64,000 nt of DNA from Paenarthrobacter ilicis. GTDB lineage: Bacteria; Actinomycetota; Actinomycetes; Actinomycetales; Micrococcaceae. The notes under the pieces are model-generated. The model had not been told where the DNA came from. It worked only from the letters and a program-made list of their open reading frames with translations, and did no database searches. The position numbers and the translations under genes are program-made. Shown here one piece after another: positions 1-64,000 of the stretch. The stretch spans positions 620,001 through 684,000 of the forward strand of contig NZ_JAFBCD010000001.1 in NCBI RefSeq assembly GCF_016907545.1, read 5' to 3'. The stretch's first letter is position 1; each line of letters begins with the position of its first letter.

Positions 1-794
1 ATGGGGACAGGACCCAGGGCCGCCCGCTTCATCCCCAACATCTCCCGGTACTGGGGTTCCAGGCTTGCGACGGCGGCCGCGAAGAGAATGCGGTAGCCCG
101 GCCGGAGCAGTGGGCTCAGGGGAGGGTTGCGGATGAAGGAAACGGTCTCGGCCAAACGTTCGTCCGCCCGCAGCACTCCGGACACCCGCCACTCCTCCAA
201 TTCTTCGCGGACCTGCGCTTCGGTGACCGGAGGGTTCTCCACTCCCATGAGCCGTCCCGCCCCGGCCCACTCGCGGACGTACGCGTCATTGCCACCAGGG
301 AGTGGCTTGCCCCAGATCCGGTTGGCGGTGATGAAGGAGTCCGCGTAGGTCACGTGCACCCAGCGCAGGAGTTCGGGATCGTTGGCTGAGTACTGCTGCT
401 CCTGCCCGTTCCCGTCAACGTAGGTTCCGTGCACGCGCTGGTGCATTTTCCGGACCATGGCTGTTGCGGATTCCGCAGCGTCCTTTGACCCGTAGGTCAC
501 TGTGAAGATCCACCGGATGGTGTTGGCCAGGCGCCCCAGGGGATCCTTCTGGAAATCGGAGTGCTCGTACACGCCGGCCAGCGCGCCGGGATGCAGTGCC
601 TGCATCAGCAACACCCTGATTCCCGCGACGATCGCGGCCAAGTGGCCATGGACGGCCCAGACGGCCGAATCGGGAAGGTGGTAGCCGGCGTCGTCCCCTT
701 CGGCCAGGCGCGACACCCACTCGGGTGGCGTCCCTGACGTCCCCGTGAATGTGCGCTGAAGTTCATGCCGGTACTCGGTGAGGTAGTTCCTCAT
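1..794 (-). CDS. Oxygenase MpaB family protein (DUF2236), 3' end outside window
   Basis: This open frame reads leftward from an ATG at 794 and runs off the window edge without a stop, so about 264 codons are visible. The translation has the hallmarks of the MpaB/DUF2236 family, which includes the haem b rubber oxygenase Lcp and fungal MpaB: a YHLPDSAVW stretch near residue 37, LLMQALHPGALAGV with the family histidine near residue 62, and a WVHVTYADSF block near residue 140. Family members are oxygenases or haem proteins of mostly unknown substrate. A short GGAG lies 3 bases before the ATG. No operon partner is visible, because the upstream gene is divergent. The substrate cannot be told from the sequence. 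Confidence 0.8.
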   Translation of the reverse strand, partial: MRNYLTEYRHELQRTFTGTSGTPPEWVSRLAEGDDAGYHLPDSAVWAVHGHLAAIVAGIRVLLMQALHPGALAGVYEHSDFQKDPLGRLANTIRWIFTVTYGSKDAAESATAMVRKMHQRVHGTYVDGNGQEQQYSANDPELLRWVHVTYADSFITANRIWGKPLPGGNDAYVREWAGAGRLMGVENPPVTEAQVREELEEWRVSGVLRADERLAETVSFIRNPPLSPLLRPGYRILFAAAVASLEPQYREMLGMKRAALGPVP

Positions 795-963
795 ACACTC
801 CATTCGACAGTGCTTTGGCTGAGCTGTACAGGGCAGCCCGAAAACTGAGCAAACCTTGAGCCGTCGGGGCGCTGCCAAGCCTTTCTTTCTGGTGTGATAC
901 CCGCAACAATGGTGCTTGCACGCCAGGCTGGGGTTTGGTGACGCTGGCTTTTGGGGAGTGTTT

Positions 964-2451
964 GTGGGCAAGCATCATGATTCAGACCGGGCAGTAAAGC
1001 TGATCCGCGCAGTGGGTTTCCACCGCGTCCTGATAGCGGGAAGCTTGGCGATGCTGGCATTCCTCGCCTTCGGCTTCCAACCCCTCAACGGAACCCCGGC
1101 CGGCAATGTTGGCGGCTCCCTGGCCCAGGGTTTTGTGGGCCCCAATGCACTTGGCACCTTGTTGCCGCCGGAAGCTGAAACGCTGGTGATCGATCCCGCG
1201 CCGGAGCCGCCGGAGCAGCAAGCCGGAATTCCCATGGTCTATTTCGACCGTGCCATGGTCCGGACAGTCAGCAAGGATGGGTCCACCGGCCTGACCGTGG
1301 CCGCGGCGGGCATGTCCCGGCCGCCCGCAGGTGCCCTCTACGCGCCGCTTGAGGTCCTCAACCCCAGCTCTCCCTACGGCTACCGCTACAGCCCCCTCAC
1401 AGGGCTGGCCGGCGAATTCCACTGGGGCCAGGACTACGCCGCAGCCTGCGGGACCCGAGTGTATGCGGCCGACGCCGGGATTGTCCGGGCCGTGGGCTGG
1501 CACGTGTGGGGTGGCGGCAACAGGGTGGAGATCGAGCACGGCAACGGACTGGTCACCACGTACAACCACCTCCAGGCAATCGGGGTCACCACCGGCCAAT
1601 CGGTCCGCGTGGGCGAAGTGATCGCCGAGGTTGGAACCACCGGCTGGTCCACTGGTTGCCACCTGCACTTCGAGACGATCGTGAACGGCCTGCACACCAA
1701 CCCCAATGGATGGACCTACCTGCCCATGCGCCAGGTGGATCCCCTGCAGAACATCACCATGGTGAACTACCAGCCAGGTGCCGGAGCTGCCACCACAGCC
1801 GCACCCGTCTGGGCGGTTCCCGTAGCCGACGGCACCAACCGCGCCGTGATTGGCGGCGACCATGAAGAACCGGTGGCCCGCCCAGTGACTCCGCCGGCCA
1901 CCGCGCCGCCCGCATCATCACAGCCGCCGGGACAGACCACCGCGCCCACGCCGAATACGACGGCTCCGTCGCCTTCTGGGACGGCCACGCCTTCTCCGAG
2001 TACGACGGCGACTCCGTCACCTTCTGCGACGGCCACGCCTTCTCCGAGTACGACGGCGACTCCGTCACCTTCTGCGACCGCGACGCCTTCCCCGAGCACC
2101 ACCGCGACGCCCACGCCGTCGCCCAGCACGACTGCTGCTCCGTCAGTTGCAGCACCTGCCCCGGCGACGACAGCGGCCCCCGTCACAACCATCCCACCGG
2201 CTGCCACCGTTGCGCCTGCCGTGACTGTTCCGCCTGCCGTGACCGTTGCCCCGAAGGTGGCACCCGTGGTTCCCACCACTCCGGCGCCAGTACCCTCGGC
2301 CCCACTGCCTTCGGCCATTGTGCCCTCGGCACTGCCGTCGGTGATCTTGCCGCAGGGTTACGTGTTGGTGGGCCTGGATCAGGTGCGGCGGCCGGATGGT
2401 GTTGTTGTTCCGCTGTCCTCGCTGATTCTCCCGACGCCCAAGCCTTCCTAG
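964..2451 (+). CDS. Secreted or membrane-anchored M23 (LytM) peptidase with Thr/Pro-rich repeat tail
   Basis: Predicted cell-wall hydrolase of 495 aa. The chosen start is GTG at 964, because GGGGAG lies 5 bases upstream; an in-frame ATG at 916 has no such site. A hydrophobic segment at about residues 20-37 gives a signal anchor. The M23 domain spans roughly residues 130-265, with zinc-ligand patterns HWGQD (H153, D157) and HLHFE (H233, H235), so it should be catalytically active on peptidoglycan crosslinks. From about residue 300 the protein turns into Thr/Pro/Ser/Ala-rich tandem repeats (TATPSPS units), then an Ala/Val/Pro-rich stretch, then a short C-terminal domain (residues 460-495). The tail probably spans or binds the wall. 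It stands alone as a transcription unit. Confidence 0.88.
   Translation: MGKHHDSDRAVKLIRAVGFHRVLIAGSLAMLAFLAFGFQPLNGTPAGNVGGSLAQGFVGPNALGTLLPPEAETLVIDPAPEPPEQQAGIPMVYFDRAMVRTVSKDGSTGLTVAAAGMSRPPAGALYAPLEVLNPSSPYGYRYSPLTGLAGEFHWGQDYAAACGTRVYAADAGIVRAVGWHVWGGGNRVEIEHGNGLVTTYNHLQAIGVTTGQSVRVGEVIAEVGTTGWSTGCHLHFETIVNGLHTNPNGWTYLPMRQVDPLQNITMVNYQPGAGAATTAAPVWAVPVADGTNRAVIGGDHEEPVARPVTPPATAPPASSQPPGQTTAPTPNTTAPSPSGTATPSPSTTATPSPSATATPSPSTTATPSPSATATPSPSTTATPTPSPSTTAAPSVAAPAPATTAAPVTTIPPAATVAPAVTVPPAVTVAPKVAPVVPTTPAPVPSAPLPSAIVPSALPSVILPQGYVLVGLDQVRRPDGVVVPLSSLILPTPKPS
1965..2130 (+). repeat. In-gene tandem repeat encoding TATPSPS units
   Basis: A 48-base unit starting at 1981 recurs at 2029 almost exactly, followed by a degenerate part-copy to about 2130. 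It encodes the Thr/Pro/Ser-rich linker of the M23 peptidase. Such in-frame repeats often vary in copy number between strains. Confidence 0.85.
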
Positions 2452-2499
2452 TAAGCTCGTTGCGGAAAGCCCGCCAGCAGACGTCAGGAAGCGAATCCC

Positions 2500-2982
2500 A
2501 TGTCCAGCCTTTACAGCATTCCCCTCACGTTCAATGACGGTTCCGAGGCCGACTTCGGTCACTTCGAAGGTAAAGCCGTGCTGGTGGTCAACGTGGCCTC
2601 CAAATGCGGCTTCACCAAGCAATACGCGGGCCTGGAAGAGCTTTACGGCAAGTACCGGGCGCAGGGCTTCGAAGTCCTGGGGGTGCCCTGCAACCAGTTC
2701 GGTGGCCAGGAACCGGGCGAGGACCAGGAAATTGCAGAGTTCTGCCAGCGCAACTTTGGCGTTTCCTTCCCACTGACAACCAAGGCAAAGGTCCGGGGCA
2801 AGGACCAGCATCCGCTGTTCGCGGAATTGACCAAACAGGGCGAAGGCCGTGCACGGAAGGTGAAATGGAACTTCGAAAAGTTCGTCATCAACCGTGACGG
2901 AAAAATGGTGGCAAGGTTCCCATCCACAGTGAAGCCTGACTCCGAAGACCTGGTGAAGGCTGTAGAGGAAGCATTGTCCTGA
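2500..2982 (+). CDS. Glutathione peroxidase family thiol peroxidase
   Basis: A 160-aa cytosolic peroxidase of normal family length. The catalytic tetrad is readable: C36 (in ASKCGFT, cysteine rather than selenocysteine), Q70 (in NQFGGQEPG) and W123-N124 (in KWNF). C64 and C82 are available as resolving cysteines, and C82 in EFCQRNFGV is the usual position in thioredoxin-dependent members. Actinobacteria of this group generally lack glutathione, so the electron donor is probably thioredoxin rather than glutathione (inference). AGGAAG lies about 8 bases before the ATG. Flanking genes are unrelated. Confidence 0.93.
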   Translation: MSSLYSIPLTFNDGSEADFGHFEGKAVLVVNVASKCGFTKQYAGLEELYGKYRAQGFEVLGVPCNQFGGQEPGEDQEIAEFCQRNFGVSFPLTTKAKVRGKDQHPLFAELTKQGEGRARKVKWNFEKFVINRDGKMVARFPSTVKPDSEDLVKAVEEALS

Positions 2983-3120
2983 CCGCAGATCCTGAAGGGA
3001 GGAAAGTTATTTTCCAACATTCCGCCGGAAATTAGCCCGTTGTTGGCTTGATGTCTGGTTGGATTGGCCCTACTGGATTGACACGGGAGGCGCCGCCTCC
3101 CACAAACGCTAAGGCAAGCT

Positions 3121-4086
3121 ATGGAGCTCATCGAGGCCGAATACCCCAAACCAGGTCATGTGCTTTTGCACCTGAGTGATCTTCACTTGGTAGGTGGTCC
3201 CGGCACGCTTCATGGCTCCGTGGACAGCGCAACCAGGCTCCAGGAGATCTGCGACCAGATCATCGCGTCCCGGATCAGGCCGGAAGCCATCATTTTTACG
3301 GGCGACCTTGCCGACAAGGGCGAGCTGCACGCCTACGAGCGGCTCCGCGAAATGATCGAACCCGTCTGCGAGGCTCTCGGGACCAAGGCCATCTGGGCCA
3401 TGGGCAACCACGATGACCGGGCTAATTTCAGGGCAGCGTTCAGTGACGCAGCGGAGTCCAGCAAACCCCAGGACCCGGTGGATCGCAGCTACTTTGTGAA
3501 TGGGCTGCGGATCATTACCCTGGACACCACCGTTCCCGGCCACCACTATGGCGAGCTTTCCACCTCACAGCTTGAATGGCTTGCCGGAGAACTTGCCACG
3601 CCCGCGCCGGACGGCACCATCCTGGCACTGCACCACCCGCCCGTCCCATGCGTGCAGGACCTGGCAGTCCTGGTGGAGTTGCGCGGACAAGCCGCACTGG
3701 CCGCCGTCGTACGCAATACGGACGTCCGCACCATCTTGGGCGGACATCTTCATTACTCCACGACGGCGGGCTTCGCCGGCATCCCGGTCTCGGTGGCGTC
3801 AGCCACCTGCTACACCCAGGATCTCGGCGTCGAATCCGGCGGTCAACGTGGCCGTGACGGCGCGCAGTCGTACAACATGATCCACGTCTACGAGCATACG
3901 ATTGTGCACTCCGTGGTCCCCATGTCCGGGGGAGTCACGGTGGGTGAACCGGTGGACGCGGAAGAAGTTCAGCGGAGGCTTACCGAAGCCGGCATCCGGA
4001 TCCCCCACGAGTCCAGGGTGGGGGCGCATACGTCGCCTGGAACGCACACGTCCTCCATGCCCCTTATTTCTCCCAGGGTGCCTTGA
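3121..4086 (+). CDS. cpdA: Metallophosphoesterase, 3',5'-cyclic-AMP phosphodiesterase (CpdA-like)
   Basis: A 321-aa class III phosphodiesterase-type protein. The metal-binding signatures are all present: DLH at residues 20-22, GDLADKGE (G61, D62), GNHDDR (N96, H97) and GGHLHYS near residue 208. Members of this actinobacterial group hydrolyse cAMP and other phosphodiesters with Mn or Fe. The last residues are odd: the stop codon sits inside the first copy of a 19-base direct repeat whose second copy encodes the C-terminus of the convergent Stealth gene. The C-terminal tail after about residue 290 is therefore probably altered by that duplication. Cytosolic, no signal peptide. Confidence 0.85.
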
Positions 4087-4112
4087 TGATTACTTCTCCC
4101 AGGGTGCCTTGA
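4068..4112. repeat. 19-bp direct duplication at a convergent gene junction
   Basis: TTCTCCCAGGGTGCCTTGA occurs at 4068-4086 and again, unchanged, at 4094-4112. The right copy encodes the C-terminal end of the Stealth protein (APWEK) on the minus strand. The left copy supplies the TGA stop of the phosphodiesterase gene. The 26-base period suggests a slippage or short tandem duplication event. Confidence 0.9.
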
Positions 4113-5679
4113 CGGGGAAGTACTTCTCCAGGAAATCGGTGACCAGCTCCGCGCGTTCCTGGCCGTCCACCTCAGGGAAGCTGCCGTCATTGAGGCAGAA
4201 GAAATCCATGTGGCGCTTCGCCAGCAACTTGGGCAGGTAGTGCAGTCCTGCCCACATGGTGGTGTCCACATACCTGACCTTGGCACTGGTCTGGGTGACA
4301 GCACGCCCGGTGAGCAGGGCGTAATAGTGGTAGAACGAGTTGGTCACGGAGATGTTGTCCGCGGCCCGGAAACGGCTGGCTGCTGTCTTGGCGAACTCGG
4401 CCGGGAATTCCTTCTCCATACGGGCCACCACGCTGCGGCGGAGCGGGGCTGCGGTGTGCTCCAGGTGACGGGTGGTGATGCGGCCGAAGCGCTCCCACAG
4501 GAGCTTCCGGTTCACCCGCGCAGCATTCTCAAAACCACTCCGCTCGGCATCGTTTTCACCGAGTCCAATGCGGGTGTCCGCTTCGATGAACTTGGTGATT
4601 CCGCCCGGGGTGAAGAACATGTCCGGTCCCACGGGACGGCCAAAGAACATGTCGTCATTGGAGTACAGGAAGTGCTCCGACAAGCCGTCGATGTGGTGCA
4701 GCTGGCTCTCCACGGCCTGGGAGTTGTGGGTGGGGAGGACCGTGGGATCGGCGAAGAAATCCTCGCTGCGCATGATGGTCACTGCAGGGTGGTCCGCAAG
4801 CCATTCCGGGGCAGGGGAGTCGGTGGCGATGAAGATCCTGCGGATCCAGGGCGCGAACATGTGAACTGAGCGCAACGCGTATTTCAGTTCGTTGATCTGG
4901 CGGAAGCGGGCCTCATGGTCGTCGCCTTCGCCCAGCACGGCATCGGCCTGCTGCGCGCGCCGCCGGGCGATGTACTCGGGATCGCTGCCGTCCACCCAGG
5001 AGAAAACAATGTCCACGTCGAAGTCGATGTCGCTCGCGTGATCGGCAAACATGTTCTCAATGGTGGGCCAGGAGAGTCCGTGGCGCTGCACCGTGCCGCG
5101 CACCGCATCCTGGCGGAGCATGGTGCGGCGGGTCAGGGAGTTCTCCACGGGCAGCTCCAGCTGGTCCCCTTCGAACCTCCAGAGCTCAAGCTGAACGCCC
5201 AGGGCAGGGCCGTACCAAAGGCCGCCGCCTGTTTCCACGCGGGGGCGGTACAAGCGGAAGATGCGGGCTTTCCGGTTGGCGGAGAGGTCGCCGTCGGCCA
5301 CCAGCATGGAAGTCTTCTTCTTGGCGTCCACGGTCATGGAATAGAACGGCTCGTTCTGGAAAGCAGCCACGAGGGCTTCGCGGACTTCCCTGCGTGCCTC
5401 CCAATCAACCGCAATGACAGGCCGCTCGTCGTTTCCACGGACCAGGATGAAATCCACCCCGGCTTTTTCCAGGGCTTCCCGGACCGCAAGGAGATCGGAC
5501 ACCATGGCCTGTTGCGGGGTGAGGTTGCGGTTAACCAGCGCGTACCGCCCGCGGTGACGGACGACGTCCGGCCGGTGTTTCAGGTGTGCAACAACGGCAG
5601 GCGAAACCGCCTCGGCGATGGTGTCTTCTTCTTCTGACGGGCTGCCGTGGTAAATCGGGTCGACCTGTGCTTGTGTGAT
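4090..5679 (-). CDS. Stealth family sugar-phosphate transferase (rare ATC start proposed)
   Basis: Stealth proteins are hexose-1-phosphate transferases that build phosphodiester-linked surface polysaccharides. The conserved regions are visible in order: CR1 around RGRYALVNRNLTP, CR2 with VFSWVDGSDPEY, CR3 with LYSNDDMFFGRPV, and a C-terminal CR4 with MWAGLHYLPKLLAKR. The first ATG (5505) would cut off the CR1 start. The same frame stays open 58 codons further upstream with clear CR1-like sequence but no ATG, GTG or TTG. The best site is ATC at 5679, with GGAG 7 bases before it; ATT at 5655 is a second option. The in-frame upstream stop is the TAG of the HAD gene, 30 bases away, so the two form an operon. 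The product would be 529 aa. Confidence 0.82.
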   Translation of the reverse strand: MTQAQVDPIYHGSPSEEEDTIAEAVSPAVVAHLKHRPDVVRHRGRYALVNRNLTPQQAMVSDLLAVREALEKAGVDFILVRGNDERPVIAVDWEARREVREALVAAFQNEPFYSMTVDAKKKTSMLVADGDLSANRKARIFRLYRPRVETGGGLWYGPALGVQLELWRFEGDQLELPVENSLTRRTMLRQDAVRGTVQRHGLSWPTIENMFADHASDIDFDVDIVFSWVDGSDPEYIARRRAQQADAVLGEGDDHEARFRQINELKYALRSVHMFAPWIRRIFIATDSPAPEWLADHPAVTIMRSEDFFADPTVLPTHNSQAVESQLHHIDGLSEHFLYSNDDMFFGRPVGPDMFFTPGGITKFIEADTRIGLGENDAERSGFENAARVNRKLLWERFGRITTRHLEHTAAPLRRSVVARMEKEFPAEFAKTAASRFRAADNISVTNSFYHYYALLTGRAVTQTSAKVRYVDTTMWAGLHYLPKLLAKRHMDFFCLNDGSFPEVDGQERAELVTDFLEKYFPVKAPWEK

Positions 5680-5709
5680 GGCTGTTCTCCGGAATCGTTC
5701 GGGGTGGAG

Positions 5710-6630
5710 CTAGATGGAAAGTGCTGCGCGCCAGCTGCGGAGGAAGGCGCCGCCGGCGTCGTCATGGATGACATCGTCCGCCAGTTCCAGGTCAGCGGCC
5801 GTCAGGATGGTGTAAGGCTTCACCGGTACGCCGTCTGCGGGCCGGACGTCCACGTGTTTGACGTCGTGTCCGTTGTGGTGAAGCCAGTCTGCCATGGCGT
5901 AGTCGGTTCTGGAATCACCCACTGTGCGCCAGGCCTGCGGGGCGATGGACTGTGCGGCCAGCAGCTCTACGGCACGGCTGGCTCCGAGGTCCTTGCCCAA
6001 GCGCACAGATTCGATGTCCGTGGAAATAATGGTGGGGTCCAGCCGGTAATCCACGGAATCGTCCGACTCGGGCGAGTGGTGGTCCAGGATCGCAGCACTG
6101 AGGCCGTGCTTGCCCATGATGTCCAAAGCATCGGCGTCAAAGAGCTTCTGCTCGGCCAGGTAATCCGCGCTGGAGACTTCAACGTGCTGCTCCACGGAAA
6201 CCATGGCCCGCTTGGTTTCGTCAAAAAACATGTGGGCGGCGTAATCCTCGGCCACCAGCCTGCGGATATCGTCACCGTAGGCCTTTGGTACGGCGAGTTC
6301 GCTGTCCACGTGGATGGGGCCGGGGCCCTCCGATGTGTAGCTGAACCACACTGCGCCTTTCTCGCAGATTGCATGGATCACGGTGTGTTCAGGCATGCCG
6401 GCGGCGATCATGGGTTCCATGACCTGCTCGCTGATGAAGGCATCCGAGCGGCCCGTGTTGAAAACAACGGGAATCCCGGCCGAGGCCAAGGCCACCAGGT
6501 CAGCGATGATTTCCGGCTTGACGTTGCGCGTCACAGGGCTGGCGATGGGGCCGTCAACGTCCAGGAGCAACGCCAATCGAGGCGTGGCCTGGGCGGCATT
6601 CCGGTCAGTACCTTGGAGCGGTTGAGTCAT
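5710..6630 (-). CDS. HAD family hydrolase
   Basis: A 306-aa haloacid-dehalogenase-type hydrolase, probably a sugar-phosphate or nucleotide phosphatase. Motif I is LLDVDGPIAS with nucleophile D24 and acid D26. The threonine motif is NTGRSD near residue 59. Motif III/IV is GDSRTDYAM near residue 258, which supplies the Mg-binding aspartates. An inserted cap domain lies between about residues 85 and 225, as in the Cof-type class. It is the first gene of a two-gene operon with the Stealth transferase, so a role in making or trimming the sugar-phosphate donor is plausible (inference). Confidence 0.8.
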   Translation of the reverse strand: MTQPLQGTDRNAAQATPRLALLLDVDGPIASPVTRNVKPEIIADLVALASAGIPVVFNTGRSDAFISEQVMEPMIAAGMPEHTVIHAICEKGAVWFSYTSEGPGPIHVDSELAVPKAYGDDIRRLVAEDYAAHMFFDETKRAMVSVEQHVEVSSADYLAEQKLFDADALDIMGKHGLSAAILDHHSPESDDSVDYRLDPTIISTDIESVRLGKDLGASRAVELLAAQSIAPQAWRTVGDSRTDYAMADWLHHNGHDVKHVDVRPADGVPVKPYTILTAADLELADDVIHDDAGGAFLRSWRAALSI

Positions 6631-6763
6631 GCCCCTATTCTGTCAGTCCGGAGGCCGTGCTCCACAGCTGTGACGCCCGGGGTAGGTTAGTCACCTTTTG
6701 GCCACAACCTGGCTGTGCTGCCGGTCACAAGTTCCGTTAGGGCCACAACTTCCATAGGCTTGC

Positions 6764-7066
6764 ATGGTGATCTTCAAAGCTGTGGGCGAGGGACGCCCGT
6801 ACCCGGACCATGGATATTCTGCGCCGCGCGACTGGGCTGCCCTGCCGCCACGGCCGGTCCGCCTGGATGACCTGGTGACCACCAAGCGGACCTTGGACCT
6901 GGAAGCTTTGCTGGCCGAGGATTCGACCTTCTTTGGCGATCTCTTCCCCCACGTGGTCCAGTACCAGGGAGTCATGTACCTCGAAGACGGACTCCACCGG
7001 GCCGTCCGTACGGCGCTTCACCAGCGGACCGCCATCCATGCACGCGTATTGGTGATTGATGGCTAG
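6764..7066 (+). CDS. Small conserved actinobacterial protein (ParB-like core)
   Basis: A 100-aa protein starting MVIFKAVGEG. It contains RPVRLDDLVTTKRTLDLEALL and a compact motif VQYQGVMYLEDGLHRAVRTAL that resembles the ParB/sulfiredoxin-type pattern in which an invariant His-Arg pair follows a Gly. Similar small proteins sit beside LytR_C genes in related actinobacteria, and some databases label them as VapB-type antitoxins; I see no toxin partner here. The stop overlaps the start of the next gene by 8 bases, so the two are probably translationally coupled. TAGGCT ends 3 bases before the ATG and no Shine-Dalgarno is visible, so a leaderless transcript is possible. Confidence 0.7.
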   Translation: MVIFKAVGEGRPYPDHGYSAPRDWAALPPRPVRLDDLVTTKRTLDLEALLAEDSTFFGDLFPHVVQYQGVMYLEDGLHRAVRTALHQRTAIHARVLVIDG

Positions 7067-7772
7067 GCAGGCCGGTCCGGAGCAGGACACGGCAGCGCCA
7101 AAAAAACGTAAGCGTCCCAAGGATGTGACGCAGCTTCATGGCCATCACGTGGTCACGGGTCCGGAGCTCAGGGCAACCTTTGCCGAGGATGAGGCGGTGG
7201 AGCGCAGCCGATTCAGGCGGCGCCTCCTCCACGGCATTGTGTTGGTGCTGCTGGTGGGTGTGATTGCGGCCGGAGCAGTGGGTGCCTGGGCTGTCATGAA
7301 CGGCGTCATCAAGGTGCCCACGGCCATTGCCAGCAAGGCCCCCACCAGCCTGTGCCCCACGGCAACGTTTGACTACCTTCCCAATGAGACGGTCAACCTG
7401 AACGTCTTCAATGCGACCTCCCGGAGTGGACTGGCGGGAACCGTAGCTGCCGAGTTCACCGCCCGCGGCTTCAAGGTGGCCTCCGTGGCCAATAGCCAAA
7501 CGGCCTATTCGGGCGTGGGGGCTGTGGTGTCCGGGGCCAAGGGACAAGCGGCGGCCTTCAACATCCAGCGCAACCTCGCCGGCACCGATTACTTCCAGGA
7601 CAACCGCGAGGATGGGTCCGTGGACGTGATCCTCACCCCCGGGTACGAAGGCTTGGTGGAGCCCCAACTGGTGGATCAGACCCCCGGAAAGCTCCTGTGC
7701 CCGCGCGAAGACCAGCGGATTGCGGACAACTCCAAGTGGCCCGTGGTGCCCACCTTGCCGGCGGGGCAGTAG
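7059..7772 (+). CDS. Membrane protein with extracytoplasmic LytR C-terminal domain
   Basis: A 237-aa single-pass protein. A basic cytoplasmic N-terminus (KKRKRPKD) is followed by one membrane segment at about residues 50-75. The extracytoplasmic part contains a LytR_C domain: TVNLNVFNATSRSGLAGTVAAEFTARG is its typical opening, reading from about residue 107. LytR_C domains accompany envelope-assembly proteins of the LCP class, but no catalytic LCP domain is present here. ATG at 7059 was chosen over the TTG at 7056 annotated by frame alone. It overlaps the preceding small gene by 8 bases. Confidence 0.8.
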   Translation: MARQAGPEQDTAAPKKRKRPKDVTQLHGHHVVTGPELRATFAEDEAVERSRFRRRLLHGIVLVLLVGVIAAGAVGAWAVMNGVIKVPTAIASKAPTSLCPTATFDYLPNETVNLNVFNATSRSGLAGTVAAEFTARGFKVASVANSQTAYSGVGAVVSGAKGQAAAFNIQRNLAGTDYFQDNREDGSVDVILTPGYEGLVEPQLVDQTPGKLLCPREDQRIADNSKWPVVPTLPAGQ

Positions 7773-7802
7773 GCCGTTTGGTTTCAGGCCGGGTTGGTTT
7801 TC

Positions 7803-8507
7803 TTAGCCGGCAAGGGCTTCGTGGGCCGGCGCGTCCAGCCGGAGCGGCCTCCCGGCGTCGTCCAGGCGCGCACCGGCACCGAGCTGGATAAACCTGACCG
7901 TCTGGGCTGTGTGGGCCTCTTGCGCGTCCGGAAGCCCGACGTCGGAGGCTGGCGACGGCGTGGAACCACCGCCGTCGGGCGTGCGGTTGCGCCGTGCGGC
8001 GCTGGCCGAGAGCGTTCCGTGGATAAGCCGCGCCAGCTGGGCAACGTCCAGGTCCGGGAGATAGCCCTGCCGCACGCCGTCCTGGAGGATGTCCTGGAGG
8101 AGGACATTCAGGTCCCCCACATGGTCTGCGAGCTTGGCGAACGAGCCGGGGGAGAGGACGGCTGCCATGGCGGGTCCCGGAGGCAGGTGGCGGCGGCTGA
8201 GGTCCTCCACTTGGGCGCGGACGTAAAGGGCCAGCCGGTCCACGGGGTTCGCCAGGACGGCCAGCGAATCCCGGAGGTCGACGATGAAGCGCTCGGTCTC
8301 ATCCAAGGCATACGCAATCAGGAGCTGCTCCATGTCCGCGTAGTAGTTGTAGACGGCGGTCCGGCCCACGCCGGCGTGCCGGGCCACGTCCGTCATGGTG
8401 AGCCCGGGAAGGCCGTGGGTAAAGAGGAGCTCCCCAAAGGCGGTGAGAATCCGGCGTTGGGTCTCGGCGCGTTGGGCAGCGTTGGTGGGGGCCGTGATCC
8501 TGGGCAT
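7803..8507 (-). CDS. TetR family transcriptional regulator
   Basis: A 234-aa regulator. The N-terminal helix-turn-helix is clear at about residues 15-62 (LTMTDVARHAGVGRTAVYNYY). The ligand domain follows. Two features are unusual: a Gly/Ser/Pro-rich insert near residues 175-195, and a C-terminal extension ending LDAPAHEALAG. It is convergent with the LytR_C gene and has no adjacent gene in the same direction. The target is therefore unknown and may be itself. Stop and neighbouring stop are only about 30 bases apart. Confidence 0.88.
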   Translation of the reverse strand: MPRITAPTNAAQRAETQRRILTAFGELLFTHGLPGLTMTDVARHAGVGRTAVYNYYADMEQLLIAYALDETERFIVDLRDSLAVLANPVDRLALYVRAQVEDLSRRHLPPGPAMAAVLSPGSFAKLADHVGDLNVLLQDILQDGVRQGYLPDLDVAQLARLIHGTLSASAARRNRTPDGGGSTPSPASDVGLPDAQEAHTAQTVRFIQLGAGARLDDAGRPLRLDAPAHEALAG

Positions 8508-8633
8508 ATAGACACTTTACCGTGATCTGTCAGCAAGTCGGCTGGAGAGGGGGCATTCGGGTCGCCGCTGCGCGGCACGGGGTGGGGGAAAATTCGCGTA
8601 GCATCGTGAAAACAGGCAACAAGTAAGGGGTGG

Positions 8634-9638
8634 ATGGTGCGCGCAACGGTCAAGGACGTGGCGCTCCGTGCCGGAGTTTCACCCAAAACAGTTTCCAACG
8701 TGATGAATGGCGTTGTGCCGGTGGCTGCTCCCACGCGGCTCAGGGTTGAGCAGGCCATGGCGGAGCTGGACTATGTTCCCAACCTTTCGGCCCGGGGCCT
8801 GCGCAATGGGCGGTCCGGGGTCATCGCCCTGGCGTTGCCGGACCTGGGCACTCCGTACTCGGCAGAGATGGCCCATCACATTGTGGAAGTAGCCCACGAG
8901 CAAGGCTGGATTATCCAGATCGAGGAAACGGGCTCGGATCCGCAGCGCGAGCAGGAACTCATGACGCGGGCGCGGTCCAACCTCATTGATGGTTTGATCC
9001 TCAACCCCGTGGTGCTGGACGAGAGTGCCGTGAAGGTTGGCGTGGCGCTGCCTCCCGTGGTCCTGCTGGGCGAGGTCTCGCAGCAGCTGGCGGACCGGGT
9101 GTTTGTGGACAGCTTCGCTGCTGCGCGGGACATGACGCTGGCACTGGCCAGCTCCGGACGGCGGCGCATCGCCGTGCTGGGCACCACCCAGGGGCGGGGA
9201 TCTGCGGCGGCCATTCAGCGTACCCAAGGGTATGAAGCGGCTTTGGACAGCCTCGGAATTCCGCGCGATGAATCGCTGTTGATCCCGTGCGAAAAGTGGA
9301 CACCGGAAACCGCCGCGAAAGCCCTGGGCGCTTATTTGGAAGCGAATCCCGTTCCCGAAGCATTGTTCTGCTTCACGGACTCCATGGCGATTGGTGCGCT
9401 CAGCGTGCTCTGGAAGCGGGGCCTGCGGGTTCCGGAGGACATTGCGGTAGCGGGCTTTGATGACATAGCCGATGGCCGCTACGCCGTTCCTTCGCTGACC
9501 ACGGTCTCTTTCGACAAGCGCACCATCGCCAGCGAAGCGCTGCGCCTTCTGACCGAGCGCATGGGGGACAGGGGCTCCGCGCAGCGGGTAGTGAGCGTCG
9601 ATTTCAGCATTGTTGAACGGGACAGCACCCAGCCCTGA
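8634..9638 (+). CDS. LacI family transcriptional regulator of the arabinoside locus
   Basis: A 334-aa repressor. The N-terminal LacI headpiece reads VKDVALRAGVSPKTVSNVMNG (residues 5-25), with a hinge helix near residue 55 (LSARGLRNGRSGVIAL). A periplasmic-binding-protein-like sensor domain fills the rest, with FCFTDSMAIGAL and the usual AGFDDI near the end. It lies immediately upstream of an ABC sugar importer and a GH51 arabinofuranosidase on the same strand. It very probably represses them until an arabinose-type inducer binds (inference from context). Confidence 0.92.
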   Translation: MVRATVKDVALRAGVSPKTVSNVMNGVVPVAAPTRLRVEQAMAELDYVPNLSARGLRNGRSGVIALALPDLGTPYSAEMAHHIVEVAHEQGWIIQIEETGSDPQREQELMTRARSNLIDGLILNPVVLDESAVKVGVALPPVVLLGEVSQQLADRVFVDSFAAARDMTLALASSGRRRIAVLGTTQGRGSAAAIQRTQGYEAALDSLGIPRDESLLIPCEKWTPETAAKALGAYLEANPVPEALFCFTDSMAIGALSVLWKRGLRVPEDIAVAGFDDIADGRYAVPSLTTVSFDKRTIASEALRLLTERMGDRGSAQRVVSVDFSIVERDSTQP

Positions 9639-9679
9639 ATCGCCACGTCAAAGGGTGGACCGAGAGTTGTCCATCAAAT

Positions 9680-9693
9680 TGTGTGCGCTAACA
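9680..9693. promoter_or_regulatory. LacI/cre-like operator upstream of the arabinoside ABC operon
   Basis: TGTGTGCGCTAACA fits the LacI-family consensus with a central CG (TGNNANCGNTNNCA) apart from one position. It lies 150 bases before the binding-protein gene and just after the LacI gene. Confidence 0.5.
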
Positions 9694-9711
9694 ATTTTCT
9701 CTTGCCCGATT

Positions 9712-9729
9712 CATTACATCGTTGTAATG
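9712..9729. promoter_or_regulatory. Perfect inverted repeat, likely operator
   Basis: CATTACATCGTTGTAATG consists of two perfect 7-base arms around TCGT. It lies 32 bases right of the cre-like site, in the only gap between the LacI gene and the importer operon, so it is the better candidate for the local LacI operator. Confidence 0.6.
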
Positions 9730-9842
9730 TGAGACCTGCGTCACCCCCGGGCCACCTTTTACCCGAGCGTGGGGGCGCACCGGAGCCGGAATGATGCAGC
9801 GCAGCAGTGACCTTTCAGCGGACCCATCCAAAGGAGTGACGG

Positions 9843-11177
9843 GTGAAGCACTTTGAGTCTTTGACCGGGAAACAGTTATCCCGGAGACAGTTATTGGCAG
9901 GATCAGTCCTTGTGGGCGGCGGGCTCCTGGCCGCCACGCTCACGGGCTGCGGGGGAACGGCACAGGCCGCCCAGGTGCAGGACATCGACTTCTGGCACCT
10001 GCTCTCCGGCGGTGACGGAATCAAGATGCAGGCCATGATCAACGCCGCCAACCAAGCCAACCCCGGCTTTACGGTGCGCCCCACAGTGCTCGCCTGGGGG
10101 CCACCGTATTACACCAAACTGGCCATGGCGTCAGCAGGCGGCAGGCCACCGGAAGTGGCCATCATGCACGCCAGCCGGGTTCCCGGCTACGCGCCCGGTG
10201 GACTGATTGAGCCGTGGGACCTTGATTTGCTGGCGGAGAACGGCGTCACCGCTGCAGATTTTGCCCCCAGGATTTGGGAGAAGAGCCAGCAAAACGGCAA
10301 AGTGTTCTCCATTGCGCTGGACTCCCACCCGTTCATCATGTTCTACAACACGGATGTGGCAGCCAAAGCCGGTGTCTTGGGAAGCAACGGCCAGCTTGAG
10401 GAAGTCAGCTCCCCGCAGGAGTTCAAGGCTATGGCACTGGAAATGCAGAAGGTCACCAAGGCCCACGGGCTGTCCTTTGGCTACCTTGGCAGCGGGTCCC
10501 AGATGTGGCGCCTCTTCTACACGCTCTACAAGCAGCACGGCGTTGACATGGAACTGACTCCCGGACAGCCCATGAAAGTGGACAGGGATGCTGCCATCGA
10601 GTCCCTGGAATTCATGGCCTCCCTCTTCGACGACACCATCGCGGCCCAGGCAGGCGACATCAGCACGGGCATCGCGGAGTTCGCGCGCGGCGACTCAGGG
10701 ATGCTGTTCAGCGGAGTCTGGGAGCTTCCCACCATGAAGAAAGCCGGCATTCCCGTGGATGCGGCCACCATTCCTACGCTGTATGGGACACCCGCCTCCT
10801 ATGCGGACTCGCACTCCTTTGTCCTCCCGCGGCAATTGAACCACAACGAGGACAAACGGAGGGACGTGTACAAATTCGTCACTGATGTCCTCAAAGGATC
10901 ACTGTCCTGGGCAGAAGCCGGCCACATCCCCGGGTACCAGCCGGTGGTCCAATCACAGGCGTACCGTGACCTCACTCCGCAGATCCATTACGCCAATGCT
11001 GCGGACATCATTGCCTACGATCCCGAGTCTTGGTTCAGCGGCTCCGGCTCGGACTGGCAGACCTACTTCGCGGAGAACGTGCAGAACGTGCTCCTGGGAA
11101 GGGACAAAGCAACTGTTGGCTGGGACGCCTTCGAGCAACGCACCAACACCCTCCTCTCCCGTCCCAACCCCGTCTAG
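9843..11177 (+). CDS. ABC transporter sugar-binding lipoprotein
   Basis: A 444-aa extracellular solute-binding protein (SBP_bac family 1). The start is GTG at 9843, with AAGGAG ending 6 bases upstream. The N-terminus carries a twin-arginine-like SRRQLL followed by a hydrophobic stretch and a lipobox ending TGC (Cys about residue 37), so a lipid-anchored, possibly Tat-exported protein is expected. The mature part has the typical FWHLLSGGDG opening and FARGDSGMLFSG motif. Two permease genes follow in the same operon. The likely ligand is an arabinose oligomer or arabinoside, inferred only from the GH51 gene downstream. Confidence 0.9.
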   Translation: MKHFESLTGKQLSRRQLLAGSVLVGGGLLAATLTGCGGTAQAAQVQDIDFWHLLSGGDGIKMQAMINAANQANPGFTVRPTVLAWGPPYYTKLAMASAGGRPPEVAIMHASRVPGYAPGGLIEPWDLDLLAENGVTAADFAPRIWEKSQQNGKVFSIALDSHPFIMFYNTDVAAKAGVLGSNGQLEEVSSPQEFKAMALEMQKVTKAHGLSFGYLGSGSQMWRLFYTLYKQHGVDMELTPGQPMKVDRDAAIESLEFMASLFDDTIAAQAGDISTGIAEFARGDSGMLFSGVWELPTMKKAGIPVDAATIPTLYGTPASYADSHSFVLPRQLNHNEDKRRDVYKFVTDVLKGSLSWAEAGHIPGYQPVVQSQAYRDLTPQIHYANAADIIAYDPESWFSGSGSDWQTYFAENVQNVLLGRDKATVGWDAFEQRTNTLLSRPNPV

Positions 11178-11213
11178 CCGGGCCCTCCACACCGAGCGAC
11201 AAAGGAGTCCTTC

Positions 11214-12152
11214 ATGAGTACCTCTACCCTGTCCCGGAAGAGCCCGGGAAAACCCAGCCTCCAAAGGGTGCGGCCCGGCAACCCCGGCGGCACAAGAAGC
11301 AACCTCAGCGGCTGGGGATTCGCCGCCCCGTTCCTGTTGTTCTTCCTGATGTTCCTGGTCTGGCCCATCCTCTACGGCTTCTACATGAGCCTCACGGGTA
11401 AGTCCCTCACCGGCGCCAACGACAACCTGATCGGTATCGCCAACTACGCCGAGGCCCTGGCCGACGCCGATATGTGGCACTCCCTGGGCAACACGCTCTA
11501 CTTCACGGTGATCAGCACCGTTCCACTGGTTCTGGTGGCCCTGGTGATGGCCGCGCTGCTCAACGTCGGGCTGCCTGCCCAGTGGCTGTGGCGCCTGAGC
11601 TATTTTGCGCCCTACCTGCTGGCCTCCACCGTGGTGAGCCTCTTCTTCACCTGGATGTACAACCCGCAATTGGGCCTGATCAACGAGTTCCTTACCGGCA
11701 TAGGCCTTCCCAGGGTTGCCTGGCTCAATGATCCCAACGTTGCCATGTGGGCGATCGTCATTGCCACGCTGTGGTGGACCGTGGGCTTCAACTTCCTGCT
11801 CTACCTGGCCGCGATGCAGAACATCCCGGCGCAGCATTACGAGGCAGCGTCACTGGATGGAGCCAGCGCCTGGCGGCAATTCTTCTCCATCACGCTTCCG
11901 CAGCTCACGCCCACCACAGTGATGATCGTTCTCCTTCAGATCCTGGCGTCGCTGAAGATCTTTGACCAGGTGTACCAAATGACGGCCGGCGGTCCTGCCG
12001 GTTCCACCCGGCCGGTGGTGCAGTACATCTTCGAAACCGGGTTTACCGGATACCGGCTGGGCTATTCGGCAGCCATCTCCTACATCTTCTTCGGACTGAT
12101 CGTGGTGGTTTCCATCATGCAGTTCGTCATCACCCGCCGCAGGAGTGCATAG
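11214..12152 (+). CDS. ABC sugar permease, MalF-type
   Basis: A 312-aa inner-membrane permease with six predicted transmembrane segments. The first is FAAPFLLFFLMFLVWPILYG at about residues 40-60. The EAA loop that contacts the ATPase reads EAASLDGASAWRQFFSITLPQL near residue 218. GGAG lies 6 bases before the ATG. It pairs with the following permease, 2 bases downstream. No ATP-binding subunit is encoded nearby, so a shared MsiK-type ATPase elsewhere is implied. Confidence 0.92.
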   Translation: MSTSTLSRKSPGKPSLQRVRPGNPGGTRSNLSGWGFAAPFLLFFLMFLVWPILYGFYMSLTGKSLTGANDNLIGIANYAEALADADMWHSLGNTLYFTVISTVPLVLVALVMAALLNVGLPAQWLWRLSYFAPYLLASTVVSLFFTWMYNPQLGLINEFLTGIGLPRVAWLNDPNVAMWAIVIATLWWTVGFNFLLYLAAMQNIPAQHYEAASLDGASAWRQFFSITLPQLTPTTVMIVLLQILASLKIFDQVYQMTAGGPAGSTRPVVQYIFETGFTGYRLGYSAAISYIFFGLIVVVSIMQFVITRRRSA

Positions 12153-12154
12153 CC

Positions 12155-13057
12155 ATGGCAATCCCTACCCTCACACGTCCAGCACCACATGCCACCACCG
12201 CCGGGAGCCCCAAGCCCCGCCAGCCCCGGAAGAAGCCGACGGTGGGCAGGATCTCCGCCATCGTTGTCGCTGCCTTCATCGCTGTGCTGTGGCTGATTCC
12301 GTTCGCGTGGGCCACCGCCACCGCCTTCAAAACCGAGGCGGATGCCGCGGCTCCGGACGTCACCTGGCTGCCGCCGTCGGGCTTCACTCCTGAAGCGTTC
12401 GTCAAGGTGTTCCAGGACGGCAACATCCCGCTCTGGACGTGGAACTCGCTCTACACATCGGCGGCCATTACGGCGATCACGCTGGTGATTTCGGCGCTGG
12501 TGGCGTACGCGCTCTCCAGGATCGACTTCAAGGGCAAAAAGGTGCTGATGACCGTGATCATTGCGTCCATCATCATCCCGCCGCCCGTGCTGATCATTCC
12601 GCTGTTCTACCAAATGCTGGCGCTGAACCTGATCGATACCTCGTGGGCCATCATCCTGCCGCAGGTCATCCACCCGGCCATGGTGTTCGTGCTGAAGAAG
12701 TTCTTCGACCAGATCCCGCGTGAACTCGAGGAAGCCGCCGTGATGGATGGTGCCAGCCGCTTGCGGATCTTCACCCAAATCATCCTGCCGTTGTCCCGGC
12801 CCATCCTGGCCGCCGTCGCGATCTTCGTGTTCATCGGTGCGTGGAACAACTTCCTGTGGCCGTTCATCGCCACCAACGACGGCAACCTGCTGACCCTCCC
12901 GGTGGGACTGCAGACCATCAAGAGCGCCTACGGCATCCAGTACGCGCAGAACATGGCGTCCGCGCTTCTGGCCGCGTTGCCGCTGATCGTCGTCTTCCTG
13001 TTCTTCCAACGCCAAATCATCAAAGGCGTTGCGACGACGGGACTCGCCGGAACCTGA
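12155..13057 (+). CDS. ABC sugar permease, MalG-type
   Basis: A 300-aa partner permease. A Pro/Lys-rich cytoplasmic N-terminus is followed by the first membrane helix near residue 32 (VVAAFIAVLWLIPFAW). The EAA loop is EEAAVMDGASRLRIFTQIILPL near residue 195. GGAG lies 8 bases before its ATG, inside the end of the previous gene, so the two are translated together. It completes the membrane channel for the arabinoside-type importer. Confidence 0.92.
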   Translation: MAIPTLTRPAPHATTAGSPKPRQPRKKPTVGRISAIVVAAFIAVLWLIPFAWATATAFKTEADAAAPDVTWLPPSGFTPEAFVKVFQDGNIPLWTWNSLYTSAAITAITLVISALVAYALSRIDFKGKKVLMTVIIASIIIPPPVLIIPLFYQMLALNLIDTSWAIILPQVIHPAMVFVLKKFFDQIPRELEEAAVMDGASRLRIFTQIILPLSRPILAAVAIFVFIGAWNNFLWPFIATNDGNLLTLPVGLQTIKSAYGIQYAQNMASALLAALPLIVVFLFFQRQIIKGVATTGLAGT

Positions 13058-13105
13058 CCGGTACCAATTCTCAACAACAGTTTCAGTACACAACCAAGGA
13101 GATCC

Positions 13106-14644
13106 ATGTCCCGCGCACGCATCACCCTCGACCGCGACTTCACCGTTGGCGAGGTACCCCGCCGGCTTTTCGGCTCCTTCGTGGAGCACATGGGCCGCTG
13201 TGTCTACACCGGAATCTACGAACCCGGCCACCCGGAAGCGGACGAGAACGGTTTCCGCCAGGACGTCATGAAGCTTGTGAAAGAACTTGGCGCCACCGTG
13301 ATCCGGTACCCCGGCGGCAACTTCGTCTCCGGCTACAACTGGGAAGACGGGGTTGGCCCCGTGGAAAACCGGCCGCGCCGGCTGGACGGGGCCTGGCACA
13401 CCGTGGAGACCAATGCATTCGGCCTGCACGAGTTTGTGGACTGGTCCAAGCAAGCCGGCACGGAAATCATGGAAGCCATCAACCTGGGCACCAGGGGAGT
13501 GGACGCGGCCCGGGAAATCGTGGAGTACGCCAACCACCCCGGTGGCACCTACCTTTCAGACCTCCGTGCCAAGAACGGCCACAAGGAACCGTTCAACATC
13601 AAGCTCTGGTGCCTAGGCAATGAGCTGGACGGGCCGTGGCAGATCGGCCACAAGACCGCCGATGAGTATGGCCGGCTGGCGCAGGAAGCCGCCAAGGCCA
13701 TGCGGTTCGTAGACCCCACGCTGGAGTTGGTGGCCTGCGGAAGCTCCAGCTCTTCGATGCCCACTTTCGGTGCCTGGGAACAGACGGTCCTCACCCATAC
13801 CTACGACGAAGTGGACTACGTGTCCCTCCACGCCTACTACCAGGAGCACGACGGTGACGTGGGCAGCTTCCTGGCCTCCGCCGTCGACACCGATTACTTC
13901 ATCGAGTCAGTGATCGCCACCGCGGATGCCGTGCGCGCCAAGGGCAAGCACAAGAAGCACATCAACCTGTCCTTCGATGAGTGGAACGTTTGGTACCAGC
14001 GCGGCCTGGACACCGAGGACCAGCCGCACAACGTGGCCAAGGCAGGCTGGCGGGAGCACCCCCGCGTGATCGAGGACAAGTACAACGTCACCGATGCCGT
14101 GGTGGTGGGGACACTGCTCAACTCGCTGCTGCGCCACGGTGACCGTGTCAAGATCGCCAACCAGGCACAACTGGTCAACGTCATTGCTCCGATCCTTTCG
14201 GAGGAGAACGGCCCGGCGTGGAAGCAGACGATCTTCCACCCGTTCGCACGCATGGCCGAGCTCGCCAAGGGCCAGATCCTGCGGCTCGCGGTGGACTCGG
14301 ACAAATACTCGAATGCACGGTTTGGCGACACGGATCTGGTGGACGTCAGCGCTACGTGGAACGAGGAAACGGGTCGCGTGGCATTGTTCTTTGCCAACCG
14401 CGGGCTGGAAGAAGCCGCCGACGTGGAGGTGGCCCTGCGTGGTTTCGACGCCCGGCAGGTGCTCCGCGCAGAGGTCCTGGAGATTCCCGAGGGTGGCGAC
14501 CGGTTCACCATCAACAGCCAGGACCAGCAGGGCCGCGTTGGCCTGACGGCACTGGAAGGTGTGAAGGCCACCGGCTCCGAACTGCGCCTGACACTGCCCG
14601 CCCTGTCCTGGGCCGTCGTCGAGCTTGACGTGGTGAAAGCCTAG
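13106..14644 (+). CDS. abfA: Alpha-N-arabinofuranosidase, glycoside hydrolase family 51
   Basis: A 512-aa intracellular enzyme that releases terminal L-arabinofuranose from arabino-oligosaccharides. The acid/base glutamate is E173 in CLGNELDG and the nucleophile is E292 in SFDEWNVWY, both typical of GH51. The opening RRLFGSFVEHMGRCVYTGIYEP and GNFVSGYNWEDGVGP are diagnostic. There is no signal peptide, which agrees with import of short arabinosides by the ABC system just upstream. AAGGAG precedes the ATG. It is the last gene of the LacI-ABC-GH51 locus and is followed by a long palindrome that may end the transcript. Confidence 0.95.
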   Translation: MSRARITLDRDFTVGEVPRRLFGSFVEHMGRCVYTGIYEPGHPEADENGFRQDVMKLVKELGATVIRYPGGNFVSGYNWEDGVGPVENRPRRLDGAWHTVETNAFGLHEFVDWSKQAGTEIMEAINLGTRGVDAAREIVEYANHPGGTYLSDLRAKNGHKEPFNIKLWCLGNELDGPWQIGHKTADEYGRLAQEAAKAMRFVDPTLELVACGSSSSSMPTFGAWEQTVLTHTYDEVDYVSLHAYYQEHDGDVGSFLASAVDTDYFIESVIATADAVRAKGKHKKHINLSFDEWNVWYQRGLDTEDQPHNVAKAGWREHPRVIEDKYNVTDAVVVGTLLNSLLRHGDRVKIANQAQLVNVIAPILSEENGPAWKQTIFHPFARMAELAKGQILRLAVDSDKYSNARFGDTDLVDVSATWNEETGRVALFFANRGLEEAADVEVALRGFDARQVLRAEVLEIPEGGDRFTINSQDQQGRVGLTALEGVKATGSELRLTLPALSWAVVELDVVKA

Positions 14645-14650
14645 CCGCGT

Positions 14651-14718
14651 ACCCAACTGGGTCGCAGCTGAGCACGTTTTGAGCCTTCAAAACGCGCTCT
14701 ACTGCGACCCAGTTGGGT
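14651..14718. repeat. Long intergenic palindrome after abfA
   Basis: Arms ACCCAACTGGGTCGCAG (14651-14667) and CTGCGACCCAGTTGGGT (14702-14718) pair perfectly over 17 bases. The inside pairs further with small mismatches (GTTTTGA against TCAAAAC). The arm is itself partly palindromic. It lies between two convergent genes. It could act as a bidirectional terminator or be a dispersed palindromic repeat of the genus. Confidence 0.85.
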
Positions 14719-14742
14719 TAACGCACGACGGCGGATGGCTGG

Positions 14743-15441
14743 CTAGACAGCGCAGCCGTCAGGGCCGCAGGCCTCGGCGTCGGAAGCTCCCACCGGTATC
14801 AGCGGATTGGCTTCCTGCCAGGCCTGGTTCAGGGCCTCGCTGAAGAGGTCGGCGGGCTGGGCGCCTGAGATGCCGTACTTGCGGTCGATCACGAAGAACG
14901 GGACGCCGGTGACGCCAATGGCGCGGGCCTCGTTGATGTCCATGTTCACGTCATCGGTGAACTTGTCCGTGGTGAAAAGCTCTGTGACTTCATCGGCGGG
15001 AAGTGCCAGGGAGGCGCCGAGTTCCGTGAGGTACTCCTGGTTGCCGATGTCCTTGCCGTGCTCGAAGTGATCGCTGAGGAGCTGTTCCTTGGCGGCATCC
15101 TGCTTGCCGTGCTGCGACGCAAGGTGGATGAGCCGGTGGGCGGTGAAGCTGTTGGCCACCACCACTTTGTCGAAGTGGTAGTCCAGGCCCTCGCCCTTGG
15201 CGGTCTCCGTGACGTGGGCGAACATCTGCTTGACCTGCTCAGGGGCCATGCCCTTGCGGTTGCTCAGGTAGTCCAACTCCGTGCCGTCGTAGTGCTCCGG
15301 GACGGAGGGGTCCAGCTGGTAGCTCTTCCATTCGATGTCCACGGAATCGCGGTGCGGGAACTGTGCCAGGGCGGTCTCAAAACGGCGCTTGCCGATGTAG
15401 CACCACGGACACGCGACGTCTGACCAGATCTCAATCTTCAT
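14743..15441 (-). CDS. DsbA family oxidoreductase, FrnE type
   Basis: A 232-aa cytosolic thiol oxidoreductase with a thioredoxin fold and a helical insert. The start is ATG at 15441, because the family begins MKIEIWSDVACPWCYIGKRRFE; the frame is open 20 codons further upstream but that stretch is not family-like. The active-site CPWC is at residues 11-14. The C-terminus ends with a Cys-rich EACGPDGCAV, a common feature of actinobacterial FrnE proteins. FrnE proteins act in disulfide exchange or polyketide tailoring. It follows the GNAT gene by 60 bases on the same strand. Confidence 0.9.
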   Translation of the reverse strand: MKIEIWSDVACPWCYIGKRRFETALAQFPHRDSVDIEWKSYQLDPSVPEHYDGTELDYLSNRKGMAPEQVKQMFAHVTETAKGEGLDYHFDKVVVANSFTAHRLIHLASQHGKQDAAKEQLLSDHFEHGKDIGNQEYLTELGASLALPADEVTELFTTDKFTDDVNMDINEARAIGVTGVPFFVIDRKYGISGAQPADLFSEALNQAWQEANPLIPVGASDAEACGPDGCAV

Positions 15442-15501
15442 GCTGTTTGCAACCCGTCCCGCTGCGGAAGCATTCCCCGAACCCGTTGTTATGTTGGCCA
15501 C

Positions 15502-16032
15502 TCAGAGCTCTGTTTCCATGACGAAATCGTGCTCAACGGCCCGTCCCAGCGTGAACGACTTGGTGCCAACGCGTTGGAAACCGCTCTTCTCGTAGAAGCG
15601 GATTGCCTTGGCATTCTCGCTGTTAACACCAAGCCAGACGCCGGCCGCTCCCTTGTCGGCGGCCACCGCCAAGGACGCCCGCATCAGCCGGGAGGCGACG
15701 CCTTGCCCGTGGTGATCCGGGTGGACGTAGCACTTGCTGAGCTCAGCTGAAGGAGTCGCAGACAAAACGGATGCCACATCCGGGTCACTGGCGGGTTTGG
15801 CAACCAGCATGGTGTAGCCGGCCAGTTCTCCGGCCTTTTCCAGGACCAGGACCGTGATGTTGGCATCGGTGAGGTATCCATTGAAGTTGGACTCGCCGAG
15901 GTGCGTTTCAACGTGGGTCTGGATGTCCGCGGGCGAAGCCCCTGGCGGGCAGGCCAGCGGAAAGGTGACGGCAGCAAGCTCGGCCAGCTTCCCGGCGTCA
16001 TGCGTTGTGGCGGTGCGGATGGTCTCAGTCAT
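15502..16032 (-). CDS. GNAT family N-acetyltransferase
   Basis: A 176-aa acetyltransferase. ATG at 16032 is chosen because GGGGGA lies just upstream and the domain begins within 5 residues (TIRTATTHDAGKLAEL); the frame upstream is not protein-like. The acetyl-CoA loop is HHGQGVASRLM (motif A, near residue 118), followed by GVNSENAKAIRFYEKSGFQRVG (motif B). The acceptor cannot be predicted. It shares strand with the FrnE gene downstream, so the two may be co-transcribed. Confidence 0.9.
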   Translation of the reverse strand: MTETIRTATTHDAGKLAELAAVTFPLACPPGASPADIQTHVETHLGESNFNGYLTDANITVLVLEKAGELAGYTMLVAKPASDPDVASVLSATPSAELSKCYVHPDHHGQGVASRLMRASLAVAADKGAAGVWLGVNSENAKAIRFYEKSGFQRVGTKSFTLGRAVEHDFVMETEL

Positions 16033-16243
16033 GGTGTCCCCCTGGGTGAATTGCAGGACACAGCTCATGTCCCTAAGAACGAATCCTAGGGCCATTGCCT
16101 GTACATGAACCTGTAATCCGCTGTGGGGATGGATCATCCGGACAGTGGGCGCTCATGCAATCCCTTGCTTACGGGACCGGATGGGCGCATGCTGTGTCCT
16201 CATGCGACCCCCGGGACGGCCGGGTCTAACAAGGGACCACTGA

Positions 16244-16720
16244 TTGTCCGAGACCAGCGGCAGGATCCAATACCGGCACGGGCAATTACTACCGGAGTTC
16301 CGGGCAGCCCTCAGGGAAACCGGGAACGGAAGGACGCGCCGAACGTGGCGGCTTGGCCCCGTGGCCTCCATCGAAAACAATTCAACCCAAGTGACGCTGG
16401 TTGCCGGTCTGATGGGGCTGGGGTGGCTGCTGACCTCGGGGCAAGGTCCTGGCGGCATCGCAGTCACGATCGTGATCGCCGGGCACCGGAAAGATACCGG
16501 GATCCGTGCTGCATTGACGTCATCGGAATGTACCGCGTGGCTCCACGCGATTCTGGGCCTTGACTGGACCCGGAGTATCTACCGGCTCGATGGCATCACG
16601 GGGGCCAGCCACGGTCCAGCCATCACTACCTACCGGCTCTTCCTGGATGCACAGCGCCAGGCCATGCCCCGGCCGCAAGAGATCGACGACGGGTTCAGCC
16701 GGCTCCTGATGGAGCCATGA
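16244..16720 (+). CDS. Hypothetical protein
   Basis: A 158-aa frame with good G/C third-position bias, so it is probably real although I recognise no family. The start is TTG at 16244, with GGGA about 8 bases upstream. The middle has one weakly hydrophobic stretch (LMGLGWLLTSG, GGIAVTIVIAG). The end reads as a compact helical segment (ITTYRLFLDAQRQAMPRPQEIDDGFSRLL). It is divergent from the GNAT gene and convergent with the GAF-ANTAR gene, 28 bases apart. Confidence 0.5.
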   Translation: MSETSGRIQYRHGQLLPEFRAALRETGNGRTRRTWRLGPVASIENNSTQVTLVAGLMGLGWLLTSGQGPGGIAVTIVIAGHRKDTGIRAALTSSECTAWLHAILGLDWTRSIYRLDGITGASHGPAITTYRLFLDAQRQAMPRPQEIDDGFSRLLMEP

Positions 16721-16748
16721 ACTCCACAGTGGGGCGTGACAACGAATA

Positions 16749-17357
16749 TCAGTCGAGGATCTCTCTCGCGTTGTCCTTAAAGGCATCACGGCGTTGCTGG
16801 ACGATTTCCTCGGCCAGGCTGTGGAGCTTGATGTTGCGGTGCTGGGAAGCCTTCTGGAGAACCGCGAAAGCTTCATCCTGGGAACAGTTGTTCTGGGCCA
16901 TGATCATGCCGCACACCTGGTCTATGACGGTCCGTCGCTCCATGGCGAAAAAATTCAATGCCGCCGCGGCATCGTTCCCCAGGGCCATGGGAACTCCCAA
17001 GGCGCTGGTGACTCCCATGAAGGAAAGGTTCTTGACGTACTTGGGCCATTGTTGATCCGTTGCAGCGTCCTCCAGCAGGGTAGGGGTCCCGGTCTCCAAA
17101 GCGGTACGGGCGGGTCCCTCCCCAATGGACTGTTCCACCCCGTCCAGCAGGATTGCGGTGTCACTGCTTCCCGCAATGGTCATGGCCCGCTTGCGCCGGC
17201 GCAACGTCACGGCGCATTCAATGCGGGTACCGGTGACACGGCTGAGCGTTGTGGCTGCGAAGCCTGTCATTCCGTCCAGGAACGCCTTCAGATCTTCGGC
17301 GCTGCTGATCAGCTGGTGCAGGCGCTCAAAGTCATCGTTTTGTTCATTGCTTGGCAC
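16749..17357 (-). CDS. GAF-ANTAR RNA-binding regulator, internally shortened
   Basis: A 202-aa antiterminator-type regulator. The GAF-like sensor occupies about residues 10-140. The ANTAR RNA-binding domain follows (TVIDQVCGMIMAQNNCSQDEAFAVLQKAS, residues 145-195). GAF-ANTAR proteins usually place about 40-50 residues between the strand ALN(L/F)F and the ANTAR opening. Here ALNFFAM runs almost directly into ERRTVID, so the last GAF helix and linker are missing. The frame is intact. The start is GTG at 17357 with no Shine-Dalgarno; a perfect 12-bp stem ends next to it. Confidence 0.82.
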   Translation of the reverse strand: MPSNEQNDDFERLHQLISSAEDLKAFLDGMTGFAATTLSRVTGTRIECAVTLRRRKRAMTIAGSSDTAILLDGVEQSIGEGPARTALETGTPTLLEDAATDQQWPKYVKNLSFMGVTSALGVPMALGNDAAAALNFFAMERRTVIDQVCGMIMAQNNCSQDEAFAVLQKASQHRNIKLHSLAEEIVQQRRDAFKDNAREILD

Positions 17358-17393
17358 GACGGCGGCTGGCCACCAAAGTGACCAGCCGCCGTC
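17358..17393 (-). terminator. 12-bp GC stem-loop between uspA and the GAF-ANTAR gene
   Basis: Arms GACGGCGGCTGG (17358-17369) and CCAGCCGCCGTC (17382-17393) are perfectly complementary around a 12-base loop. There is no U tract. It lies 14 bases after the uspA stop and directly abuts the GTG of the GAF-ANTAR gene, so it may end the tct-usp transcript or control the next gene's translation. Confidence 0.65.
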
Positions 17394-17407
17394 GAGCTTT
17401 GTGAACC

Positions 17408-17800
17408 TTAGTCTGCCTTGACCGCCAACACCGGGCAGTCGGCCTCCAACAGGATCCGTTGGGAGACGCTGCCCATGATGAGTTTGCCCACCGGGCTGCG
17501 GCGGCGCAGGCCGATGACGATCAGTTCCGCCTGGTGCTCATCGGCAGCGTCCAGGACTTCGGCTGCGGCATCATGGCCGCGGATGGGTTGCTTGATGACG
17601 TGCTGCACGCCCTGCGAAGCAAGCCGCTCCTCGATGCTCTGGATCTCCGGTTCCTGCGCGTAGCGGTTATCCACCAGGGCATCGCCCTTGGAGGAGTTGA
17701 TGACCAGCAATGTGCTGTTGCTCTTCCTGGCCTCGGCGATTGCCTGCGTCAATGCCGCTTCGCCTTCCGGTGTGGGGACGTATCCCACCACAATGGTCAT
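17408..17800 (-). CDS. Universal stress protein, UspA family
   Basis: A 130-aa single Usp domain. It begins [17 protein letters not shown] and carries the ATP-binding loop [29 protein letters not shown] near the C-terminus, matching the G-2x-G-9x-G pattern. The ATG overlaps the tctA stop by 4 bases (ATGA), so it is translationally coupled to the tricarboxylate transporter. This tctCBA-usp arrangement suggests a role tied to the transporter or to its substrate, rather than a general stress role (inference). Confidence 0.93.
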
Positions 17801-19407
17801 GGTTTCTCCTGCTTCCGATCGGTCGGGATGGTGGCTTCCGTGGTGGTTGCCGGCGGCACGGACGCAACGGGATGTTCCGTGGTGGGTTCAGCGTCGTCGT
17901 AGCCAGCGGGCAGGGCCGTCGCCGGACGGTTGCGCCGGATGAGTTTGAACACCAGCGGCCAAGCCAGGATGATCGCGATGATGACGTAAATTCCGACGGC
18001 GATCGGCTCGCTGAAGAGCCCGGCCGGGTCGCCGGCACTGAGCTGCAATGTCTTGCGGAGCTGGCCTTCCAAACGGGGGCCGAGGATGACGCCCAGAATA
18101 AGCGGCAGCACGGGGAGCCCGAACCGGCGCATCATGAAGCCAAGTGCTCCCAGGACCAGCAGGATCACCAGGTCGAAAGCCTGCAGGTTCACCGAGTAGG
18201 CGCCCAAAGTAGCGAAGAACAGGATGCCTGCGTACAGGTACGGGCGGGGAAGTTGCAGCAACTTTGCCCACAGGGGTGCCAGAGGAAGGTTGATCAGCAG
18301 GAGCAGGAGGTTGCCAATGAAAAGGCTGGCAATCAAAGCCCATACCAAGGGTCCCTGGCTGGAGAAGAGCTGCGGACCGGGCTGGATGCCGTAGGACGTA
18401 AAGGCTGCGAGCATCACCGCGGCCGTTGCGTTGGTGGGCAACCCGAGGGCCAGCATGGGGGTAAGCGTTCCGGCCGCGGCAGCGTTGTTGGCAGCCTCCG
18501 GTCCGGCCACGCCCTCAATGGCGCCGTGTCCGAATTCTTCGGGGTGCTTGCTGAGGCGCTTTTCCGTGACATAGGAGAGGAAGGTGGGGATTTCGGCGCC
18601 GCCTGCAGGCAGTGCGCCGAACGGGAAGCCGAACACTGTGCCGCGGAGCCACGGCTTCCAGGAACGCTGCCAGTCCTTCTTGCCCATCCACGGACGGCCA
18701 ACAGGAATGATGTGCAACGGGGTGCGGCGCAAGTGGGCAGCCACCCAGAGTGCCTCGCCCACGGCGAAGATGGCCACGGCCACCACCACAATGTCCAGAC
18801 CGTCGGACAACAGCGGAATGCCGAACGTGAGGCGGCTCTGACCGGTGACGGAGTCCAAACCAACCAGGCCGATTGCCAGGCCCAGGCCCAGGGAAGCGAA
18901 GCCGCGGAGGCGTGACTTGCCCAGGACTGCGGTGACGGCCAGGAGAGCCAGCATCATGATGGCGAAGTAGCTGGGCGAGCCCAGGCTGACGGCGAACTTC
19001 ACAACGATCGGCGCGCAGACGGCGAGGAGGGTGGTGCCAATGGTGCCCGCCACGAACGAGCCGATGGCCGCCGTCGCAAGCGCTTGGGCGGCGCGACCCG
19101 CCTTGGCCATCTTGTTGCCCTCAATGGCCGTGACCACGGATGACGATTCGCCCGGTGTATTCAACAGAATGGAGGTGGTGGAACCGCCATACATTCCGCC
19201 GTAGTAGATACCGGCGAACATGATGAACGCGCTGGTGGGTTCAAGGGCATACGTAACGGGGAGGAGCAGTGCCACGGTCATGGCCGGGCCCAGTCCGGGG
19301 AGGACACCAACGGCGGTGCCCAGGATGACGCCGATCATGGCGTACATCAGGTTCATGGGAGTCAGGGCGGTGGAGAAACCGTCCATCAAGGAGGACCAGA
19401 CGTCCAT
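17797..19407 (-). CDS. tctA: Tripartite tricarboxylate transporter, large membrane subunit TctA
   Basis: A 536-aa inner-membrane protein with about 11-12 membrane segments. Family signatures are [17 protein letters not shown] near residue 38 and [19 protein letters not shown] near residue 70. The second family repeat is visible at [15 protein letters not shown]. It is the main translocation subunit of the TTT system, which uses a binding protein but no ATPase. It overlaps tctB by one base and uspA by four. The C-terminus has a charged tail ending TDRKQEKP. Confidence 0.95.
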
Positions 19408-19910
19408 CAGAGGATTCCTTCCAGGAGCCCGGCCGGCAAAGCGATGCCCAGGCCGAGGTAGAAGCCGTAGAAGGTGAGCAGGGAGAGCGCCACGGAGATG
19501 ATTCCATCGCGGACGTAGCGGCGGCTGCCCAGGGCAAGGACGCTGCCCCAGAACAGGATGGTGCCGGAGATGACCCAGCCGGCCCAGTCGATCAGCAGGA
19601 TGTTCAGGAGGAACGCACCGGCCAACGGAAGGATGGTTTTCCAGTCCGCAGGGTGGGTCAGGTCCACGTCCTCGCCTTCTTCGGCTTCGCCTTTACCGCC
19701 ACGGAGGACGTTGATGGCCAGCATCACGGCGCAGATTAGGAGAATTCCGGCAACAATGAACGGGACCGTTTTGGGGCCTACGGGGTCTGATTTGGAGTAC
19801 GGGGTTACCAGGCCGTTGGCGTCGAGGAAAACAAGGACGCCAACCACGCCGAGCAGGAGGGCTACCCCCAGCTCGGCGCGGCCTTTCAAGCCTGTTACTG
19901 CAGAGCTCAC
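19407..19910 (-). CDS. tctB: Tripartite tricarboxylate transporter, small membrane subunit TctB
   Basis: A 167-aa membrane protein with four predicted transmembrane segments, the normal TctB size. It sits between tctC and tctA, overlapping tctC by 4 bases and tctA by 1, so the three are made together. The small subunit has low sequence conservation; the call rests on position, length and topology. A charged loop ([14 protein letters not shown]) lies between helices 2 and 3. Confidence 0.9.
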
Positions 19911-20917
19911 GCCAGGCCAAGCTTGGTGAGGACGTCCGCCACCCGCTTGTCCTGGTCGGTCAGGAAGGATTTGAACTCATCGCCGGTGACAAACGCGTCC
20001 GTCCAGCTGTGGGTCTTCAGCGCTTGCTTCCAGCCCTCGGAAGCGTGCATCTTCTCCAGCGCCGCAATCAGGGACTGCTTGTCGGCGTCGCTGATGCCCG
20101 GAGGGGCCACAACGCCACGCCAGTTGCTGAACACCAGGTCAATGTTGGATTCCTTCAGCGTAGGGGCATCCACGCCGTCCAGCCGCTTCTCACCACTGGT
20201 GGCCAGCACACGGACTTCGCCGGACTTGATCTGCTCCAGGTACTCACCGGCACCGGAAGCGGCAAAGCCGAGCTTGTTGCCCAGGATGGCGGGCAGGAGG
20301 TCGCCACCGCCGTCGTAGGAAACAAAGTTGACCTTGGTGGCGTCGATGCCAACGGCACCGGCCAACTGCATCGGCAGCAAGTGGTCAGGGCCGCCGGGGG
20401 AGGAGCCGCCGCCAACGGAGATGGATCCCGGATCAGCCTTCCAGGCCTTCACAAGATCGTCGATCGTCTTGTAGGGGGAGTCCTTGCTGACCATGATGGC
20501 GCCCGGTTCTTCAATGAGCTTCGCCAGGGGTGTGGTGTCCGTCAGTTTGGACTGCGACTTGTTGGTGTAGCTGGCGCCCACGACGCCCAGGCCCATCAGC
20601 ATTGCGAGATCGCCGTTGCCCTTCTCATTGACCACGCGGGCCAGGCCTACAGTGCCGCCGGCGCCGGCGAGGTTGAAGACCTCGGTATTGTTGGCGATCT
20701 TCTCGTCATCAAGGACTTTGGCCGCTGCACGGGCCGTGGTGTCATAGCCGCCACCGGGAGTGTTCGGCACCATGATCTGGAGCCCGCTGATGGGGCCGGC
20801 TGCTGCGCCGGAGGTTTCCGAACCGGTGGAGCTCTTGCCTGTGGCACCGCAGCCTGTGGCCATCAGGGCGAGGCCAGCAGCGACGGCGGCAACTCGCAAT
20901 GCGCGGATCTGGCGCAT
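19907..20917 (-). CDS. tctC: Tripartite tricarboxylate transporter substrate-binding lipoprotein TctC
   Basis: A 336-aa Bug-family binding protein. A signal peptide with Cys at about residue 23 (LMATGCG) indicates lipid anchoring. The Bug signature IMVPNTPGGGYDTTARA near residue 50 and SVGGGSSPGGPDHLL near residue 165 form the carboxylate-binding loops. The ligand is probably citrate, tricarballylate or a similar acid, since the divergent sensor kinase belongs to the CitA/DcuS group. It is the first gene of tctCBA-usp. Confidence 0.93.
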   Translation of the reverse strand: MRQIRALRVAAVAAGLALMATGCGATGKSSTGSETSGAAAGPISGLQIMVPNTPGGGYDTTARAAAKVLDDEKIANNTEVFNLAGAGGTVGLARVVNEKGNGDLAMLMGLGVVGASYTNKSQSKLTDTTPLAKLIEEPGAIMVSKDSPYKTIDDLVKAWKADPGSISVGGGSSPGGPDHLLPMQLAGAVGIDATKVNFVSYDGGGDLLPAILGNKLGFAASGAGEYLEQIKSGEVRVLATSGEKRLDGVDAPTLKESNIDLVFSNWRGVVAPPGISDADKQSLIAALEKMHASEGWKQALKTHSWTDAFVTGDEFKSFLTDQDKRVADVLTKLGLA

Positions 20918-21149
20918 GGTGTTCCTCTTCTCAGTTATTAATTCTGTGCAGGGCGGTCAACGTTGAGCCCCGTGAACTGATGCTAGGCGGGGGCGTGACG
21001 GCGATCACTCTTGTGTTCGCAGTGATCTTTAAGTTCATTGCGTTCACGCACCGGGACGGTCCTGCAAGCCTCTGGGGTATAGTTCCCGTACGCCGCGCGG
21101 AGCACCCCCAGCCAGCTCCGGTCACCGGCACCACCTAAGGAACCGCACC

Positions 21150-22766
21150 GTGACTCGACGCAGAGGCATGTCCCTCGCAGGGCAATACCTGGTACTGCAG
21201 TTGCTCATAGTGCTGGCCGTCCTGGTAGCTGTTGTGGCAATCTCGCTGGCACAATCAGCCACCGCTTTCGAACGGACAGAAGGCCGCCGGGCGTTATCCG
21301 CCGCCGAAGCCCTGGGCAACAACCCCACCGTACGGGCACTGCTGCCCACGGCAGAACCACGTGGCGGTTCGGCCCTTCCTGCTGTGGCCGAGTCCGTCCG
21401 GACAGTCTCCGGTTCAGCCCACGTTGCCTTGGCCAAACTGGACGGCACCGTCATCACCGCCTCCGACCCCGGACTGATAGGCCGCAAGCTTCCCCTGGGC
21501 GAAAGCCGGGTCATGGAGGGCCGTGCCTGGACCGGTGTACTCAACGCCAACAACAGCGAAGTCCTTTCCGCCCACGTTCCGGTCATCGACGACTCCGGAA
21601 CCATGATCGGCATCGCCTCCATCAGCCGCAACTATCCCTCCACACTGGAACGCCTGGGGGACGCCGTGCCCAACCTGCTCACCTACCTGGGCGTTGCCAG
21701 CATCCTGGGGGTTGCCGGCTCGCTCTTGTTGTCCCGCCGCGTCAAACGGCAGACCCTGGGCATGGAACCACGGGAGATCACCGGCCTGGTGGAGAACCGG
21801 GAAGCCATGCTGCAGGGATTGAAAGAAGGCGTGGTGGCGTTGGATCCCCACGAGCGGATTACCGTGGCCAACCAGAGTGCCCGCCAGCTCCTCGGGTTGC
21901 CCGCGGACTGCGTTGGCAAGAAACTCCGATCCCTCTCCGTTGACCCGGCGCTGAAGACAGTCCTGACCCGCGACCAAGCCGACCCTGACCAACTGGTGCT
22001 GGTCGGCGAACGGCTGGTGGTGATGAACCGCGTAGCCCTTCACTCGCACGGGCGCGACATCGGTTCAGTGACAACCCTGAGGGACCGGACAGAACTCTCC
22101 TCCCTGGAGAGCGAACTGGGTGCCACCCGCACGGTCACCAACACGTTGCGGGCACAAGCGCACGAGTTCGCCAACCAGCTCCACGTCATCTCAGGCCTGA
22201 TCCAGATTGGGGAATACGATTCCGTGGTGCAGTTCGTCAACGGCGCCACAGTGGAACGCACCCGGCTCAACGACGACGTCACCAGCCGCATCGAAGACCC
22301 CGCGCTCGCCGCCCTGCTGATCGCCAAGGCCAGCCTGGCCTCGGAGCGTGGCGTGGATGTGCAACTGGACCCGGGTTCCACGCTTTCACCGGTGCCCGAG
22401 GAACTCTCCCGCGACATCACCACAGTGGTAGGCAACTTGGTGGACAACGCGTTCGACGCCGTCTCTGGACTCGCCGGGGCCTCGGTCAGCGTGCTGGTGG
22501 TTGACTCGCCGGACGGCGTCACTGTCACCGTGCGGGACAACGGCCCGGGGGTACCCTCCGATGCCGCGGAGGACATTTTCCGGCAGGGCTTTTCCACCAA
22601 GGACCCGGGCCCAGGTGATGCGCGGGGCTTTGGCCTGGCGCTCTCGCGGGTCATTTGCCGCCGCAGCGGTGGAGATCTGACAGTGGCAAACAACAACGGT
22701 GCAGTCTTCACCGCCCGGTTCACCAAGCAGGACTCACACGCAAGGAAAGAGGCATCGCAGCCGTGA
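21150..22766 (+). CDS. Sensor histidine kinase of the CitA/DcuS family
   Basis: A 538-aa membrane kinase. Two transmembrane helices (about residues 12-32 and 172-192) flank an extracytoplasmic PDC/CACHE-type sensor. A PAS domain follows (residues 205-310), then the H-box with H338 in RAQAHEFANQLHVISGLIQ, the N-box LVDNAFDA, and the G-boxes DNGPGV and GFGLALS. The start is GTG at 21150 with AAGGA upstream. It is divergent from tctC, so it should sense the extracellular carboxylate carried by that system. The last codons overlap the response regulator start. Confidence 0.93.
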   Translation: MTRRRGMSLAGQYLVLQLLIVLAVLVAVVAISLAQSATAFERTEGRRALSAAEALGNNPTVRALLPTAEPRGGSALPAVAESVRTVSGSAHVALAKLDGTVITASDPGLIGRKLPLGESRVMEGRAWTGVLNANNSEVLSAHVPVIDDSGTMIGIASISRNYPSTLERLGDAVPNLLTYLGVASILGVAGSLLLSRRVKRQTLGMEPREITGLVENREAMLQGLKEGVVALDPHERITVANQSARQLLGLPADCVGKKLRSLSVDPALKTVLTRDQADPDQLVLVGERLVVMNRVALHSHGRDIGSVTTLRDRTELSSLESELGATRTVTNTLRAQAHEFANQLHVISGLIQIGEYDSVVQFVNGATVERTRLNDDVTSRIEDPALAALLIAKASLASERGVDVQLDPGSTLSPVPEELSRDITTVVGNLVDNAFDAVSGLAGASVSVLVVDSPDGVTVTVRDNGPGVPSDAAEDIFRQGFSTKDPGPGDARGFGLALSRVICRRSGGDLTVANNNGAVFTARFTKQDSHARKEASQP

Positions 22767-23431
22767 TCAAGGTCCTGATTGTTGATGACGACTTCATGGT
22801 GGCCAAGGTGCACGCCGGGTTCATCCAGAGGACACCCCACTTCGAAGTAGTGGGAGTGGCCCACACCGGAGCCCGCGCCGTGATGGAAACAGAACGCCTC
22901 CAGCCGGACCTTGTGCTGTTGGATATCCACCTTCCGGACATCAGCGGCCTGGACCTCATGCACCAGCTCCGGGACGTAGCCCCGGACCTGGACGTGCTGG
23001 TGATCAGCGCCGCCCGGGAAGTGGAAACAGTGCGCAAAGCCCTCCGTGGAGGGATAGTGCATTACCTGATCAAGCCGTTCTCCCAAGCGGACCTGCAGGA
23101 AAGGCTGGAGCACTACCTCAGCGCCTACCAAGGACTGGATGCCTCCAAGAACCAGGCAGAACAGGCGGACGTCAACCGCGTCTTCGGCGTCAGCGTCTCG
23201 GAGAGGTCACTGCCCAAGGGCTGCAGTGTGGAAACGCTGGAACTGGTTGAGTCCGCGCTCAAGTCCGCGCCCGGAGACCTTTCCGCGGCCGAGGTCGCAG
23301 AGATCCTGGGGACATCGCGGGTCAGCGCGCGCCGCTACCTGGAGTACCTCCACGACGAAGGTGCGCTGGACGTCAGACTCAAGTACGGCGTCGGGCGTCC
23401 TGAAAGGCGTTATGTGCTGAAGGGGCGGTGA
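22763..23431 (+). CDS. Response regulator, CitB/DctR type
   Basis: A 222-aa partner of the kinase. The receiver domain has the acidic pocket D8-D10, the phosphoacceptor D54 in LLDIHLPDISG and K104 in LIKPF. The C-terminal domain (residues 160-222) has a helix-turn-helix (LSAAEVAEILGTSRVSARRYLEYL) of the CitB type. The start is GTG at 22763, 4 bases before the kinase stop. Its probable target is the 232-base region between tctC and the kinase gene. Confidence 0.94.
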   Translation: MIKVLIVDDDFMVAKVHAGFIQRTPHFEVVGVAHTGARAVMETERLQPDLVLLDIHLPDISGLDLMHQLRDVAPDLDVLVISAAREVETVRKALRGGIVHYLIKPFSQADLQERLEHYLSAYQGLDASKNQAEQADVNRVFGVSVSERSLPKGCSVETLELVESALKSAPGDLSAAEVAEILGTSRVSARRYLEYLHDEGALDVRLKYGVGRPERRYVLKGR

Positions 23432-23501
23432 GCCCACAGACGTGGATATCCTGCGGGCGGAGTTTCGGTGACCCACGCCAATGTGCCCATAAAGTGGCAG
23501 C

Positions 23502-23717
23502 ATGGATAGTAGTTTCCTTATTGGTTTAGCTGCAGTTCTAGCAGTTATCCTCGCATTTGTTGTCATCGCAGCCCTGCGGCCACCCAGACCGGGACGGCAT
23601 AAAGGCGCCCATGTTCCGGCAAAGGACCGCCCGGTTATCAGGAACGCCACCAACCACAGTGCAGTCACGGATGCCGTTGGACCCCGTTCAAAGCGATTCC
23701 CTGACCTGGAGCAGTAG
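23502..23717 (+). CDS. Small single-pass membrane protein
   Basis: A 71-aa protein of unknown function. An N-terminal hydrophobic segment (residues 4-25, FLIGLAAVLAVILAFVVIAAL) is followed by a basic cytoplasmic tail. The codon bias fits the genome. It lies 70 bases after the response regulator on the same strand and is followed by an 11-bp stem-loop. No family was recognised. Confidence 0.6.
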   Translation: MDSSFLIGLAAVLAVILAFVVIAALRPPRPGRHKGAHVPAKDRPVIRNATNHSAVTDAVGPRSKRFPDLEQ

Positions 23718-23754
23718 AACGCGGCAGAGGCTCACCCTCCAGTTGGCCTTCGCT

Positions 23755-23783
23755 TCCCTGGCTTGAAGTGCGCAAGCCAGGGA
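23755..23783 (+). terminator. Stem-loop after the small membrane protein gene
   Basis: TCCCTGGCTTG (23755-23765) pairs with CAAGCCAGGGA (23773-23783) around AAGTGCG. The 11-bp stem lies 38 bases after the stop and lacks a strong U tract. Confidence 0.6.
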
Positions 23784-23889
23784 TCATGACGGGTATGGGA
23801 TCGCGGTCAATGGACGGAAAACGGCCGCGGCCAATTGTTCAGAATGCCCTGGACAGTTCGAGTCATGCCTGTGGGCGTGGGCCAGTTCG

Positions 23890-24467
23890 TTAGAAGAGGT
23901 CCCGAATAAGTGCTGTTGCCGCATCCATGCCGTACAGCTTGTTCAAGGTATCCAAAATGTCCTCTGGCGACGACTCTGTACCTTTACGCCCTGACCGGCT
24001 GGACATCGCCAGGACGGCATGGAGTCCCAAATCCGGCCTCATGGACACCGTATCGAAGGCGAAGTCCTTGGCACTCACCACCTGAATGCCAGCAGGGATT
24101 TTTTCTTCAGGGAAGTCGCGGTAATTTTCTGTCACGATGCTGCCAGCGCCGCCCACAACTGCTGCAGCCAGCACATGCTCGTCATCGGGATCAGGCAAAC
24201 CATAGGTCCCCTCGAGCCCTTCCCAATTCGTTACGACGGAGTCTCCGAAACTGGAGCGCATGCGGTCGACCAGGTGAGAGGCCTTTTCCCGCGCGCCTTC
24301 CTCACTGTCTCCTCGCTCTACCCGCTTAATCTCTTCGTTTGCCTCGATCTCCATAAGGATGGCCTCGCTAAAAATGAAGCGGTAAGCGCCCTCGAATGCC
24401 AGCGACAACAAAAGTCGCGTTGAGTGCTGGGCCAGAGGACACAGCTGTCAAGGAGGGCAGTGAACAT
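23890..24467 (-). pseudogene. PIN-domain toxin, frameshifted near its N-terminus
   Basis: VapC-like PIN-domain ribonuclease gene. Read from ATG at 24467, the first 19 codons give MFTALLDSCVLWPSTQRDF, a textbook PIN opening with the first catalytic aspartate. The sequence LLSLAFEGAYRFIFSEAIL that must follow is in another frame. The break falls at a run of four A's at 24410-24413 (T's on the coding strand), where one base is missing. Downstream the frame is intact for 173 codons, with DPDDEHVLAAAV carrying the remaining acidic residues. It lies 13 bases after the antitoxin gene. It is either a real inactivating deletion or an assembly error. Confidence 0.85.
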
Positions 24468-24480
24468 GGTTCCTATGGTG

Positions 24481-25005
24481 TCATTGCTTGTGCTGTCGGC
24501 GGCGCTCCGCCGCTACAGCACGGGCCCTCTTCATCCTGCTAGTTGCTACCTCAGGGTTTTCATCGTCATCTGCTCCCAAGGAATCCAAAGCTTCGTATTG
24601 CTCCGCCTTTCGGACTTCCTTGAAGGCCAGGACGTCTTCGAGCTTAATGCGCCGGTGAGTACCAGGCTTTTCGAAGGGAATCTTTCCGGCATCCAGGAGG
24701 CGAACAAGTGTCGGACGCGTGACGCCCAACAGTTCCGCCGCCTGCTGCGTAGTCAAAGTCATGGAACTGGGGGTGATGGTAATGGCCAGGCCCTTACGCA
24801 TTGCTTCCACGGTTTTAACGAGCACTTCATAGATTTCGTGGGGGATCTCAACTTGGTCGCCGGCTTCAACGCCGGAGAGAAAGAACTGTGGAGAAGGTCG
24901 AGAGCCGTTCTTCTCGGCATGGGCTTCCATGAAGCTGTAGATCTTGCCAGTTTGGGGCACCTCTGGTGCGAGGAAGGTTTCCTTGGTCGCTGCACTCGTA
25001 GCCAT
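24481..25005 (-). CDS. Antitoxin with excisionase-type helix-turn-helix
   Basis: A 174-aa DNA-binding protein. Residues 88-132 form a MerR/excisionase-like helix-turn-helix (LTTQQAAELLGVTRPTLVRLLDAGKIPF, then THRRIKLEDVLAF). The N-terminal half is a charged linker. Such proteins precede PIN-domain toxins in a common actinobacterial type II toxin-antitoxin pair, and the toxin gene lies 13 bases downstream. It should both bind its own promoter and neutralise the toxin. The promoter region is clearly more AT-rich than the neighbourhood. Confidence 0.8.
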   Translation of the reverse strand: MATSAATKETFLAPEVPQTGKIYSFMEAHAEKNGSRPSPQFFLSGVEAGDQVEIPHEIYEVLVKTVEAMRKGLAITITPSSMTLTTQQAAELLGVTRPTLVRLLDAGKIPFEKPGTHRRIKLEDVLAFKEVRKAEQYEALDSLGADDDENPEVATSRMKRARAVAAERRRQHKQ

Positions 25006-25028
25006 GGGTTGCTTGCTATCCGTTTTCC

Positions 25029-25055
25029 ACGAAATTATCGTTTTGTTCGTTTTGA
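25029..25055 (-). promoter_or_regulatory. Candidate autoregulatory operator of the toxin-antitoxin pair
   Basis: ACGAAATTATCGT (25029-25041) is an imperfect palindrome. It is followed by a direct repeat of TCGTTTTG (25039-25055). The site is AT-rich and lies 24 bases before the antitoxin ATG. Confidence 0.4.
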
Positions 25056-25105
25056 CTCATGATAGTCCCTTAGGCTGAGTGCAGCTAGTCGTCGGGCCAG
25101 CGGGC

Positions 25106-25357
25106 TCATTCGGAGCTCGCGTTCTCATGCTTCACGGTGTCGTAGTGCGTCGGTTCGCCAACGCTGAGTCCCGGATTGATCCGTCCGCCTGCGAGCAGAT
25201 CCACGGTGGCCAGGTCCTCGGCCAGCCGCAACGGGTTTTCCCAACCCATCGGGGTTACCGCGGTTCCGAGCTCAATCCTTGATGTGCGCTGGCTGGCGGC
25301 GCCCATGACTGCTCCAAGGGAGGCGCTCCGAACTGCAAATGACGGTGCCGCAACCAC
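25106..25357 (-). pseudogene. Fragment of a luciferase-like flavin monooxygenase
   Basis: A remnant of about 80 codons. SQRTSRIELGTAVTP, ENPLRLAEDLATVDLLAGGR and GLSVGEPTHYD are consecutive conserved segments of the bacterial-luciferase (LLM) family, corresponding to about residues 55-125 of a normal 330-residue protein. Both ends are missing: no FMN/N-terminal barrel strand upstream and no C-terminal half downstream. It lies between the toxin-antitoxin remnant and the sugar operon, consistent with decay at an insertion site. Confidence 0.8.
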
Positions 25358-25515
25358 GGCGGTACCGGGGACGACGGCGGAAGGTTACCTTTCGTGATGG
25401 GAGCGGGCAAGCCGCCGTATCTCACTGGCGGGAAGACGCTCTCAGCCTGGGAGCTGAACCTGATTCCCTTGCACGCATGACCAAAGCCTTCGAAGGTGAG
25501 AATTCGAAGCTCTCA

Positions 25516-25986
25516 CTAAGCCCCTGCCGTCTTCAGGTAGTTCCGGATCCCGTCCACCACCAGTTGGTGATCCTCATCGGAGCTCAACCCGGACACTGTG
25601 ATCGCGCCGATCACGCCGGCACCACGGACGCGAAGGGGGAATGAGCCTCCGGCAAGGGTGTAATCCTCCCGCGCAAGCCAGCCGCCGCCCATCGGGTCCC
25701 GTTCTGCGAACTGCTCGCCCAGCAGTTGGGTGCTGTGTTCGAAGCGCAGTACAGCGTTGGATTTCCGCCGGATCCACTCCTCTTGGTCAGCCGTTGCGCC
25801 GGGAAGCACACAGCGGAAAAGCACCACGTTGTGGCGTCGGATATCGATCGCGACTCCGAGACCGGCGGAGATGGCGTGGTTGGCGATCAGCGAACCGAGC
25901 CGCCAGGCGTCGTGGTTGTCGAACGATGCGAAGACCAGTTCTTCCTCCTGGGCCCTCAGCTCGGCCATTCGCCCGGGGCTGCTCAT
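25516..25986 (-). CDS. GlcG/HbpS-like heme-degrading-domain protein (UPF0303 type)
   Basis: A 156-aa protein of the UPF0303 (YBR137W-like) branch of the GlcG/HbpS fold. Visible family segments are FDNHDAWRLGSLIANHA near residue 22, GVAIDIRR near 44, EEWIRRKSNAVLRFEHST near 69, and the Gly-rich FPLRVRGAGVIGAITVSGL near 115. The biochemical role is unsettled; relatives bind small ligands or haem. The ATG overlaps the stop of the upstream dehydrogenase gene by 4 bases, so it is the last gene of the twelve-gene sugar operon. Confidence 0.82.
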   Translation of the reverse strand: MSSPGRMAELRAQEEELVFASFDNHDAWRLGSLIANHAISAGLGVAIDIRRHNVVLFRCVLPGATADQEEWIRRKSNAVLRFEHSTQLLGEQFAERDPMGGGWLAREDYTLAGGSFPLRVRGAGVIGAITVSGLSSDEDHQLVVDGIRNYLKTAGA

Positions 25987-27002
25987 GCCTCACCCATTTT
26001 GTCAGAGGAGTAGCTCAGGCCGATCTGGCGGCGGATCTCGTCCATGGCCGCCATGATGGCGACGCTTTCGCTGGGTGGCAGGATGGTTCCTGCGGGCTCG
26101 CCGGCCTTGACCAGGCGTTCCATCTCGGCGGCCTGGAACTGCATGCCACGGCTGTTAACGGGCTGGTCGTAGCGGTCCACCGCCTCTCCGTCGGCGCCGT
26201 AGACCGTGAATGGCACAGGGTTGTACCAGGTGTGCTCAATGTCGATGTAGCCTTTGGAACCGATCACCATGGCGCGGTTGGCGCTGGCCGCATCGAGTTC
26301 GCAGTCCACCAAAGCCTGCGCGCCGCCGTCGTAATCAAAAATCGCCGCCGTTTGGCGGTCCACGCCGGTGGCCGACATGGTGGCGCTGGCCTTGATGCCG
26401 GAGGGGACGCCCAGGATGTCGATCGCGAAGGAGATCGGATAGATCCCCAGGTCCAGGAGTGCCCCGCCACCCAGGGCGGGATCGTTGAGCCGGTGCGCCG
26501 GGTCCTGGGGCAGGCTCTGGTTGTGGCTGGCCACCACCTTCCGGACCTCGCCGATGGCCCCATCAGAAATCAGTTCGCGGATGCGGATCATGTGCGGCAG
26601 GAACCTCGTCCACATGGCCTCCAGTGCAACGAGGCCCTTGGACCCGGCAAGATCCACTATCTCCTGCGCTTCGCGGGCGTTCATGGTGAACGACTTCTCC
26701 ACCAGCACGTGCTTGCCGGCATTCAGGGCCAACAGGGCATTCGCATGGTGCATGGGGTGCGGGGTGGCGATGTAGACCACGTCAATCAACGGATCAGCCA
26801 CCAGGTCCTCATAACTGCCGTGCGCGGTTGCCACGCCGTACTGCCCGGCGAACGCCTTGCTTGAGTCCAGCGAACGGGACCCCACAGCCTGCACCGTGAA
26901 GCCATTCTCCTTCAGATCCTTGGTCTGCAGTCCGGCAATAAAACCGGTGCCCAGGATGCCCCAGCGGATGGTGCCGTCGGAAGTGCCGTTGTTCAAAGTC
27001 AC
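25983..27002 (-). CDS. Gfo/Idh/MocA family oxidoreductase (copy 4 of the operon)
   Basis: A 339-aa NAD(P)-dependent sugar dehydrogenase. The start is GTG at 27002; the frame is open upstream but that stretch overlaps the beta-propeller gene and is not family-like. The Rossmann motif is IRWGILGTGFIAG at residues 12-24, and EKSFTMNAREAQ carries the catalytic Lys of the EKP motif (here EKS, a mild variation). IDILGVPSGI and CELDAASANRAMVIGSKGYI lie in the C-terminal domain. It is close to the dimeric dihydrodiol/xylose dehydrogenase branch. Four bases separate it from the propeller gene upstream. Confidence 0.9.
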   Translation of the reverse strand: MTLNNGTSDGTIRWGILGTGFIAGLQTKDLKENGFTVQAVGSRSLDSSKAFAGQYGVATAHGSYEDLVADPLIDVVYIATPHPMHHANALLALNAGKHVLVEKSFTMNAREAQEIVDLAGSKGLVALEAMWTRFLPHMIRIRELISDGAIGEVRKVVASHNQSLPQDPAHRLNDPALGGGALLDLGIYPISFAIDILGVPSGIKASATMSATGVDRQTAAIFDYDGGAQALVDCELDAASANRAMVIGSKGYIDIEHTWYNPVPFTVYGADGEAVDRYDQPVNSRGMQFQAAEMERLVKAGEPAGTILPPSESVAIMAAMDEIRRQIGLSYSSDKMGEA

Positions 27003-27006
27003 GAAG

Positions 27007-27900
27007 TCAGTCCTTTGGTGAGTCAGAATGCGGGTAGGCCACAAACGCAAAGCGCCCGGAGTCCGGCGACCAACTGTTGACGTTGAGGGTACCTTGGCCG
27101 CCGAAAAGTGGCCATGTATGGAGGGGAGTGGTCCAGTCCCCGGTGGAAACGAGTACGACGGCGACCGGCAAGTCGGCGGGGTGCCCTTCCGTTCCGCTGG
27201 GGAACCGGATGTAGCTGGCGAAGCGCCCATCGGGGGAGAGGTGCGGGAACCAGTCGACGGTATCGGACGTGAGGAGCTGCTGGAAGTCGCTGCCGTCGGT
27301 CCGGATCCGGGCAAGCTGGGCATGGCCGGGCGCCGAGGTGAAGGACTCGGTGTTCAGGAAGAGCCACTCTCCATCCGGCGAGTACTCAGGGCCGTCGCAG
27401 TGACCGGACCCAACATCAACGCGGGCGGTCGCACCGCCGTCGGACGCCAAGGTCATCAGGCGCCCCGGCTGCGTGAAGTCGCCCGACTCGATGCCCACGT
27501 ACGCCAACTGTGCACCGTCCGGGCTGACGCCGTGGAGGAAATGGAAGGAGCCGTCGTCGTCCGTGATCCTGGTGGCGGGGCCACCGGAAAGCGCGGCACG
27601 GTAGATGTGGCCGTCGTTGGCGGAGAGGAAGACGGTGGTGCCATCTGGGGCCAGGACGTGGTCGTTGTTCAGGTCCGGGACGCCCGTGAGGGGTATGTGC
27701 TCCAGGGTCCGTTCTTCACAGTCCAGCCTCCACAACTTCCCGTCCCCGTTGAGGATCAGTGAGCTGCCGTCCAGGGTCCAGTTCGGTGCTTCGAGGAGGA
27801 TCTCGTCTGTGCTGTAAACGAGCTCGGCTTCACCGGTCACCGACGCAATCCACACCTCGCAGTGCTGGCCGGGTTGAAGGGTGCGGATCGCATCGGCCAC
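27007..27900 (-). CDS. PD40/TolB-like beta-propeller protein
   Basis: A 297-aa protein built of WD40-like PD40 repeats: PNWTLDGSSLILNGDGKLW, LAPDGTTVFLSANDGHIYR, VSPDGAQLAYVGIE, YSPDGEWLFLNTES, LSPDGRFASYIRF and WSPDSGRFAFVAY. These six units fill the protein. There is no signal peptide, so it should be cytosolic. The start is GTG at 27900, 3 bases after the upstream isomerase stop. Similar cytosolic propellers include oligogalacturonate lyases and TolB-like proteins annotated as transporters; the role here is unknown, but a lyase or sugar-binding role would fit the operon. Confidence 0.8.
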   Translation of the reverse strand: MADAIRTLQPGQHCEVWIASVTGEAELVYSTDEILLEAPNWTLDGSSLILNGDGKLWRLDCEERTLEHIPLTGVPDLNNDHVLAPDGTTVFLSANDGHIYRAALSGGPATRITDDDGSFHFLHGVSPDGAQLAYVGIESGDFTQPGRLMTLASDGGATARVDVGSGHCDGPEYSPDGEWLFLNTESFTSAPGHAQLARIRTDGSDFQQLLTSDTVDWFPHLSPDGRFASYIRFPSGTEGHPADLPVAVVLVSTGDWTTPLHTWPLFGGQGTLNVNSWSPDSGRFAFVAYPHSDSPKD

Positions 27901-27903
27901 AAG

Positions 27904-28905
27904 CTAGTCCTTGCTGCTGAAGGCGGCGTCGAAGCTGGTTTGCGAGGCGGGGAAGTCGAACTTCTTGAGTGCTGCGAGGGCTTCGGGGGCGCCGTGGAGG
28001 CGGTCCATGCCTGCGTCTTCCCATTCGATGCTGATGGGGCCGTTGTAGCCGATTGCGGTGAGGGCGCGGAAGGAGGATTCCCAGGGCACGTCGCCGCGTC
28101 CGGCGGAGACGAAGTCCCAGCCGCGGCGGGGATCGCCCCAGGGCAGGTGGGAGCCCATGACGGTGTTCCGGCCGGTGGGGCGGAGCTTGGTGTCCTTGCA
28201 GTCCACGTGGTAGATCCGGTCTTTGAAGTCCCAGATGAAGGACACGGGGTCGATGCCTTGCCACATGAAGTGGGAGGGGTCCCAGTTCAGGCCGAACGCT
28301 TCGCGGTGTCCGATCGCTTCGAGGGTGCGGACGGTGGTCCAGTAGTCGTAGGCGATCTCACTGGGGTGGACTTCGTGGGCGAAGCGGACCCCGTTTTCGT
28401 CGAAGACGTCCAGGATGGGGTTCCAGCGGTCGGCGAAGTCCTGGTATCCGGCTTCGATGACTTTCTCGGGGACGGGCGGGAACATGGCGACGTATTGCCA
28501 GATGGAGGAGCCGGTGAACCCGACGACGGTGTCCACGCCCAGGGCGCGGGCGAGGCGGGCGGTGTGTTTCATTTCTTCGGCGGCACGTTGGCGGACGCCT
28601 TCGGGCTCGCCGTCGCCCCACACGCGTGAGCCGACGATTGCTTCGTGGCGGAAGTCGATGGGGTCATCGCAGACGGCCTGGCCCTTGAGGTGGTTGGAGA
28701 TGGCCCAGACTTTGAGGTTGTACTTTTCCAGGATGGCGAGTTTGGACTCGACGTAGCCGGGTTCGTCCCAGCGCCAGGCGTCGAGGTGGTCTCCGGAGAC
28801 GGCGATTTCCAGGCCGTCGTAGCCCCAGCCCGAGGCAAGCTTGGCGACTTCCTCGAAGGGGAGGTCGGCCCACTGGCCGGTGAACAGGGTGTACGGGCGG
28901 GGCAT
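27904..28905 (-). CDS. Sugar phosphate isomerase/epimerase (AP-endonuclease-2-type TIM barrel), long form
   Basis: A 333-aa xylose-isomerase-like TIM barrel. Metal-ligand segments in order are GLEIAVSGDHLD near residue 31, HEVHPSEIAYD near residue 190, GLNWDPSHFMWQ near residue 224, HVDCKDTK near residue 252 and ISIEWEDAG near residue 298. The last two carry the His and Glu ligands. Members of this long group act on 3-keto sugars or keto-inositols in dehydrogenase pathways. It follows the 410-aa Gfo/Idh/MocA gene with one spacer base. Confidence 0.9.
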   Translation of the reverse strand: MPRPYTLFTGQWADLPFEEVAKLASGWGYDGLEIAVSGDHLDAWRWDEPGYVESKLAILEKYNLKVWAISNHLKGQAVCDDPIDFRHEAIVGSRVWGDGEPEGVRQRAAEEMKHTARLARALGVDTVVGFTGSSIWQYVAMFPPVPEKVIEAGYQDFADRWNPILDVFDENGVRFAHEVHPSEIAYDYWTTVRTLEAIGHREAFGLNWDPSHFMWQGIDPVSFIWDFKDRIYHVDCKDTKLRPTGRNTVMGSHLPWGDPRRGWDFVSAGRGDVPWESSFRALTAIGYNGPISIEWEDAGMDRLHGAPEALAALKKFDFPASQTSFDAAFSSKD

Positions 28906-28906
28906 G

Positions 28907-30139
28907 TCAGGCTCCTTCGTTGGTGGTGCTGGTTGGCTGTGCGGACAGTTGAATCAGTGAGCTTTTCGCGGCGGCGGACTCTTCCACGGCTGCGAGGATG
29001 TGCTGGACGTTCAGGCCGTCCTGGAAGGAAGGCGATGGCGCCTCGCCGGCCGCAATAGCGGTGAGGAAGTCCCGGATCTGGTGGGTGAAGGTGTGCTCCC
29101 AGCCGATGATGTGGCCCTGCGGCCACCATGCCTCGAGGTAGGGGTGCTCGGGTTCGTTGACCAGGATGCGGCGGAAGCCCTGTTCGCGGACCGGGACGGT
29201 GGCGTCCAGGAACATGAGCTCGTTCAGGTTCTCCAGATCGAACGTCAGTGATCCGGCCGAGCCGTAGATTTCGAGTTTGAGGGAGTTCTTCTGGCCCGTC
29301 GCTACACGGGAAACCTCTACCGAGGCGATTGCTCCGGAGGCGAGTGTCAGCGTGGCCCAGGCGGCGTCGTCCACCGTGACATCCTCCAGCCCGCCTGCGG
29401 AATCACTGGTTCCGGGGCGCTTGTCCACGAACGTCTGCAGGCGGCCGGAGACCTCGGTGACGGCGTCACCCAGCAGGAAGAGGACTTGGTCGATGGCGTG
29501 CGAGGCGATGTCGCCGAGCGCGCCGGAGCCTGCGGTCTCCTTGCGGAGGCGCCAAGTCATGGGGGATTCGGGATCGCTCAGCCAGTCCTGGAGGTAGGCG
29601 GCGCGGACGTGCCGGACGGTGCCGAGGCGGCCTTCGGCGATGAGTTCTTTGGCAAGGGCCAAGGCCGGGACGCGGCGGTAGTTGAAGCCGATCATGGACT
29701 GGACGCCACGCTTGCGGGCTTTCGCGGCGGCTGCGGTCATGAGTTCGGCTTCGGCCAGGGTGTTGGCCAGGGGCTTTTCAACCAGGACGTGCTTGCCGGC
29801 TTCCAGCGCGGCGATGGCGATTTCGGCGTGCATCCAGCCGGGTGCGCAGATGTCGATGATGTGGATGTCATCGCGTTCGATCACCTCCCGCCAGTCGGTG
29901 GCTGCTTCGGCCCAGCCGTATTTGGTGGCGGCCTCTGCCACGCCGGTAGCGTCCCGGCCTACGAGGACTTTTTGTTCGAAGGCCGGGACGTCGAAGAAAC
30001 TGGCCACGTTCCGCCACGCATTCGAGTGGGCCTTGCCCATGAAGGCGTAGCCGATAGCGGCCACACCCAGCGGCTGCGTCGTATGCTTTGGGGCATCCGA
30101 TGCCGGGGCGGGATCGGATGAATGGGCGGGGGTGGTCAT
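28907..30139 (-). CDS. Gfo/Idh/MocA dehydrogenase resembling levoglucosan dehydrogenase (copy 3)
   Basis: A 410-aa NAD-dependent dehydrogenase. The Rossmann region reads LGVAAIGYAFMGKAHSNAW near residues 24-42. The catalytic lysine lies in VEKPLANTLAEAELM. The segment FNYRRVPALALAKELI then YLQDWLSDPESPMTWRLRKE and GSGALGDIASHAIDQ match the pattern I recall for levoglucosan dehydrogenase (LgdA) and glucoside 3-dehydrogenases. The expected reaction is oxidation of a sugar hydroxyl, typically C3, to a ketone. The N-terminal 20 residues are a low-complexity Ser/Ala/Pro tail. Confidence 0.9.
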   Translation of the reverse strand: MTTPAHSSDPAPASDAPKHTTQPLGVAAIGYAFMGKAHSNAWRNVASFFDVPAFEQKVLVGRDATGVAEAATKYGWAEAATDWREVIERDDIHIIDICAPGWMHAEIAIAALEAGKHVLVEKPLANTLAEAELMTAAAAKARKRGVQSMIGFNYRRVPALALAKELIAEGRLGTVRHVRAAYLQDWLSDPESPMTWRLRKETAGSGALGDIASHAIDQVLFLLGDAVTEVSGRLQTFVDKRPGTSDSAGGLEDVTVDDAAWATLTLASGAIASVEVSRVATGQKNSLKLEIYGSAGSLTFDLENLNELMFLDATVPVREQGFRRILVNEPEHPYLEAWWPQGHIIGWEHTFTHQIRDFLTAIAAGEAPSPSFQDGLNVQHILAAVEESAAAKSSLIQLSAQPTSTTNEGA

Positions 30140-30169
30140 GGTGTGTTTCCTCGCTGGCTTGGTGCGGAT

Positions 30170-31291
30170 CTAGAGGGTGGCTGATTCCGGGGCCCAGTCT
30201 TCAGGGACGGCCTCCGACGCGGGCGCGTTGCTGGTTACGTCCACGAACGAGCCGGATTCGACGGACTCCGAAATCGAGACCATGCTGTCCAGCACATGGT
30301 AGGCCAGGTCCCCCGTGGCACGGTGTGCGGTGCCGGCACGAAGGGCACGGGCCATGTCCAGCACGCCCAGGCCGCGGCCGTTGGCCGGTCCCGTGGCCGG
30401 AATGATCTCCGGTTCCTCAGCTCCTGGACGCCACAGCTTCAGGTCGCCGTCGAAGTAGTTGGGGTCCGGCAGTGACAGCGTGGCCTCCGAGCCGGTGATC
30501 TCCACGAAACCCATTCGCAGGCGCGGCGATTCGAAACTGAACACGCTGTGCGAGGACTGTCCACCCTCGAACTGCGCCATGGCGGAGACGTGGGTAGGGA
30601 CCTCGACGGCGAATTCCTCGCCGGCCTTGGGACCGGAACCGATCACTCGGGTCTTCTTCGCTGCGGAACCGACGGCGGCCACCTTGCGGACCGATCCGAA
30701 CGTCTGGATCAAGGCCGTGAGGTAGTACGGGCCCATGTCGAACAACGGTCCGGCCCCGTGGGAGAAGAGGAACGCCGGGTTGGGGTGCCAGGACTCAGGG
30801 CCCGGCGTCTGGAACGTGGTCAAACCGGTCAGCGGCGTACCGATGTCACCGCGTTCAATGATCCGGCGGGCCGTCTGCAGCCCGGCACCCAGGAACGTGT
30901 CCGGTGCCGTGCCCAGGCGGATCCCTGCGGCGTCCGCAGCCTTGAGCAGCCCAAGCCCGGACTCGCGGTCCAGGGAGAAGGGCTTCTCCGTCCACACGTG
31001 CTTGCCGGCGTTGACCGCTGCCGTGGCCACTTCAACGTGCGCCGCCGGGATGGTCAGGTTCACAATGATCTCGACGTCGGGGTGGTTCAGTGCCAGTTCA
31101 GGGGCACCGAACTCCGGGATGCCGTATTCCTCGGCCCGTGCCTTGGCGGCTTCTTCGAAGAGATCGGCGATCACCAGGACCTTCACGTCCGGGAACGTGG
31201 TGAGGTTGTCCAGGTACTGCTTGGAGATGTTGCCTGCGCCGATGACTGCGACGCCGACAGGACCCTTGCGGGTGGACGGTGCGAAGCTCAT
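30170..31291 (-). CDS. Gfo/Idh/MocA family oxidoreductase (copy 2)
   Basis: A 373-aa NAD(P)-dependent dehydrogenase. The dinucleotide fold is VGVAVIGAGNISKQYLDNL at residues 12-30. The EKP motif is WTEKPFSLDRESGLGLL. The C-terminal domain contains GAGPLFDMGPYYLTALI near residue 183, where the His normally seen in GG..D.G.H is replaced by Tyr, a feature of one inositol/keto-sugar subgroup. Its start overlaps the stop of the upstream isomerase by 4 bases. Confidence 0.9.
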   Translation of the reverse strand: MSFAPSTRKGPVGVAVIGAGNISKQYLDNLTTFPDVKVLVIADLFEEAAKARAEEYGIPEFGAPELALNHPDVEIIVNLTIPAAHVEVATAAVNAGKHVWTEKPFSLDRESGLGLLKAADAAGIRLGTAPDTFLGAGLQTARRIIERGDIGTPLTGLTTFQTPGPESWHPNPAFLFSHGAGPLFDMGPYYLTALIQTFGSVRKVAAVGSAAKKTRVIGSGPKAGEEFAVEVPTHVSAMAQFEGGQSSHSVFSFESPRLRMGFVEITGSEATLSLPDPNYFDGDLKLWRPGAEEPEIIPATGPANGRGLGVLDMARALRAGTAHRATGDLAYHVLDSMVSISESVESGSFVDVTSNAPASEAVPEDWAPESATL

Positions 31292-32049
31292 GCTGTGGCT
31301 CCTTCTGCGGCGTCGGCGCTTGTTGCTGCGGTCAGGTAGTTCAAGGACTCGGTGATGCCCTGGAAGATGTCACCGGAGTAATCGTCGAATTCCACTACGC
31401 CCACTTCCAGCGACTTTGCTGCCGCGATGACGTCCAGCACAGGGATGGTGCCCTGTCCGGCGGGTTGCTGCGCCTTGGTGTCGGTGTTGCCCGGGCCGTC
31501 CTTAATGTGGATGAGCTTCACGCGGTCTCCCAAACGCGCCAGCAGTTCAACGGGGTCCTGCCCACCGACGGCCACCCAGTAGGTGTCCACTTCCAGCACA
31601 ACTTCGGGGTCCAGCAGTCCTTCGAAGTACTCCAGGGCCGTCTGGCCATCGATGCTGGACTCCAGCTCCCACGCGTGGTTGTGGTAGCCCACGGTGATGC
31701 CGTATTCAGCGCCCTTCTTGGCCGCAGCGTTGAGCTTGGCCGCGGTTCCCTGGATGGTTTCCGCGTCCTGCCAGTGCTCCGCAGGAAGGAAAGGATCAAT
31801 GACCGTGGTGATGCCCAGTTCCTTGGCGGCGGCAAAGATCTCATCCTGGTCCTGGCTCAGCAAGGGTGCGTGGCCGGACGGAGCAGTCAGCCCGTTCTCT
31901 TTCAAGGCTGCGCCCAGCTCGGACGCTGTGGCAACAAAGTTGTATGGCTCAACCTGCGTAAAGCCGATCTCTGCCACCTTCTTGATGGTTCCAGGCAAAT
32001 CCTCCTGGATGGCATTGCGGAGGGTGTACAGCTGGAGTGAGTAAGACAT
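31288..32049 (-). CDS. Sugar phosphate isomerase/epimerase (TIM barrel), short form
   Basis: A 253-aa xylose-isomerase-like TIM barrel. Landmarks are SYSLQLYTLRNAIQED at the start, GITVGYHNHAWEL near residue 127, VVLEVDTYWVAVGGQDP near residue 160, LIHIKDGPGN near residue 186 and VGVVEFDDYSGD near residue 223. These hold the Glu, Asp, His and Glu of the metal site. Short members are often 3-keto-glycoside hydrolase or lyase/hydratase components partnered with Gfo/Idh/MocA enzymes. It follows the ABC permease by 67 bases and starts the enzyme part of the operon. Confidence 0.9.
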   Translation of the reverse strand: MSYSLQLYTLRNAIQEDLPGTIKKVAEIGFTQVEPYNFVATASELGAALKENGLTAPSGHAPLLSQDQDEIFAAAKELGITTVIDPFLPAEHWQDAETIQGTAAKLNAAAKKGAEYGITVGYHNHAWELESSIDGQTALEYFEGLLDPEVVLEVDTYWVAVGGQDPVELLARLGDRVKLIHIKDGPGNTDTKAQQPAGQGTIPVLDVIAAAKSLEVGVVEFDDYSGDIFQGITESLNYLTAATSADAAEGATA

Positions 32050-32116
32050 TGGTTTCCTTTGCGGGAGTGGATGGAGCTGGATTGCTGATGGGGCGGAGGG
32101 GTTGGCGCCAGTCTAG

Positions 32117-33010
32117 TTAGCGGCCGGCGAGGGAGCCACCGATGCCGCCCACACTGAAGTACTTGTTCAGGGTGGCAAAAACGATGATTGGCGGGAGCAT
32201 CATCACCACGGCCAGGGCCATGACGGAGGTCCAGTCGGTGGCGTTCTGCTGGAAGAAGGACTGCACGCCCATGGGCAGGGTGAAGATTTCGTTGGAGCGC
32301 AGGAACACGATGGCCACCAGGTAGTCGTTCCAGGCCAGGAGGAAGGCGAAGATCGCGGTGGACAGGATGCCGGGCAATGAGTTGCGCAGCACCACTTTGG
32401 TGAACGAGCCAAACACCGAGCATCCATCAATCCAGGAGGCTTCCTCGAGGCTGATGGGGATGGAGTCGAAGTAGGCGGCCATCATCCAGGTGGCAACGGT
32501 CATGGTGGAGCCAACGTAGATGATGGTGATGCCCAGCAGGTTGTCCACCAGGCCCATCCCTGCGAACAGGATGAACAGCGGAACCACGGACGTGATGATC
32601 GGCAGGGACTGCATCACGAAGAGGAGCAGTGAGTAGCCGGAAACTGCCTTGCTGCGGCCGCGGGACAGGACATAGCCTGCCGGTGCTGCCACTGCTACGG
32701 AGACCACCACGGTGGAGAGCGTGGTCACCAGGCTGTTTTGCAGCCAGGTAGCGGCCAGGGTTCCGTTGAAGACGTTGGCCAGGTTCTCGAACGTCAGGCC
32801 GGTGGCCGTGCTGTTGGGGCCGGGGGTGAAGGCCAGGATCACGGTGACCATGATGGGAATGAGGACGATCGCCGTGATGGCCAGGATCAGGACGAACCGC
32901 CACCAGCGTCCGCGCATGCCGGCCTCGGAGAGCACCCGGCGCGGCTTGCCGGTTTCTGTGACGCCCAGTGCCGGGCCGGACTCGGGGTGGGCGTGGAGTA
33001 CAGCGCTCAT
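32117..33010 (-). CDS. ABC sugar permease, MalG-type
   Basis: A 297-aa inner-membrane permease with six helices. The N-terminus is cytoplasmic and basic, the first helix is FVLILAITAIVLIPIMVTVIL near residue 37, and the ATPase-contact loop is EEASWIDGCSVFGSFTKVVL near residue 190. The ATG shares one base with the stop of the partner permease, giving tight coupling. As in the arabinoside locus no ATPase gene is present, so a shared ATPase must power it. Confidence 0.92.
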   Translation of the reverse strand: MSAVLHAHPESGPALGVTETGKPRRVLSEAGMRGRWWRFVLILAITAIVLIPIMVTVILAFTPGPNSTATGLTFENLANVFNGTLAATWLQNSLVTTLSTVVVSVAVAAPAGYVLSRGRSKAVSGYSLLLFVMQSLPIITSVVPLFILFAGMGLVDNLLGITIIYVGSTMTVATWMMAAYFDSIPISLEEASWIDGCSVFGSFTKVVLRNSLPGILSTAIFAFLLAWNDYLVAIVFLRSNEIFTLPMGVQSFFQQNATDWTSVMALAVVMMLPPIIVFATLNKYFSVGGIGGSLAGR

Positions 33011-33972
33011 TATTCGACGCTCGACTTTCGGATCTGGCGGTACAGGAGGACCGAGATGACCACCAGGGTCATGGTCATGAGGAAGGCGATGGCAACGCCT
33101 GGGCCGGTAGCGAAGTCCTGGAAGACCGTGCGGTAGGCAAGGACCACCAGGGAGGTGGTGGCGCTGACGGGTCCGCCGCCAGTAAGCAGGTAGATGGTGG
33201 GGAAGTCATTGACGCAGAAGATCGTCATGAGGATCCAGCTGATGTAGGTGGACCGGGCGATCAGCGGCAGGGTGATCTGCGTGAACTGCTGCCATTTGGA
33301 GGCGCCGTCCATGCTGGCGGCTTCGTAAACCGTTCCATCCACGGAAGCCAGCGCCGCGGAAATCATCATCATCATGAAGGGGAAAGACACCCACACCTTG
33401 AACACCATCACAGTGATGGAGGCAAGCGTTGGATCCGCAAGGAACAGCGGCGTCCCCAGGCCCAGGCTCCGGAAGAGTGCGGGAACCAGGCTGTCCGGGG
33501 TGGCCACCAGCCAGTTCCAGGCCGTGGAGGAGACCACAATCGGCACAACCCAAGGCAGGAGCAGGAGAACCTTGAAGGTGTTTCCTGCCGGAATCTTGGT
33601 CCGGAGCAGGAGGGCAAGTCCCAGCCCCACCAGCCAGGAGCCGAACACACCCACAATGGTGAACCAGAGGGTGAACTGGGCGGCTTTCCAGAAGGCCGGA
33701 GAGGACAGTACGGACGCGAAGTTCTCGCCGCCCACAAAGTTGCCGGTCTGCAGCAGGTCGCCATCGTGGGTTGCCTGGACGGCCGCGTGAATCAAGGGGT
33801 AGCCGTGGATCAGGACCAGCAGGACCACGGAGGGGAGCAACAGCCAGAAGAAGGTCCTGGTGGTCTGCGCACTGAGCTTGCTCTTGCGCTTGCCGGGGGA
33901 GGCCCCCGAGCCGCCGGGGGCGAGCCCCCGGCGGGCCCGGGAGAGGCCTGACGCTGTGGTGGTGGAAGACAT
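33010..33972 (-). CDS. ABC sugar permease, MalF-type
   Basis: A 320-aa partner permease. Six helices are predicted after a 35-residue basic N-terminus rich in Gly and Arg. The first helix is FFWLLLPSVVLLVLIHGYPL near residue 42. The EAA loop is YEAASMDGASKWQQFTQITLPL near residue 220. It follows the binding-protein gene by 13 bases. Confidence 0.92.
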   Translation of the reverse strand: MSSTTTASGLSRARRGLAPGGSGASPGKRKSKLSAQTTRTFFWLLLPSVVLLVLIHGYPLIHAAVQATHDGDLLQTGNFVGGENFASVLSSPAFWKAAQFTLWFTIVGVFGSWLVGLGLALLLRTKIPAGNTFKVLLLLPWVVPIVVSSTAWNWLVATPDSLVPALFRSLGLGTPLFLADPTLASITVMVFKVWVSFPFMMMMISAALASVDGTVYEAASMDGASKWQQFTQITLPLIARSTYISWILMTIFCVNDFPTIYLLTGGGPVSATTSLVVLAYRTVFQDFATGPGVAIAFLMTMTLVVISVLLYRQIRKSSVE

Positions 33973-33985
33973 GGGAGGTGCCGTT

Positions 33986-35317
33986 CTACTTCTTCAGGAC
34001 TGATTCGAGGCCGGACTGGAAGGTCTGCAGAGCACTCTTGGCGTCCGTGGCTTGGCCGGTGAGGATGGACTGGCTGAACTGGTTCAGTGCCTGGCCACCG
34101 TCCAACGCGGCAAGGTTTGCGTTCAGGGTGCTGCCCTGGGAAGCGAAGGTCTTGGCGATCGGCTGCCAGTCCTTGACGATCTTGACGTTGTTGGGATCGT
34201 TGGCGAACTCGGGCATTTCCGTGATCGATTTGAAGACCGGCAGTGCGGACATCAGCTTCTGCTTCCACAGTTCCTTGAGCTGGCCCATGTAGTACACAAG
34301 GAACTCTTCGGAGGCATCCTGCGAAGGGGTGTTCTTGTACATCATGATGTTGTTCGGGAACACGATGGTGGCTTTGTCGCCGTGGGGGCCGGTCAGGGGA
34401 TCGGCTACCAGGAGGTCACCGGAGGTGTCACCCACCCGCTGCGGAACGTTGACCTGGAACAAGCCGAATCCTGCCTTGCCGTCCTTCCACTGCGCAGACA
34501 TGTTGTCCGTGGTGTAGCTGACTGCCGCCGGGTCAACGATTCCGTTGGAGACCAGTTCCCGGACAAACTCAATGGCTTCGACGTTTCGGTCGTTCAGCAG
34601 GTCCAGCTCGCCGTTCTTGTTCCAGACGCCGCCGCCGTTGTTGACCATCATCATGATCATGGAGTGGTTGCCGTAGTTGTTGCCCGAACCCGCGCCTGTG
34701 GCGAAGCCGAACGCGCCGAGCTTCTTCAGGGCCTTGCCGGCTTCGAGGAGGGACGGCCAGTCCGTGGGGAGGGCAACGTTTGCCTTCTCAAAGAGGGACT
34801 TGCGGTACCAGAACACGCGCATGTCCAGCTGCCACGGCACTGCCACGTAGCCCTTGTCCGACTTGAACGGATCCAGGACGCCGGGCAGGAAGTCGTCGAA
34901 CTGGCCGTTCGACTTCATCTTTTCGATCACTTTGTCCGCGTAGGCAATCTGTCCCTGCTGATCGAACTGGAACGCCTGGAAACCGCCACCTGTGGATACT
35001 GCCGGGCCGGTCTTGGACGCGATGGCCGAGGAGAAGGTCTGATAGAAGTTGTTCCACTGGATGATCTGGTAGTTGGCCTTGCTGTTGTTCGCGCCCGCCC
35101 AGCCCTCAGCAATCTTCTTGGCGGAATCGTTGTAGGCGGGCGTGGCCCACGGCATGTCCCAGAACTTGATGGCGCCACCGGCACCGCCACCGCCGCCACC
35201 CTGGCTGGCGGAACCGCCACCGCAGGCGGCCAGCAGGGGCACGGATGCGGCCGCGGCGGTCAGGCCGAGGAAGCCGCGGCGGGAAAATGCCTTGTTGGCT
35301 GCGGGCTGAACATTCAT
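33986..35317 (-). CDS. ABC transporter sugar-binding lipoprotein
   Basis: A 443-aa extracellular binding protein. The start is ATG at 35317, with GGAATC and a longer AAAGGA just upstream. The leader has a twin-arginine SRRGFLGLTAAA and a lipobox LAAC at about residues 30-33. The mature protein opens with a Gly/Ser linker and then IKFWDMPWATPAYND. A Trp/Tyr-rich region and PWQLDMRVFWYRKSLFEKA are typical of oligosaccharide binders. It supplies the importer of the keto-sugar operon; the ligand is unknown. Confidence 0.92.
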   Translation of the reverse strand: MNVQPAANKAFSRRGFLGLTAAAASVPLLAACGGGSASQGGGGGGAGGAIKFWDMPWATPAYNDSAKKIAEGWAGANNSKANYQIIQWNNFYQTFSSAIASKTGPAVSTGGGFQAFQFDQQGQIAYADKVIEKMKSNGQFDDFLPGVLDPFKSDKGYVAVPWQLDMRVFWYRKSLFEKANVALPTDWPSLLEAGKALKKLGAFGFATGAGSGNNYGNHSMIMMMVNNGGGVWNKNGELDLLNDRNVEAIEFVRELVSNGIVDPAAVSYTTDNMSAQWKDGKAGFGLFQVNVPQRVGDTSGDLLVADPLTGPHGDKATIVFPNNIMMYKNTPSQDASEEFLVYYMGQLKELWKQKLMSALPVFKSITEMPEFANDPNNVKIVKDWQPIAKTFASQGSTLNANLAALDGGQALNQFSQSILTGQATDAKSALQTFQSGLESVLKK

Positions 35318-35428
35318 GATGATTCCTTTCGGGACCGGCAACGCGGACTGCGCTGGTAGCCGGTCCAGCTCAACTTTGAGTAGGGCAAACGGATACTGAA
35401 TGGTTTGTAGTGCGGGTGGTGCGGTGGT

Positions 35429-36247
35429 TCAGGTAAGGGCGGCTATGGATTCCGTCAACGCCGCGAAGCGGGCCGGATCGGAGGGGGAGGTGCCGGCGTC
35501 GAGGTGCTCTTTGAGCCGGCGCCAGGTGCTGCGGTGTGCGGATTCGTAAAGGGTGGGCAGGAGGACGTCGCCTTGCGCGCCGGTGGCCTTGACCGTGGCC
35601 GGCCACGCCGCAACGGGTTCGGGCAGCGAAACCGTGACGCCGCCGTCGTCGGTCAATACGGTGATCACTGCCTGCGCCGGGCGGGCGTTGGACACGACGC
35701 CCTGCAGTGCCGCCGGCGCGCCATTGGCGAGAACCGCGGTGGCGGTGTAGCCCTGCGGTCCGCGGTGAAGGATGCTGAGGCGGTCCAGCGGACCGGTGAG
35801 GCGTACGACGGCGGCAAGATGGTCCGCGAACAGCTCACCCGGGTCTGTGCCCAAGGCCGCCGTGGCTACGCTGTCCAGCATCGCGGCCCGGCCGGCCATG
35901 CTGCGCACAGCCTCGGCTGCCGGGACCATGGCGGGATTGGAAGCCCACTTTTGGTCCAGGACCACGACTGCGGCGTTGCCCTGGACGGCTGCCAGGTTTT
36001 GCTGCACTGCCTGCAAGGGCCCGGTATCTTCCGGGGCAGGGCTGACCACCACCACCGCGCGGATGCCTGAGGTGATGGCTTCGATCGCTTCGGTCACCCA
36101 GCCGGGAGTTCCGTGCAGCACCTGAACATCCGGTACCGAACCGGGGGCGGCCGGAGTGAACGACTCGGGAAGGCTGGCGATGGCAAGTGCTACGGCGCCT
36201 GCCTGCTGGGCCTGGACGGTTGCCCCCACCGTGTATGGGCGGTTCAT
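35429..36247 (-). CDS. Degenerate Gfo/Idh/MocA-like companion protein of unknown function
   Basis: A 272-aa cytosolic protein with no recognisable cofactor motif. Its second half resembles the C-terminal domain of Gfo/Idh/MocA enzymes: a beta-rich section (TVSLPEPVAAWPATVKATGAQGDVLLP) then YESAHRSTWRRLKEHLDAGTSP and ALTESIAAL. The first half looks like a Rossmann-type alternation of strands and helices (AVVVVSPAPED, NAAVVVLDQKW) without the GxGxxG and EKP motifs. The ATG overlaps the stop of the upstream dehydrogenase gene by 4 bases. A non-catalytic partner or a specificity subunit is possible (inference). Confidence 0.65.
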   Translation of the reverse strand: MNRPYTVGATVQAQQAGAVALAIASLPESFTPAAPGSVPDVQVLHGTPGWVTEAIEAITSGIRAVVVVSPAPEDTGPLQAVQQNLAAVQGNAAVVVLDQKWASNPAMVPAAEAVRSMAGRAAMLDSVATAALGTDPGELFADHLAAVVRLTGPLDRLSILHRGPQGYTATAVLANGAPAALQGVVSNARPAQAVITVLTDDGGVTVSLPEPVAAWPATVKATGAQGDVLLPTLYESAHRSTWRRLKEHLDAGTSPSDPARFAALTESIAALT

Positions 36248-37323
36248 GAGCGCGCTCCAGTGGTTTCGCGGGTTTCCACTGCTGCCACTGTGGCATCCGC
36301 AATTGCCAGGGCGAAAGTCAGATCGTCAATCAGTGTCTTGGCTGAAGGCGGCTGCTTTTCCCCGGTAGCCAGGGCTGCAAGTTCACGCCATTCACCCTCG
36401 TAGCCGTTGTGGTCGTAGGGACCCAGCACCGTTGCGCGCGTTCCCTGGGAGAGCGTGGCAACCGCTGAGCCTGCCTGCACGTAAGAAGGAGTGAAGTCGA
36501 TCCGGAGGGCCTCATGGTCCGAGATGGCTTCGAAGCTCCATTCGGGCTTCCACGTGTTGTTCATGGCTGCGCGCAGTTCAATGGAACGGGTGGGTGTGCG
36601 CAGGGAGATGACGTAACAGAACGGGCGTACGTGGCGGGCCTGAAGTACCTCTACCTGGTGGAAGTCGGGGGTGAACCGGCGGACCAGCGGGAGGTCGTGG
36701 ATGGCCAGGCCCATGACGCCGCCACGGAGTGCGCCCTTGATAACGTCCGGATCCGTGTAGTCCGGAGCTGTCCCGGCCGGGCGGGTGATGATCTCGGTGG
36801 CGAAGTCTTCAAACCGGGCGTTGGGCGGAAGGACGATCGAGGAGCGGATGGTGTGTGCCGTCTCCGGCAGGTCATCCCAGTTGTCCTGGGCGGCGAGCCA
36901 GCCCGGATCGAACGTGTGCATGGCACCCACGATGATCGGTACTCCGGTTTCCTCGCTGACGGCGGAGATGCGGGCAGCTTCCTCGGCGTTCATGGCGAAG
37001 GGCTTCTCGCAGAGGACTGCTTTCTTGCCGGCGCGGCAGGCGGCGATGACCTGTTCGGCGTGGAACTGGTGTGGGCTGCAGATGGCCACGATCTCAACGG
37101 CGGGATCGCCCAGCAGGGCATCGATGCTGGTGCTGTGCGAGGCACCGACGCGGGCTGCTACGGACTCAGCTACGGCGGGGTCCACGTCCATGATGTGGCG
37201 GACGGTGAGGATGTCGCCCAGTCGGGCGAGGGACGGCAAGTGAATGGCTTGGGTGACAGGGCCGGCGCCGAGAATGCCGACACCCAGCGGTGGGGCGGCG
37301 TCTGTGTGGCTGGACAAGTTCAT
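36244..37323 (-). CDS. Gfo/Idh/MocA family oxidoreductase (copy 1, first gene of operon)
   Basis: A 359-aa NAD(P)-dependent dehydrogenase. The nucleotide fold is LGVGILGAGPVTQAIHLPSL near residue 13. ICSPHQFHAEQVI precedes the catalytic EKP motif in VLCEKPFAMNAEEAARI. GGVMGLAIHDLPLVRRF near residue 205 holds the conserved His-Asp pair. It is the promoter-proximal gene of the operon, divergent from the ROK regulator, and overlaps the degenerate companion gene by 4 bases. Confidence 0.9.
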   Translation of the reverse strand: MNLSSHTDAAPPLGVGILGAGPVTQAIHLPSLARLGDILTVRHIMDVDPAVAESVAARVGASHSTSIDALLGDPAVEIVAICSPHQFHAEQVIAACRAGKKAVLCEKPFAMNAEEAARISAVSEETGVPIIVGAMHTFDPGWLAAQDNWDDLPETAHTIRSSIVLPPNARFEDFATEIITRPAGTAPDYTDPDVIKGALRGGVMGLAIHDLPLVRRFTPDFHQVEVLQARHVRPFCYVISLRTPTRSIELRAAMNNTWKPEWSFEAISDHEALRIDFTPSYVQAGSAVATLSQGTRATVLGPYDHNGYEGEWRELAALATGEKQPPSAKTLIDDLTFALAIADATVAAVETRETTGARS

Positions 37324-37372
37324 TTACCTCTTCGTAAGCGGACCAATGTGCTGCTCATCACAACCTAGGGGG

Positions 37373-37398
37373 ACTTTTGCCGAGCGTCAAGCAAAAGT
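37373..37398. promoter_or_regulatory. Inverted repeat between the sugar operon and its ROK regulator
   Basis: ACTTTTGC (37373-37380) and GCAAAAGT (37391-37398) are perfect 8-base arms with a 10-base spacer. A further half-site AAACTTCTGC lies at about 37414. The site is 50 bases from the dehydrogenase start and 64 bases from the ROK start, so it probably controls both. Confidence 0.6.
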
Positions 37399-37461
37399 TG
37401 AAATATTCCCGACAAACTTCTGCTGCATGACACGCATAAGCAATCGTGCTTCACTAAAGGC

Positions 37462-38679
37462 ATGACAACCGCCACTGCCCACGACGCCGGGAATGCCTCC
37501 GTCCAGGAGTCCGGCAATCTCTCGCGGGCCGGCGATCTCTTCCAACTCCTTCGCGACGGCCAAGCCCGCACACGGGCCGAGCTCGCAGTCACCACCGGAC
37601 TGGCCCGTTCAACGGTCGCCTCACGCATCGATGCCCTCATCAATTCCGGGCTGGTGGGCCCCGCAGGTGAGGCCAGCTCCAGCGGCGGCAGGCCGCCGTC
37701 GCGCTTTGCCTTCAACCCCGCCGCGCGCGTCGTCCTGGCCATCGACGTCGGCGCCACCCACGTGATTGTTGCCGTCACTGACCTCAGCGGCAGCATCCTC
37801 GCCGAGCGGCGACTCGCGCAGGAAGTCGCCGACGGACCTGAGGTGGTCCTGGGCCGCGTCGTCTCCGCAGGCCGCGAGCTCCTGGCGGAGGCGGGCCGCG
37901 AACCCGGCGACCTCGCCGGTATGGGCATAGGATTGCCCGGACCTGTTGAGCACGACACCGGGCGGCCGGTGAAGCCGCCGATCATGCCCGGATGGGACGG
38001 ATTCGACGTCGTCACGTACGTTCAGCGCTCGCTGCCGGTTCCCGTGTTGGTGGACAACGACGTCAACATCATGGCCCTCGGCGAACGAACATCCTACTGG
38101 CCGGACCACGACAATTTCCTGTTCATCAAGGTCGCCACCGGCATCGGTGCCGGCATCATCAGCAGCGGCCAGCTGCAGCGCGGAGCCAACGGTACGGCCG
38201 GCGACCTCGGCCACGTGCGCGTGCCCCGGGGCGACGACGTCCTTTGCCGGTGTGGCAACCACGGCTGCCTCGAGGCGCTCGCCTCAGGTCCCGCCGTCGC
38301 GCGTCAACTGCATGCCCAAGGGCTGGAAGCTTCCACCGGTGCTGATGTCCTGCGGCTGGTGGGCGAAGGAAACCTGCAAGCCATCCAGGCATTGCGGCAG
38401 GCGGGCCGTGATGTTGGCGATGTGCTGGCCACCGTGGTCAACCTGCTCAATCCGTCCATGATCATCATCGGCGGAAGCGTGGGAGAAGCCGGCGAGCACC
38501 TGGTGGCCGGTATCCGGGAAGTGGTCTACCGGCGCTCCCTGCCGCTGGCCACGACGCACCTGCGGATCGGCATCTCCATGGCCGGAGACCGCGCAGCCAT
38601 CCTTGGCGCCAGCCAGATGGTGACGCAGTACGTGCTTTCCCCGGCCGTGATCGAGTCCACGCTGCAGGCTACGGGCTAA
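37462..38679 (+). CDS. ROK family transcriptional regulator
   Basis: A 405-aa NagC/XylR-type regulator. The N-terminal winged helix is at about residues 28-75 (ARTRAELAVTTGLARSTVASRIDALINSGLV). The ROK sugar-kinase-like domain follows, with VLAIDVGATHVIVAVTDLSG, VDNDVNIMALGE, and the zinc-binding CRCGNHGCLEALASG near residue 255. It is divergent from the twelve-gene sugar operon with a 138-base gap containing an inverted repeat. It should repress that operon until its sugar ligand binds. Confidence 0.92.
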   Translation: MTTATAHDAGNASVQESGNLSRAGDLFQLLRDGQARTRAELAVTTGLARSTVASRIDALINSGLVGPAGEASSSGGRPPSRFAFNPAARVVLAIDVGATHVIVAVTDLSGSILAERRLAQEVADGPEVVLGRVVSAGRELLAEAGREPGDLAGMGIGLPGPVEHDTGRPVKPPIMPGWDGFDVVTYVQRSLPVPVLVDNDVNIMALGERTSYWPDHDNFLFIKVATGIGAGIISSGQLQRGANGTAGDLGHVRVPRGDDVLCRCGNHGCLEALASGPAVARQLHAQGLEASTGADVLRLVGEGNLQAIQALRQAGRDVGDVLATVVNLLNPSMIIIGGSVGEAGEHLVAGIREVVYRRSLPLATTHLRIGISMAGDRAAILGASQMVTQYVLSPAVIESTLQATG

Positions 38680-38720
38680 GTCTTGTTTGTGACCGGCCGC
38701 CCAGCGCCGGCGTGATAGCA

Positions 38721-39923
38721 ATGAAAGCAATGTCTACTTTCTTCGCTAAAATTCCCCGCGGCTGGCTCATCCTCGCATGCATCGGCCTCATCGCACTCAA
38801 CATGCGCGGACCCTTTGTGGCTGTGGCGCCCGTGGTGGACTCGTTGCGGCAGGATCTGGGATTCTCGCCTGTTGAGCTGGGGCTGCTCACCGGCATTCCC
38901 GTGCTTTGCTTTTCCCTGGCCTCGCCCTTGGCTTCCTTGGCCGGGCGCCGCCTGGGCGCCGAATTCGCGGTAATGCTCACCCTGCTGGGTGTTCTTGCGG
39001 GCGTGGTGATCCGATCCAGCGGCGGCAGCGCCTTGGTGATGGCTGGAACGGTGATCATTGGCGTGGCCATCACCATCGGGAATATCGCCGTGCCGCTCAT
39101 CATCCGGCGTGACTTCGCACCGCGACGCCAGGCCACCGCCATGGGCGTCTACACGGCGGCGCTGAACATCGGATCCTTCCTCACTTCAGTGGCCACAGCG
39201 CCGCTGGCTGAGTTGGTGGGCTGGCGCCTCGCATTGGCGGCGAGTGCCCTGTTGGCGTTGGCCGCCATCGTGTTCTGGGTGCCCACTGTTGGTGCTCGCC
39301 GCGCGTTGGTACCCGCTGCGGTTCCATTACCCGTCGGTTCCGCGTCCGGTCCCGTTGCGGGTGTCCGCTGGCTGACCGTGGGCCTGACACTCGGCTTCGC
39401 CGGCCAGGCCTTTTCCTACTACGGCGTCACCGCGTGGCTGCCGAGTTTTCTCTCCGACGAACTCGCCATGGGCACCGCCCAGGCCGGCGCGGGTTCCTCG
39501 CTCTTCCAGATCTTCGCGATCGTGGGCGGCCTGGGCGTGCCACTCTTGGCCCGTTTCGCCAGTACGACGACGGTTGCGGTCACCTTGAGCGCGTTGTGGC
39601 TGGCGGTTCCTGTGGGACTGCTGCTGGCTCCCGGCTTGTGGTGGGTGTGGTCCTCGCTGGGCGGGGTGGCCCAAGGCGGTGGCATCACGGTGATCTTCAT
39701 TGCCATCATCAAGTTCGCCCAATCCCAGGCAGCCGCCGGAAGGATGTCCGCCGTGGTGCAGGGGGTGGGTTACTGCTTTGCTGCCTTGGCTCCCACCATT
39801 GTTGGCTACGTGCACAGCGTGACCGACGGCTGGACTGTCCCCCTGCTGGTGATCCTCGGCTCGGTGCTCGCGTTCTGCGTATGCACCACGTTGTCCGTGC
39901 GCTGGGTGTCCCGGCAGGGTTAG
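38721..39923 (+). CDS. MFS transporter, CynX/NimT type
   Basis: A 400-aa membrane protein with 12 predicted helices. The opening KIPRGWLILACIGLIALNMRGPFVAVAPVVD and the central QATAMGVYTAALNIGSFLTS match the CynX/NimT cyanate or nitroimidazole-type branch of the major facilitator superfamily. The exact start is uncertain: ATG at 38721 and ATG at 38730 are both possible, and GTG at 38712 opens the frame. It follows the ROK gene by about 40 bases but is probably unrelated in function. A long palindrome overlaps its stop. Confidence 0.88.
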   Translation: MKAMSTFFAKIPRGWLILACIGLIALNMRGPFVAVAPVVDSLRQDLGFSPVELGLLTGIPVLCFSLASPLASLAGRRLGAEFAVMLTLLGVLAGVVIRSSGGSALVMAGTVIIGVAITIGNIAVPLIIRRDFAPRRQATAMGVYTAALNIGSFLTSVATAPLAELVGWRLALAASALLALAAIVFWVPTVGARRALVPAAVPLPVGSASGPVAGVRWLTVGLTLGFAGQAFSYYGVTAWLPSFLSDELAMGTAQAGAGSSLFQIFAIVGGLGVPLLARFASTTTVAVTLSALWLAVPVGLLLAPGLWWVWSSLGGVAQGGGITVIFIAIIKFAQSQAAAGRMSAVVQGVGYCFAALAPTIVGYVHSVTDGWTVPLLVILGSVLAFCVCTTLSVRWVSRQG

Positions 39924-39999
39924 CCCCGCTGCTGGGCTGCCTCCCCGGCGGTCGGGGTCACTTGTTGCGAAGAGTGCAGGCAGCCCAGCGTCGGGGCTT
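39922..39999. repeat. Long imperfect palindrome between the MFS gene and aceB
   Basis: AGCCCCGCTGCTGGGCTGCCT (39922-39942, begins in the stop codon) pairs with AGGCAGCCCAGCGTCGGGGCT (39978-39998) with only two mismatches around a 35-base loop. Both flanking genes end here, so it may be a bidirectional terminator or a dispersed repeat. Confidence 0.8.
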
Positions 40000-40026
40000 G
40001 ATGTGTCGCTTCCTCAGGTCCTGGAC

Positions 40027-41679
40027 CTAGGCTGCGACGAGTTCCTCATTCGTGGCGTCTTCCTTGGCCTCGGTGAGGAAACGGGCGTAGGCCGGGATGG
40101 TCAGGAAGGTGGGGAATTCCTCTGCCAGCGTGACTTCCTCGAAGATGGCGCGGGCGTCGGCAAAACGGTCGCCGTCGAACCTCTCCAGGCGGGCGTATTC
40201 CTCATCCAACATGTCCTCCACCCACTGCGCGGTGATGATATCGCCGTGGTCCGTGATGGCGTGGGAGTGGATCCACTGCCACAGCTGGGAGCGGGAGATC
40301 TCGGCTGTGGCGGCGTCTTCCATGAGGTTGTGGATGGCCACAGCCCCGTTGCCGCGCAGCCAGGACTCGATGTAGCGGATGCCGACCTCGATGTTCAACC
40401 GAATCCCGCCCTCGGTGATGGTGCCCTCGGTGCTGGCGATGTCGATCAGCGCGCGGTCATCCGGGGTGACGTCCTCGCGGGAGCGGTCCAACTGGTTGGG
40501 CTTGTTGCCCAGCACCTTGTCAAAGACCTCGCGTGCCACGGGCACCAGGTCAGGGTGGGCCACCCAGGAACCATCAAAGCCGTCGTTGGCTTCACGGGTC
40601 TTGTCGGCACGGACCTTCTCAAACGACGCGGTGTTGGCGGCCTCGTCCTTCCTGTTCGGGACCGCTGCTGCCATGCCCCCAATAGCCATGGCGCCGCGGC
40701 GGTGGCAGGCCCGGACCAACTGCTCGGTGTAGGCCCGCATAAAGGGCTGGGTCATGGTCACCTGGCCACGGTCCGGGAGTACGAAACGCGGGCCACGGGT
40801 TCGGAAGTTCTTGATCAGCGAGAAGATGTAGTCCCACCTGCCGGCATTCAAACCGCTCGCGTGGTCCCGCAGTTCGTAGAGGATTTCTTCCATCTCGAAG
40901 GCGGCCGTGATGGTTTCGATCAGTACCGTGGCGCGGATGGTGCCCTGCGGGATACCCAGCAGATCCTGCGCCAGGACGAAGATGTCGTTCCACAGCCGGG
41001 CTTCGAGGTGGTTCTCGATCTTTGGCAGGTAGAAGTACGGGCCCTTGCCCTGGGCCAGAAGGCGGCGTGCGTTGTGGAAGAAGAACAGCCCGAAGTCCAC
41101 AATGCCGCCGGCGATCGGCTTCCCGTCAATCAGCATGTGCTTCTCCGGCAGGTGCCAGCCACGCGGACGGACCACCATGGTGGGCAGGTCCTCGGCGGAC
41201 TTGAGCTTGTACTCCTTGCCCTCGGGGGTTGTGAAATCGATCCGGCGCTCCAGCGCATCGGTCAGGTTCAGCTGGCCCTGGATGACGTTGCGCCACGTCG
41301 GCGTGGACGAATCCTCCATGTCAGCCAGCCACACCTTGGCGCCGGAGTTCAACGCATTGATGGTCATCTTCCTATCCACCGGCCCCGTGATCTCAACGCG
41401 ACGATCTTCCAAACCAGGTGCCGGGGGAGCGACCCGCCACGACGGATCATTGCGGATGCCCTCGGTCTGCGGCAGGAACCGCGGATCCTGGCCCGCTGAA
41501 ATCTGGTTGCGGCGGGCGTGCCGTGCCTGCATCAGCTCCTGACGACGATCGGCAGTAGCCCGGTGCAGCTTGCCGATGAATTCAAGGGCGTCAGGGGTGA
41601 GGACCTCGTTCTGCCGGCAAATGGGCTGCGCGGTGATGGTGATGCCATTGATAGTGAAGTTGTCAGTGAAGCTGTTCAT
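40027..41679 (-). CDS. aceB: Malate synthase A
   Basis: A 550-aa enzyme that condenses glyoxylate with acetyl-CoA in the glyoxylate shunt. The start is ATG at 41679 with AAAGGA upstream. Family segments are [23 protein letters not shown] near residue 100, [13 protein letters not shown] near 170, [22 protein letters not shown] near 260 and [13 protein letters not shown] near 287. Length and segments fit the A isoform rather than GlcB. It lies 26 bases downstream of aceA on the same strand and is probably co-transcribed. Confidence 0.97.
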
Positions 41680-41705
41680 GGGAGTGTCCTTTCGGGCCAA
41701 GTGGG

Positions 41706-43037
41706 TTAGTGGAACTGGCCTTCTTCGGTGGATCCCACCAGGGCCAAAGTGGATGCGTTCGGGTTGAGCGCGGTTGCGATGTCGTCGAAGTAGCCGGTAC
41801 CGACTTCGCGCTGGTGCTTGGTGGCGGTGTAGCCGCGGGACTCTGAGGCGAATTCCTTTTCCTGGAGCTCGACGTACGCGCTCATGCCTTCACGGGCGTA
41901 GCCGTGGGCAAGATCGAACATCGAGTAGTTCAGGGCGTGGAAGCCGGCCAGGGTGATGAACTGGAAGGTGAAGCCCATGGCACCGAGTTCACGCTGGAAC
42001 TTGGCGATAGTGGTGTCGTCCAGGTGCTTGCGCCAGTTGAAGGACGGGGAGCAGTTGTAGGAGAGCATCTGGTCCGGGAACTCGGCCTTCACCGATTCGG
42101 CAAACTTACGGGCAAGTTCCAGGTCCGGGGTGCCGGTCTCCATCCAGATGAGGTCGGAGTACGGTGCGTAGGCCTTGGCGCGGGCGATGCAGGGTTCGAT
42201 TCCGTTGCGGACCTTGTAGAAGCCCTCGGCGGTGCGAACCGGCTGTCCACCTTCGCGGAGGATGAATTCCTGGTCGCGCTCGTCAACGTCGGACGTGATC
42301 AGGGTTGCTGCTTCGGCGTCGGTGCGGGCGATGACCACCGTGGGGGTGTCGGCGACGTCGGCTGCCAGGCGCGCTGCGTTCAGGGTCCGGATGTGCTGCT
42401 GGGTGGGGATGAGGACCTTGCCGCCCAGGTGGCCACACTTCTTTTCGGAAGCGAGCTGATCTTCCCAGTGAACGCCCGAGGCGCCGGCGGTGATCATGGA
42501 TTTCATGAGTTCGTAGGCGTTGAGCGGGCCACCGAAACCGGCTTCGGCATCGGCGACGATCGGGACCAGCCAGTCGTCAACTGTCTTGACGCCCTCGGCG
42601 TACTCGATCTGGTCTGCGCGGAGCAGGGCGTTGTTGATGCGGCGGACAACCTGCGGTACCGAGTTTGCCGGGTACAGGGACTGGTCCGGGTAGGTCTGGC
42701 CCGAGAGGTTGGCGTCAGCGGCAACCTGCCAACCGGACAGGTAGATGGCGCGGAGGCCGGCCTTGACCTGCTGAACGGCCTGGTTTCCGGTGAGTGCGCC
42801 GAGGGCGTTGGTGTAGCCGCCAGTGGGAGCTTCTTCGGTCAGTTGCTTCCAGAGCTTCTCCGAACCGCGGCGGGCCAAGGTGTGCTCTTCGGAGACGCGA
42901 CCGCGGAGGCGGACGACGTCGGTGGCCGAGTAATCACGGGTGACGCCCTCCCACCGCGGGTTGGCGGACCATTCAAGTTCCAGCTCTGCTGCCTGCTGCT
43001 CGGCGGAACGTTCTGCTGGTTCAAACGATGCGGTCAT
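41706..43037 (-). CDS. aceA: Isocitrate lyase
   Basis: A 443-aa enzyme that splits isocitrate to glyoxylate and succinate. The start is ATG at 43037, with AGGAGA 5 bases upstream; the longer open frame is not family-like. The catalytic loop is [13 protein letters not shown] near residue 195, with the general-acid cysteine. Other signatures are [10 protein letters not shown] (Mg-binding) and [11 protein letters not shown]. It is the first gene of the aceA-aceB operon and is divergent from the ramB gene 147-200 bases away. Confidence 0.97.
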
Positions 43038-43141
43038 TGCATGTCTCCTTGATGGGTGCCCGGGCCGGCCTCTGTTGCGCCTTTGCGGCATCGGCCGGCT
43101 TGTCCGGGGTCTGTATTTCTTTTTCGTAAGACCTACTTTTC

Positions 43142-43192
43142 TGCACTTCCAAGGGGGTTACTAGAGGAAAACCATGGAAAGAAATGCACTTC
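43142..43192. promoter_or_regulatory. Repeated TGCACTTC half-sites between aceA and ramB
   Basis: TGCACTTC occurs at 43142-43149 and at 43185-43192, 43 bases apart (four helical turns). Both are preceded by A/T-rich runs. They lie in the only gap between the glyoxylate genes and their presumed regulator, so they are candidate RamB sites. The match to the published Corynebacterium RamB motif (AAACTTTGCAAA type) is weak. Confidence 0.35.
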
Positions 43193-43236
43193 TTCGCGTA
43201 TTCTCAAGAAATGTCGCCTTCAAGCTGGAATCGTGA
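43174..43236 (+). CDS. Possible 20-aa leader peptide upstream of ramB
   Basis: A short frame MERNALLRVFSRNVAFKLES with the strongest ribosome-binding site in the intergenic region (AGAGGA, 5 bases before its ATG). It overlaps the annotated N-terminus of RamB in another frame and stops 4 bases before an in-frame GTG of ramB at 43241. It may be chance. If used, it would couple ramB translation to its own. Confidence 0.3.
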   Translation: MERNALLRVFSRNVAFKLES

Positions 43237-44698
43237 AGTAGTGTCGCCGTCGTCGTCGCCTGCGTCCCCCGAACTGGATGTGATCAGCCTGGGCCGCCGC
43301 GTGCGGCATCTCCGCAAGCAGGCCGGGCTGACGCTGGACGACTTGAGTGCTGCCGTCGGGACCGCGCCCAGCCAGCTGAGCCTGATCGAAAACGGCAAGC
43401 GCGAACCTAAACTGGGGCTGCTGCAGCAGCTGGCAGCGTCCCTCAATGTGAGCATCGACCAGTTGCTGGGGGCGGAGCCACCGAGCCGCCGCGCGGCCCT
43501 GGAAATCGAGCTTGAAAGGTACCAGCGCGGACCGCTGTATGAATCTTTGAATCTCCCCAGAATCCGCATCAGCTCGCGGCTTCCGCTGGAAGTCCTCGAA
43601 TCGCAGGTGGGTCTGCTCCATGAGCTGGAGCGCAAACTCAACGAGCAGGCCGCGACGCCGGAAGAAGCCCGCCGCGCGAACGGCGAACTGCGTGCCATGA
43701 TGCGGGAGCGCGGCAACTACTTCCCGGAGTATGAAGCCGAGGCGCAAAAGGTCCTTAAGGGCGTTGGCTACACCACCGGGCCGCTGAGCCAGCACGTGAT
43801 CGCGGACATCGCCGAAAACCTGGGTTTCTCCCTGCATCACGTGGGGGATTTGCCGCACTCGACGCGCTCGGTGACCGACTTGAAGAACCGCAGAATTTAT
43901 CTCACGCAGAACCAGCGGCAGGACCACGATCCCCGATCCGTGCTGCTCCAGGCGCTGGGGCACTACGTTCTGGGGCATGAGACGCCGCGCAATTATGGTG
44001 ACTTCCTGGCACAACGGGTTGCCACCAACTACTTTGCCGCGGCACTGCTTCTACCTGAACACGCCACCCTTGAATTCCTGCAGAAGGCCAAAGCGGCCAA
44101 GGAAATTGCGGTGGAGGACATCCGGGACGCCTTTGCCGTGTCCTACGAAACGGCCGCGCACCGCTTCACCAACCTGGCCACCCAGCACCTGGGCATCACC
44201 ACGCACTTCCAGAAGACCCACCAGTCCGGCATCATCTACAAGGCCTATGAGAACGATGGCGTGAACTTCCCGCAGGACCACACCGGGGCAATCGAGGGCC
44301 AGCCATCGTGCAAGGCTTGGACCTCCCGGGCAGTGTTCGATGTGCCGGACAAGTTCAGTGCCTACAGCCAGTACACGGACACACCCTCGGGCACCTACTG
44401 GTGTACTGCCCGCACCGAACGCTCGGCCGCCGGGGAGTTTTCCCTGAGCATTGGCGTGCCGTACCAGCATGTGAAGTGGTTCCGTGGCCGGGAGACCACG
44501 GCGCGGGCCACGTCCAACTGCCCGGACCCGAATTGCTGCAAACGGCCTCCGGCTGCCTTGGCGAACGAGTGGGCCGGCAACGCGTGGCCCTCCGCGCGGG
44601 CCCACTCGCACCTGCTGGCCGCCATGCCCCCGGGTGCCTTCCCGGGCGTGGACGAGACCGAGGTGTACAGCTTCCTGGCGGCCCACTCCGAACGCTGA
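43184..44698 (+). CDS. ramB: RamB-like regulator of acetate metabolism (XRE helix-turn-helix plus ImmA-type domain)
   Basis: A 504-aa (from ATG 43184) transcriptional regulator. The XRE helix-turn-helix is at about residues 36-90 (LGRRVRHLRKQAGLTLDDLSAAVG, then SQLSLIENGKREPKLGLLQQLA). A peptidase-like ImmA/IrrE segment follows, with HYVLGH near residue 262. The C-terminal part has a Cys-rich region (CPDPNCC) near residue 447. RamB represses or activates aceA and aceB in corynebacteria and mycobacteria, and it is divergent from them here. The true start may be GTG at 43241 (485 aa), because the helix-turn-helix begins soon after. Confidence 0.9.
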   Translation: MHFFAYSQEMSPSSWNREVVSPSSSPASPELDVISLGRRVRHLRKQAGLTLDDLSAAVGTAPSQLSLIENGKREPKLGLLQQLAASLNVSIDQLLGAEPPSRRAALEIELERYQRGPLYESLNLPRIRISSRLPLEVLESQVGLLHELERKLNEQAATPEEARRANGELRAMMRERGNYFPEYEAEAQKVLKGVGYTTGPLSQHVIADIAENLGFSLHHVGDLPHSTRSVTDLKNRRIYLTQNQRQDHDPRSVLLQALGHYVLGHETPRNYGDFLAQRVATNYFAAALLLPEHATLEFLQKAKAAKEIAVEDIRDAFAVSYETAAHRFTNLATQHLGITTHFQKTHQSGIIYKAYENDGVNFPQDHTGAIEGQPSCKAWTSRAVFDVPDKFSAYSQYTDTPSGTYWCTARTERSAAGEFSLSIGVPYQHVKWFRGRETTARATSNCPDPNCCKRPPAALANEWAGNAWPSARAHSHLLAAMPPGAFPGVDETEVYSFLAAHSER

Positions 44699-44713
44699 CG
44701 CCGTGGATTGGAC

Positions 44714-44825
44714 GCTCTCTCACATCCCGACGCTTTCTGCGGGTTGCTCTCTCACATCCCGACGCTTTCTGCGGGTTGCTCTCTCACGTCCCTACGCTTT
44801 TGGCGGGTTGCGCTCTCACATCCCG
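44714..44825. repeat. 32-bp-period tandem repeat, 3.5 copies (family A, left site)
   Basis: Units start at 44714, 44746, 44778 and 44810. The first two are identical (core CTCTCTCACATCCCGACG); the third has several changes and the fourth is partial. The array overlaps the 3' end of the TetR gene, so that gene's last ~15 codons are repeat-derived. The core CTCTCTCACATCCC recurs in reverse complement near 50.2 kb. Confidence 0.92.
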
Positions 44826-45449
44826 CGGGCTCTCCTGGCGGACCAGGCGGGCCACCAGCACCGCAGCGGCTTCCACCACCTCGTCGGCGTCCCGTTTAGT
44901 GGCGCTCAAAGCCACTTCCTGCCCCGACACCGTCACGATGTCCGTGATGACGGCGATGGTGAGCCGCCCCAACGTGTCGTCACTTGCGCCCAGGAGCACG
45001 GAGTTCTGCCGAACCCACTCGCGTCCGCGTTCCCTGCGCAGAACTTCGAAGCCCGGGGGAGTGTCGCCTTCAATGAAGACCCGTTCCAGGCCCCTGTGCT
45101 TCCAGGTGTAGTCGAAGTAGCTGCGGCTGCCCACGTTGAACAGCGCCAAGGGGCTCACTTCGCCCGCATTGCGGGCCTTCGCCACTGCTGCGGCCACCAG
45201 GCGCTCGTGCTCGTTTTGGTAGTCATCCCAGAGGGCTAGGAAGAGCTCCGTCTTCCCACCGAAGTGGTGGTAGAGGCTGCCGACGCTGGACCCCGCGCGG
45301 GTCACAATGTCGGAGATGCTGGCATCTGTGAAGCCATGTTCAACAAAAACCGAGGCCGCCGCGTCGAGAAGTTTTCGCTGGGTGGCTGCGGTGCGGGTCC
45401 ATTGCCAGGAACCGGGATGGGTGGCGACTTCGGACGTTTTGCGGACCAT
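44784..45449 (-). CDS. TetR family transcriptional regulator
   Basis: A 221-aa regulator. The helix-turn-helix spans about residues 24-70 (RKLLDAAASVFVEHGF, then ISDIVTRAGSSVGSLYHHFG). The ligand domain follows and reads normally to about residue 200. The last residues (QESPRDVRAQPAKSVGT) are encoded by the 32-bp tandem repeat, so the natural C-terminus has been extended or replaced by repeat expansion. It has no neighbour on its strand, and its target is unknown. Confidence 0.9.
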   Translation of the reverse strand: MVRKTSEVATHPGSWQWTRTAATQRKLLDAAASVFVEHGFTDASISDIVTRAGSSVGSLYHHFGGKTELFLALWDDYQNEHERLVAAAVAKARNAGEVSPLALFNVGSRSYFDYTWKHRGLERVFIEGDTPPGFEVLRRERGREWVRQNSVLLGASDDTLGRLTIAVITDIVTVSGQEVALSATKRDADEVVEAAAVLVARLVRQESPRDVRAQPAKSVGT

Positions 45450-45752
45450 CGGTAAGCTCCTCTCGCTGGCGGCAACGTTGAACGGGGTGTCGGCAGGCTT
45501 GTTTTTGGAATCCTACTCCCGGGCTTGTCCACATAGCCATCAGACATCCTTGACGATCATTGCTGGCTAGGGAAATAATTCTGGAAAGCGGTTCTAGAAA
45601 TAGTTATTGCAGCATGTAACCAAATGCTGCGATTTTTGACGCCGAACGCCCCGAAACCCGGGTGCCGTTTTCACCGTCGGGCTGCAACTGGTTGAATCGC
45701 TGTATAGCGCCAACTGGTCGCAGCCAAACAAGCCAGAGAGGAACGCGGCCTG
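45450..45752. other. 303-base intergenic region between tetR and the cytochrome b gene
   Basis: No gene is seen. It holds the divergent promoters of the TetR and cytochrome b genes. A stem-loop GCAGCAT / ATGCTGC (45609-45615 and 45624-45630, 8-base loop) followed by GATTTTT lies in the middle, with an AT-rich stretch to its left that includes TTCTGGAA and TTCTAGAA. Confidence 0.6.
45609..45635 (+). terminator. Stem-loop with short T run, isolated from any upstream gene
   Basis: GCAGCAT GTAACCAA ATGCTGC then GATTTTT. The shape is that of a small intrinsic terminator, but no plus-strand gene ends nearby. It may instead be an attenuator or operator ahead of the cytochrome b gene 120 bases downstream. 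Confidence 0.4.
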
Positions 45753-46682
45753 ATGTCCGTTTCAAGCAAGTCGTCCGGGATCACGTCGAACAGGTGGTTC
45801 AAGCCTGTCGTCGTCACTGCAGGGGCTTTGGTGGTGGCACTCATCCTGGTGCTGGTGGCGCAATGGCTCCGGACCCTGCAGCCGGTGCAGCAGTTCCTGG
45901 TGGACTACCCCGGGCACTCGGCCATTCCTGAAGGCACTCCTACTGGCTTCCCCGCCTGGCTGGGGTGGCAGCACTTCCTCAATATGTTCTTCATTGTGTT
46001 GATCATCCGTTCCGGCTGGCAGGTCCGCACCACCACGCGCCCGGCCGCCCATTGGACACGGAACAACAAGGGCCTCATCAAAACCAAGAACCCACCCTCC
46101 AAGATCAGCCTGGACCTTTGGTTCCACCTGACATTGGATGCATTGTGGGTCCTGAACGGCATCATCTTCATTGTGCTGCTGTTCGCCACGGGCCAGTGGC
46201 TGAGGATTGTGCCCACAAGTTGGGACGTCTTCCCCAATGCCATCTCGGCCGGCCTGCAGTACGCGTCGCTGAACTGGCCTGTTGAAAACGGTTGGAACAA
46301 CTACAACAGCCTCCAACTGCTGACGTACTTCATCACGGTTTTCATCGCCGCGCCGCTGGCCATCATCACCGGCATCCGGATGTCCGGTGCATGGCCCAAG
46401 AAGGCAGCGATCAACAAGTTCTACCCGATCGAACTGGCCCGCAAGATCCATTTCCCGGTGATGATCTACTTCGTGGCCTTCGTGATAGTTCACGTGACCC
46501 TGGTGCTGGCTACCGGCGCGTTGAACAACCTGAACCACATGTACGCGGCCAACAATGACTACAGCTGGTGGGGCTTCGGCATCTTCGCAGCATCCATCGT
46601 GTTCACGGCGGCTGCATGGTTCCTGGCACGCCCCCTGTTCCTCCGCCCCATCGCCTCACTGATGGGCAAGGTCTCGCGCTAG
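45753..46682 (+). CDS. Cytochrome b/b6-type membrane protein (molybdoenzyme membrane subunit-like)
   Basis: A 309-aa protein with five to six membrane helices. Histidines suited to ligating haem lie in WLGWQHFLNMFFIVLII (about residue 73), DLWFHLTLDALWVLNG (about 127) and KIHFPVMIYFVAFVIVHVTLVL (about 232-246). Helix arrangement and lengths resemble the cytochrome b subunit of formate dehydrogenase or of YedYZ-type oxidoreductases. No catalytic subunit is adjacent, so its partner must lie elsewhere. A clear terminator follows. Confidence 0.82.
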   Translation: MSVSSKSSGITSNRWFKPVVVTAGALVVALILVLVAQWLRTLQPVQQFLVDYPGHSAIPEGTPTGFPAWLGWQHFLNMFFIVLIIRSGWQVRTTTRPAAHWTRNNKGLIKTKNPPSKISLDLWFHLTLDALWVLNGIIFIVLLFATGQWLRIVPTSWDVFPNAISAGLQYASLNWPVENGWNNYNSLQLLTYFITVFIAAPLAIITGIRMSGAWPKKAAINKFYPIELARKIHFPVMIYFVAFVIVHVTLVLATGALNNLNHMYAANNDYSWWGFGIFAASIVFTAAAWFLARPLFLRPIASLMGKVSR

Positions 46683-46692
46683 CCTCCACACA

Positions 46693-46731
46693 AAGAAAGC
46701 AGCCGCCTCGGAAGTGCTTCCGGGGCGGCTG
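46693..46731 (+). terminator. Intrinsic terminator after the cytochrome b gene
   Basis: AAAGCAGCCGCC pairs with GGCGGCTGCTTT around a GC-rich loop, 10 bases after the cytochrome b stop. The A-run on the left and T-run on the right make it usable in both directions, and the kinase gene converges on it. Confidence 0.85.
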
Positions 46732-46752
46732 CTTTCGCAGGTGCAGCAGGTG

Positions 46753-47589
46753 CTAGGACAGAGCGCCGCCTTGCCACAGAGCATCAAAGGGAGCGCCGGA
46801 GGACACCCGGTTCTTGATGCCGGCAGTCACGAAGGCCTTCGCAGTCCGCGCGGCTTCCAGGGGCGACGCTCCCTTGGCGAGCTCGGCAGTCACGGCGGCG
46901 GCCAGCGAGCAGCCGGCACCGGATACAGCGACCTCGCCAACCTTCGGCGCGCGCAGGACTTCCAGCGTCTGGCCGTCGTAGTAGACGTCGACGGCGTCCG
47001 GGCCTTCCAGCCGCACGCCGCCCTTGGCGAGGACTGCTGCTCCGCTGATCTCGTGGATGCGGATGGCAGCAGCCTTCAGCGATTCTTCGTCCGTGATGGT
47101 GAGCCCGGACAGCGATTCGGCTTCAAAGTGGTTCGGCGTCACGAAGGTAGCCAGCGGCAGGATCTGGGCCTTCAGCGCCTGATCGGTATCCAGCGCGTGT
47201 CCTGGTTCCTGGCCCTTGCAGATCAGCACCGGGTCCAGCACCACGTGCTTGAACGAGCCGTCAGTCAGCGCCTTTTCCACGGTACTGATGGTTGCCGGGC
47301 TTCCCAGCATGCCGATCTTCACTGTGTCCAACACCGAAGGGGCGCCTGAAGCGGCACCATAGGCCGCCGTCGTGGCTTCCAATTGGTCGGCAATGACTTG
47401 CTGGTCCGCCGGCACGAAGCGGTGGTTCCAGTTGTCCTTCGGGTCGAAGGACACGATGCACGTGAGGTTCGCGATGCCGAACACACCGAGTTCCTGGAAG
47501 GTCTTGAGGTCCGCCTGCGCGCCGGCGCCACCGGTCGCCTCGGAGCCGGCGATGGTGAGTGCAATGGCAGGGGCAACGGCTGAAGTCAT
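46753..47589 (-). CDS. pdxK: PdxK/ThiD-type pyridoxine or hydroxymethylpyrimidine kinase
   Basis: A 278-aa ribokinase-fold kinase. The start is ATG at 47589. The substrate loop is GSEATGGAGAQADLKTFQELGVFG, followed by FDPKDNWNHRFVPA, which matches the Bacillus-type PdxK (SWNHQVFP) better than classic ThiD. The anion-hole loop is VSGAGCSLAAAVTAELAKG with Cys in place of the usual Asp, again as in that PdxK. The likely product is pyridoxal or pyridoxine phosphate (vitamin B6 salvage); HMP kinase activity is possible. No thiamine genes are nearby. Confidence 0.85.
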   Translation of the reverse strand: MTSAVAPAIALTIAGSEATGGAGAQADLKTFQELGVFGIANLTCIVSFDPKDNWNHRFVPADQQVIADQLEATTAAYGAASGAPSVLDTVKIGMLGSPATISTVEKALTDGSFKHVVLDPVLICKGQEPGHALDTDQALKAQILPLATFVTPNHFEAESLSGLTITDEESLKAAAIRIHEISGAAVLAKGGVRLEGPDAVDVYYDGQTLEVLRAPKVGEVAVSGAGCSLAAAVTAELAKGASPLEAARTAKAFVTAGIKNRVSSGAPFDALWQGGALS

Positions 47590-47751
47590 GGTTTCCATTT
47601 TGCCAGTTGGCCGGCCGTACGCCCATTCCGTCCCAAGGGGGCTACCTATGCAGTGTCCGGAAACATGAAGGGCGAATATGCGTGACCGCCCGGTCGCCCG
47701 CAATTGCGAGACCCTGGCTGAGGCAGCGATGCCCCAGCCAGAGTGCGATTC

Positions 47752-48045
47752 CTAGCAGTTACGCACGTAAGTCACTGTTGGGTAGATGTACTGCCCAATA
47801 CGGACAATGCCCGTTGGCCCAGGAGGAACGCAGTAGTACTCGAATCCCGAGTCTTGCAGGTAGGGATCCCAGAACTCGACCCGGACCTCTACGTTCCCGG
47901 ATCCGCAGTGGTTGTAAACCCCGGATGCTTCGTACCACTGCTGATTCCAGCCGCATTGGTACGACGCCGCCTGTGCCGGGCTGGCGAGTCCAGCTGCCAA
48001 TGCCACAGTCACACCGGCCGTTGCGATGATTCTCTTCAATTTCAT
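47752..48045 (-). CDS. Small secreted cysteine-containing protein (DUF6355-like)
   Basis: A 97-aa precursor. The start is ATG at 48045 with GGGGAAA upstream. A signal peptide with cleavage near ASPAQA-AS is clear. The mature ~70 residues contain four cysteines in the pattern CG..., HCG, YYC, and a terminal RNC, suggesting two disulfides. YNHCGSGNVEVRVEF and CVPPGPTGIV are characteristic of a small extracellular family that I recall as DUF6355. The function is unknown. It has no neighbour on its strand within 200 bases. Confidence 0.75.
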   Translation of the reverse strand: MKLKRIIATAGVTVALAAGLASPAQAASYQCGWNQQWYEASGVYNHCGSGNVEVRVEFWDPYLQDSGFEYYCVPPGPTGIVRIGQYIYPTVTYVRNC

Positions 48046-48225
48046 GATTTCCCCAATCGTCACTTTGAAAGTGGGCATTCCACCGGGGTGAGACGCCTAC
48101 CGGCAATTTACAGGGAGAAGACAAGCCAGAATTGGCGAATTTTGACTTTCCTGTGCTGGGGAACTGTGATATCGATTGGCCTCTCGCCCCGGGCAAGTTG
48201 TCCTCTTCGTTGGTACACGGCAACT

Positions 48226-48528
48226 TCAGGGTTGAGTGTGAGAGGTCGGCGGAAGGAGGCGCTGGTTGTTGGTCCGGGCCAGACCTAAAGGCCACGCCAC
48301 GGCTAAGCCAACTGCGGCTATGGGGATAAGCCCGATGATCATGGAGGCGAGCGTAATGGACAGTATGTAGCTGGCATGACGTGGGTTTGTGCCCAAGGAC
48401 GGGATCATCCAGAAAAGGAAGAATGCAACATCGGCAACGAGGACGCCAACTAGAAGTCCTTTCCAGCCCAAAACAACGCAATCCCTGTAATCGTATGGCC
48501 AGAACGTCCACGTAGTACTCGAACTCAT
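48226..48528 (-). CDS. Small membrane protein with two helices
   Basis: A 100-aa protein. The ATG at 48528 overlaps the stop of the epimerase gene as ATGA, so it is translationally coupled to it. Two hydrophobic segments (residues 26-45 and 57-83) suggest a hairpin in the membrane. The C-terminus is cytoplasmic and ends SHTQP. No family was recognised. Longer open frame to 48684 overlaps the epimerase and is rejected. Confidence 0.65.
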   Translation of the reverse strand: MSSSTTWTFWPYDYRDCVVLGWKGLLVGVLVADVAFFLFWMIPSLGTNPRHASYILSITLASMIIGLIPIAAVGLAVAWPLGLARTNNQRLLPPTSHTQP

Positions 48529-49421
48529 CGCTTTGCCTTGGCCAGATGGTTGAGCGCGCCGGCCAGCGATGGGTGCTGAAACGCGAACCCGGCGTCGAGC
48601 AGTTTCCTGGGCTCCACCCACCGGCTTTTGAGCACCAGCTCGGTCTGGGTCCGGATCAGGACCGCGCCAGCCTCGAGCAGCCAAGCGGGCGTAGGGATGC
48701 CGAAAGGGACTCTCATGCTCTGACGGACCATGGCCATCAGCTCGCGGTTGTCCACAGGATAGGGCGTCGCGGCATTGACGGGTCCGCTCAACTCAGGGCT
48801 GGCGTGGATAAAAAGCACGGTTCGGAACAAGTCCTCCACATGGATCCAACTGAACTTCTGCGTACCCGGGCCCATGTGCCCACCCAGGCCAAGCCTTACC
48901 AGATTGCGCAGGGGTCCCATCACACCACCCGCACCCAGGACGATCGCAATCCGCAGCGGCAATTTGCGGGTGCCAGGCGCATCAGCAGCCGCCAACTCGT
49001 CCTCCCAGGCCCGGGCTACGTCTACGGAGAATCCGCTGCCCAACTCGCCCGAAAGCTCGGACTGTGGGCGGTCCTCAGCATGCCGGTAGATGGTTCCCGT
49101 GCTGGAATTGATCCACGTCCTGGGCGGTTCGGCGCACGCGGCCAGGGCGCGCCCCAACGTCCGCGTCGTCAGAACCCGGGAGTCCAGAATTTCCCGCCGA
49201 TGCCGCTCGTCGTAGCGGCAGTTCACGGACCGTCCGGCGAGGTTCACCAGTAGTTCGGCGCCGTTCAGCGCTTTGGTGACGGCGCCGTCGTCGTTCCATT
49301 GAGCGTCCGCCCCAGCGTCCCGCCCGACGGTACGCACCTGCCACCCCTCTTCAAGAAACCGCCGCTTGAAGTAGCTGCCGATGAATCCCGTAGCACCGGC
49401 GATCACCACTGTCCGGGGCAT
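48525..49421 (-). CDS. TIGR01777 family NAD-dependent epimerase/SDR (YfcH-like)
   Basis: A 298-aa extended short-chain dehydrogenase. The nucleotide motif is VVIAGATGFIGSYFKRRF at the N-terminus. LLVNLAGRSVN near residue 58, STGTIYRHAED near residue 108 and the C-terminal DUF1731-like tail (PTPAWLLEAGAVLI, then QHPSLAGAL) match the YfcH/SulA-like group. The substrate is unknown. It is the middle gene of a TetR-epimerase-membrane protein operon and overlaps the TetR stop by one base (TAATG). Confidence 0.92.
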   Translation of the reverse strand: MPRTVVIAGATGFIGSYFKRRFLEEGWQVRTVGRDAGADAQWNDDGAVTKALNGAELLVNLAGRSVNCRYDERHRREILDSRVLTTRTLGRALAACAEPPRTWINSSTGTIYRHAEDRPQSELSGELGSGFSVDVARAWEDELAAADAPGTRKLPLRIAIVLGAGGVMGPLRNLVRLGLGGHMGPGTQKFSWIHVEDLFRTVLFIHASPELSGPVNAATPYPVDNRELMAMVRQSMRVPFGIPTPAWLLEAGAVLIRTQTELVLKSRWVEPRKLLDAGFAFQHPSLAGALNHLAKAKR

Positions 49422-50083
49422 TATGCGTCCTCCTTGACGGCGCGGACCAGCCCCAGGACGTCGTCGAATACCTTACTGACGCCGGGGATCCTTGCGAGCG
49501 ACAAACCGCGCGCCAGGAGTGGCGCGGCGCCATCGATCAGCCTGCGCGTTCGGCGTTGCGCGCTGGAGGTGTCGTAGACCCAAAACATCGTGACACCCAT
49601 GTATGCGAGCCACAGCAATTCGGGCAGATCGGCGCGCAGCTTTTTCGCGACGGCGGGGGAGGAGCCGTCGACGGCGGATCGAAAGATCGCGAGCGAGGCC
49701 TCGCGGGCGGCGGTGGACGCCTCGCCGAACGGGTTGACGGGCGACGACGGCCTGATCGCCGTCGCAATGAAATCGGAACCGAACTGGTGGTACGGCGCCA
49801 TGACGTCGACGCCGGTGTGCAGCACGGCTTTAAGCCGCCCGCCCAGATCCTGGACGCCCTCCAGTGCTTTGGCCGCGACCACCGCATGCTGGACCTGGAC
49901 CTGGACATACAGCTCGTGGACCAGCTCGTCCTTGGACGCGAAGTAGTAGTAGGCGTTGCCCACCGAGACACCTGCTTCCTGGGCGATGGCACGCATGGTG
50001 GTTTGCTCAAAGCCGATCTCGCGGAACATCTTCAGTGCGACGTCTACGATCTGACGACGGGTCTGCTCGCTCTTGGCTGCCAT
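49421..50083 (-). CDS. TetR family transcriptional regulator controlling its own operon
   Basis: A 220-aa regulator. The start is ATG at 50083, with AAAGGA 7 bases upstream. The helix-turn-helix is at about residues 10-55 (TRRQIVDVALKMFREIGF, then MRAIAQEAGVSVGNAYYYFASKDEL). It leads an operon with the epimerase and a small membrane protein. Two perfect 12-bp palindromes lie just upstream, so autoregulation is likely. The longer frame to 50521 crosses a tandem repeat and is rejected. Confidence 0.93.
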   Translation of the reverse strand: MAAKSEQTRRQIVDVALKMFREIGFEQTTMRAIAQEAGVSVGNAYYYFASKDELVHELYVQVQVQHAVVAAKALEGVQDLGGRLKAVLHTGVDVMAPYHQFGSDFIATAIRPSSPVNPFGEASTAAREASLAIFRSAVDGSSPAVAKKLRADLPELLWLAYMGVTMFWVYDTSSAQRRTRRLIDGAAPLLARGLSLARIPGVSKVFDDVLGLVRAVKEDA

Positions 50084-50100
50084 GGAACATCCTTTGCTTT

Positions 50101-50112
50101 TGAACACGTTCA
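50101..50112. promoter_or_regulatory. TetR operator, proximal palindrome
   Basis: TGAACACGTTCA is a 12-base palindrome with one central mismatch pair. It lies 17 bases before the TetR ATG and matches a second site 33 bases further upstream. Confidence 0.75.
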
Positions 50113-50133
50113 AGAAAGAGTCTTGCACATTTC

Positions 50134-50145
50134 TGAACGCGTTCA
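50134..50145. promoter_or_regulatory. TetR operator, distal palindrome
   Basis: TGAACGCGTTCA is a perfect 12-base palindrome. Its centre lies 33 bases from the proximal site (about three helical turns), consistent with two dimers binding on one face. Confidence 0.75.
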
Positions 50146-50152
50146 AAACCTC

Positions 50153-50259
50153 GGGGGTGGGGGTGGGATGTGAGAGAGGGATGGGGGGATGGGGGTGGGA
50201 TGTGAGAGAGGGATGGGGGAAAGGGGGTGGGATGTGAGAGAGGGGCGCGGGGTGGGAGA
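50153..50259. repeat. 32-bp-period tandem repeat, 3 copies (family A, right site)
   Basis: Three units with GTGGGATGTGAGAGAGGG, whose T residues fall at 50164, 50196 and 50228, a period of exactly 32 bases. The core GGGATGTGAGAGAG is the reverse complement of the left-site core near 44.7 kb, and the period is the same. The array separates the TetR operators from the yhhQ gene. Confidence 0.9.
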
Positions 50260-50360
50260 ATGGAACCGGTGCCGGGCCCGTGCCCCACCACCCCAGTGCT
50301 AATACAGCGGGGCGACTCACGCAAAAGCGCCTGCGCAAACCACTAAGAAATGGATGACCC

Positions 50361-53159
<2,799 letters not shown>

Positions 53160-53219
53160 GGCCCCGAATCTACCGCCGTTCGTGCCCGCGCAACAGGCCT
53201 GCGCGGGCACTGGCGAGCG

Positions 53220-54209
53220 TCAGGCGCGCACCGACTCCAACTCGTTGCCAATCCTGCGGGCAAGCTCGTCTTCGTCGATGGTTTTGGAGCCACCATGGGC
53301 GCGCAGGAACATCAGCGCTTCGAGTCGCAGGAAACGCCAATCCCGCTCGGCCTCGTGGTTGCCGTTGTCGATCGCGCGGAAGATTTCCTTGTCGTACAGG
53401 TTGGGCTCGTTGAGTGAGCGCTGGCGCACCCGGGCGTTGATCCGTGCCTTGAACGGGTCTTCTTCTTGGGACTCGGGCGCGCGGAGCAGTTTCTCGTACA
53501 CGGCCGCGCGTCCGGTCTGGCCGGCTTCCCGGCAAATGAAGCTTGACAGCGCCAGAGCCCGCTCGATCGACGCCCAACGGTCCAGGTTCCCATCGAAGGG
53601 CAGCACATTCAGCAGGTCCGCGACCGCCAAGGCATGGTCCGGGTCGCGGAGCACGATGCACAGGTTAAACGCAAGGTCGCTCAGGTCCCGCAAGCAACTG
53701 CCGGACTTGGTGTTGATCCCCTTGGCGAGCCTGTCGGCCAGGATCTGCACGCCGTTCTTGCCCTTGTGGTTGGCCGCCGCAGCGTTCACCACGGCTTCCG
53801 GCGTGCCGTCCGGCTCGGGGATCAGCGCGAGCTCTTCGGCACTGGGTCCGGTATGCGCCGGAGGGGTCTGAGGACGCGGAGGTACGACGACGGCGGGTCC
53901 GGCGGGTGCCTCGGCATCGCCTTCCGCGGAGGTGCTGGGGTCAGCGTCGCTTGTGTTGGTGCTGCCGGGGTCAGCGCTGTTGGGAGCGACGTCGCCCACG
54001 GGAACGCTGGACCCAACCGCGATCCGCACCGTGCCGCCGTCGGCCATGGTCGCCAGCAGCAAAGCGGGGACACCAAAATCGTCGTCCTCAACGGCAATCC
54101 CACGGATTTCCACCGCCGGTCCGTCCCCGGGCGGGAACACGAAATCCCCGGGCCGCAGGTCCCCAGCCTGCTTTTCTCTGTACTGCTGTGTGGCTGGGCT
54201 GTGAGTCAT
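53220..54209 (-). CDS. Hypothetical protein with TPR-like C-terminal region
   Basis: A 329-aa cytosolic protein. Residues 1-70 form a small beta-rich domain (LRPGDFVFPPGDGPAVEIRGI). A Pro/Ala/Thr-rich linker (residues 80-130) follows. The C-terminal 190 residues are helical repeats (LRDLSDLAFNLCIVLRDPDHALAVADLLN and onward) resembling tetratricopeptide pairs. I recall similar proteins in Arthrobacter (DUF6707-like), but no function is known. It stands alone between the SRPBCC and Nudix-like genes. Confidence 0.7.
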   Translation of the reverse strand: MTHSPATQQYREKQAGDLRPGDFVFPPGDGPAVEIRGIAVEDDDFGVPALLLATMADGGTVRIAVGSSVPVGDVAPNSADPGSTNTSDADPSTSAEGDAEAPAGPAVVVPPRPQTPPAHTGPSAEELALIPEPDGTPEAVVNAAAANHKGKNGVQILADRLAKGINTKSGSCLRDLSDLAFNLCIVLRDPDHALAVADLLNVLPFDGNLDRWASIERALALSSFICREAGQTGRAAVYEKLLRAPESQEEDPFKARINARVRQRSLNEPNLYDKEIFRAIDNGNHEAERDWRFLRLEALMFLRAHGGSKTIDEDELARRIGNELESVRA

Positions 54210-54282
54210 CGGAAATCCTTTGGTTCTCGTGGGGTCCGCCGTCCAGTCTACAAAGATCGGCTGATGCAGAAGCCGGGACCCG

Positions 54283-54822
54283 CTAGAGAACCACCCCTGA
54301 AAAAGCCAAGGCCTGGCGCACCAGGTTGCCGCGTCCGCCTTCGAATTCCTGCTGGACGTTCTCGCCCAGGACTTCCTGGGGAGTCATCCACGTCAATTCC
54401 AAAGCGTCTTGGCGGGGCTCGCATTCTCCGGTCACGGGAATGACGTACACCAGGGAGACGGCGTGCTGCCGATCGTCGGTGAAGCCTGTCTGTGACGGCG
54501 CCGGGAAGTACTCGGCCACGGTGAAGGGCACTGGGCTGATGGGCAGCTGCGGGAAAGCCAGGGGACCCAGATCCTTTTCCATGTGCCGCAGGAGCGCCGC
54601 CCGGATGGTCTCGCGGTAGAGGACGCGTCCTGAGACGAGGTAACGCACCATGTTGCCGTCGGCGTCGCCCTGAAGGAGTGTGCCCACTTCATTGACGTAA
54701 CCCAGCGGGTCCAGCCTGACCGGAACTGCCTCCACGTAAACCATGGGGAGACGGGCGCGGGCCTCGAAGAGATCTTCGTCGGAAAGCCAGCCGGGATACG
54801 GGTCAGGTGTACGTACGCTCAT
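54283..54822 (-). CDS. Nudix-fold family protein with degenerate Nudix box (DUF4916-like)
   Basis: A 179-aa protein. The N-terminal LPMVYVEAVPVRLDPLGYVNEVGTLLQ and the central region correspond to the Nudix fold. The Nudix box GX5EX7REUXEEXGU is replaced by GRVLYRETIRAALLRHMEKDLG, which keeps the Gly and one Glu but loses REXXEE. Hydrolase activity is therefore doubtful. The C-terminus has LELTWMTPQEVLG, a family feature. It is a single gene, with the lipoprotein gene divergent 229 bases away. Confidence 0.8.
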   Translation of the reverse strand: MSVRTPDPYPGWLSDEDLFEARARLPMVYVEAVPVRLDPLGYVNEVGTLLQGDADGNMVRYLVSGRVLYRETIRAALLRHMEKDLGPLAFPQLPISPVPFTVAEYFPAPSQTGFTDDRQHAVSLVYVIPVTGECEPRQDALELTWMTPQEVLGENVQQEFEGGRGNLVRQALAFSGVVL

Positions 54823-55051
54823 GGTTAAGTTCTACCGCATCCCCGCCGGAAGTTCCGTGGAGGCCCTGCCGGGTTCAGGGTACTTACGCTCTTGGCGGTA
54901 TTCCCGGCGAAGGGTTTGACTCCGTTGTGGACCGGAGGCAGGCGAGCCGAAAAGTTTCTTTCCAGATGCTGTAACCACGCCCCCGCTCCCGGAAACAAGA
55001 CGTATGAGCGGGACACCACCGCTCGGAACTCCATGGGGGAAGGACCCGACA

Positions 55052-56068
55052 ATGAAATACCGCCAATCCGGACAAGCCAGGAACGCTGCACTGGTATCGC
55101 TGACCTTGGCACTGATGCTGTCAGCGTGCACTCCTCCCGCTCCGGATGCCGGGGCTCCTGCTGCGGCCGCTCCGCCCTCTGTGGTTGTTGACGAAGCTGT
55201 GGTTGTTGACGAAGCTGCGGTTGGTGAAGGAGCCGGACTGCCGATGGCAACGCCATCCGAAACGCCCCCAGCTCCGGCAGCACCCGAGGTACCCGTTCAG
55301 CCGGTCCTGGAAATTCAGGAAAACCCCGTTCAGGAAAACCCCGTTCAGGAATACCCCGTCCAGGAGAAACCCGCACCGCCCGCCATCCCGGTCGCGGATG
55401 TTCCGGCGGTTCCGACGCCGGCGAGCCCTGCCCCGACCAGCCCTGCACCTGTAACCCCCACCATCCCGCCGTCTGAGGCCGTTGCTCCCATCCCGCCGTC
55501 GCAGCCTTCCACACCGCACGTGTCACCGAACTACCCGGAGATCGGCACCTACACCTTCCCGGATGGGCACATCTCCTTCGACGTTCCGTCGGGTTGGGCC
55601 ATACAAGCTGAAGTCCCTGCGGTGATGCCCGGGGACGATTATCCGTACGACGACCACTACGCCATTGTCCACATCTTCGATGACAACGGGCACAACGTGG
55701 CAGACATCCAAAGCGGTGTGGCAGGTGGAGTGGTGGGCGGTCCGGTGAGCCGTACCATCGTCGATTCGCAGAAACTCACGTCTTTTGACAGCGCCCGTGG
55801 CGCGTCCTGGTTCGCCGTGTTCCGCGACGACTACCCCTTCACCCCGGCGGAAACCCGTTACTTTGTGGGCGTTGTTCCGGAGACGCTGATGACCGAAGGG
55901 CCGGACAGTACCTCCGCCGCAAGCTTCCTCATCATGGGCAACGGAGGCGCAACAGCCTCTGCAAACATCAACCCGTTCATGACCCAGGAGGAAGCGGAAA
56001 CCTGGATGAAGTCAGCGCAGTTCGCCAAGCTCAAGGCCATGCTCACCAGCCTGCATTACGCGGACTAG
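55052..56068 (+). CDS. Secreted lipoprotein with Val/Glu/Pro repeats and a novel C-terminal domain
   Basis: A 338-aa lipoprotein. ATG at 55052 with GGAAGGA upstream is preferred over 55004. The lipobox LSAC is at about residues 24-27. A low-complexity linker (residues 30-165) contains VVVDEA and NPVQE/YPVQE tandem units. The folded domain (170-338) opens with YTFPDGHISFDVPSGWAIQ, resembling small surface domains that start SFD.P.GW. The function is unknown. Its TAG stop shares bases with the convergent gene's stop (CTAG). Confidence 0.78.
   Translation: MKYRQSGQARNAALVSLTLALMLSACTPPAPDAGAPAAAAPPSVVVDEAVVVDEAAVGEGAGLPMATPSETPPAPAAPEVPVQPVLEIQENPVQENPVQEYPVQEKPAPPAIPVADVPAVPTPASPAPTSPAPVTPTIPPSEAVAPIPPSQPSTPHVSPNYPEIGTYTFPDGHISFDVPSGWAIQAEVPAVMPGDDYPYDDHYAIVHIFDDNGHNVADIQSGVAGGVVGGPVSRTIVDSQKLTSFDSARGASWFAVFRDDYPFTPAETRYFVGVVPETLMTEGPDSTSAASFLIMGNGGATASANINPFMTQEEAETWMKSAQFAKLKAMLTSLHYAD
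55179..55372 (+). repeat. Tandem coding repeats in the lipoprotein linker
   Basis: GTTGTTGACGAAGCTG is repeated near 55184 and 55202. Near 55320-55372 an 18-base unit (encoding NPVQE-type units) recurs about four times, gaining a Tyr variant. Confidence 0.75.
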
Positions 56069-56826
56069 CCTTCGACGACGGGTTTTTCGACCACAGGCCT
56101 TTCGACCACAGGCCTTTCGGCCACAAGCCTTTCGACGACGATCGACGCCGGCGCCGCGCCTCCCGCGGCGTCGGGGTTTGCCACGTACAGCAGGCCCTCG
56201 CTGATCCGGGCCTCCACCCCCGCCCCGGTCACGTTGTCCAGCAGGGGTTCCAGGCCGCCGTCGTACTCAAATGCCAGGGCGCCGCTGGTGCCTTCCGCTC
56301 CGTGGATGATCCGCAGGACGCCGCCGTTCTTTGTGGTGAAAGTGGCTGACTCGTCGTCCTCGGTCCGCGGCCGGGCGCCGATACCGCGGAGCACAGCGGC
56401 AGACAGCTCCACGTGCGGGCTGATCCATGTGGCGACGACGGTCAAGGCGCCACCGGCCCCGGACACCGCAGCTGTGGCCCACGTACCATCCGCAGCCCGC
56501 GTGGCAGGGAAGGCGAAGAACTCGAAGCCGTCGTCGGCCGAGATGCGGGCGGTGGTGGCATCGGGGGTCTCGTGGATGTCTGCCCGCGTGCCGGCTTCCA
56601 CCGTGCGCCGGACGAACTCGTCCACATCACCTACCTCAACACTGAAGAGCGTGGAGCCGTCCAAGGGATGGCCGTGTTCCACATGGGCCAGCGCCAGGCG
56701 CCCTGAGCCGGCGTCGAATTCCTGCCATTCACCGTGGTCAACGGTCTTCACCAGGCCCAGTGCCCGCAGGATGGTGCCCCAATCGTCCGGGCGGGAGGTG
56801 TAGTGGATGGGGCGGGCTCGCAACAT
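56065..56826 (-). CDS. VOC-like protein with a repetitive C-terminal tail
   Basis: A 253-aa protein whose two halves resemble glyoxalase/VOC domains. The first opens IHYTSRPDDWGTILRALGL, the second ALTVVATWISPHVELSAAVLRGIGARPR. Conserved metal ligands are not obvious, so binding rather than catalysis is possible. The last 25 residues (VVERLVAERPVVERPVVEKPVVEG) come from a 15-base tandem repeat. It converges with the lipoprotein gene, and the two stops overlap at CTAG. Confidence 0.7.
   Translation of the reverse strand: MLRARPIHYTSRPDDWGTILRALGLVKTVDHGEWQEFDAGSGRLALAHVEHGHPLDGSTLFSVEVGDVDEFVRRTVEAGTRADIHETPDATTARISADDGFEFFAFPATRAADGTWATAAVSGAGGALTVVATWISPHVELSAAVLRGIGARPRTEDDESATFTTKNGGVLRIIHGAEGTSGALAFEYDGGLEPLLDNVTGAGVEARISEGLLYVANPDAAGGAAPASIVVERLVAERPVVERPVVEKPVVEG
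56071..56145 (-). repeat. 15-base tandem repeat, 5 copies, in the VOC-like gene
   Basis: Units TTCGACCACAGGCCT occur at 56086 and 56101 (identical), with variants at 56071, 56116 and 56131. They encode VVERP-like pentads. Confidence 0.85.
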
Positions 56827-56894
56827 GGGGTCTCCTGGTGGGTATTCGGATCCTTCTCCAAGCCTAAGCCGGGGTCAAAGCCTATGCTGGGGCC

Positions 56895-57503
56895 ATGCCC
56901 ATCGAATTGGAAGAGCTGCTGGTCAGCGACGGCACCGCATGGCGGTCTTGGTTGGAAGCGCACGCCGCGGACAGTCCCGGTGTGTGGCTGATCCTGCACA
57001 AAAAAGGCGGCAACGTCACTGAGCTGGACTACGATGCCGCGTTGGACGAAGCTCTCTGCTTCGGGTGGATCGATGGCCAGGCCAGGAGCCGTGACGGGCA
57101 GAGCTACTTCCAACGCATGACCCCGCGCGGCAAAAAGAGCATCTGGTCCTTGCGGAACGTGGGACACATTGCGCGCTTGGAAGAAGAAGGCAAAATGACC
57201 GACGCCGGGCGTGCGGCCGTGGAGGCGGCAAAGGCTGATGGGAGGTGGGAAGCGGCCTACGCCGGTCCGGCGGATTCTGTGGTGCCGGACGATCTTGCCG
57301 CGGCCATCGCAGCGGTCCCTGAGGCGCAGGCGATGTTCGATGTGCTGACGTCCCAGAACCGGTTTGCGCTGATCCACCGAACCAACGGGGTCAAACGGGC
57401 CGAGACCCGGGAACGGAAAATCGCAGGTTTCGTGGAAATGCTGGCCCGCCACGAGGCACCGTATCCACAGCGGAAAAAGCCCCCCGCCACGCCGGCGAGC
57501 TGA
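56895..57503 (+). CDS. YdeI/OmpD-associated family protein
   Basis: A 202-aa protein. The N-terminal region reads WRSWLEAHAADSPGVWLILHKKG, then LDYDAALDEALCFGWIDGQ and YFQRMTPRGKKSIWS, the standard YdeI domain. The C-terminal part matches the bacteriocin-protection half (ERKIAGFVEMLARHE, then RKKPPA). Members are linked to bacteriocin or peptide resistance in some species, but the mechanism is unknown. It starts 68 bases after the VOC gene start on the other strand. Confidence 0.9.
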   Translation: MPIELEELLVSDGTAWRSWLEAHAADSPGVWLILHKKGGNVTELDYDAALDEALCFGWIDGQARSRDGQSYFQRMTPRGKKSIWSLRNVGHIARLEEEGKMTDAGRAAVEAAKADGRWEAAYAGPADSVVPDDLAAAIAAVPEAQAMFDVLTSQNRFALIHRTNGVKRAETRERKIAGFVEMLARHEAPYPQRKKPPATPAS

Positions 57504-57544
57504 ATTGGGCCGGCCCGGAAACCAGAGGGGCCCGAAAACAGACG

Positions 57545-58711
57545 TCAGTCCGTTGCGGGGAACGCCACGCCTTCTCCCACAACGCGCAGGCACAGCTCGG
57601 TTCCCGGCTTGGTGATGGACGCGTTCCAGTGCCGGATGGTGATGATCTCGCCACCGCCGGGGTAGCGGTGGCTGTTGCCGGTGCCCAGGCCGTCCGCCGC
57701 TGTGTAGTCGCCCAGTTTGATGCGGACCGTGGTCTCCGGTCCGAAGTAGTCGGTGTCCACCACCACGCCGCGGATGGGTCCATCGGGGGCGATGCGGATC
57801 TGCTCGGGGCGCAGCATCAGTTGCACCCTGCCTTGGGTTGGGGGACGCCGGACAGGGATCCCGCCGAGTGAGCAGGTTGCCAGTGAGCCTTCCATCCAGG
57901 CCTCCAAAATCACGGCGTCACCCAGGAACTCGGCGGTGGCCCTGTCCGCGGGACGGGTGTAGACCACAAAGGGGTTGCCGATCTGGGCCAGTTTGCCGCC
58001 GCGCATGATCGCCACCTGGTCCGCGAAGGACAACGCCTCGGCCTGGTCATGGGTCACCAGGATGGTGGTCACGCCGGCAGCGTTGAGTACGTTGGCCACT
58101 GCCCGGCGGGTAGCTACGCGGAGTCCTGCATCCAAGGCGGAGAACGGCTCGTCCAGGAGCATGAGTTCCGGCTCGCGTGCCAAGGCCCGGGCCAGTGCCA
58201 CGCGTTGTTGCTGGCCGCCGGACAATTGGTGGGGACGGCGCTTCGCCATGGACGCGTCCAGGGACACCATTTCCAGCAGTTCCTGGACCCTTGCCCGCAC
58301 CGCTGCCCGGCCGCCGTCGAGCCTTGCCGCATCCAGGCCGAAGGCCACATTCTGCCCCACCGTCAGGTGCGGAAAAAGCGCGCCATCCTGGGCCACATAG
58401 CCAACCTGGCGTTTGTGGGCGGGCACCCACGCGTCGCCGCCGGCCACCGGCTCACCGCCCAGCTTGATGGAACCCGCGTCCGGGTGTTCAAAGCCCGCAA
58501 TCAGTCGAAGCAGCGTGGTTTTTCCTGAGCCGGAAGGACCCACAATGGCGGTGGTGCCACCCTTGGCCACCGTCAGATTCACACCTTTCAGGACCGGTTG
58601 CGGGCCGAAGTTCTTGGTGACCCCGGAAATGTCCAGGTGCGCATTGGTGGTGGACGCCACCGAGGCAGCCACGCGGGGAGCTGGAAGCCTGGAGGGGGAT
58701 TGTTCGGTCAC
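57545..58711 (-). CDS. fbpC: Ferric iron ABC transporter, ATP-binding protein (FbpC type)
   Basis: A 388-aa ATPase. Walker A is [16 protein letters not shown] near residue 58, the signature [15 protein letters not shown] near residue 163, and Walker [13 protein letters not shown] near residue 182. The C-terminal TOBE-like domain (residues 270-388) is typical of the FbpC/PotA class. Its ATG overlaps the permease stop by 4 bases. Together with the permease and binding protein it imports ferric iron. Confidence 0.93.
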
Positions 58712-60309
58712 TGTCCGGCTACTTTCTTGGACTGTTGGAAAAGCAGGTAGGTCATGGGTGCCGACAAGAGGATCATCAGCAGGGCGTACGGGGCTGCGCC
58801 GGTGTAGTCGATCTCGCTGCTTTTGCTCCAGAATTCGGTGGCCAGGGTGCGGGTGCCGTTCGGCGAGAGGAGCAGCGTGGCGGTCAACTCGTTCACGATG
58901 GCCAGGAACACCAGGGCAGCACCGCCGGCTGCGGCCGGAGCCGTGAGCCTCAAGGTCACTCGGAAGAAGGAGGCCAAGGGCGTTTTGCCCAGTGAACGCG
59001 CAGCTTCATCGAGTTCCTTGGGTGCCTGGGCCAAGCCGGAACGGATGTTGACCAGGGCCCGCGGAAGGAACAACAAAATGTAGGCGGCAATCAGGACGCC
59101 GGCCGTTTGGTACACGCCCGGCACAAGCCGGATGCTGACCGTGACGAACGCCAGGCCCACCACGATCCCTGGCAAGGAACTGGTGACGTAATTGGAGAGT
59201 TCAAGCATCTTGCTGAACCAGCTGGGATGCCGCACCGCCAAGTAAGCCATGGGGAAGGCCACCACCGTTGTCACCAGTGCTCCCACTGCGCCATACATGA
59301 GGGTCTGCAGGAGCGCGGGCATGAATTCCTCGGCCGCCCACACCTCGGAACCACCGGCCAGCAGCCACTTCAGGACAAACCACAAGGGAAGCCCGAAGGC
59401 CAGAACGGTGAGAGCAAGGAGTGCTGCCTGCGCCGGAAGCTGGTAGCCGCCCAGCGGCAGTCGGGTAGCGCGGGCCTGCGCGCCGGAACCGATCCGCGCA
59501 TAGCGGGCTGTTCCCCGACTCTTCACTTCCGCCACCAGGAGGAGCAGGCACAGCAGCACCAGGACACTGGCCAGCATGTTGCCTGCCGTGCCATTAAAGG
59601 TGGATTGGAACTGGACCATGATGGCGGTGGTGAAGGTGTCGAAACGGATCATGGCGAACGCCCCGTATTCGGCCAACAGGTGCAACGCGACCAGCAGGCC
59701 GCCACCTGTCATGGCGATGCGCAGCTGAGGCACCACCACCCGGAAAAACACCGCCCAGGAGCCCAGCCCCAGGGACGCGGCCGACTGTTCGATGGCCGGG
59801 TCCAGGCGCCCCAGGGTGGCGGCTGCCGGGATGTAGACCAACGGGAAATAGGACAGAGTGGCGATCAGGACGCCGGACCAGAGCCCTTCCAGCGAAGGAA
59901 CTGCCGAGACCCAGGAGTAGCTGTTGACGAACGCCGGTATGGCCAGGGGAGCGGCCAAGGCCACTGCCCACCACCGGTGCCCGCGCAGCGTGGTGCGCTC
60001 CACCAGCCACGCTCCTCCGACACCCAGAACCAGGCACAGCGGGACCGTGATGACGGTCAGGAGGACGGTGTTGAGCAGAAGCTCGCCCACGCGGGGCCGC
60101 ACAATCAGTTCGACGGCGGTATCCCACCCGGTCGCGGCCGTCATGTAGGCCACGTATCCCAGGGGAACAAGGGAGAACAGCGCAATCAGGATCGCCAAAA
60201 GGGAAACCGTGGAAACGCCGAAAGGCGGGCGAGGGCGCTTGCCCTTGCCCGCCGTCGTCGTGCTTCCTTGCGAACGCGAAGCGTCGGAAGCCGTCAGATC
60301 AGTGGTCAC
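58708..60309 (-). CDS. fbpB: Ferric iron ABC transporter, fused permease (FbpB type)
   Basis: A 533-aa permease made of two fused six-helix halves. EAA-type loops are seen in both ([23 protein letters not shown] near residue 190 and [22 protein letters not shown] near residue 445). The N-terminus is basic and cytoplasmic (KGKRPRPP). Fusion of both permease domains is standard for this family. It is 3 bases after the binding protein stop. Confidence 0.93.
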
Positions 60310-60312
60310 GTA

Positions 60313-61362
60313 TTACAGGAGTCCTGCCTTGGTCATCAGCTCGGTGACCTTGGCGGAGTTGAGCTTGGCCGGGTCCACGGTGGGAGCCTGGAGGTCCTTG
60401 AGGGGAACCAGCTTCTGGTTGGCGTCCACCTGTGAAGCCACCGGGTACTCGAAGGATGTGCCATCCTTGAGGATTTCCTGGCCGGCCTTGCCGGTGATGA
60501 ACTTCAGGAATGCCTGGGCATCCGCGGCCTTCTTGGAGGACTTGAGGATGCCGCCGCCGGAGACGGAAACGAATGCTCCCGGATCCTGGTTCTTGAAGTA
60601 GTACGGCGTGACGTTCTTGGAGTTTTCGCCGGTCTTGGCCTGGTCGCCGTAGTAGTAGTAGTGGTAGATCAGCGCAGCATCCACCTCACCGGCGTTGACG
60701 GCCTTCATGGCGGTGCTGTTGCCCTTGTACGCCTTGAAGTTCTCCTTCATCCCCTTGAGCCATTCCTCAGTGGCGGCCTCGCCCTTGAGTTCCAGCAGTG
60801 CGGAGACGATCGCCTGGAAGTCTGCGCCGGACGGTGAAGCTGCCCACTTGCCCTTCCATTCAGGCTTGGCCAGATCCAGCATGGACTTGGGGAGCTGGTC
60901 GTCGCTGATTTTGTTCTTGTCGTACACCAGCACGGTGGAACGGGCGGCGATGCCCGTCCACTTGCCCGTGGACGGACGGAATTCTGCCGGAACCTGGTCA
61001 ATGGTGGCCTTGTCCACGTCAGCGAACAGTCCCGCGTTCTCGACCTGCGCCATTGCAGGGGAGTTCTCCGTAAGGAAAACATCGGCGGGGGAGGCGGCGC
61101 CCTCCTGGACAATCTGGTTGGACATCTCGGTGTCCGAGCCCTGACGCACGGTGACCTTGATGCCGGTCTCCTTGGTGAAAGCGTCGATCCATTCCTTGGT
61201 CAGGCTTTCGTGCTGGGCGTTGTACACCGTGATCCCATCGCCCGCAGCGGCAGGTTCAGGGGATGCGGAGGTGGAACCGGAGTTGGAGCCGCAGGCGCTG
61301 AGGCCGAGTGCGGCGGTGGCCAGGAGGGCAATTCCTGCCAGAGCGTTCTTGGGGAGCTTCAT
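60313..61362 (-). CDS. fbpA: Ferric iron-binding lipoprotein (FbpA type)
   Basis: A 349-aa extracellular iron-binding protein. ATG at 61362 with GAAAGAAG upstream is preferred. The lipobox is LSAC, near residue 21. The tyrosine-rich ALIYHYYYYGDQAK near residue 230 contains the paired tyrosines that ligate ferric iron in this family, and YNAQHESLTKEWIDAFTKETGI is the typical opening. The first gene of an fbpABC operon preceded by an IdeR-like box. Confidence 0.93.
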   Translation of the reverse strand: MKLPKNALAGIALLATAALGLSACGSNSGSTSASPEPAAAGDGITVYNAQHESLTKEWIDAFTKETGIKVTVRQGSDTEMSNQIVQEGAASPADVFLTENSPAMAQVENAGLFADVDKATIDQVPAEFRPSTGKWTGIAARSTVLVYDKNKISDDQLPKSMLDLAKPEWKGKWAASPSGADFQAIVSALLELKGEAATEEWLKGMKENFKAYKGNSTAMKAVNAGEVDAALIYHYYYYGDQAKTGENSKNVTPYYFKNQDPGAFVSVSGGGILKSSKKAADAQAFLKFITGKAGQEILKDGTSFEYPVASQVDANQKLVPLKDLQAPTVDPAKLNSAKVTELMTKAGLL

Positions 61363-61450
61363 GGGGCTTCTTTCTGCTAACCGGGCGCGACTGCCGAGGT
61401 TGGGGCTCTCAGCCGGGCTCGCGGGAATGGGGGAGTCCCGCATAAAAAGC

Positions 61451-61474
61451 GTAGGTTAGCCAAGCCTTGCTTAC
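61451..61474. promoter_or_regulatory. IdeR/DtxR-like iron box upstream of fbpA
   Basis: The site reads GTAGGTTAGCCAAGCCTTGC then TTAC and matches the TTAGGTTAGGCTAACCTAA consensus at most positions, especially the AGGTTAG half. It is 89 bases before the fbpA start, in the promoter region, so iron repression is expected. Confidence 0.7.
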
Positions 61475-61564
61475 AGCATCAAAAGTCCCTTAAGTGATGG
61501 GCATCACTAAAATTACGGCATTGTGGCATGCCCTAATTAGCTGCTCATCTCCCGCCGAGCCGGC

Positions 61565-62725
61565 CTAGTCGCCGAGCCTCGCGGCGGCCTCCAGGGCCAT
61601 CCACGCCTGAAGCTGAGTGGAAAGTTCGACGGCGGCACCCTGGGGATACGTCTGGCTCGCCGGCAGTTGGGGATCGAAAGAGAAAACAAGTGATCGGGAC
61701 CCGCTGCCCCCGGCATGCAACGATCCGGTTCCGTGGGTGGTGCGGGTGGTCCACAGCGCCTCGGCAGTGTTCCTGACCAAGGAAAGAGCGGTGGCCCTTG
61801 CTTCGCCCGGGAGTCTGTCATCCCTGGCTGCCAAGGACAGGTACCGCAGCAGGATCCCGGTGAACAGGCCGCCGTCGCCTGTGCCATCGCCGCGGATAAC
61901 GTGTGTGCCGTTGATGGTCAGTTCCCGTGCCGCGGCGTCCACCACGTTGGCTGCGCGCTCCAGGTTGGCCGCGCCGCCCAGTTCCAGCAACGCACCAAGG
62001 ACCGGGCCCTGATTGTAGGTATACACCGCTGTATCCTGGACTTCCTGGCCGTTGTTGATGCGCAGTCCGTCCAGATAGACGCCCCGTTCCGGGTCCAGGA
62101 GCTTGCCATTCAACCAGTCCACCAAGGCCTGCGCCTTTTGCTGCTGGCCCGTCCGGGCAAAGAACAACGCAACCGGGGCGGTGGCGGGGGCGTTCTTAAA
62201 ATCCCGTTTGGTGCTCCAGAAAGTTCCGCCGCCCATGTCATCGGTGGAGGCGGACACGAATTGAGGTGTCAGGCTCTTGCGGACATAGGCATTGCGCCGC
62301 CGGCCCCTGTTCCGGGTGTCCTCGGCGAGCTTGTCCAGCCGCAAAGTGGCCAAGGCCAACCACGCCATGTCGTCGTAGTAGTCATTCACGAACCTGAACA
62401 GGTTGCGCAAGCGGATGGTAGTGACCACCCGCGAAGCAAGCCGTCCGGCGCTGGGGCGCGAGCCGCCGTCGAACTTTTCCTGCGACTCCAACTCGCGTCG
62501 GCCCGCGTCCACCAGGCAATCCACGTAGTGCGCCTGCCACCAGTAGTGCCACGTGCCCAACTGGCTCCTCAACCCGCCGCCGGGAAGAACCACCGCAGCG
62601 ATGTGGGTGCCGGGGAGGGACAGCAGCCGCCGCCCGTAGTTGCGCGTGACCGAGCGCGCAGCCTGGTCGGCTCGGCGCGCCCACTCGGCCGCGGTGGTGG
62701 TTGCCGTGGAATCTGGTGTGGACAT
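61565..62725 (-). CDS. Glycoside hydrolase family 76 (alpha-1,6-mannanase-like)
   Basis: A 386-aa cytosolic-looking protein with no signal peptide. GTWHYWWQAHYVDCLVDAGRREL near residue 58 and the catalytic pair of aspartates in NDYYDDMAWLALATLRL near residue 115 identify GH76. GGTFWSTKRDFKNAPATAPVALF, then YTYNQGPVLGALLEL near residue 237 are further family segments. GH76 enzymes cleave alpha-1,6-mannan. Lack of a signal peptide suggests that it acts on internal or imported oligosaccharides. Confidence 0.88.
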   Translation of the reverse strand: MSTPDSTATTTAAEWARRADQAARSVTRNYGRRLLSLPGTHIAAVVLPGGGLRSQLGTWHYWWQAHYVDCLVDAGRRELESQEKFDGGSRPSAGRLASRVVTTIRLRNLFRFVNDYYDDMAWLALATLRLDKLAEDTRNRGRRRNAYVRKSLTPQFVSASTDDMGGGTFWSTKRDFKNAPATAPVALFFARTGQQQKAQALVDWLNGKLLDPERGVYLDGLRINNGQEVQDTAVYTYNQGPVLGALLELGGAANLERAANVVDAAARELTINGTHVIRGDGTGDGGLFTGILLRYLSLAARDDRLPGEARATALSLVRNTAEALWTTRTTHGTGSLHAGGSGSRSLVFSFDPQLPASQTYPQGAAVELSTQLQAWMALEAAARLGD

Positions 62726-62771
62726 GGGACCAGCCTAGCGGGAGGCCAGGGTGCGCTGAATCACAATTCCA

Positions 62772-62787
62772 GTTAACATTCATTAAC
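62772..62787. promoter_or_regulatory. Inverted repeat upstream of the SDR gene
   Basis: GTTAACATTCATTAAC has outer arms GTTAA and TTAAC around a 6-base centre. It is 28 bases before the SDR start and resembles TetR-type operators of fatty-acid or branched-chain degradation operons. Confidence 0.45.
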
Positions 62788-62815
62788 GGATCTGAGTCTG
62801 CATCAAGGAGGATGG

Positions 62816-63628
62816 ATGGACATCAAGGGCACGGTGGCGCTGGTTACCGGTGGGGCATCAGGGCTGGGAGCAGCAACCGCGAAGCGGTTGTTCGACGCCG
62901 GGGCGTCGGTGGTGCTGGTGGACTTGCCGCAATCTGCGGGGGAGAGTTTCTCCGCCCAACTCAGCGATGGCAGCGCAGGACTCAAAGACGGCAGCGCAGG
63001 CCCCCAATCGGTGTTCGTCCCTGCGGACGTCACCGACGAAGCCCAGGTGCGGGCCGCCGTTGATGCCGCAACCGCCATGGGACCCCTCAGGATCGTGGTC
63101 AACTGCGCCGGAATAGCCACCCCCGGCAAAGTGCTGGGCCGTGAGGGCGTGCTTCCGTTGGAAGCGTTCAACAAAGTCATCCAGATCAACCTCGTGGGCA
63201 CCTTCAACGTGATCCGGCTTGCCGCGGAAGCCATGGTCCAAACCCAGCCCGTAACTACCGAACTCGGCGGCCCGGAACGTGGAGTCATCATCAACACGGC
63301 CTCGGTAGCCGCGTTTGAGGGGCAAATCGGACAACCCGCCTACGCGGCGTCCAAGGGCGCCGTTGCTGCCATGACGCTCCCGTTGGCCCGCGAACTGGCG
63401 CGATCCCTTGTCCGGGTGGTCACTATTGCACCGGGCATCTTCGAGACGCCCATGATGGCCGGGCTCCCGCAAGCCGCGCAGGACTCGCTGGGGCAGCAGG
63501 TCCCTCATCCTGCACGCTTGGGGCGCGCCGCCGAGTACGCCAACCTGGCAGCGCACATTGTGGAGAACGCCATGCTCAACGGAGAAACCATCCGCCTGGA
63601 CGGCGCCATCCGCATGGGAATCAAATAG
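62816..63628 (+). CDS. SDR family 3-hydroxyacyl-CoA dehydrogenase
   Basis: A 270-aa short-chain dehydrogenase. The start is ATG at 62816 behind AAGGAGG. The nucleotide motif is [16 protein letters not shown], the NAG-like motif is NCAGIA, and the catalytic triad is Ser in NTASVAAF, Tyr and Lys in [32 protein letters not shown] matches the HSD17B10 (3-hydroxy-2-methylbutyryl-CoA dehydrogenase) group. It probably oxidises a 3-hydroxyacyl-CoA in fatty- or branched-acid breakdown. An unusual Gly/Ser-rich insert (about residues 48-65) is absent from most relatives. Confidence 0.9.
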
Positions 63629-64000
63629 ATGGGCGACTACAGCGATCCGGTGGCTTCGGGCCCGGGGCAACCCGCGGGATCTGGCGGCGGACCGGCACCA
63701 TCCGTGGCAGGACTGCCCACCGCCGATTTCTTCGATTTCGAATCCCTGCTCAGCGTCCAGGAACAACGCAAACTCAACGAGCTCAGATCGTTCCTGGCAA
63801 CGGAAATTGCGCCCTACGCCGGGCAATGGTGGGAGAAAGCCGAGTTCCCGGAACACATCCTCCCCAAGTTGGCGGCCCTGCGCCTCAGCGCACCGGCGCA
63901 ACGCGGTTACACGCACCTGTTCGCAGGCTTGGTCATTGCAGAAATGACCCGCGTGGACACCTCAATCGCCACCTTCTTCATGGTCCACCACGATCTTTTT
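63629..64000 (+). CDS. Acyl-CoA dehydrogenase, 3' end outside window
   Basis: The first 124 codons of an acyl-CoA dehydrogenase. ATG immediately follows the SDR stop. A 28-residue Gly/Ser/Pro linker precedes the domain. The domain opens FDFESLLSVQEQRKLNELRSFLATEIAPYA, then EFPEHILPKLAALRLSAP and MTRVDTSIATFFMVHHDLF, which resembles the glutaryl-CoA dehydrogenase branch. It is co-transcribed with the SDR gene in a CoA-thioester degradation operon that continues to the right. Confidence 0.85.
   Translation, partial: MGDYSDPVASGPGQPAGSGGGPAPSVAGLPTADFFDFESLLSVQEQRKLNELRSFLATEIAPYAGQWWEKAEFPEHILPKLAALRLSAPAQRGYTHLFAGLVIAEMTRVDTSIATFFMVHHDLF

Follow-up and report, generated by a model that had tools for sequence, protein, structure and literature searches.

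A conserved ATT/ATC start codon in a Stealth (cpsY-type) gene of Paenarthrobacter ilicis and its relatives

The genome of Paenarthrobacter ilicis is a single contig of 3,973,023 bases, and the named records closest to it are those of Paenarthrobacter and Arthrobacter. The stretch analysed here, 64,000 nt in length and referred to as the window, carries a gene for a Stealth/CpsY-like phosphotransferase on the minus strand at 4090-5679 (529 codons plus stop). A profile search with the product of this gene detected the four Stealth regions in order, each above its Pfam cut-off. With residues counted from the ATC codon described below, these are CR1 (residues 220-242; 4954-5022, PF17101), CR2 (residues 258-362; 4594-4908, PF11380), CR3 (residues 408-454; 4318-4458, PF17102) and CR4 (residues 484-529; 4093-4230, PF17103), all on the minus strand. 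Among proteins of solved structure, the nearest in sequence was CpsY of M. tuberculosis, likewise a Stealth phosphotransferase (PDB 8j2n; PMC10668966), which matched residues 220-529 with 514 bits (E 3.4e-153). By analogy with CpsY, the product is probably a sugar-phosphate transferase. The N-terminal stretch of the protein is conserved, yet it lies outside all four CR domains. A first-pass annotation of the window had described conserved CR1 sequence running for 58 codons before the first ATG; the 58 codons and their conservation were confirmed, but the CR1 label was not, because Pfam places CR1 at residues 220-242.

The stop-to-stop frame of the Stealth gene spans 4090-5709 on the minus strand. 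It is closed upstream by a TAG at 5712-5710, 30 nt before an ATC codon at 5677-5679. This TAG is also the stop codon of the gene upstream, a HAD-IIB-like gene on the same strand (5710-6630; NCBIfam HAD-SF-IIB 30.3 bits, below its cut-off of 41.8). None of the ten codons from the TAG to the ATC is ATG, GTG, TTG or CTG, and 58 codons, counted from the ATC, precede the first canonical codon in the frame, an ATG at codon 59 (5503-5505, minus strand, first base 5505) that we judge to be internal. A GGAG Shine-Dalgarno sequence is present at 5690-5687, leaving a gap of 7 nt to the ATC. The first-pass annotation had proposed the ATC as the start of the gene, noting the lack of ATG, GTG or TTG back to the upstream stop and a well-spaced GGAG. 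Both observations held, and the comparison with homologues supported the proposal.

We compared the start codon across 172 loci (L001-L172), comprising 30 same-genus loci (including that of the window), 80 loci from named contigs, two further same-genus loci and 60 loci from the wider family. The 30 same-genus loci were chosen from 194 matching genomes of the genus, leaving out the split-match genomes G053, G062 and G194. The named contigs were 71-94% identical and were mostly titled Arthrobacter, Paenarthrobacter or Pseudarthrobacter; they overlap the other sets in part, with some species or genomes repeated, and the more distant ones belong to sister genera in GTDB coding. ATC or ATT (ATY) was found at the start column in all 32 same-genus loci, all 80 named loci and 37 of the 60 wider-family loci, giving 149 of 172 overall and 112/112 for the near relatives (L001-L112). 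ATG and GTG starts were found only among the 23 remaining wider-family loci and in other families. After identical copies were dropped, 134 distinct ATY loci remained (32 same-genus, 72 named and 30 wider-family), of which 74 have ATT and 60 ATC. The following codon is ACN in 130 of these loci, and in 131 a GGAG precedes the start at a distance of 5-8 nt.

A conserved [VI]Y motif follows the start at a distance of 8-9 codons in 124/134 ATY loci. The same spacing was found in 11 of 14 loci with a canonical start, the exceptions being L157 (15), L163 (15) and L142 (14). Starts in this canonical set were assigned by eye, and L158 and the ambiguous L152, L164 and L165 were left out. Canonical examples such as GTG ACC GAA in L168 and GTG ACC GAC in L205 and L208 have ATY counterparts in ATT ACA GAA and ATT ACC GAC. 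From the alignment, the ATG or GTG of most outgroup loci is thus seen to occupy the position equivalent to the ATY codon. Outside the family, L203 has ATC ACC GAG, with the ATC assigned by eye, whereas L357 and L359, which belong to a different actinobacterial family (f22), seem on visual inspection to have ATG starts. In L167, the ATC was assigned by eye and the start column aligns at ACC. A more divergent Stealth copy, sharing 63-66% identity with that of the window, was observed in genomes of GTDB genus g24 (L169-L172 and L214-L217) and accompanies the closer copy in G289, G305 and G378.

Sequence conservation changes sharply around the codon. Among 39 ungapped relatives, nucleotide identity was 0.28 from -60 to -30, 0.42 from -30 to -12, 0.68 from -12 to 0, reaching 0.92 at the start codon. 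Codons 2-57 showed an excess of third-position differences (398, 264 and 860 at positions 1, 2 and 3, respectively), although they were less constrained than the sequence downstream, with a nonsynonymous to synonymous ratio of 472:584 compared to 1724:6321. No canonical codon lies between the upstream stop and the ATY in 72 of the 134 distinct loci. In six of the loci examined (L088, L130, L132, L139, L140 and L145), the in-frame stop lies just 3-4 codons before the ATY and the interval contains no canonical codon, leaving no room there for another canonical start. The ATC therefore has the features of a conserved non-canonical start: the absence of a canonical start back to the upstream stop, retention in relatives, and a Shine-Dalgarno sequence at start spacing.

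Alternatively, the codon might encode an isoleucine inside a longer protein begun upstream, or inside a product fused to that of the upstream gene through frameshifting or readthrough. In favour of this, a canonical codon is present in the upstream frame in 62/134 loci, 45 of them lacking a Shine-Dalgarno sequence and 17 having a loosely acceptable one. Conservation as ATT or ATC only is also not peculiar to this codon, since 3 of 9 interior isoleucine columns likewise remain ATT/ATC. However, the nearby in-frame stops in the six loci, the collapse of identity upstream of the codon and the canonical outgroup starts, mostly at the same place, all argue against an interior isoleucine, as does the share of ATT, which is 74/133 here (43/64 in a thinned set of these rows, which are related by descent) compared to 467/3018 at interior isoleucine codons. 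The upstream gene of the window was also not found upstream in 40/134 loci, and we consider an interior isoleucine, whether of a longer protein or of a fusion, highly improbable. It is also very unlikely that translation starts downstream, at the codon-59 ATG or another internal canonical codon, with the preceding part conserved for other reasons. The first downstream canonical codon does fall at offset 58 or 60 in 51/134 loci, and a close relative (L028, genome G034) has a TAA at codon 56, just ahead of an ATG three codons later. That stop would do no damage if translation began at the internal ATG; it may mean that the gene is broken, that the sequence is in error or that the shorter product can serve. 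Against a downstream start, no single position fits all loci, the commonest first offsets being 58, 3, 60, 25 and 17. The first canonical codon with a Shine-Dalgarno sequence is scattered from offset 21 to 469 and beyond and is lacking in 29/134 loci, while codons 2-57 evolve as coding sequence. In the window gene, this first codon is at offset 177, and no GGAG, GAGG or AGGA was found at start spacing upstream of the codon-59 ATG. In an AlphaFold model that was poor overall (mean pLDDT 56.1; ~80 for residues 31-60), codon 59 lies within a predicted helix (residues 55-72), past a strand pair with a pLDDT of ~80.

The remaining alternatives accept the position of the start and differ on the meaning of its codon. 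A sequencing or assembly error of ATG has a negligible probability, because all 112 near-relative loci, which come from many separate assemblies, carry the same codon class; with no ATG at that codon in any of them, the homologue check proposed by the first-pass annotation left the ATC standing. The ATY start might also be a neutral relic devoid of regulatory meaning, since weak starts may merely be tolerated and the Shine-Dalgarno sequence is unremarkable. With an unconstrained third base, A and G would be expected there. Instead, the start column is T or C in all 132 rows aligned there, whereas none of 87 fourfold-degenerate columns is T or C in every row (133 sequences, L028 dropped). The ATT share quoted above also sets the start codon apart from elongator-isoleucine codon usage. 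On a tree of the last 470 residues (92 rows, quick LG+G4, canonical starts assigned by eye), ATT and ATC interchanged at least ten times, compared to three interchanges between ATY and a canonical codon. For this tree 62 ATY rows were kept after thinning, L028 (in-frame stop), L158 and L210 were left out, and L165, L206 and the four paralogous copies L169-L172 were given no start group; the latter four group with the ATY loci on the tree. The restriction to T or C, together with an ATT share deviating from that of interior isoleucine, suggests that the codon is not an elongation codon but a start codon kept from becoming ATG. Given the T/C restriction and the counts of interchanges on the tree, a neutral relic is rather unlikely. 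As judged from these alignments, the third base of the start codon is under constraint, and the best reading is that selection has kept ATT/ATC there from an early point in the history of the family, where outgroups have ATG or GTG. Comparison of the loci thereby establishes, at the level of sequence, the start position, its conservation, its equivalence to the starts of most outgroup loci and the constraint on its third base.

A short motif was observed ahead of some of the starts. In eight of the 17 loci with a loosely acceptable Shine-Dalgarno sequence, the upstream canonical codon is an ATG 14 codons before the ATY, inside a recurring TATCATG located ~40 nt upstream of the start (L051, L065, L066, L078, L083, L098, L099 and L111). 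By eye, TATCATG looks like a promoter -10 element, a reading based on its recurrence out of frame in other genera. It is possible that the in-frame ATG of this motif is the start in those eight loci.

We then considered the leader and the upstream gene. The Shine-Dalgarno sequence was weaker in ATY loci than in the 14 canonical loci (median -6.6 compared to -8.7 kcal/mol). Compensation for the weak codon by a strong Shine-Dalgarno sequence was therefore rejected, and apparently nothing offsets it. A homologue of the HAD gene was located upstream in 94/134 ATY loci, with gaps of 29-187 nt. In the other 40 none was found within the flank available, which was ~100 nt in L096 and ~1-1.3 kb in others. 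Translational coupling to the HAD gene was rejected as a general reason for the ATY start, because the codon persists in these 40 loci. Four leaders folded no better than most of their shuffles (z 0.98, 0.42, 1.23 and -0.70), Rfam gave no match in 3000-7200, and no sigma-70-like promoter or terminator was detected in 5600-6900.

To our knowledge, only a handful of bacterial genes keep a start outside ATG, GTG and TTG, namely infC, pcnB, sigR, ccpN and cvfC1. In the open-licence literature, none of the matches listed dealt with a non-canonical start in Arthrobacter or in a gene of the Stealth/cpsY type. The closest actinobacterial parallel is Streptomyces sigR, as described in PMC5472188. Its start is GTC in 32 and GTT in 2 of 34 species and is repressed by IF3; changing GTC to ATG, GTG or TTG overproduces SigR, and the SigR level is altered by the level of IF3 and by IF3 fidelity mutations (PMC5472188). 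AUU and AUC form a third-base mismatch with the initiator tRNA, and IF3 destabilises complexes of this kind, as established for infC and sigR (PMC5472188). Like the Stealth start, that of sigR is a conserved actinobacterial codon other than ATG, GTG or TTG that follows a Shine-Dalgarno sequence and varies only in its third base (PMC5472188). The codons and the genes are different; the ribosome-binding site of sigR is very extensive whereas the Stealth gene has an ordinary GGAG, and IF3 repression was demonstrated for sigR and is inferred for the Stealth gene. The authors saw no evidence of the non-canonical sigR start outside Streptomyces (PMC5472188), whereas the Stealth ATY spans genera.

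The infC gene uses the same codons as the Stealth gene, starting with ATT in E. coli and ATC in Streptomyces (PMC5472188). As a positive control, we examined infC of the genus in 30 loci out of 41 matching genomes, and ATT following AGGAG was found in all of them (L173:1474-1488, plus strand, and L174-L202), so the IF3 circuit is likely present in the genus. In the source genome, infC is located at ~1,530,300, away from the Stealth gene. infC is autoregulatory because it encodes IF3 (PMC5472188), whereas the Stealth gene encodes a phosphotransferase. The likeness to infC raised by the first-pass annotation thus extends to the codon but not to autoregulation, which is ruled out since the Stealth product is not IF3. 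In S. aureus, the conserved non-canonical starts of cvfC1 (AUU) and ccpN (AUA) were found by ribosome profiling and gave ~10% of the output of an AUG reporter, with ccpN reaching as much as 30% in rich medium (PMC13009471). They resemble the present case as conserved non-canonical starts that reduce initiation, and differ in having extended Shine-Dalgarno motifs (PMC13009471), which are absent from the ATY loci. An AUU start of E. coli pcnB appears in a title cited in the same paper (PMC13009471).

Together, these comparisons make it very probable that the ATC at 5679 is a true, selected and weak start of a cpsY-type gene that most likely keeps translation low and dependent on IF3. The methionyl initiator tRNA would read the ATC with a mismatch at the third position, aided by the ordinary GGAG 7 nt upstream. 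IF3 would reject the ATT or ATC start, as it does in infC and Streptomyces sigR, leaving translation low and IF3-dependent. By analogy, the output would be a small fraction of that of an ATG version and proportional to the leakiness of IF3 discrimination. The low initiation efficiency and the IF3 dependence are thus inferred from the known systems. As to why a low level might be favoured, we can offer guesses: the enzyme may be harmful in excess, or its level may be tied to translation capacity.

To gauge how rare such starts are, we scanned 800 kb each of the genome of the window and of G001, ~20% of the genome, which yielded 307 orthologue pairs whose substitutions resembled those of coding sequence. 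In 208 of these pairs, a canonical codon was aligned close to the N-terminus (139 ATG, 58 GTG and 11 TTG in the first genome). Only two pairs had an aligned ATH with a Shine-Dalgarno sequence and lacked an aligned canonical start, and these were the Stealth gene and a GT87-like glycosyltransferase gene. Two further pairs had another near-cognate start that was apparently spurious, and 95 had neither a canonical nor a near-cognate start, making the scan non-exhaustive. A looser rule gave seven matches, five of which were rejected as internal isoleucines lying 16-56 codons inside the alignment. The ATY start of the Stealth gene is more than chance.

The GT87-like gene lies outside the window at C1:319687-320961 (Pfam GT87 27.3 bits compared to a cut-off of 25). 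Its orthologues were collected as 25 loci from 29 matching genomes among 41 searched, and all 25 (L303-L327) start with ATT preceded by AAGGAG; in L303 this ATT is at 1501-1503 on the plus strand, corresponding to C1:319687-319689. The stop codon of the preceding gene, a paralogue judging by sequence matches, ends 1 nt before the ATT (TAA in 11 loci and TGA in 14). ATT was not seen in L328 (38% identical), and L329-L331 were weak matches.

We regard the Stealth start as a new case of a very small known kind, a conserved and selected non-canonical start kept across genera, with a second in the same genome. A rare start is thus maintained through much of a family in the gene of a surface-polymer enzyme, and a second glycan gene of this kind came to light when roughly one-fifth of the genome was scanned. 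Tentatively, the Micrococcaceae may own a small IF3-controlled set of genes marked by conserved ATT/ATC starts and including cpsY and the GT87 gene, both cell-envelope glycan genes, as well as infC, by which envelope polymer synthesis would be tied to the translation machinery. In such a set, the GT87 gene would represent a second arrangement, with its ATT 1 nt past the stop of the upstream gene. Control by IF3-discriminated starts as a wider layer in actinobacteria becomes directly testable. Gene finders limited to ATG, GTG and TTG would misplace ATT and ATC starts, and they are reported to misplace those of sigR and infC (PMC5472188).

At the opposite end of the Stealth gene, a 19-base direct repeat was observed across the convergent 3' ends of two genes, with copies at 4068 and 4094 (4068-4112 in the window). 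The first copy ends a metallophosphoesterase gene (3121-4086, plus strand), and the second lies within the region encoding the C-terminus of the Stealth protein.
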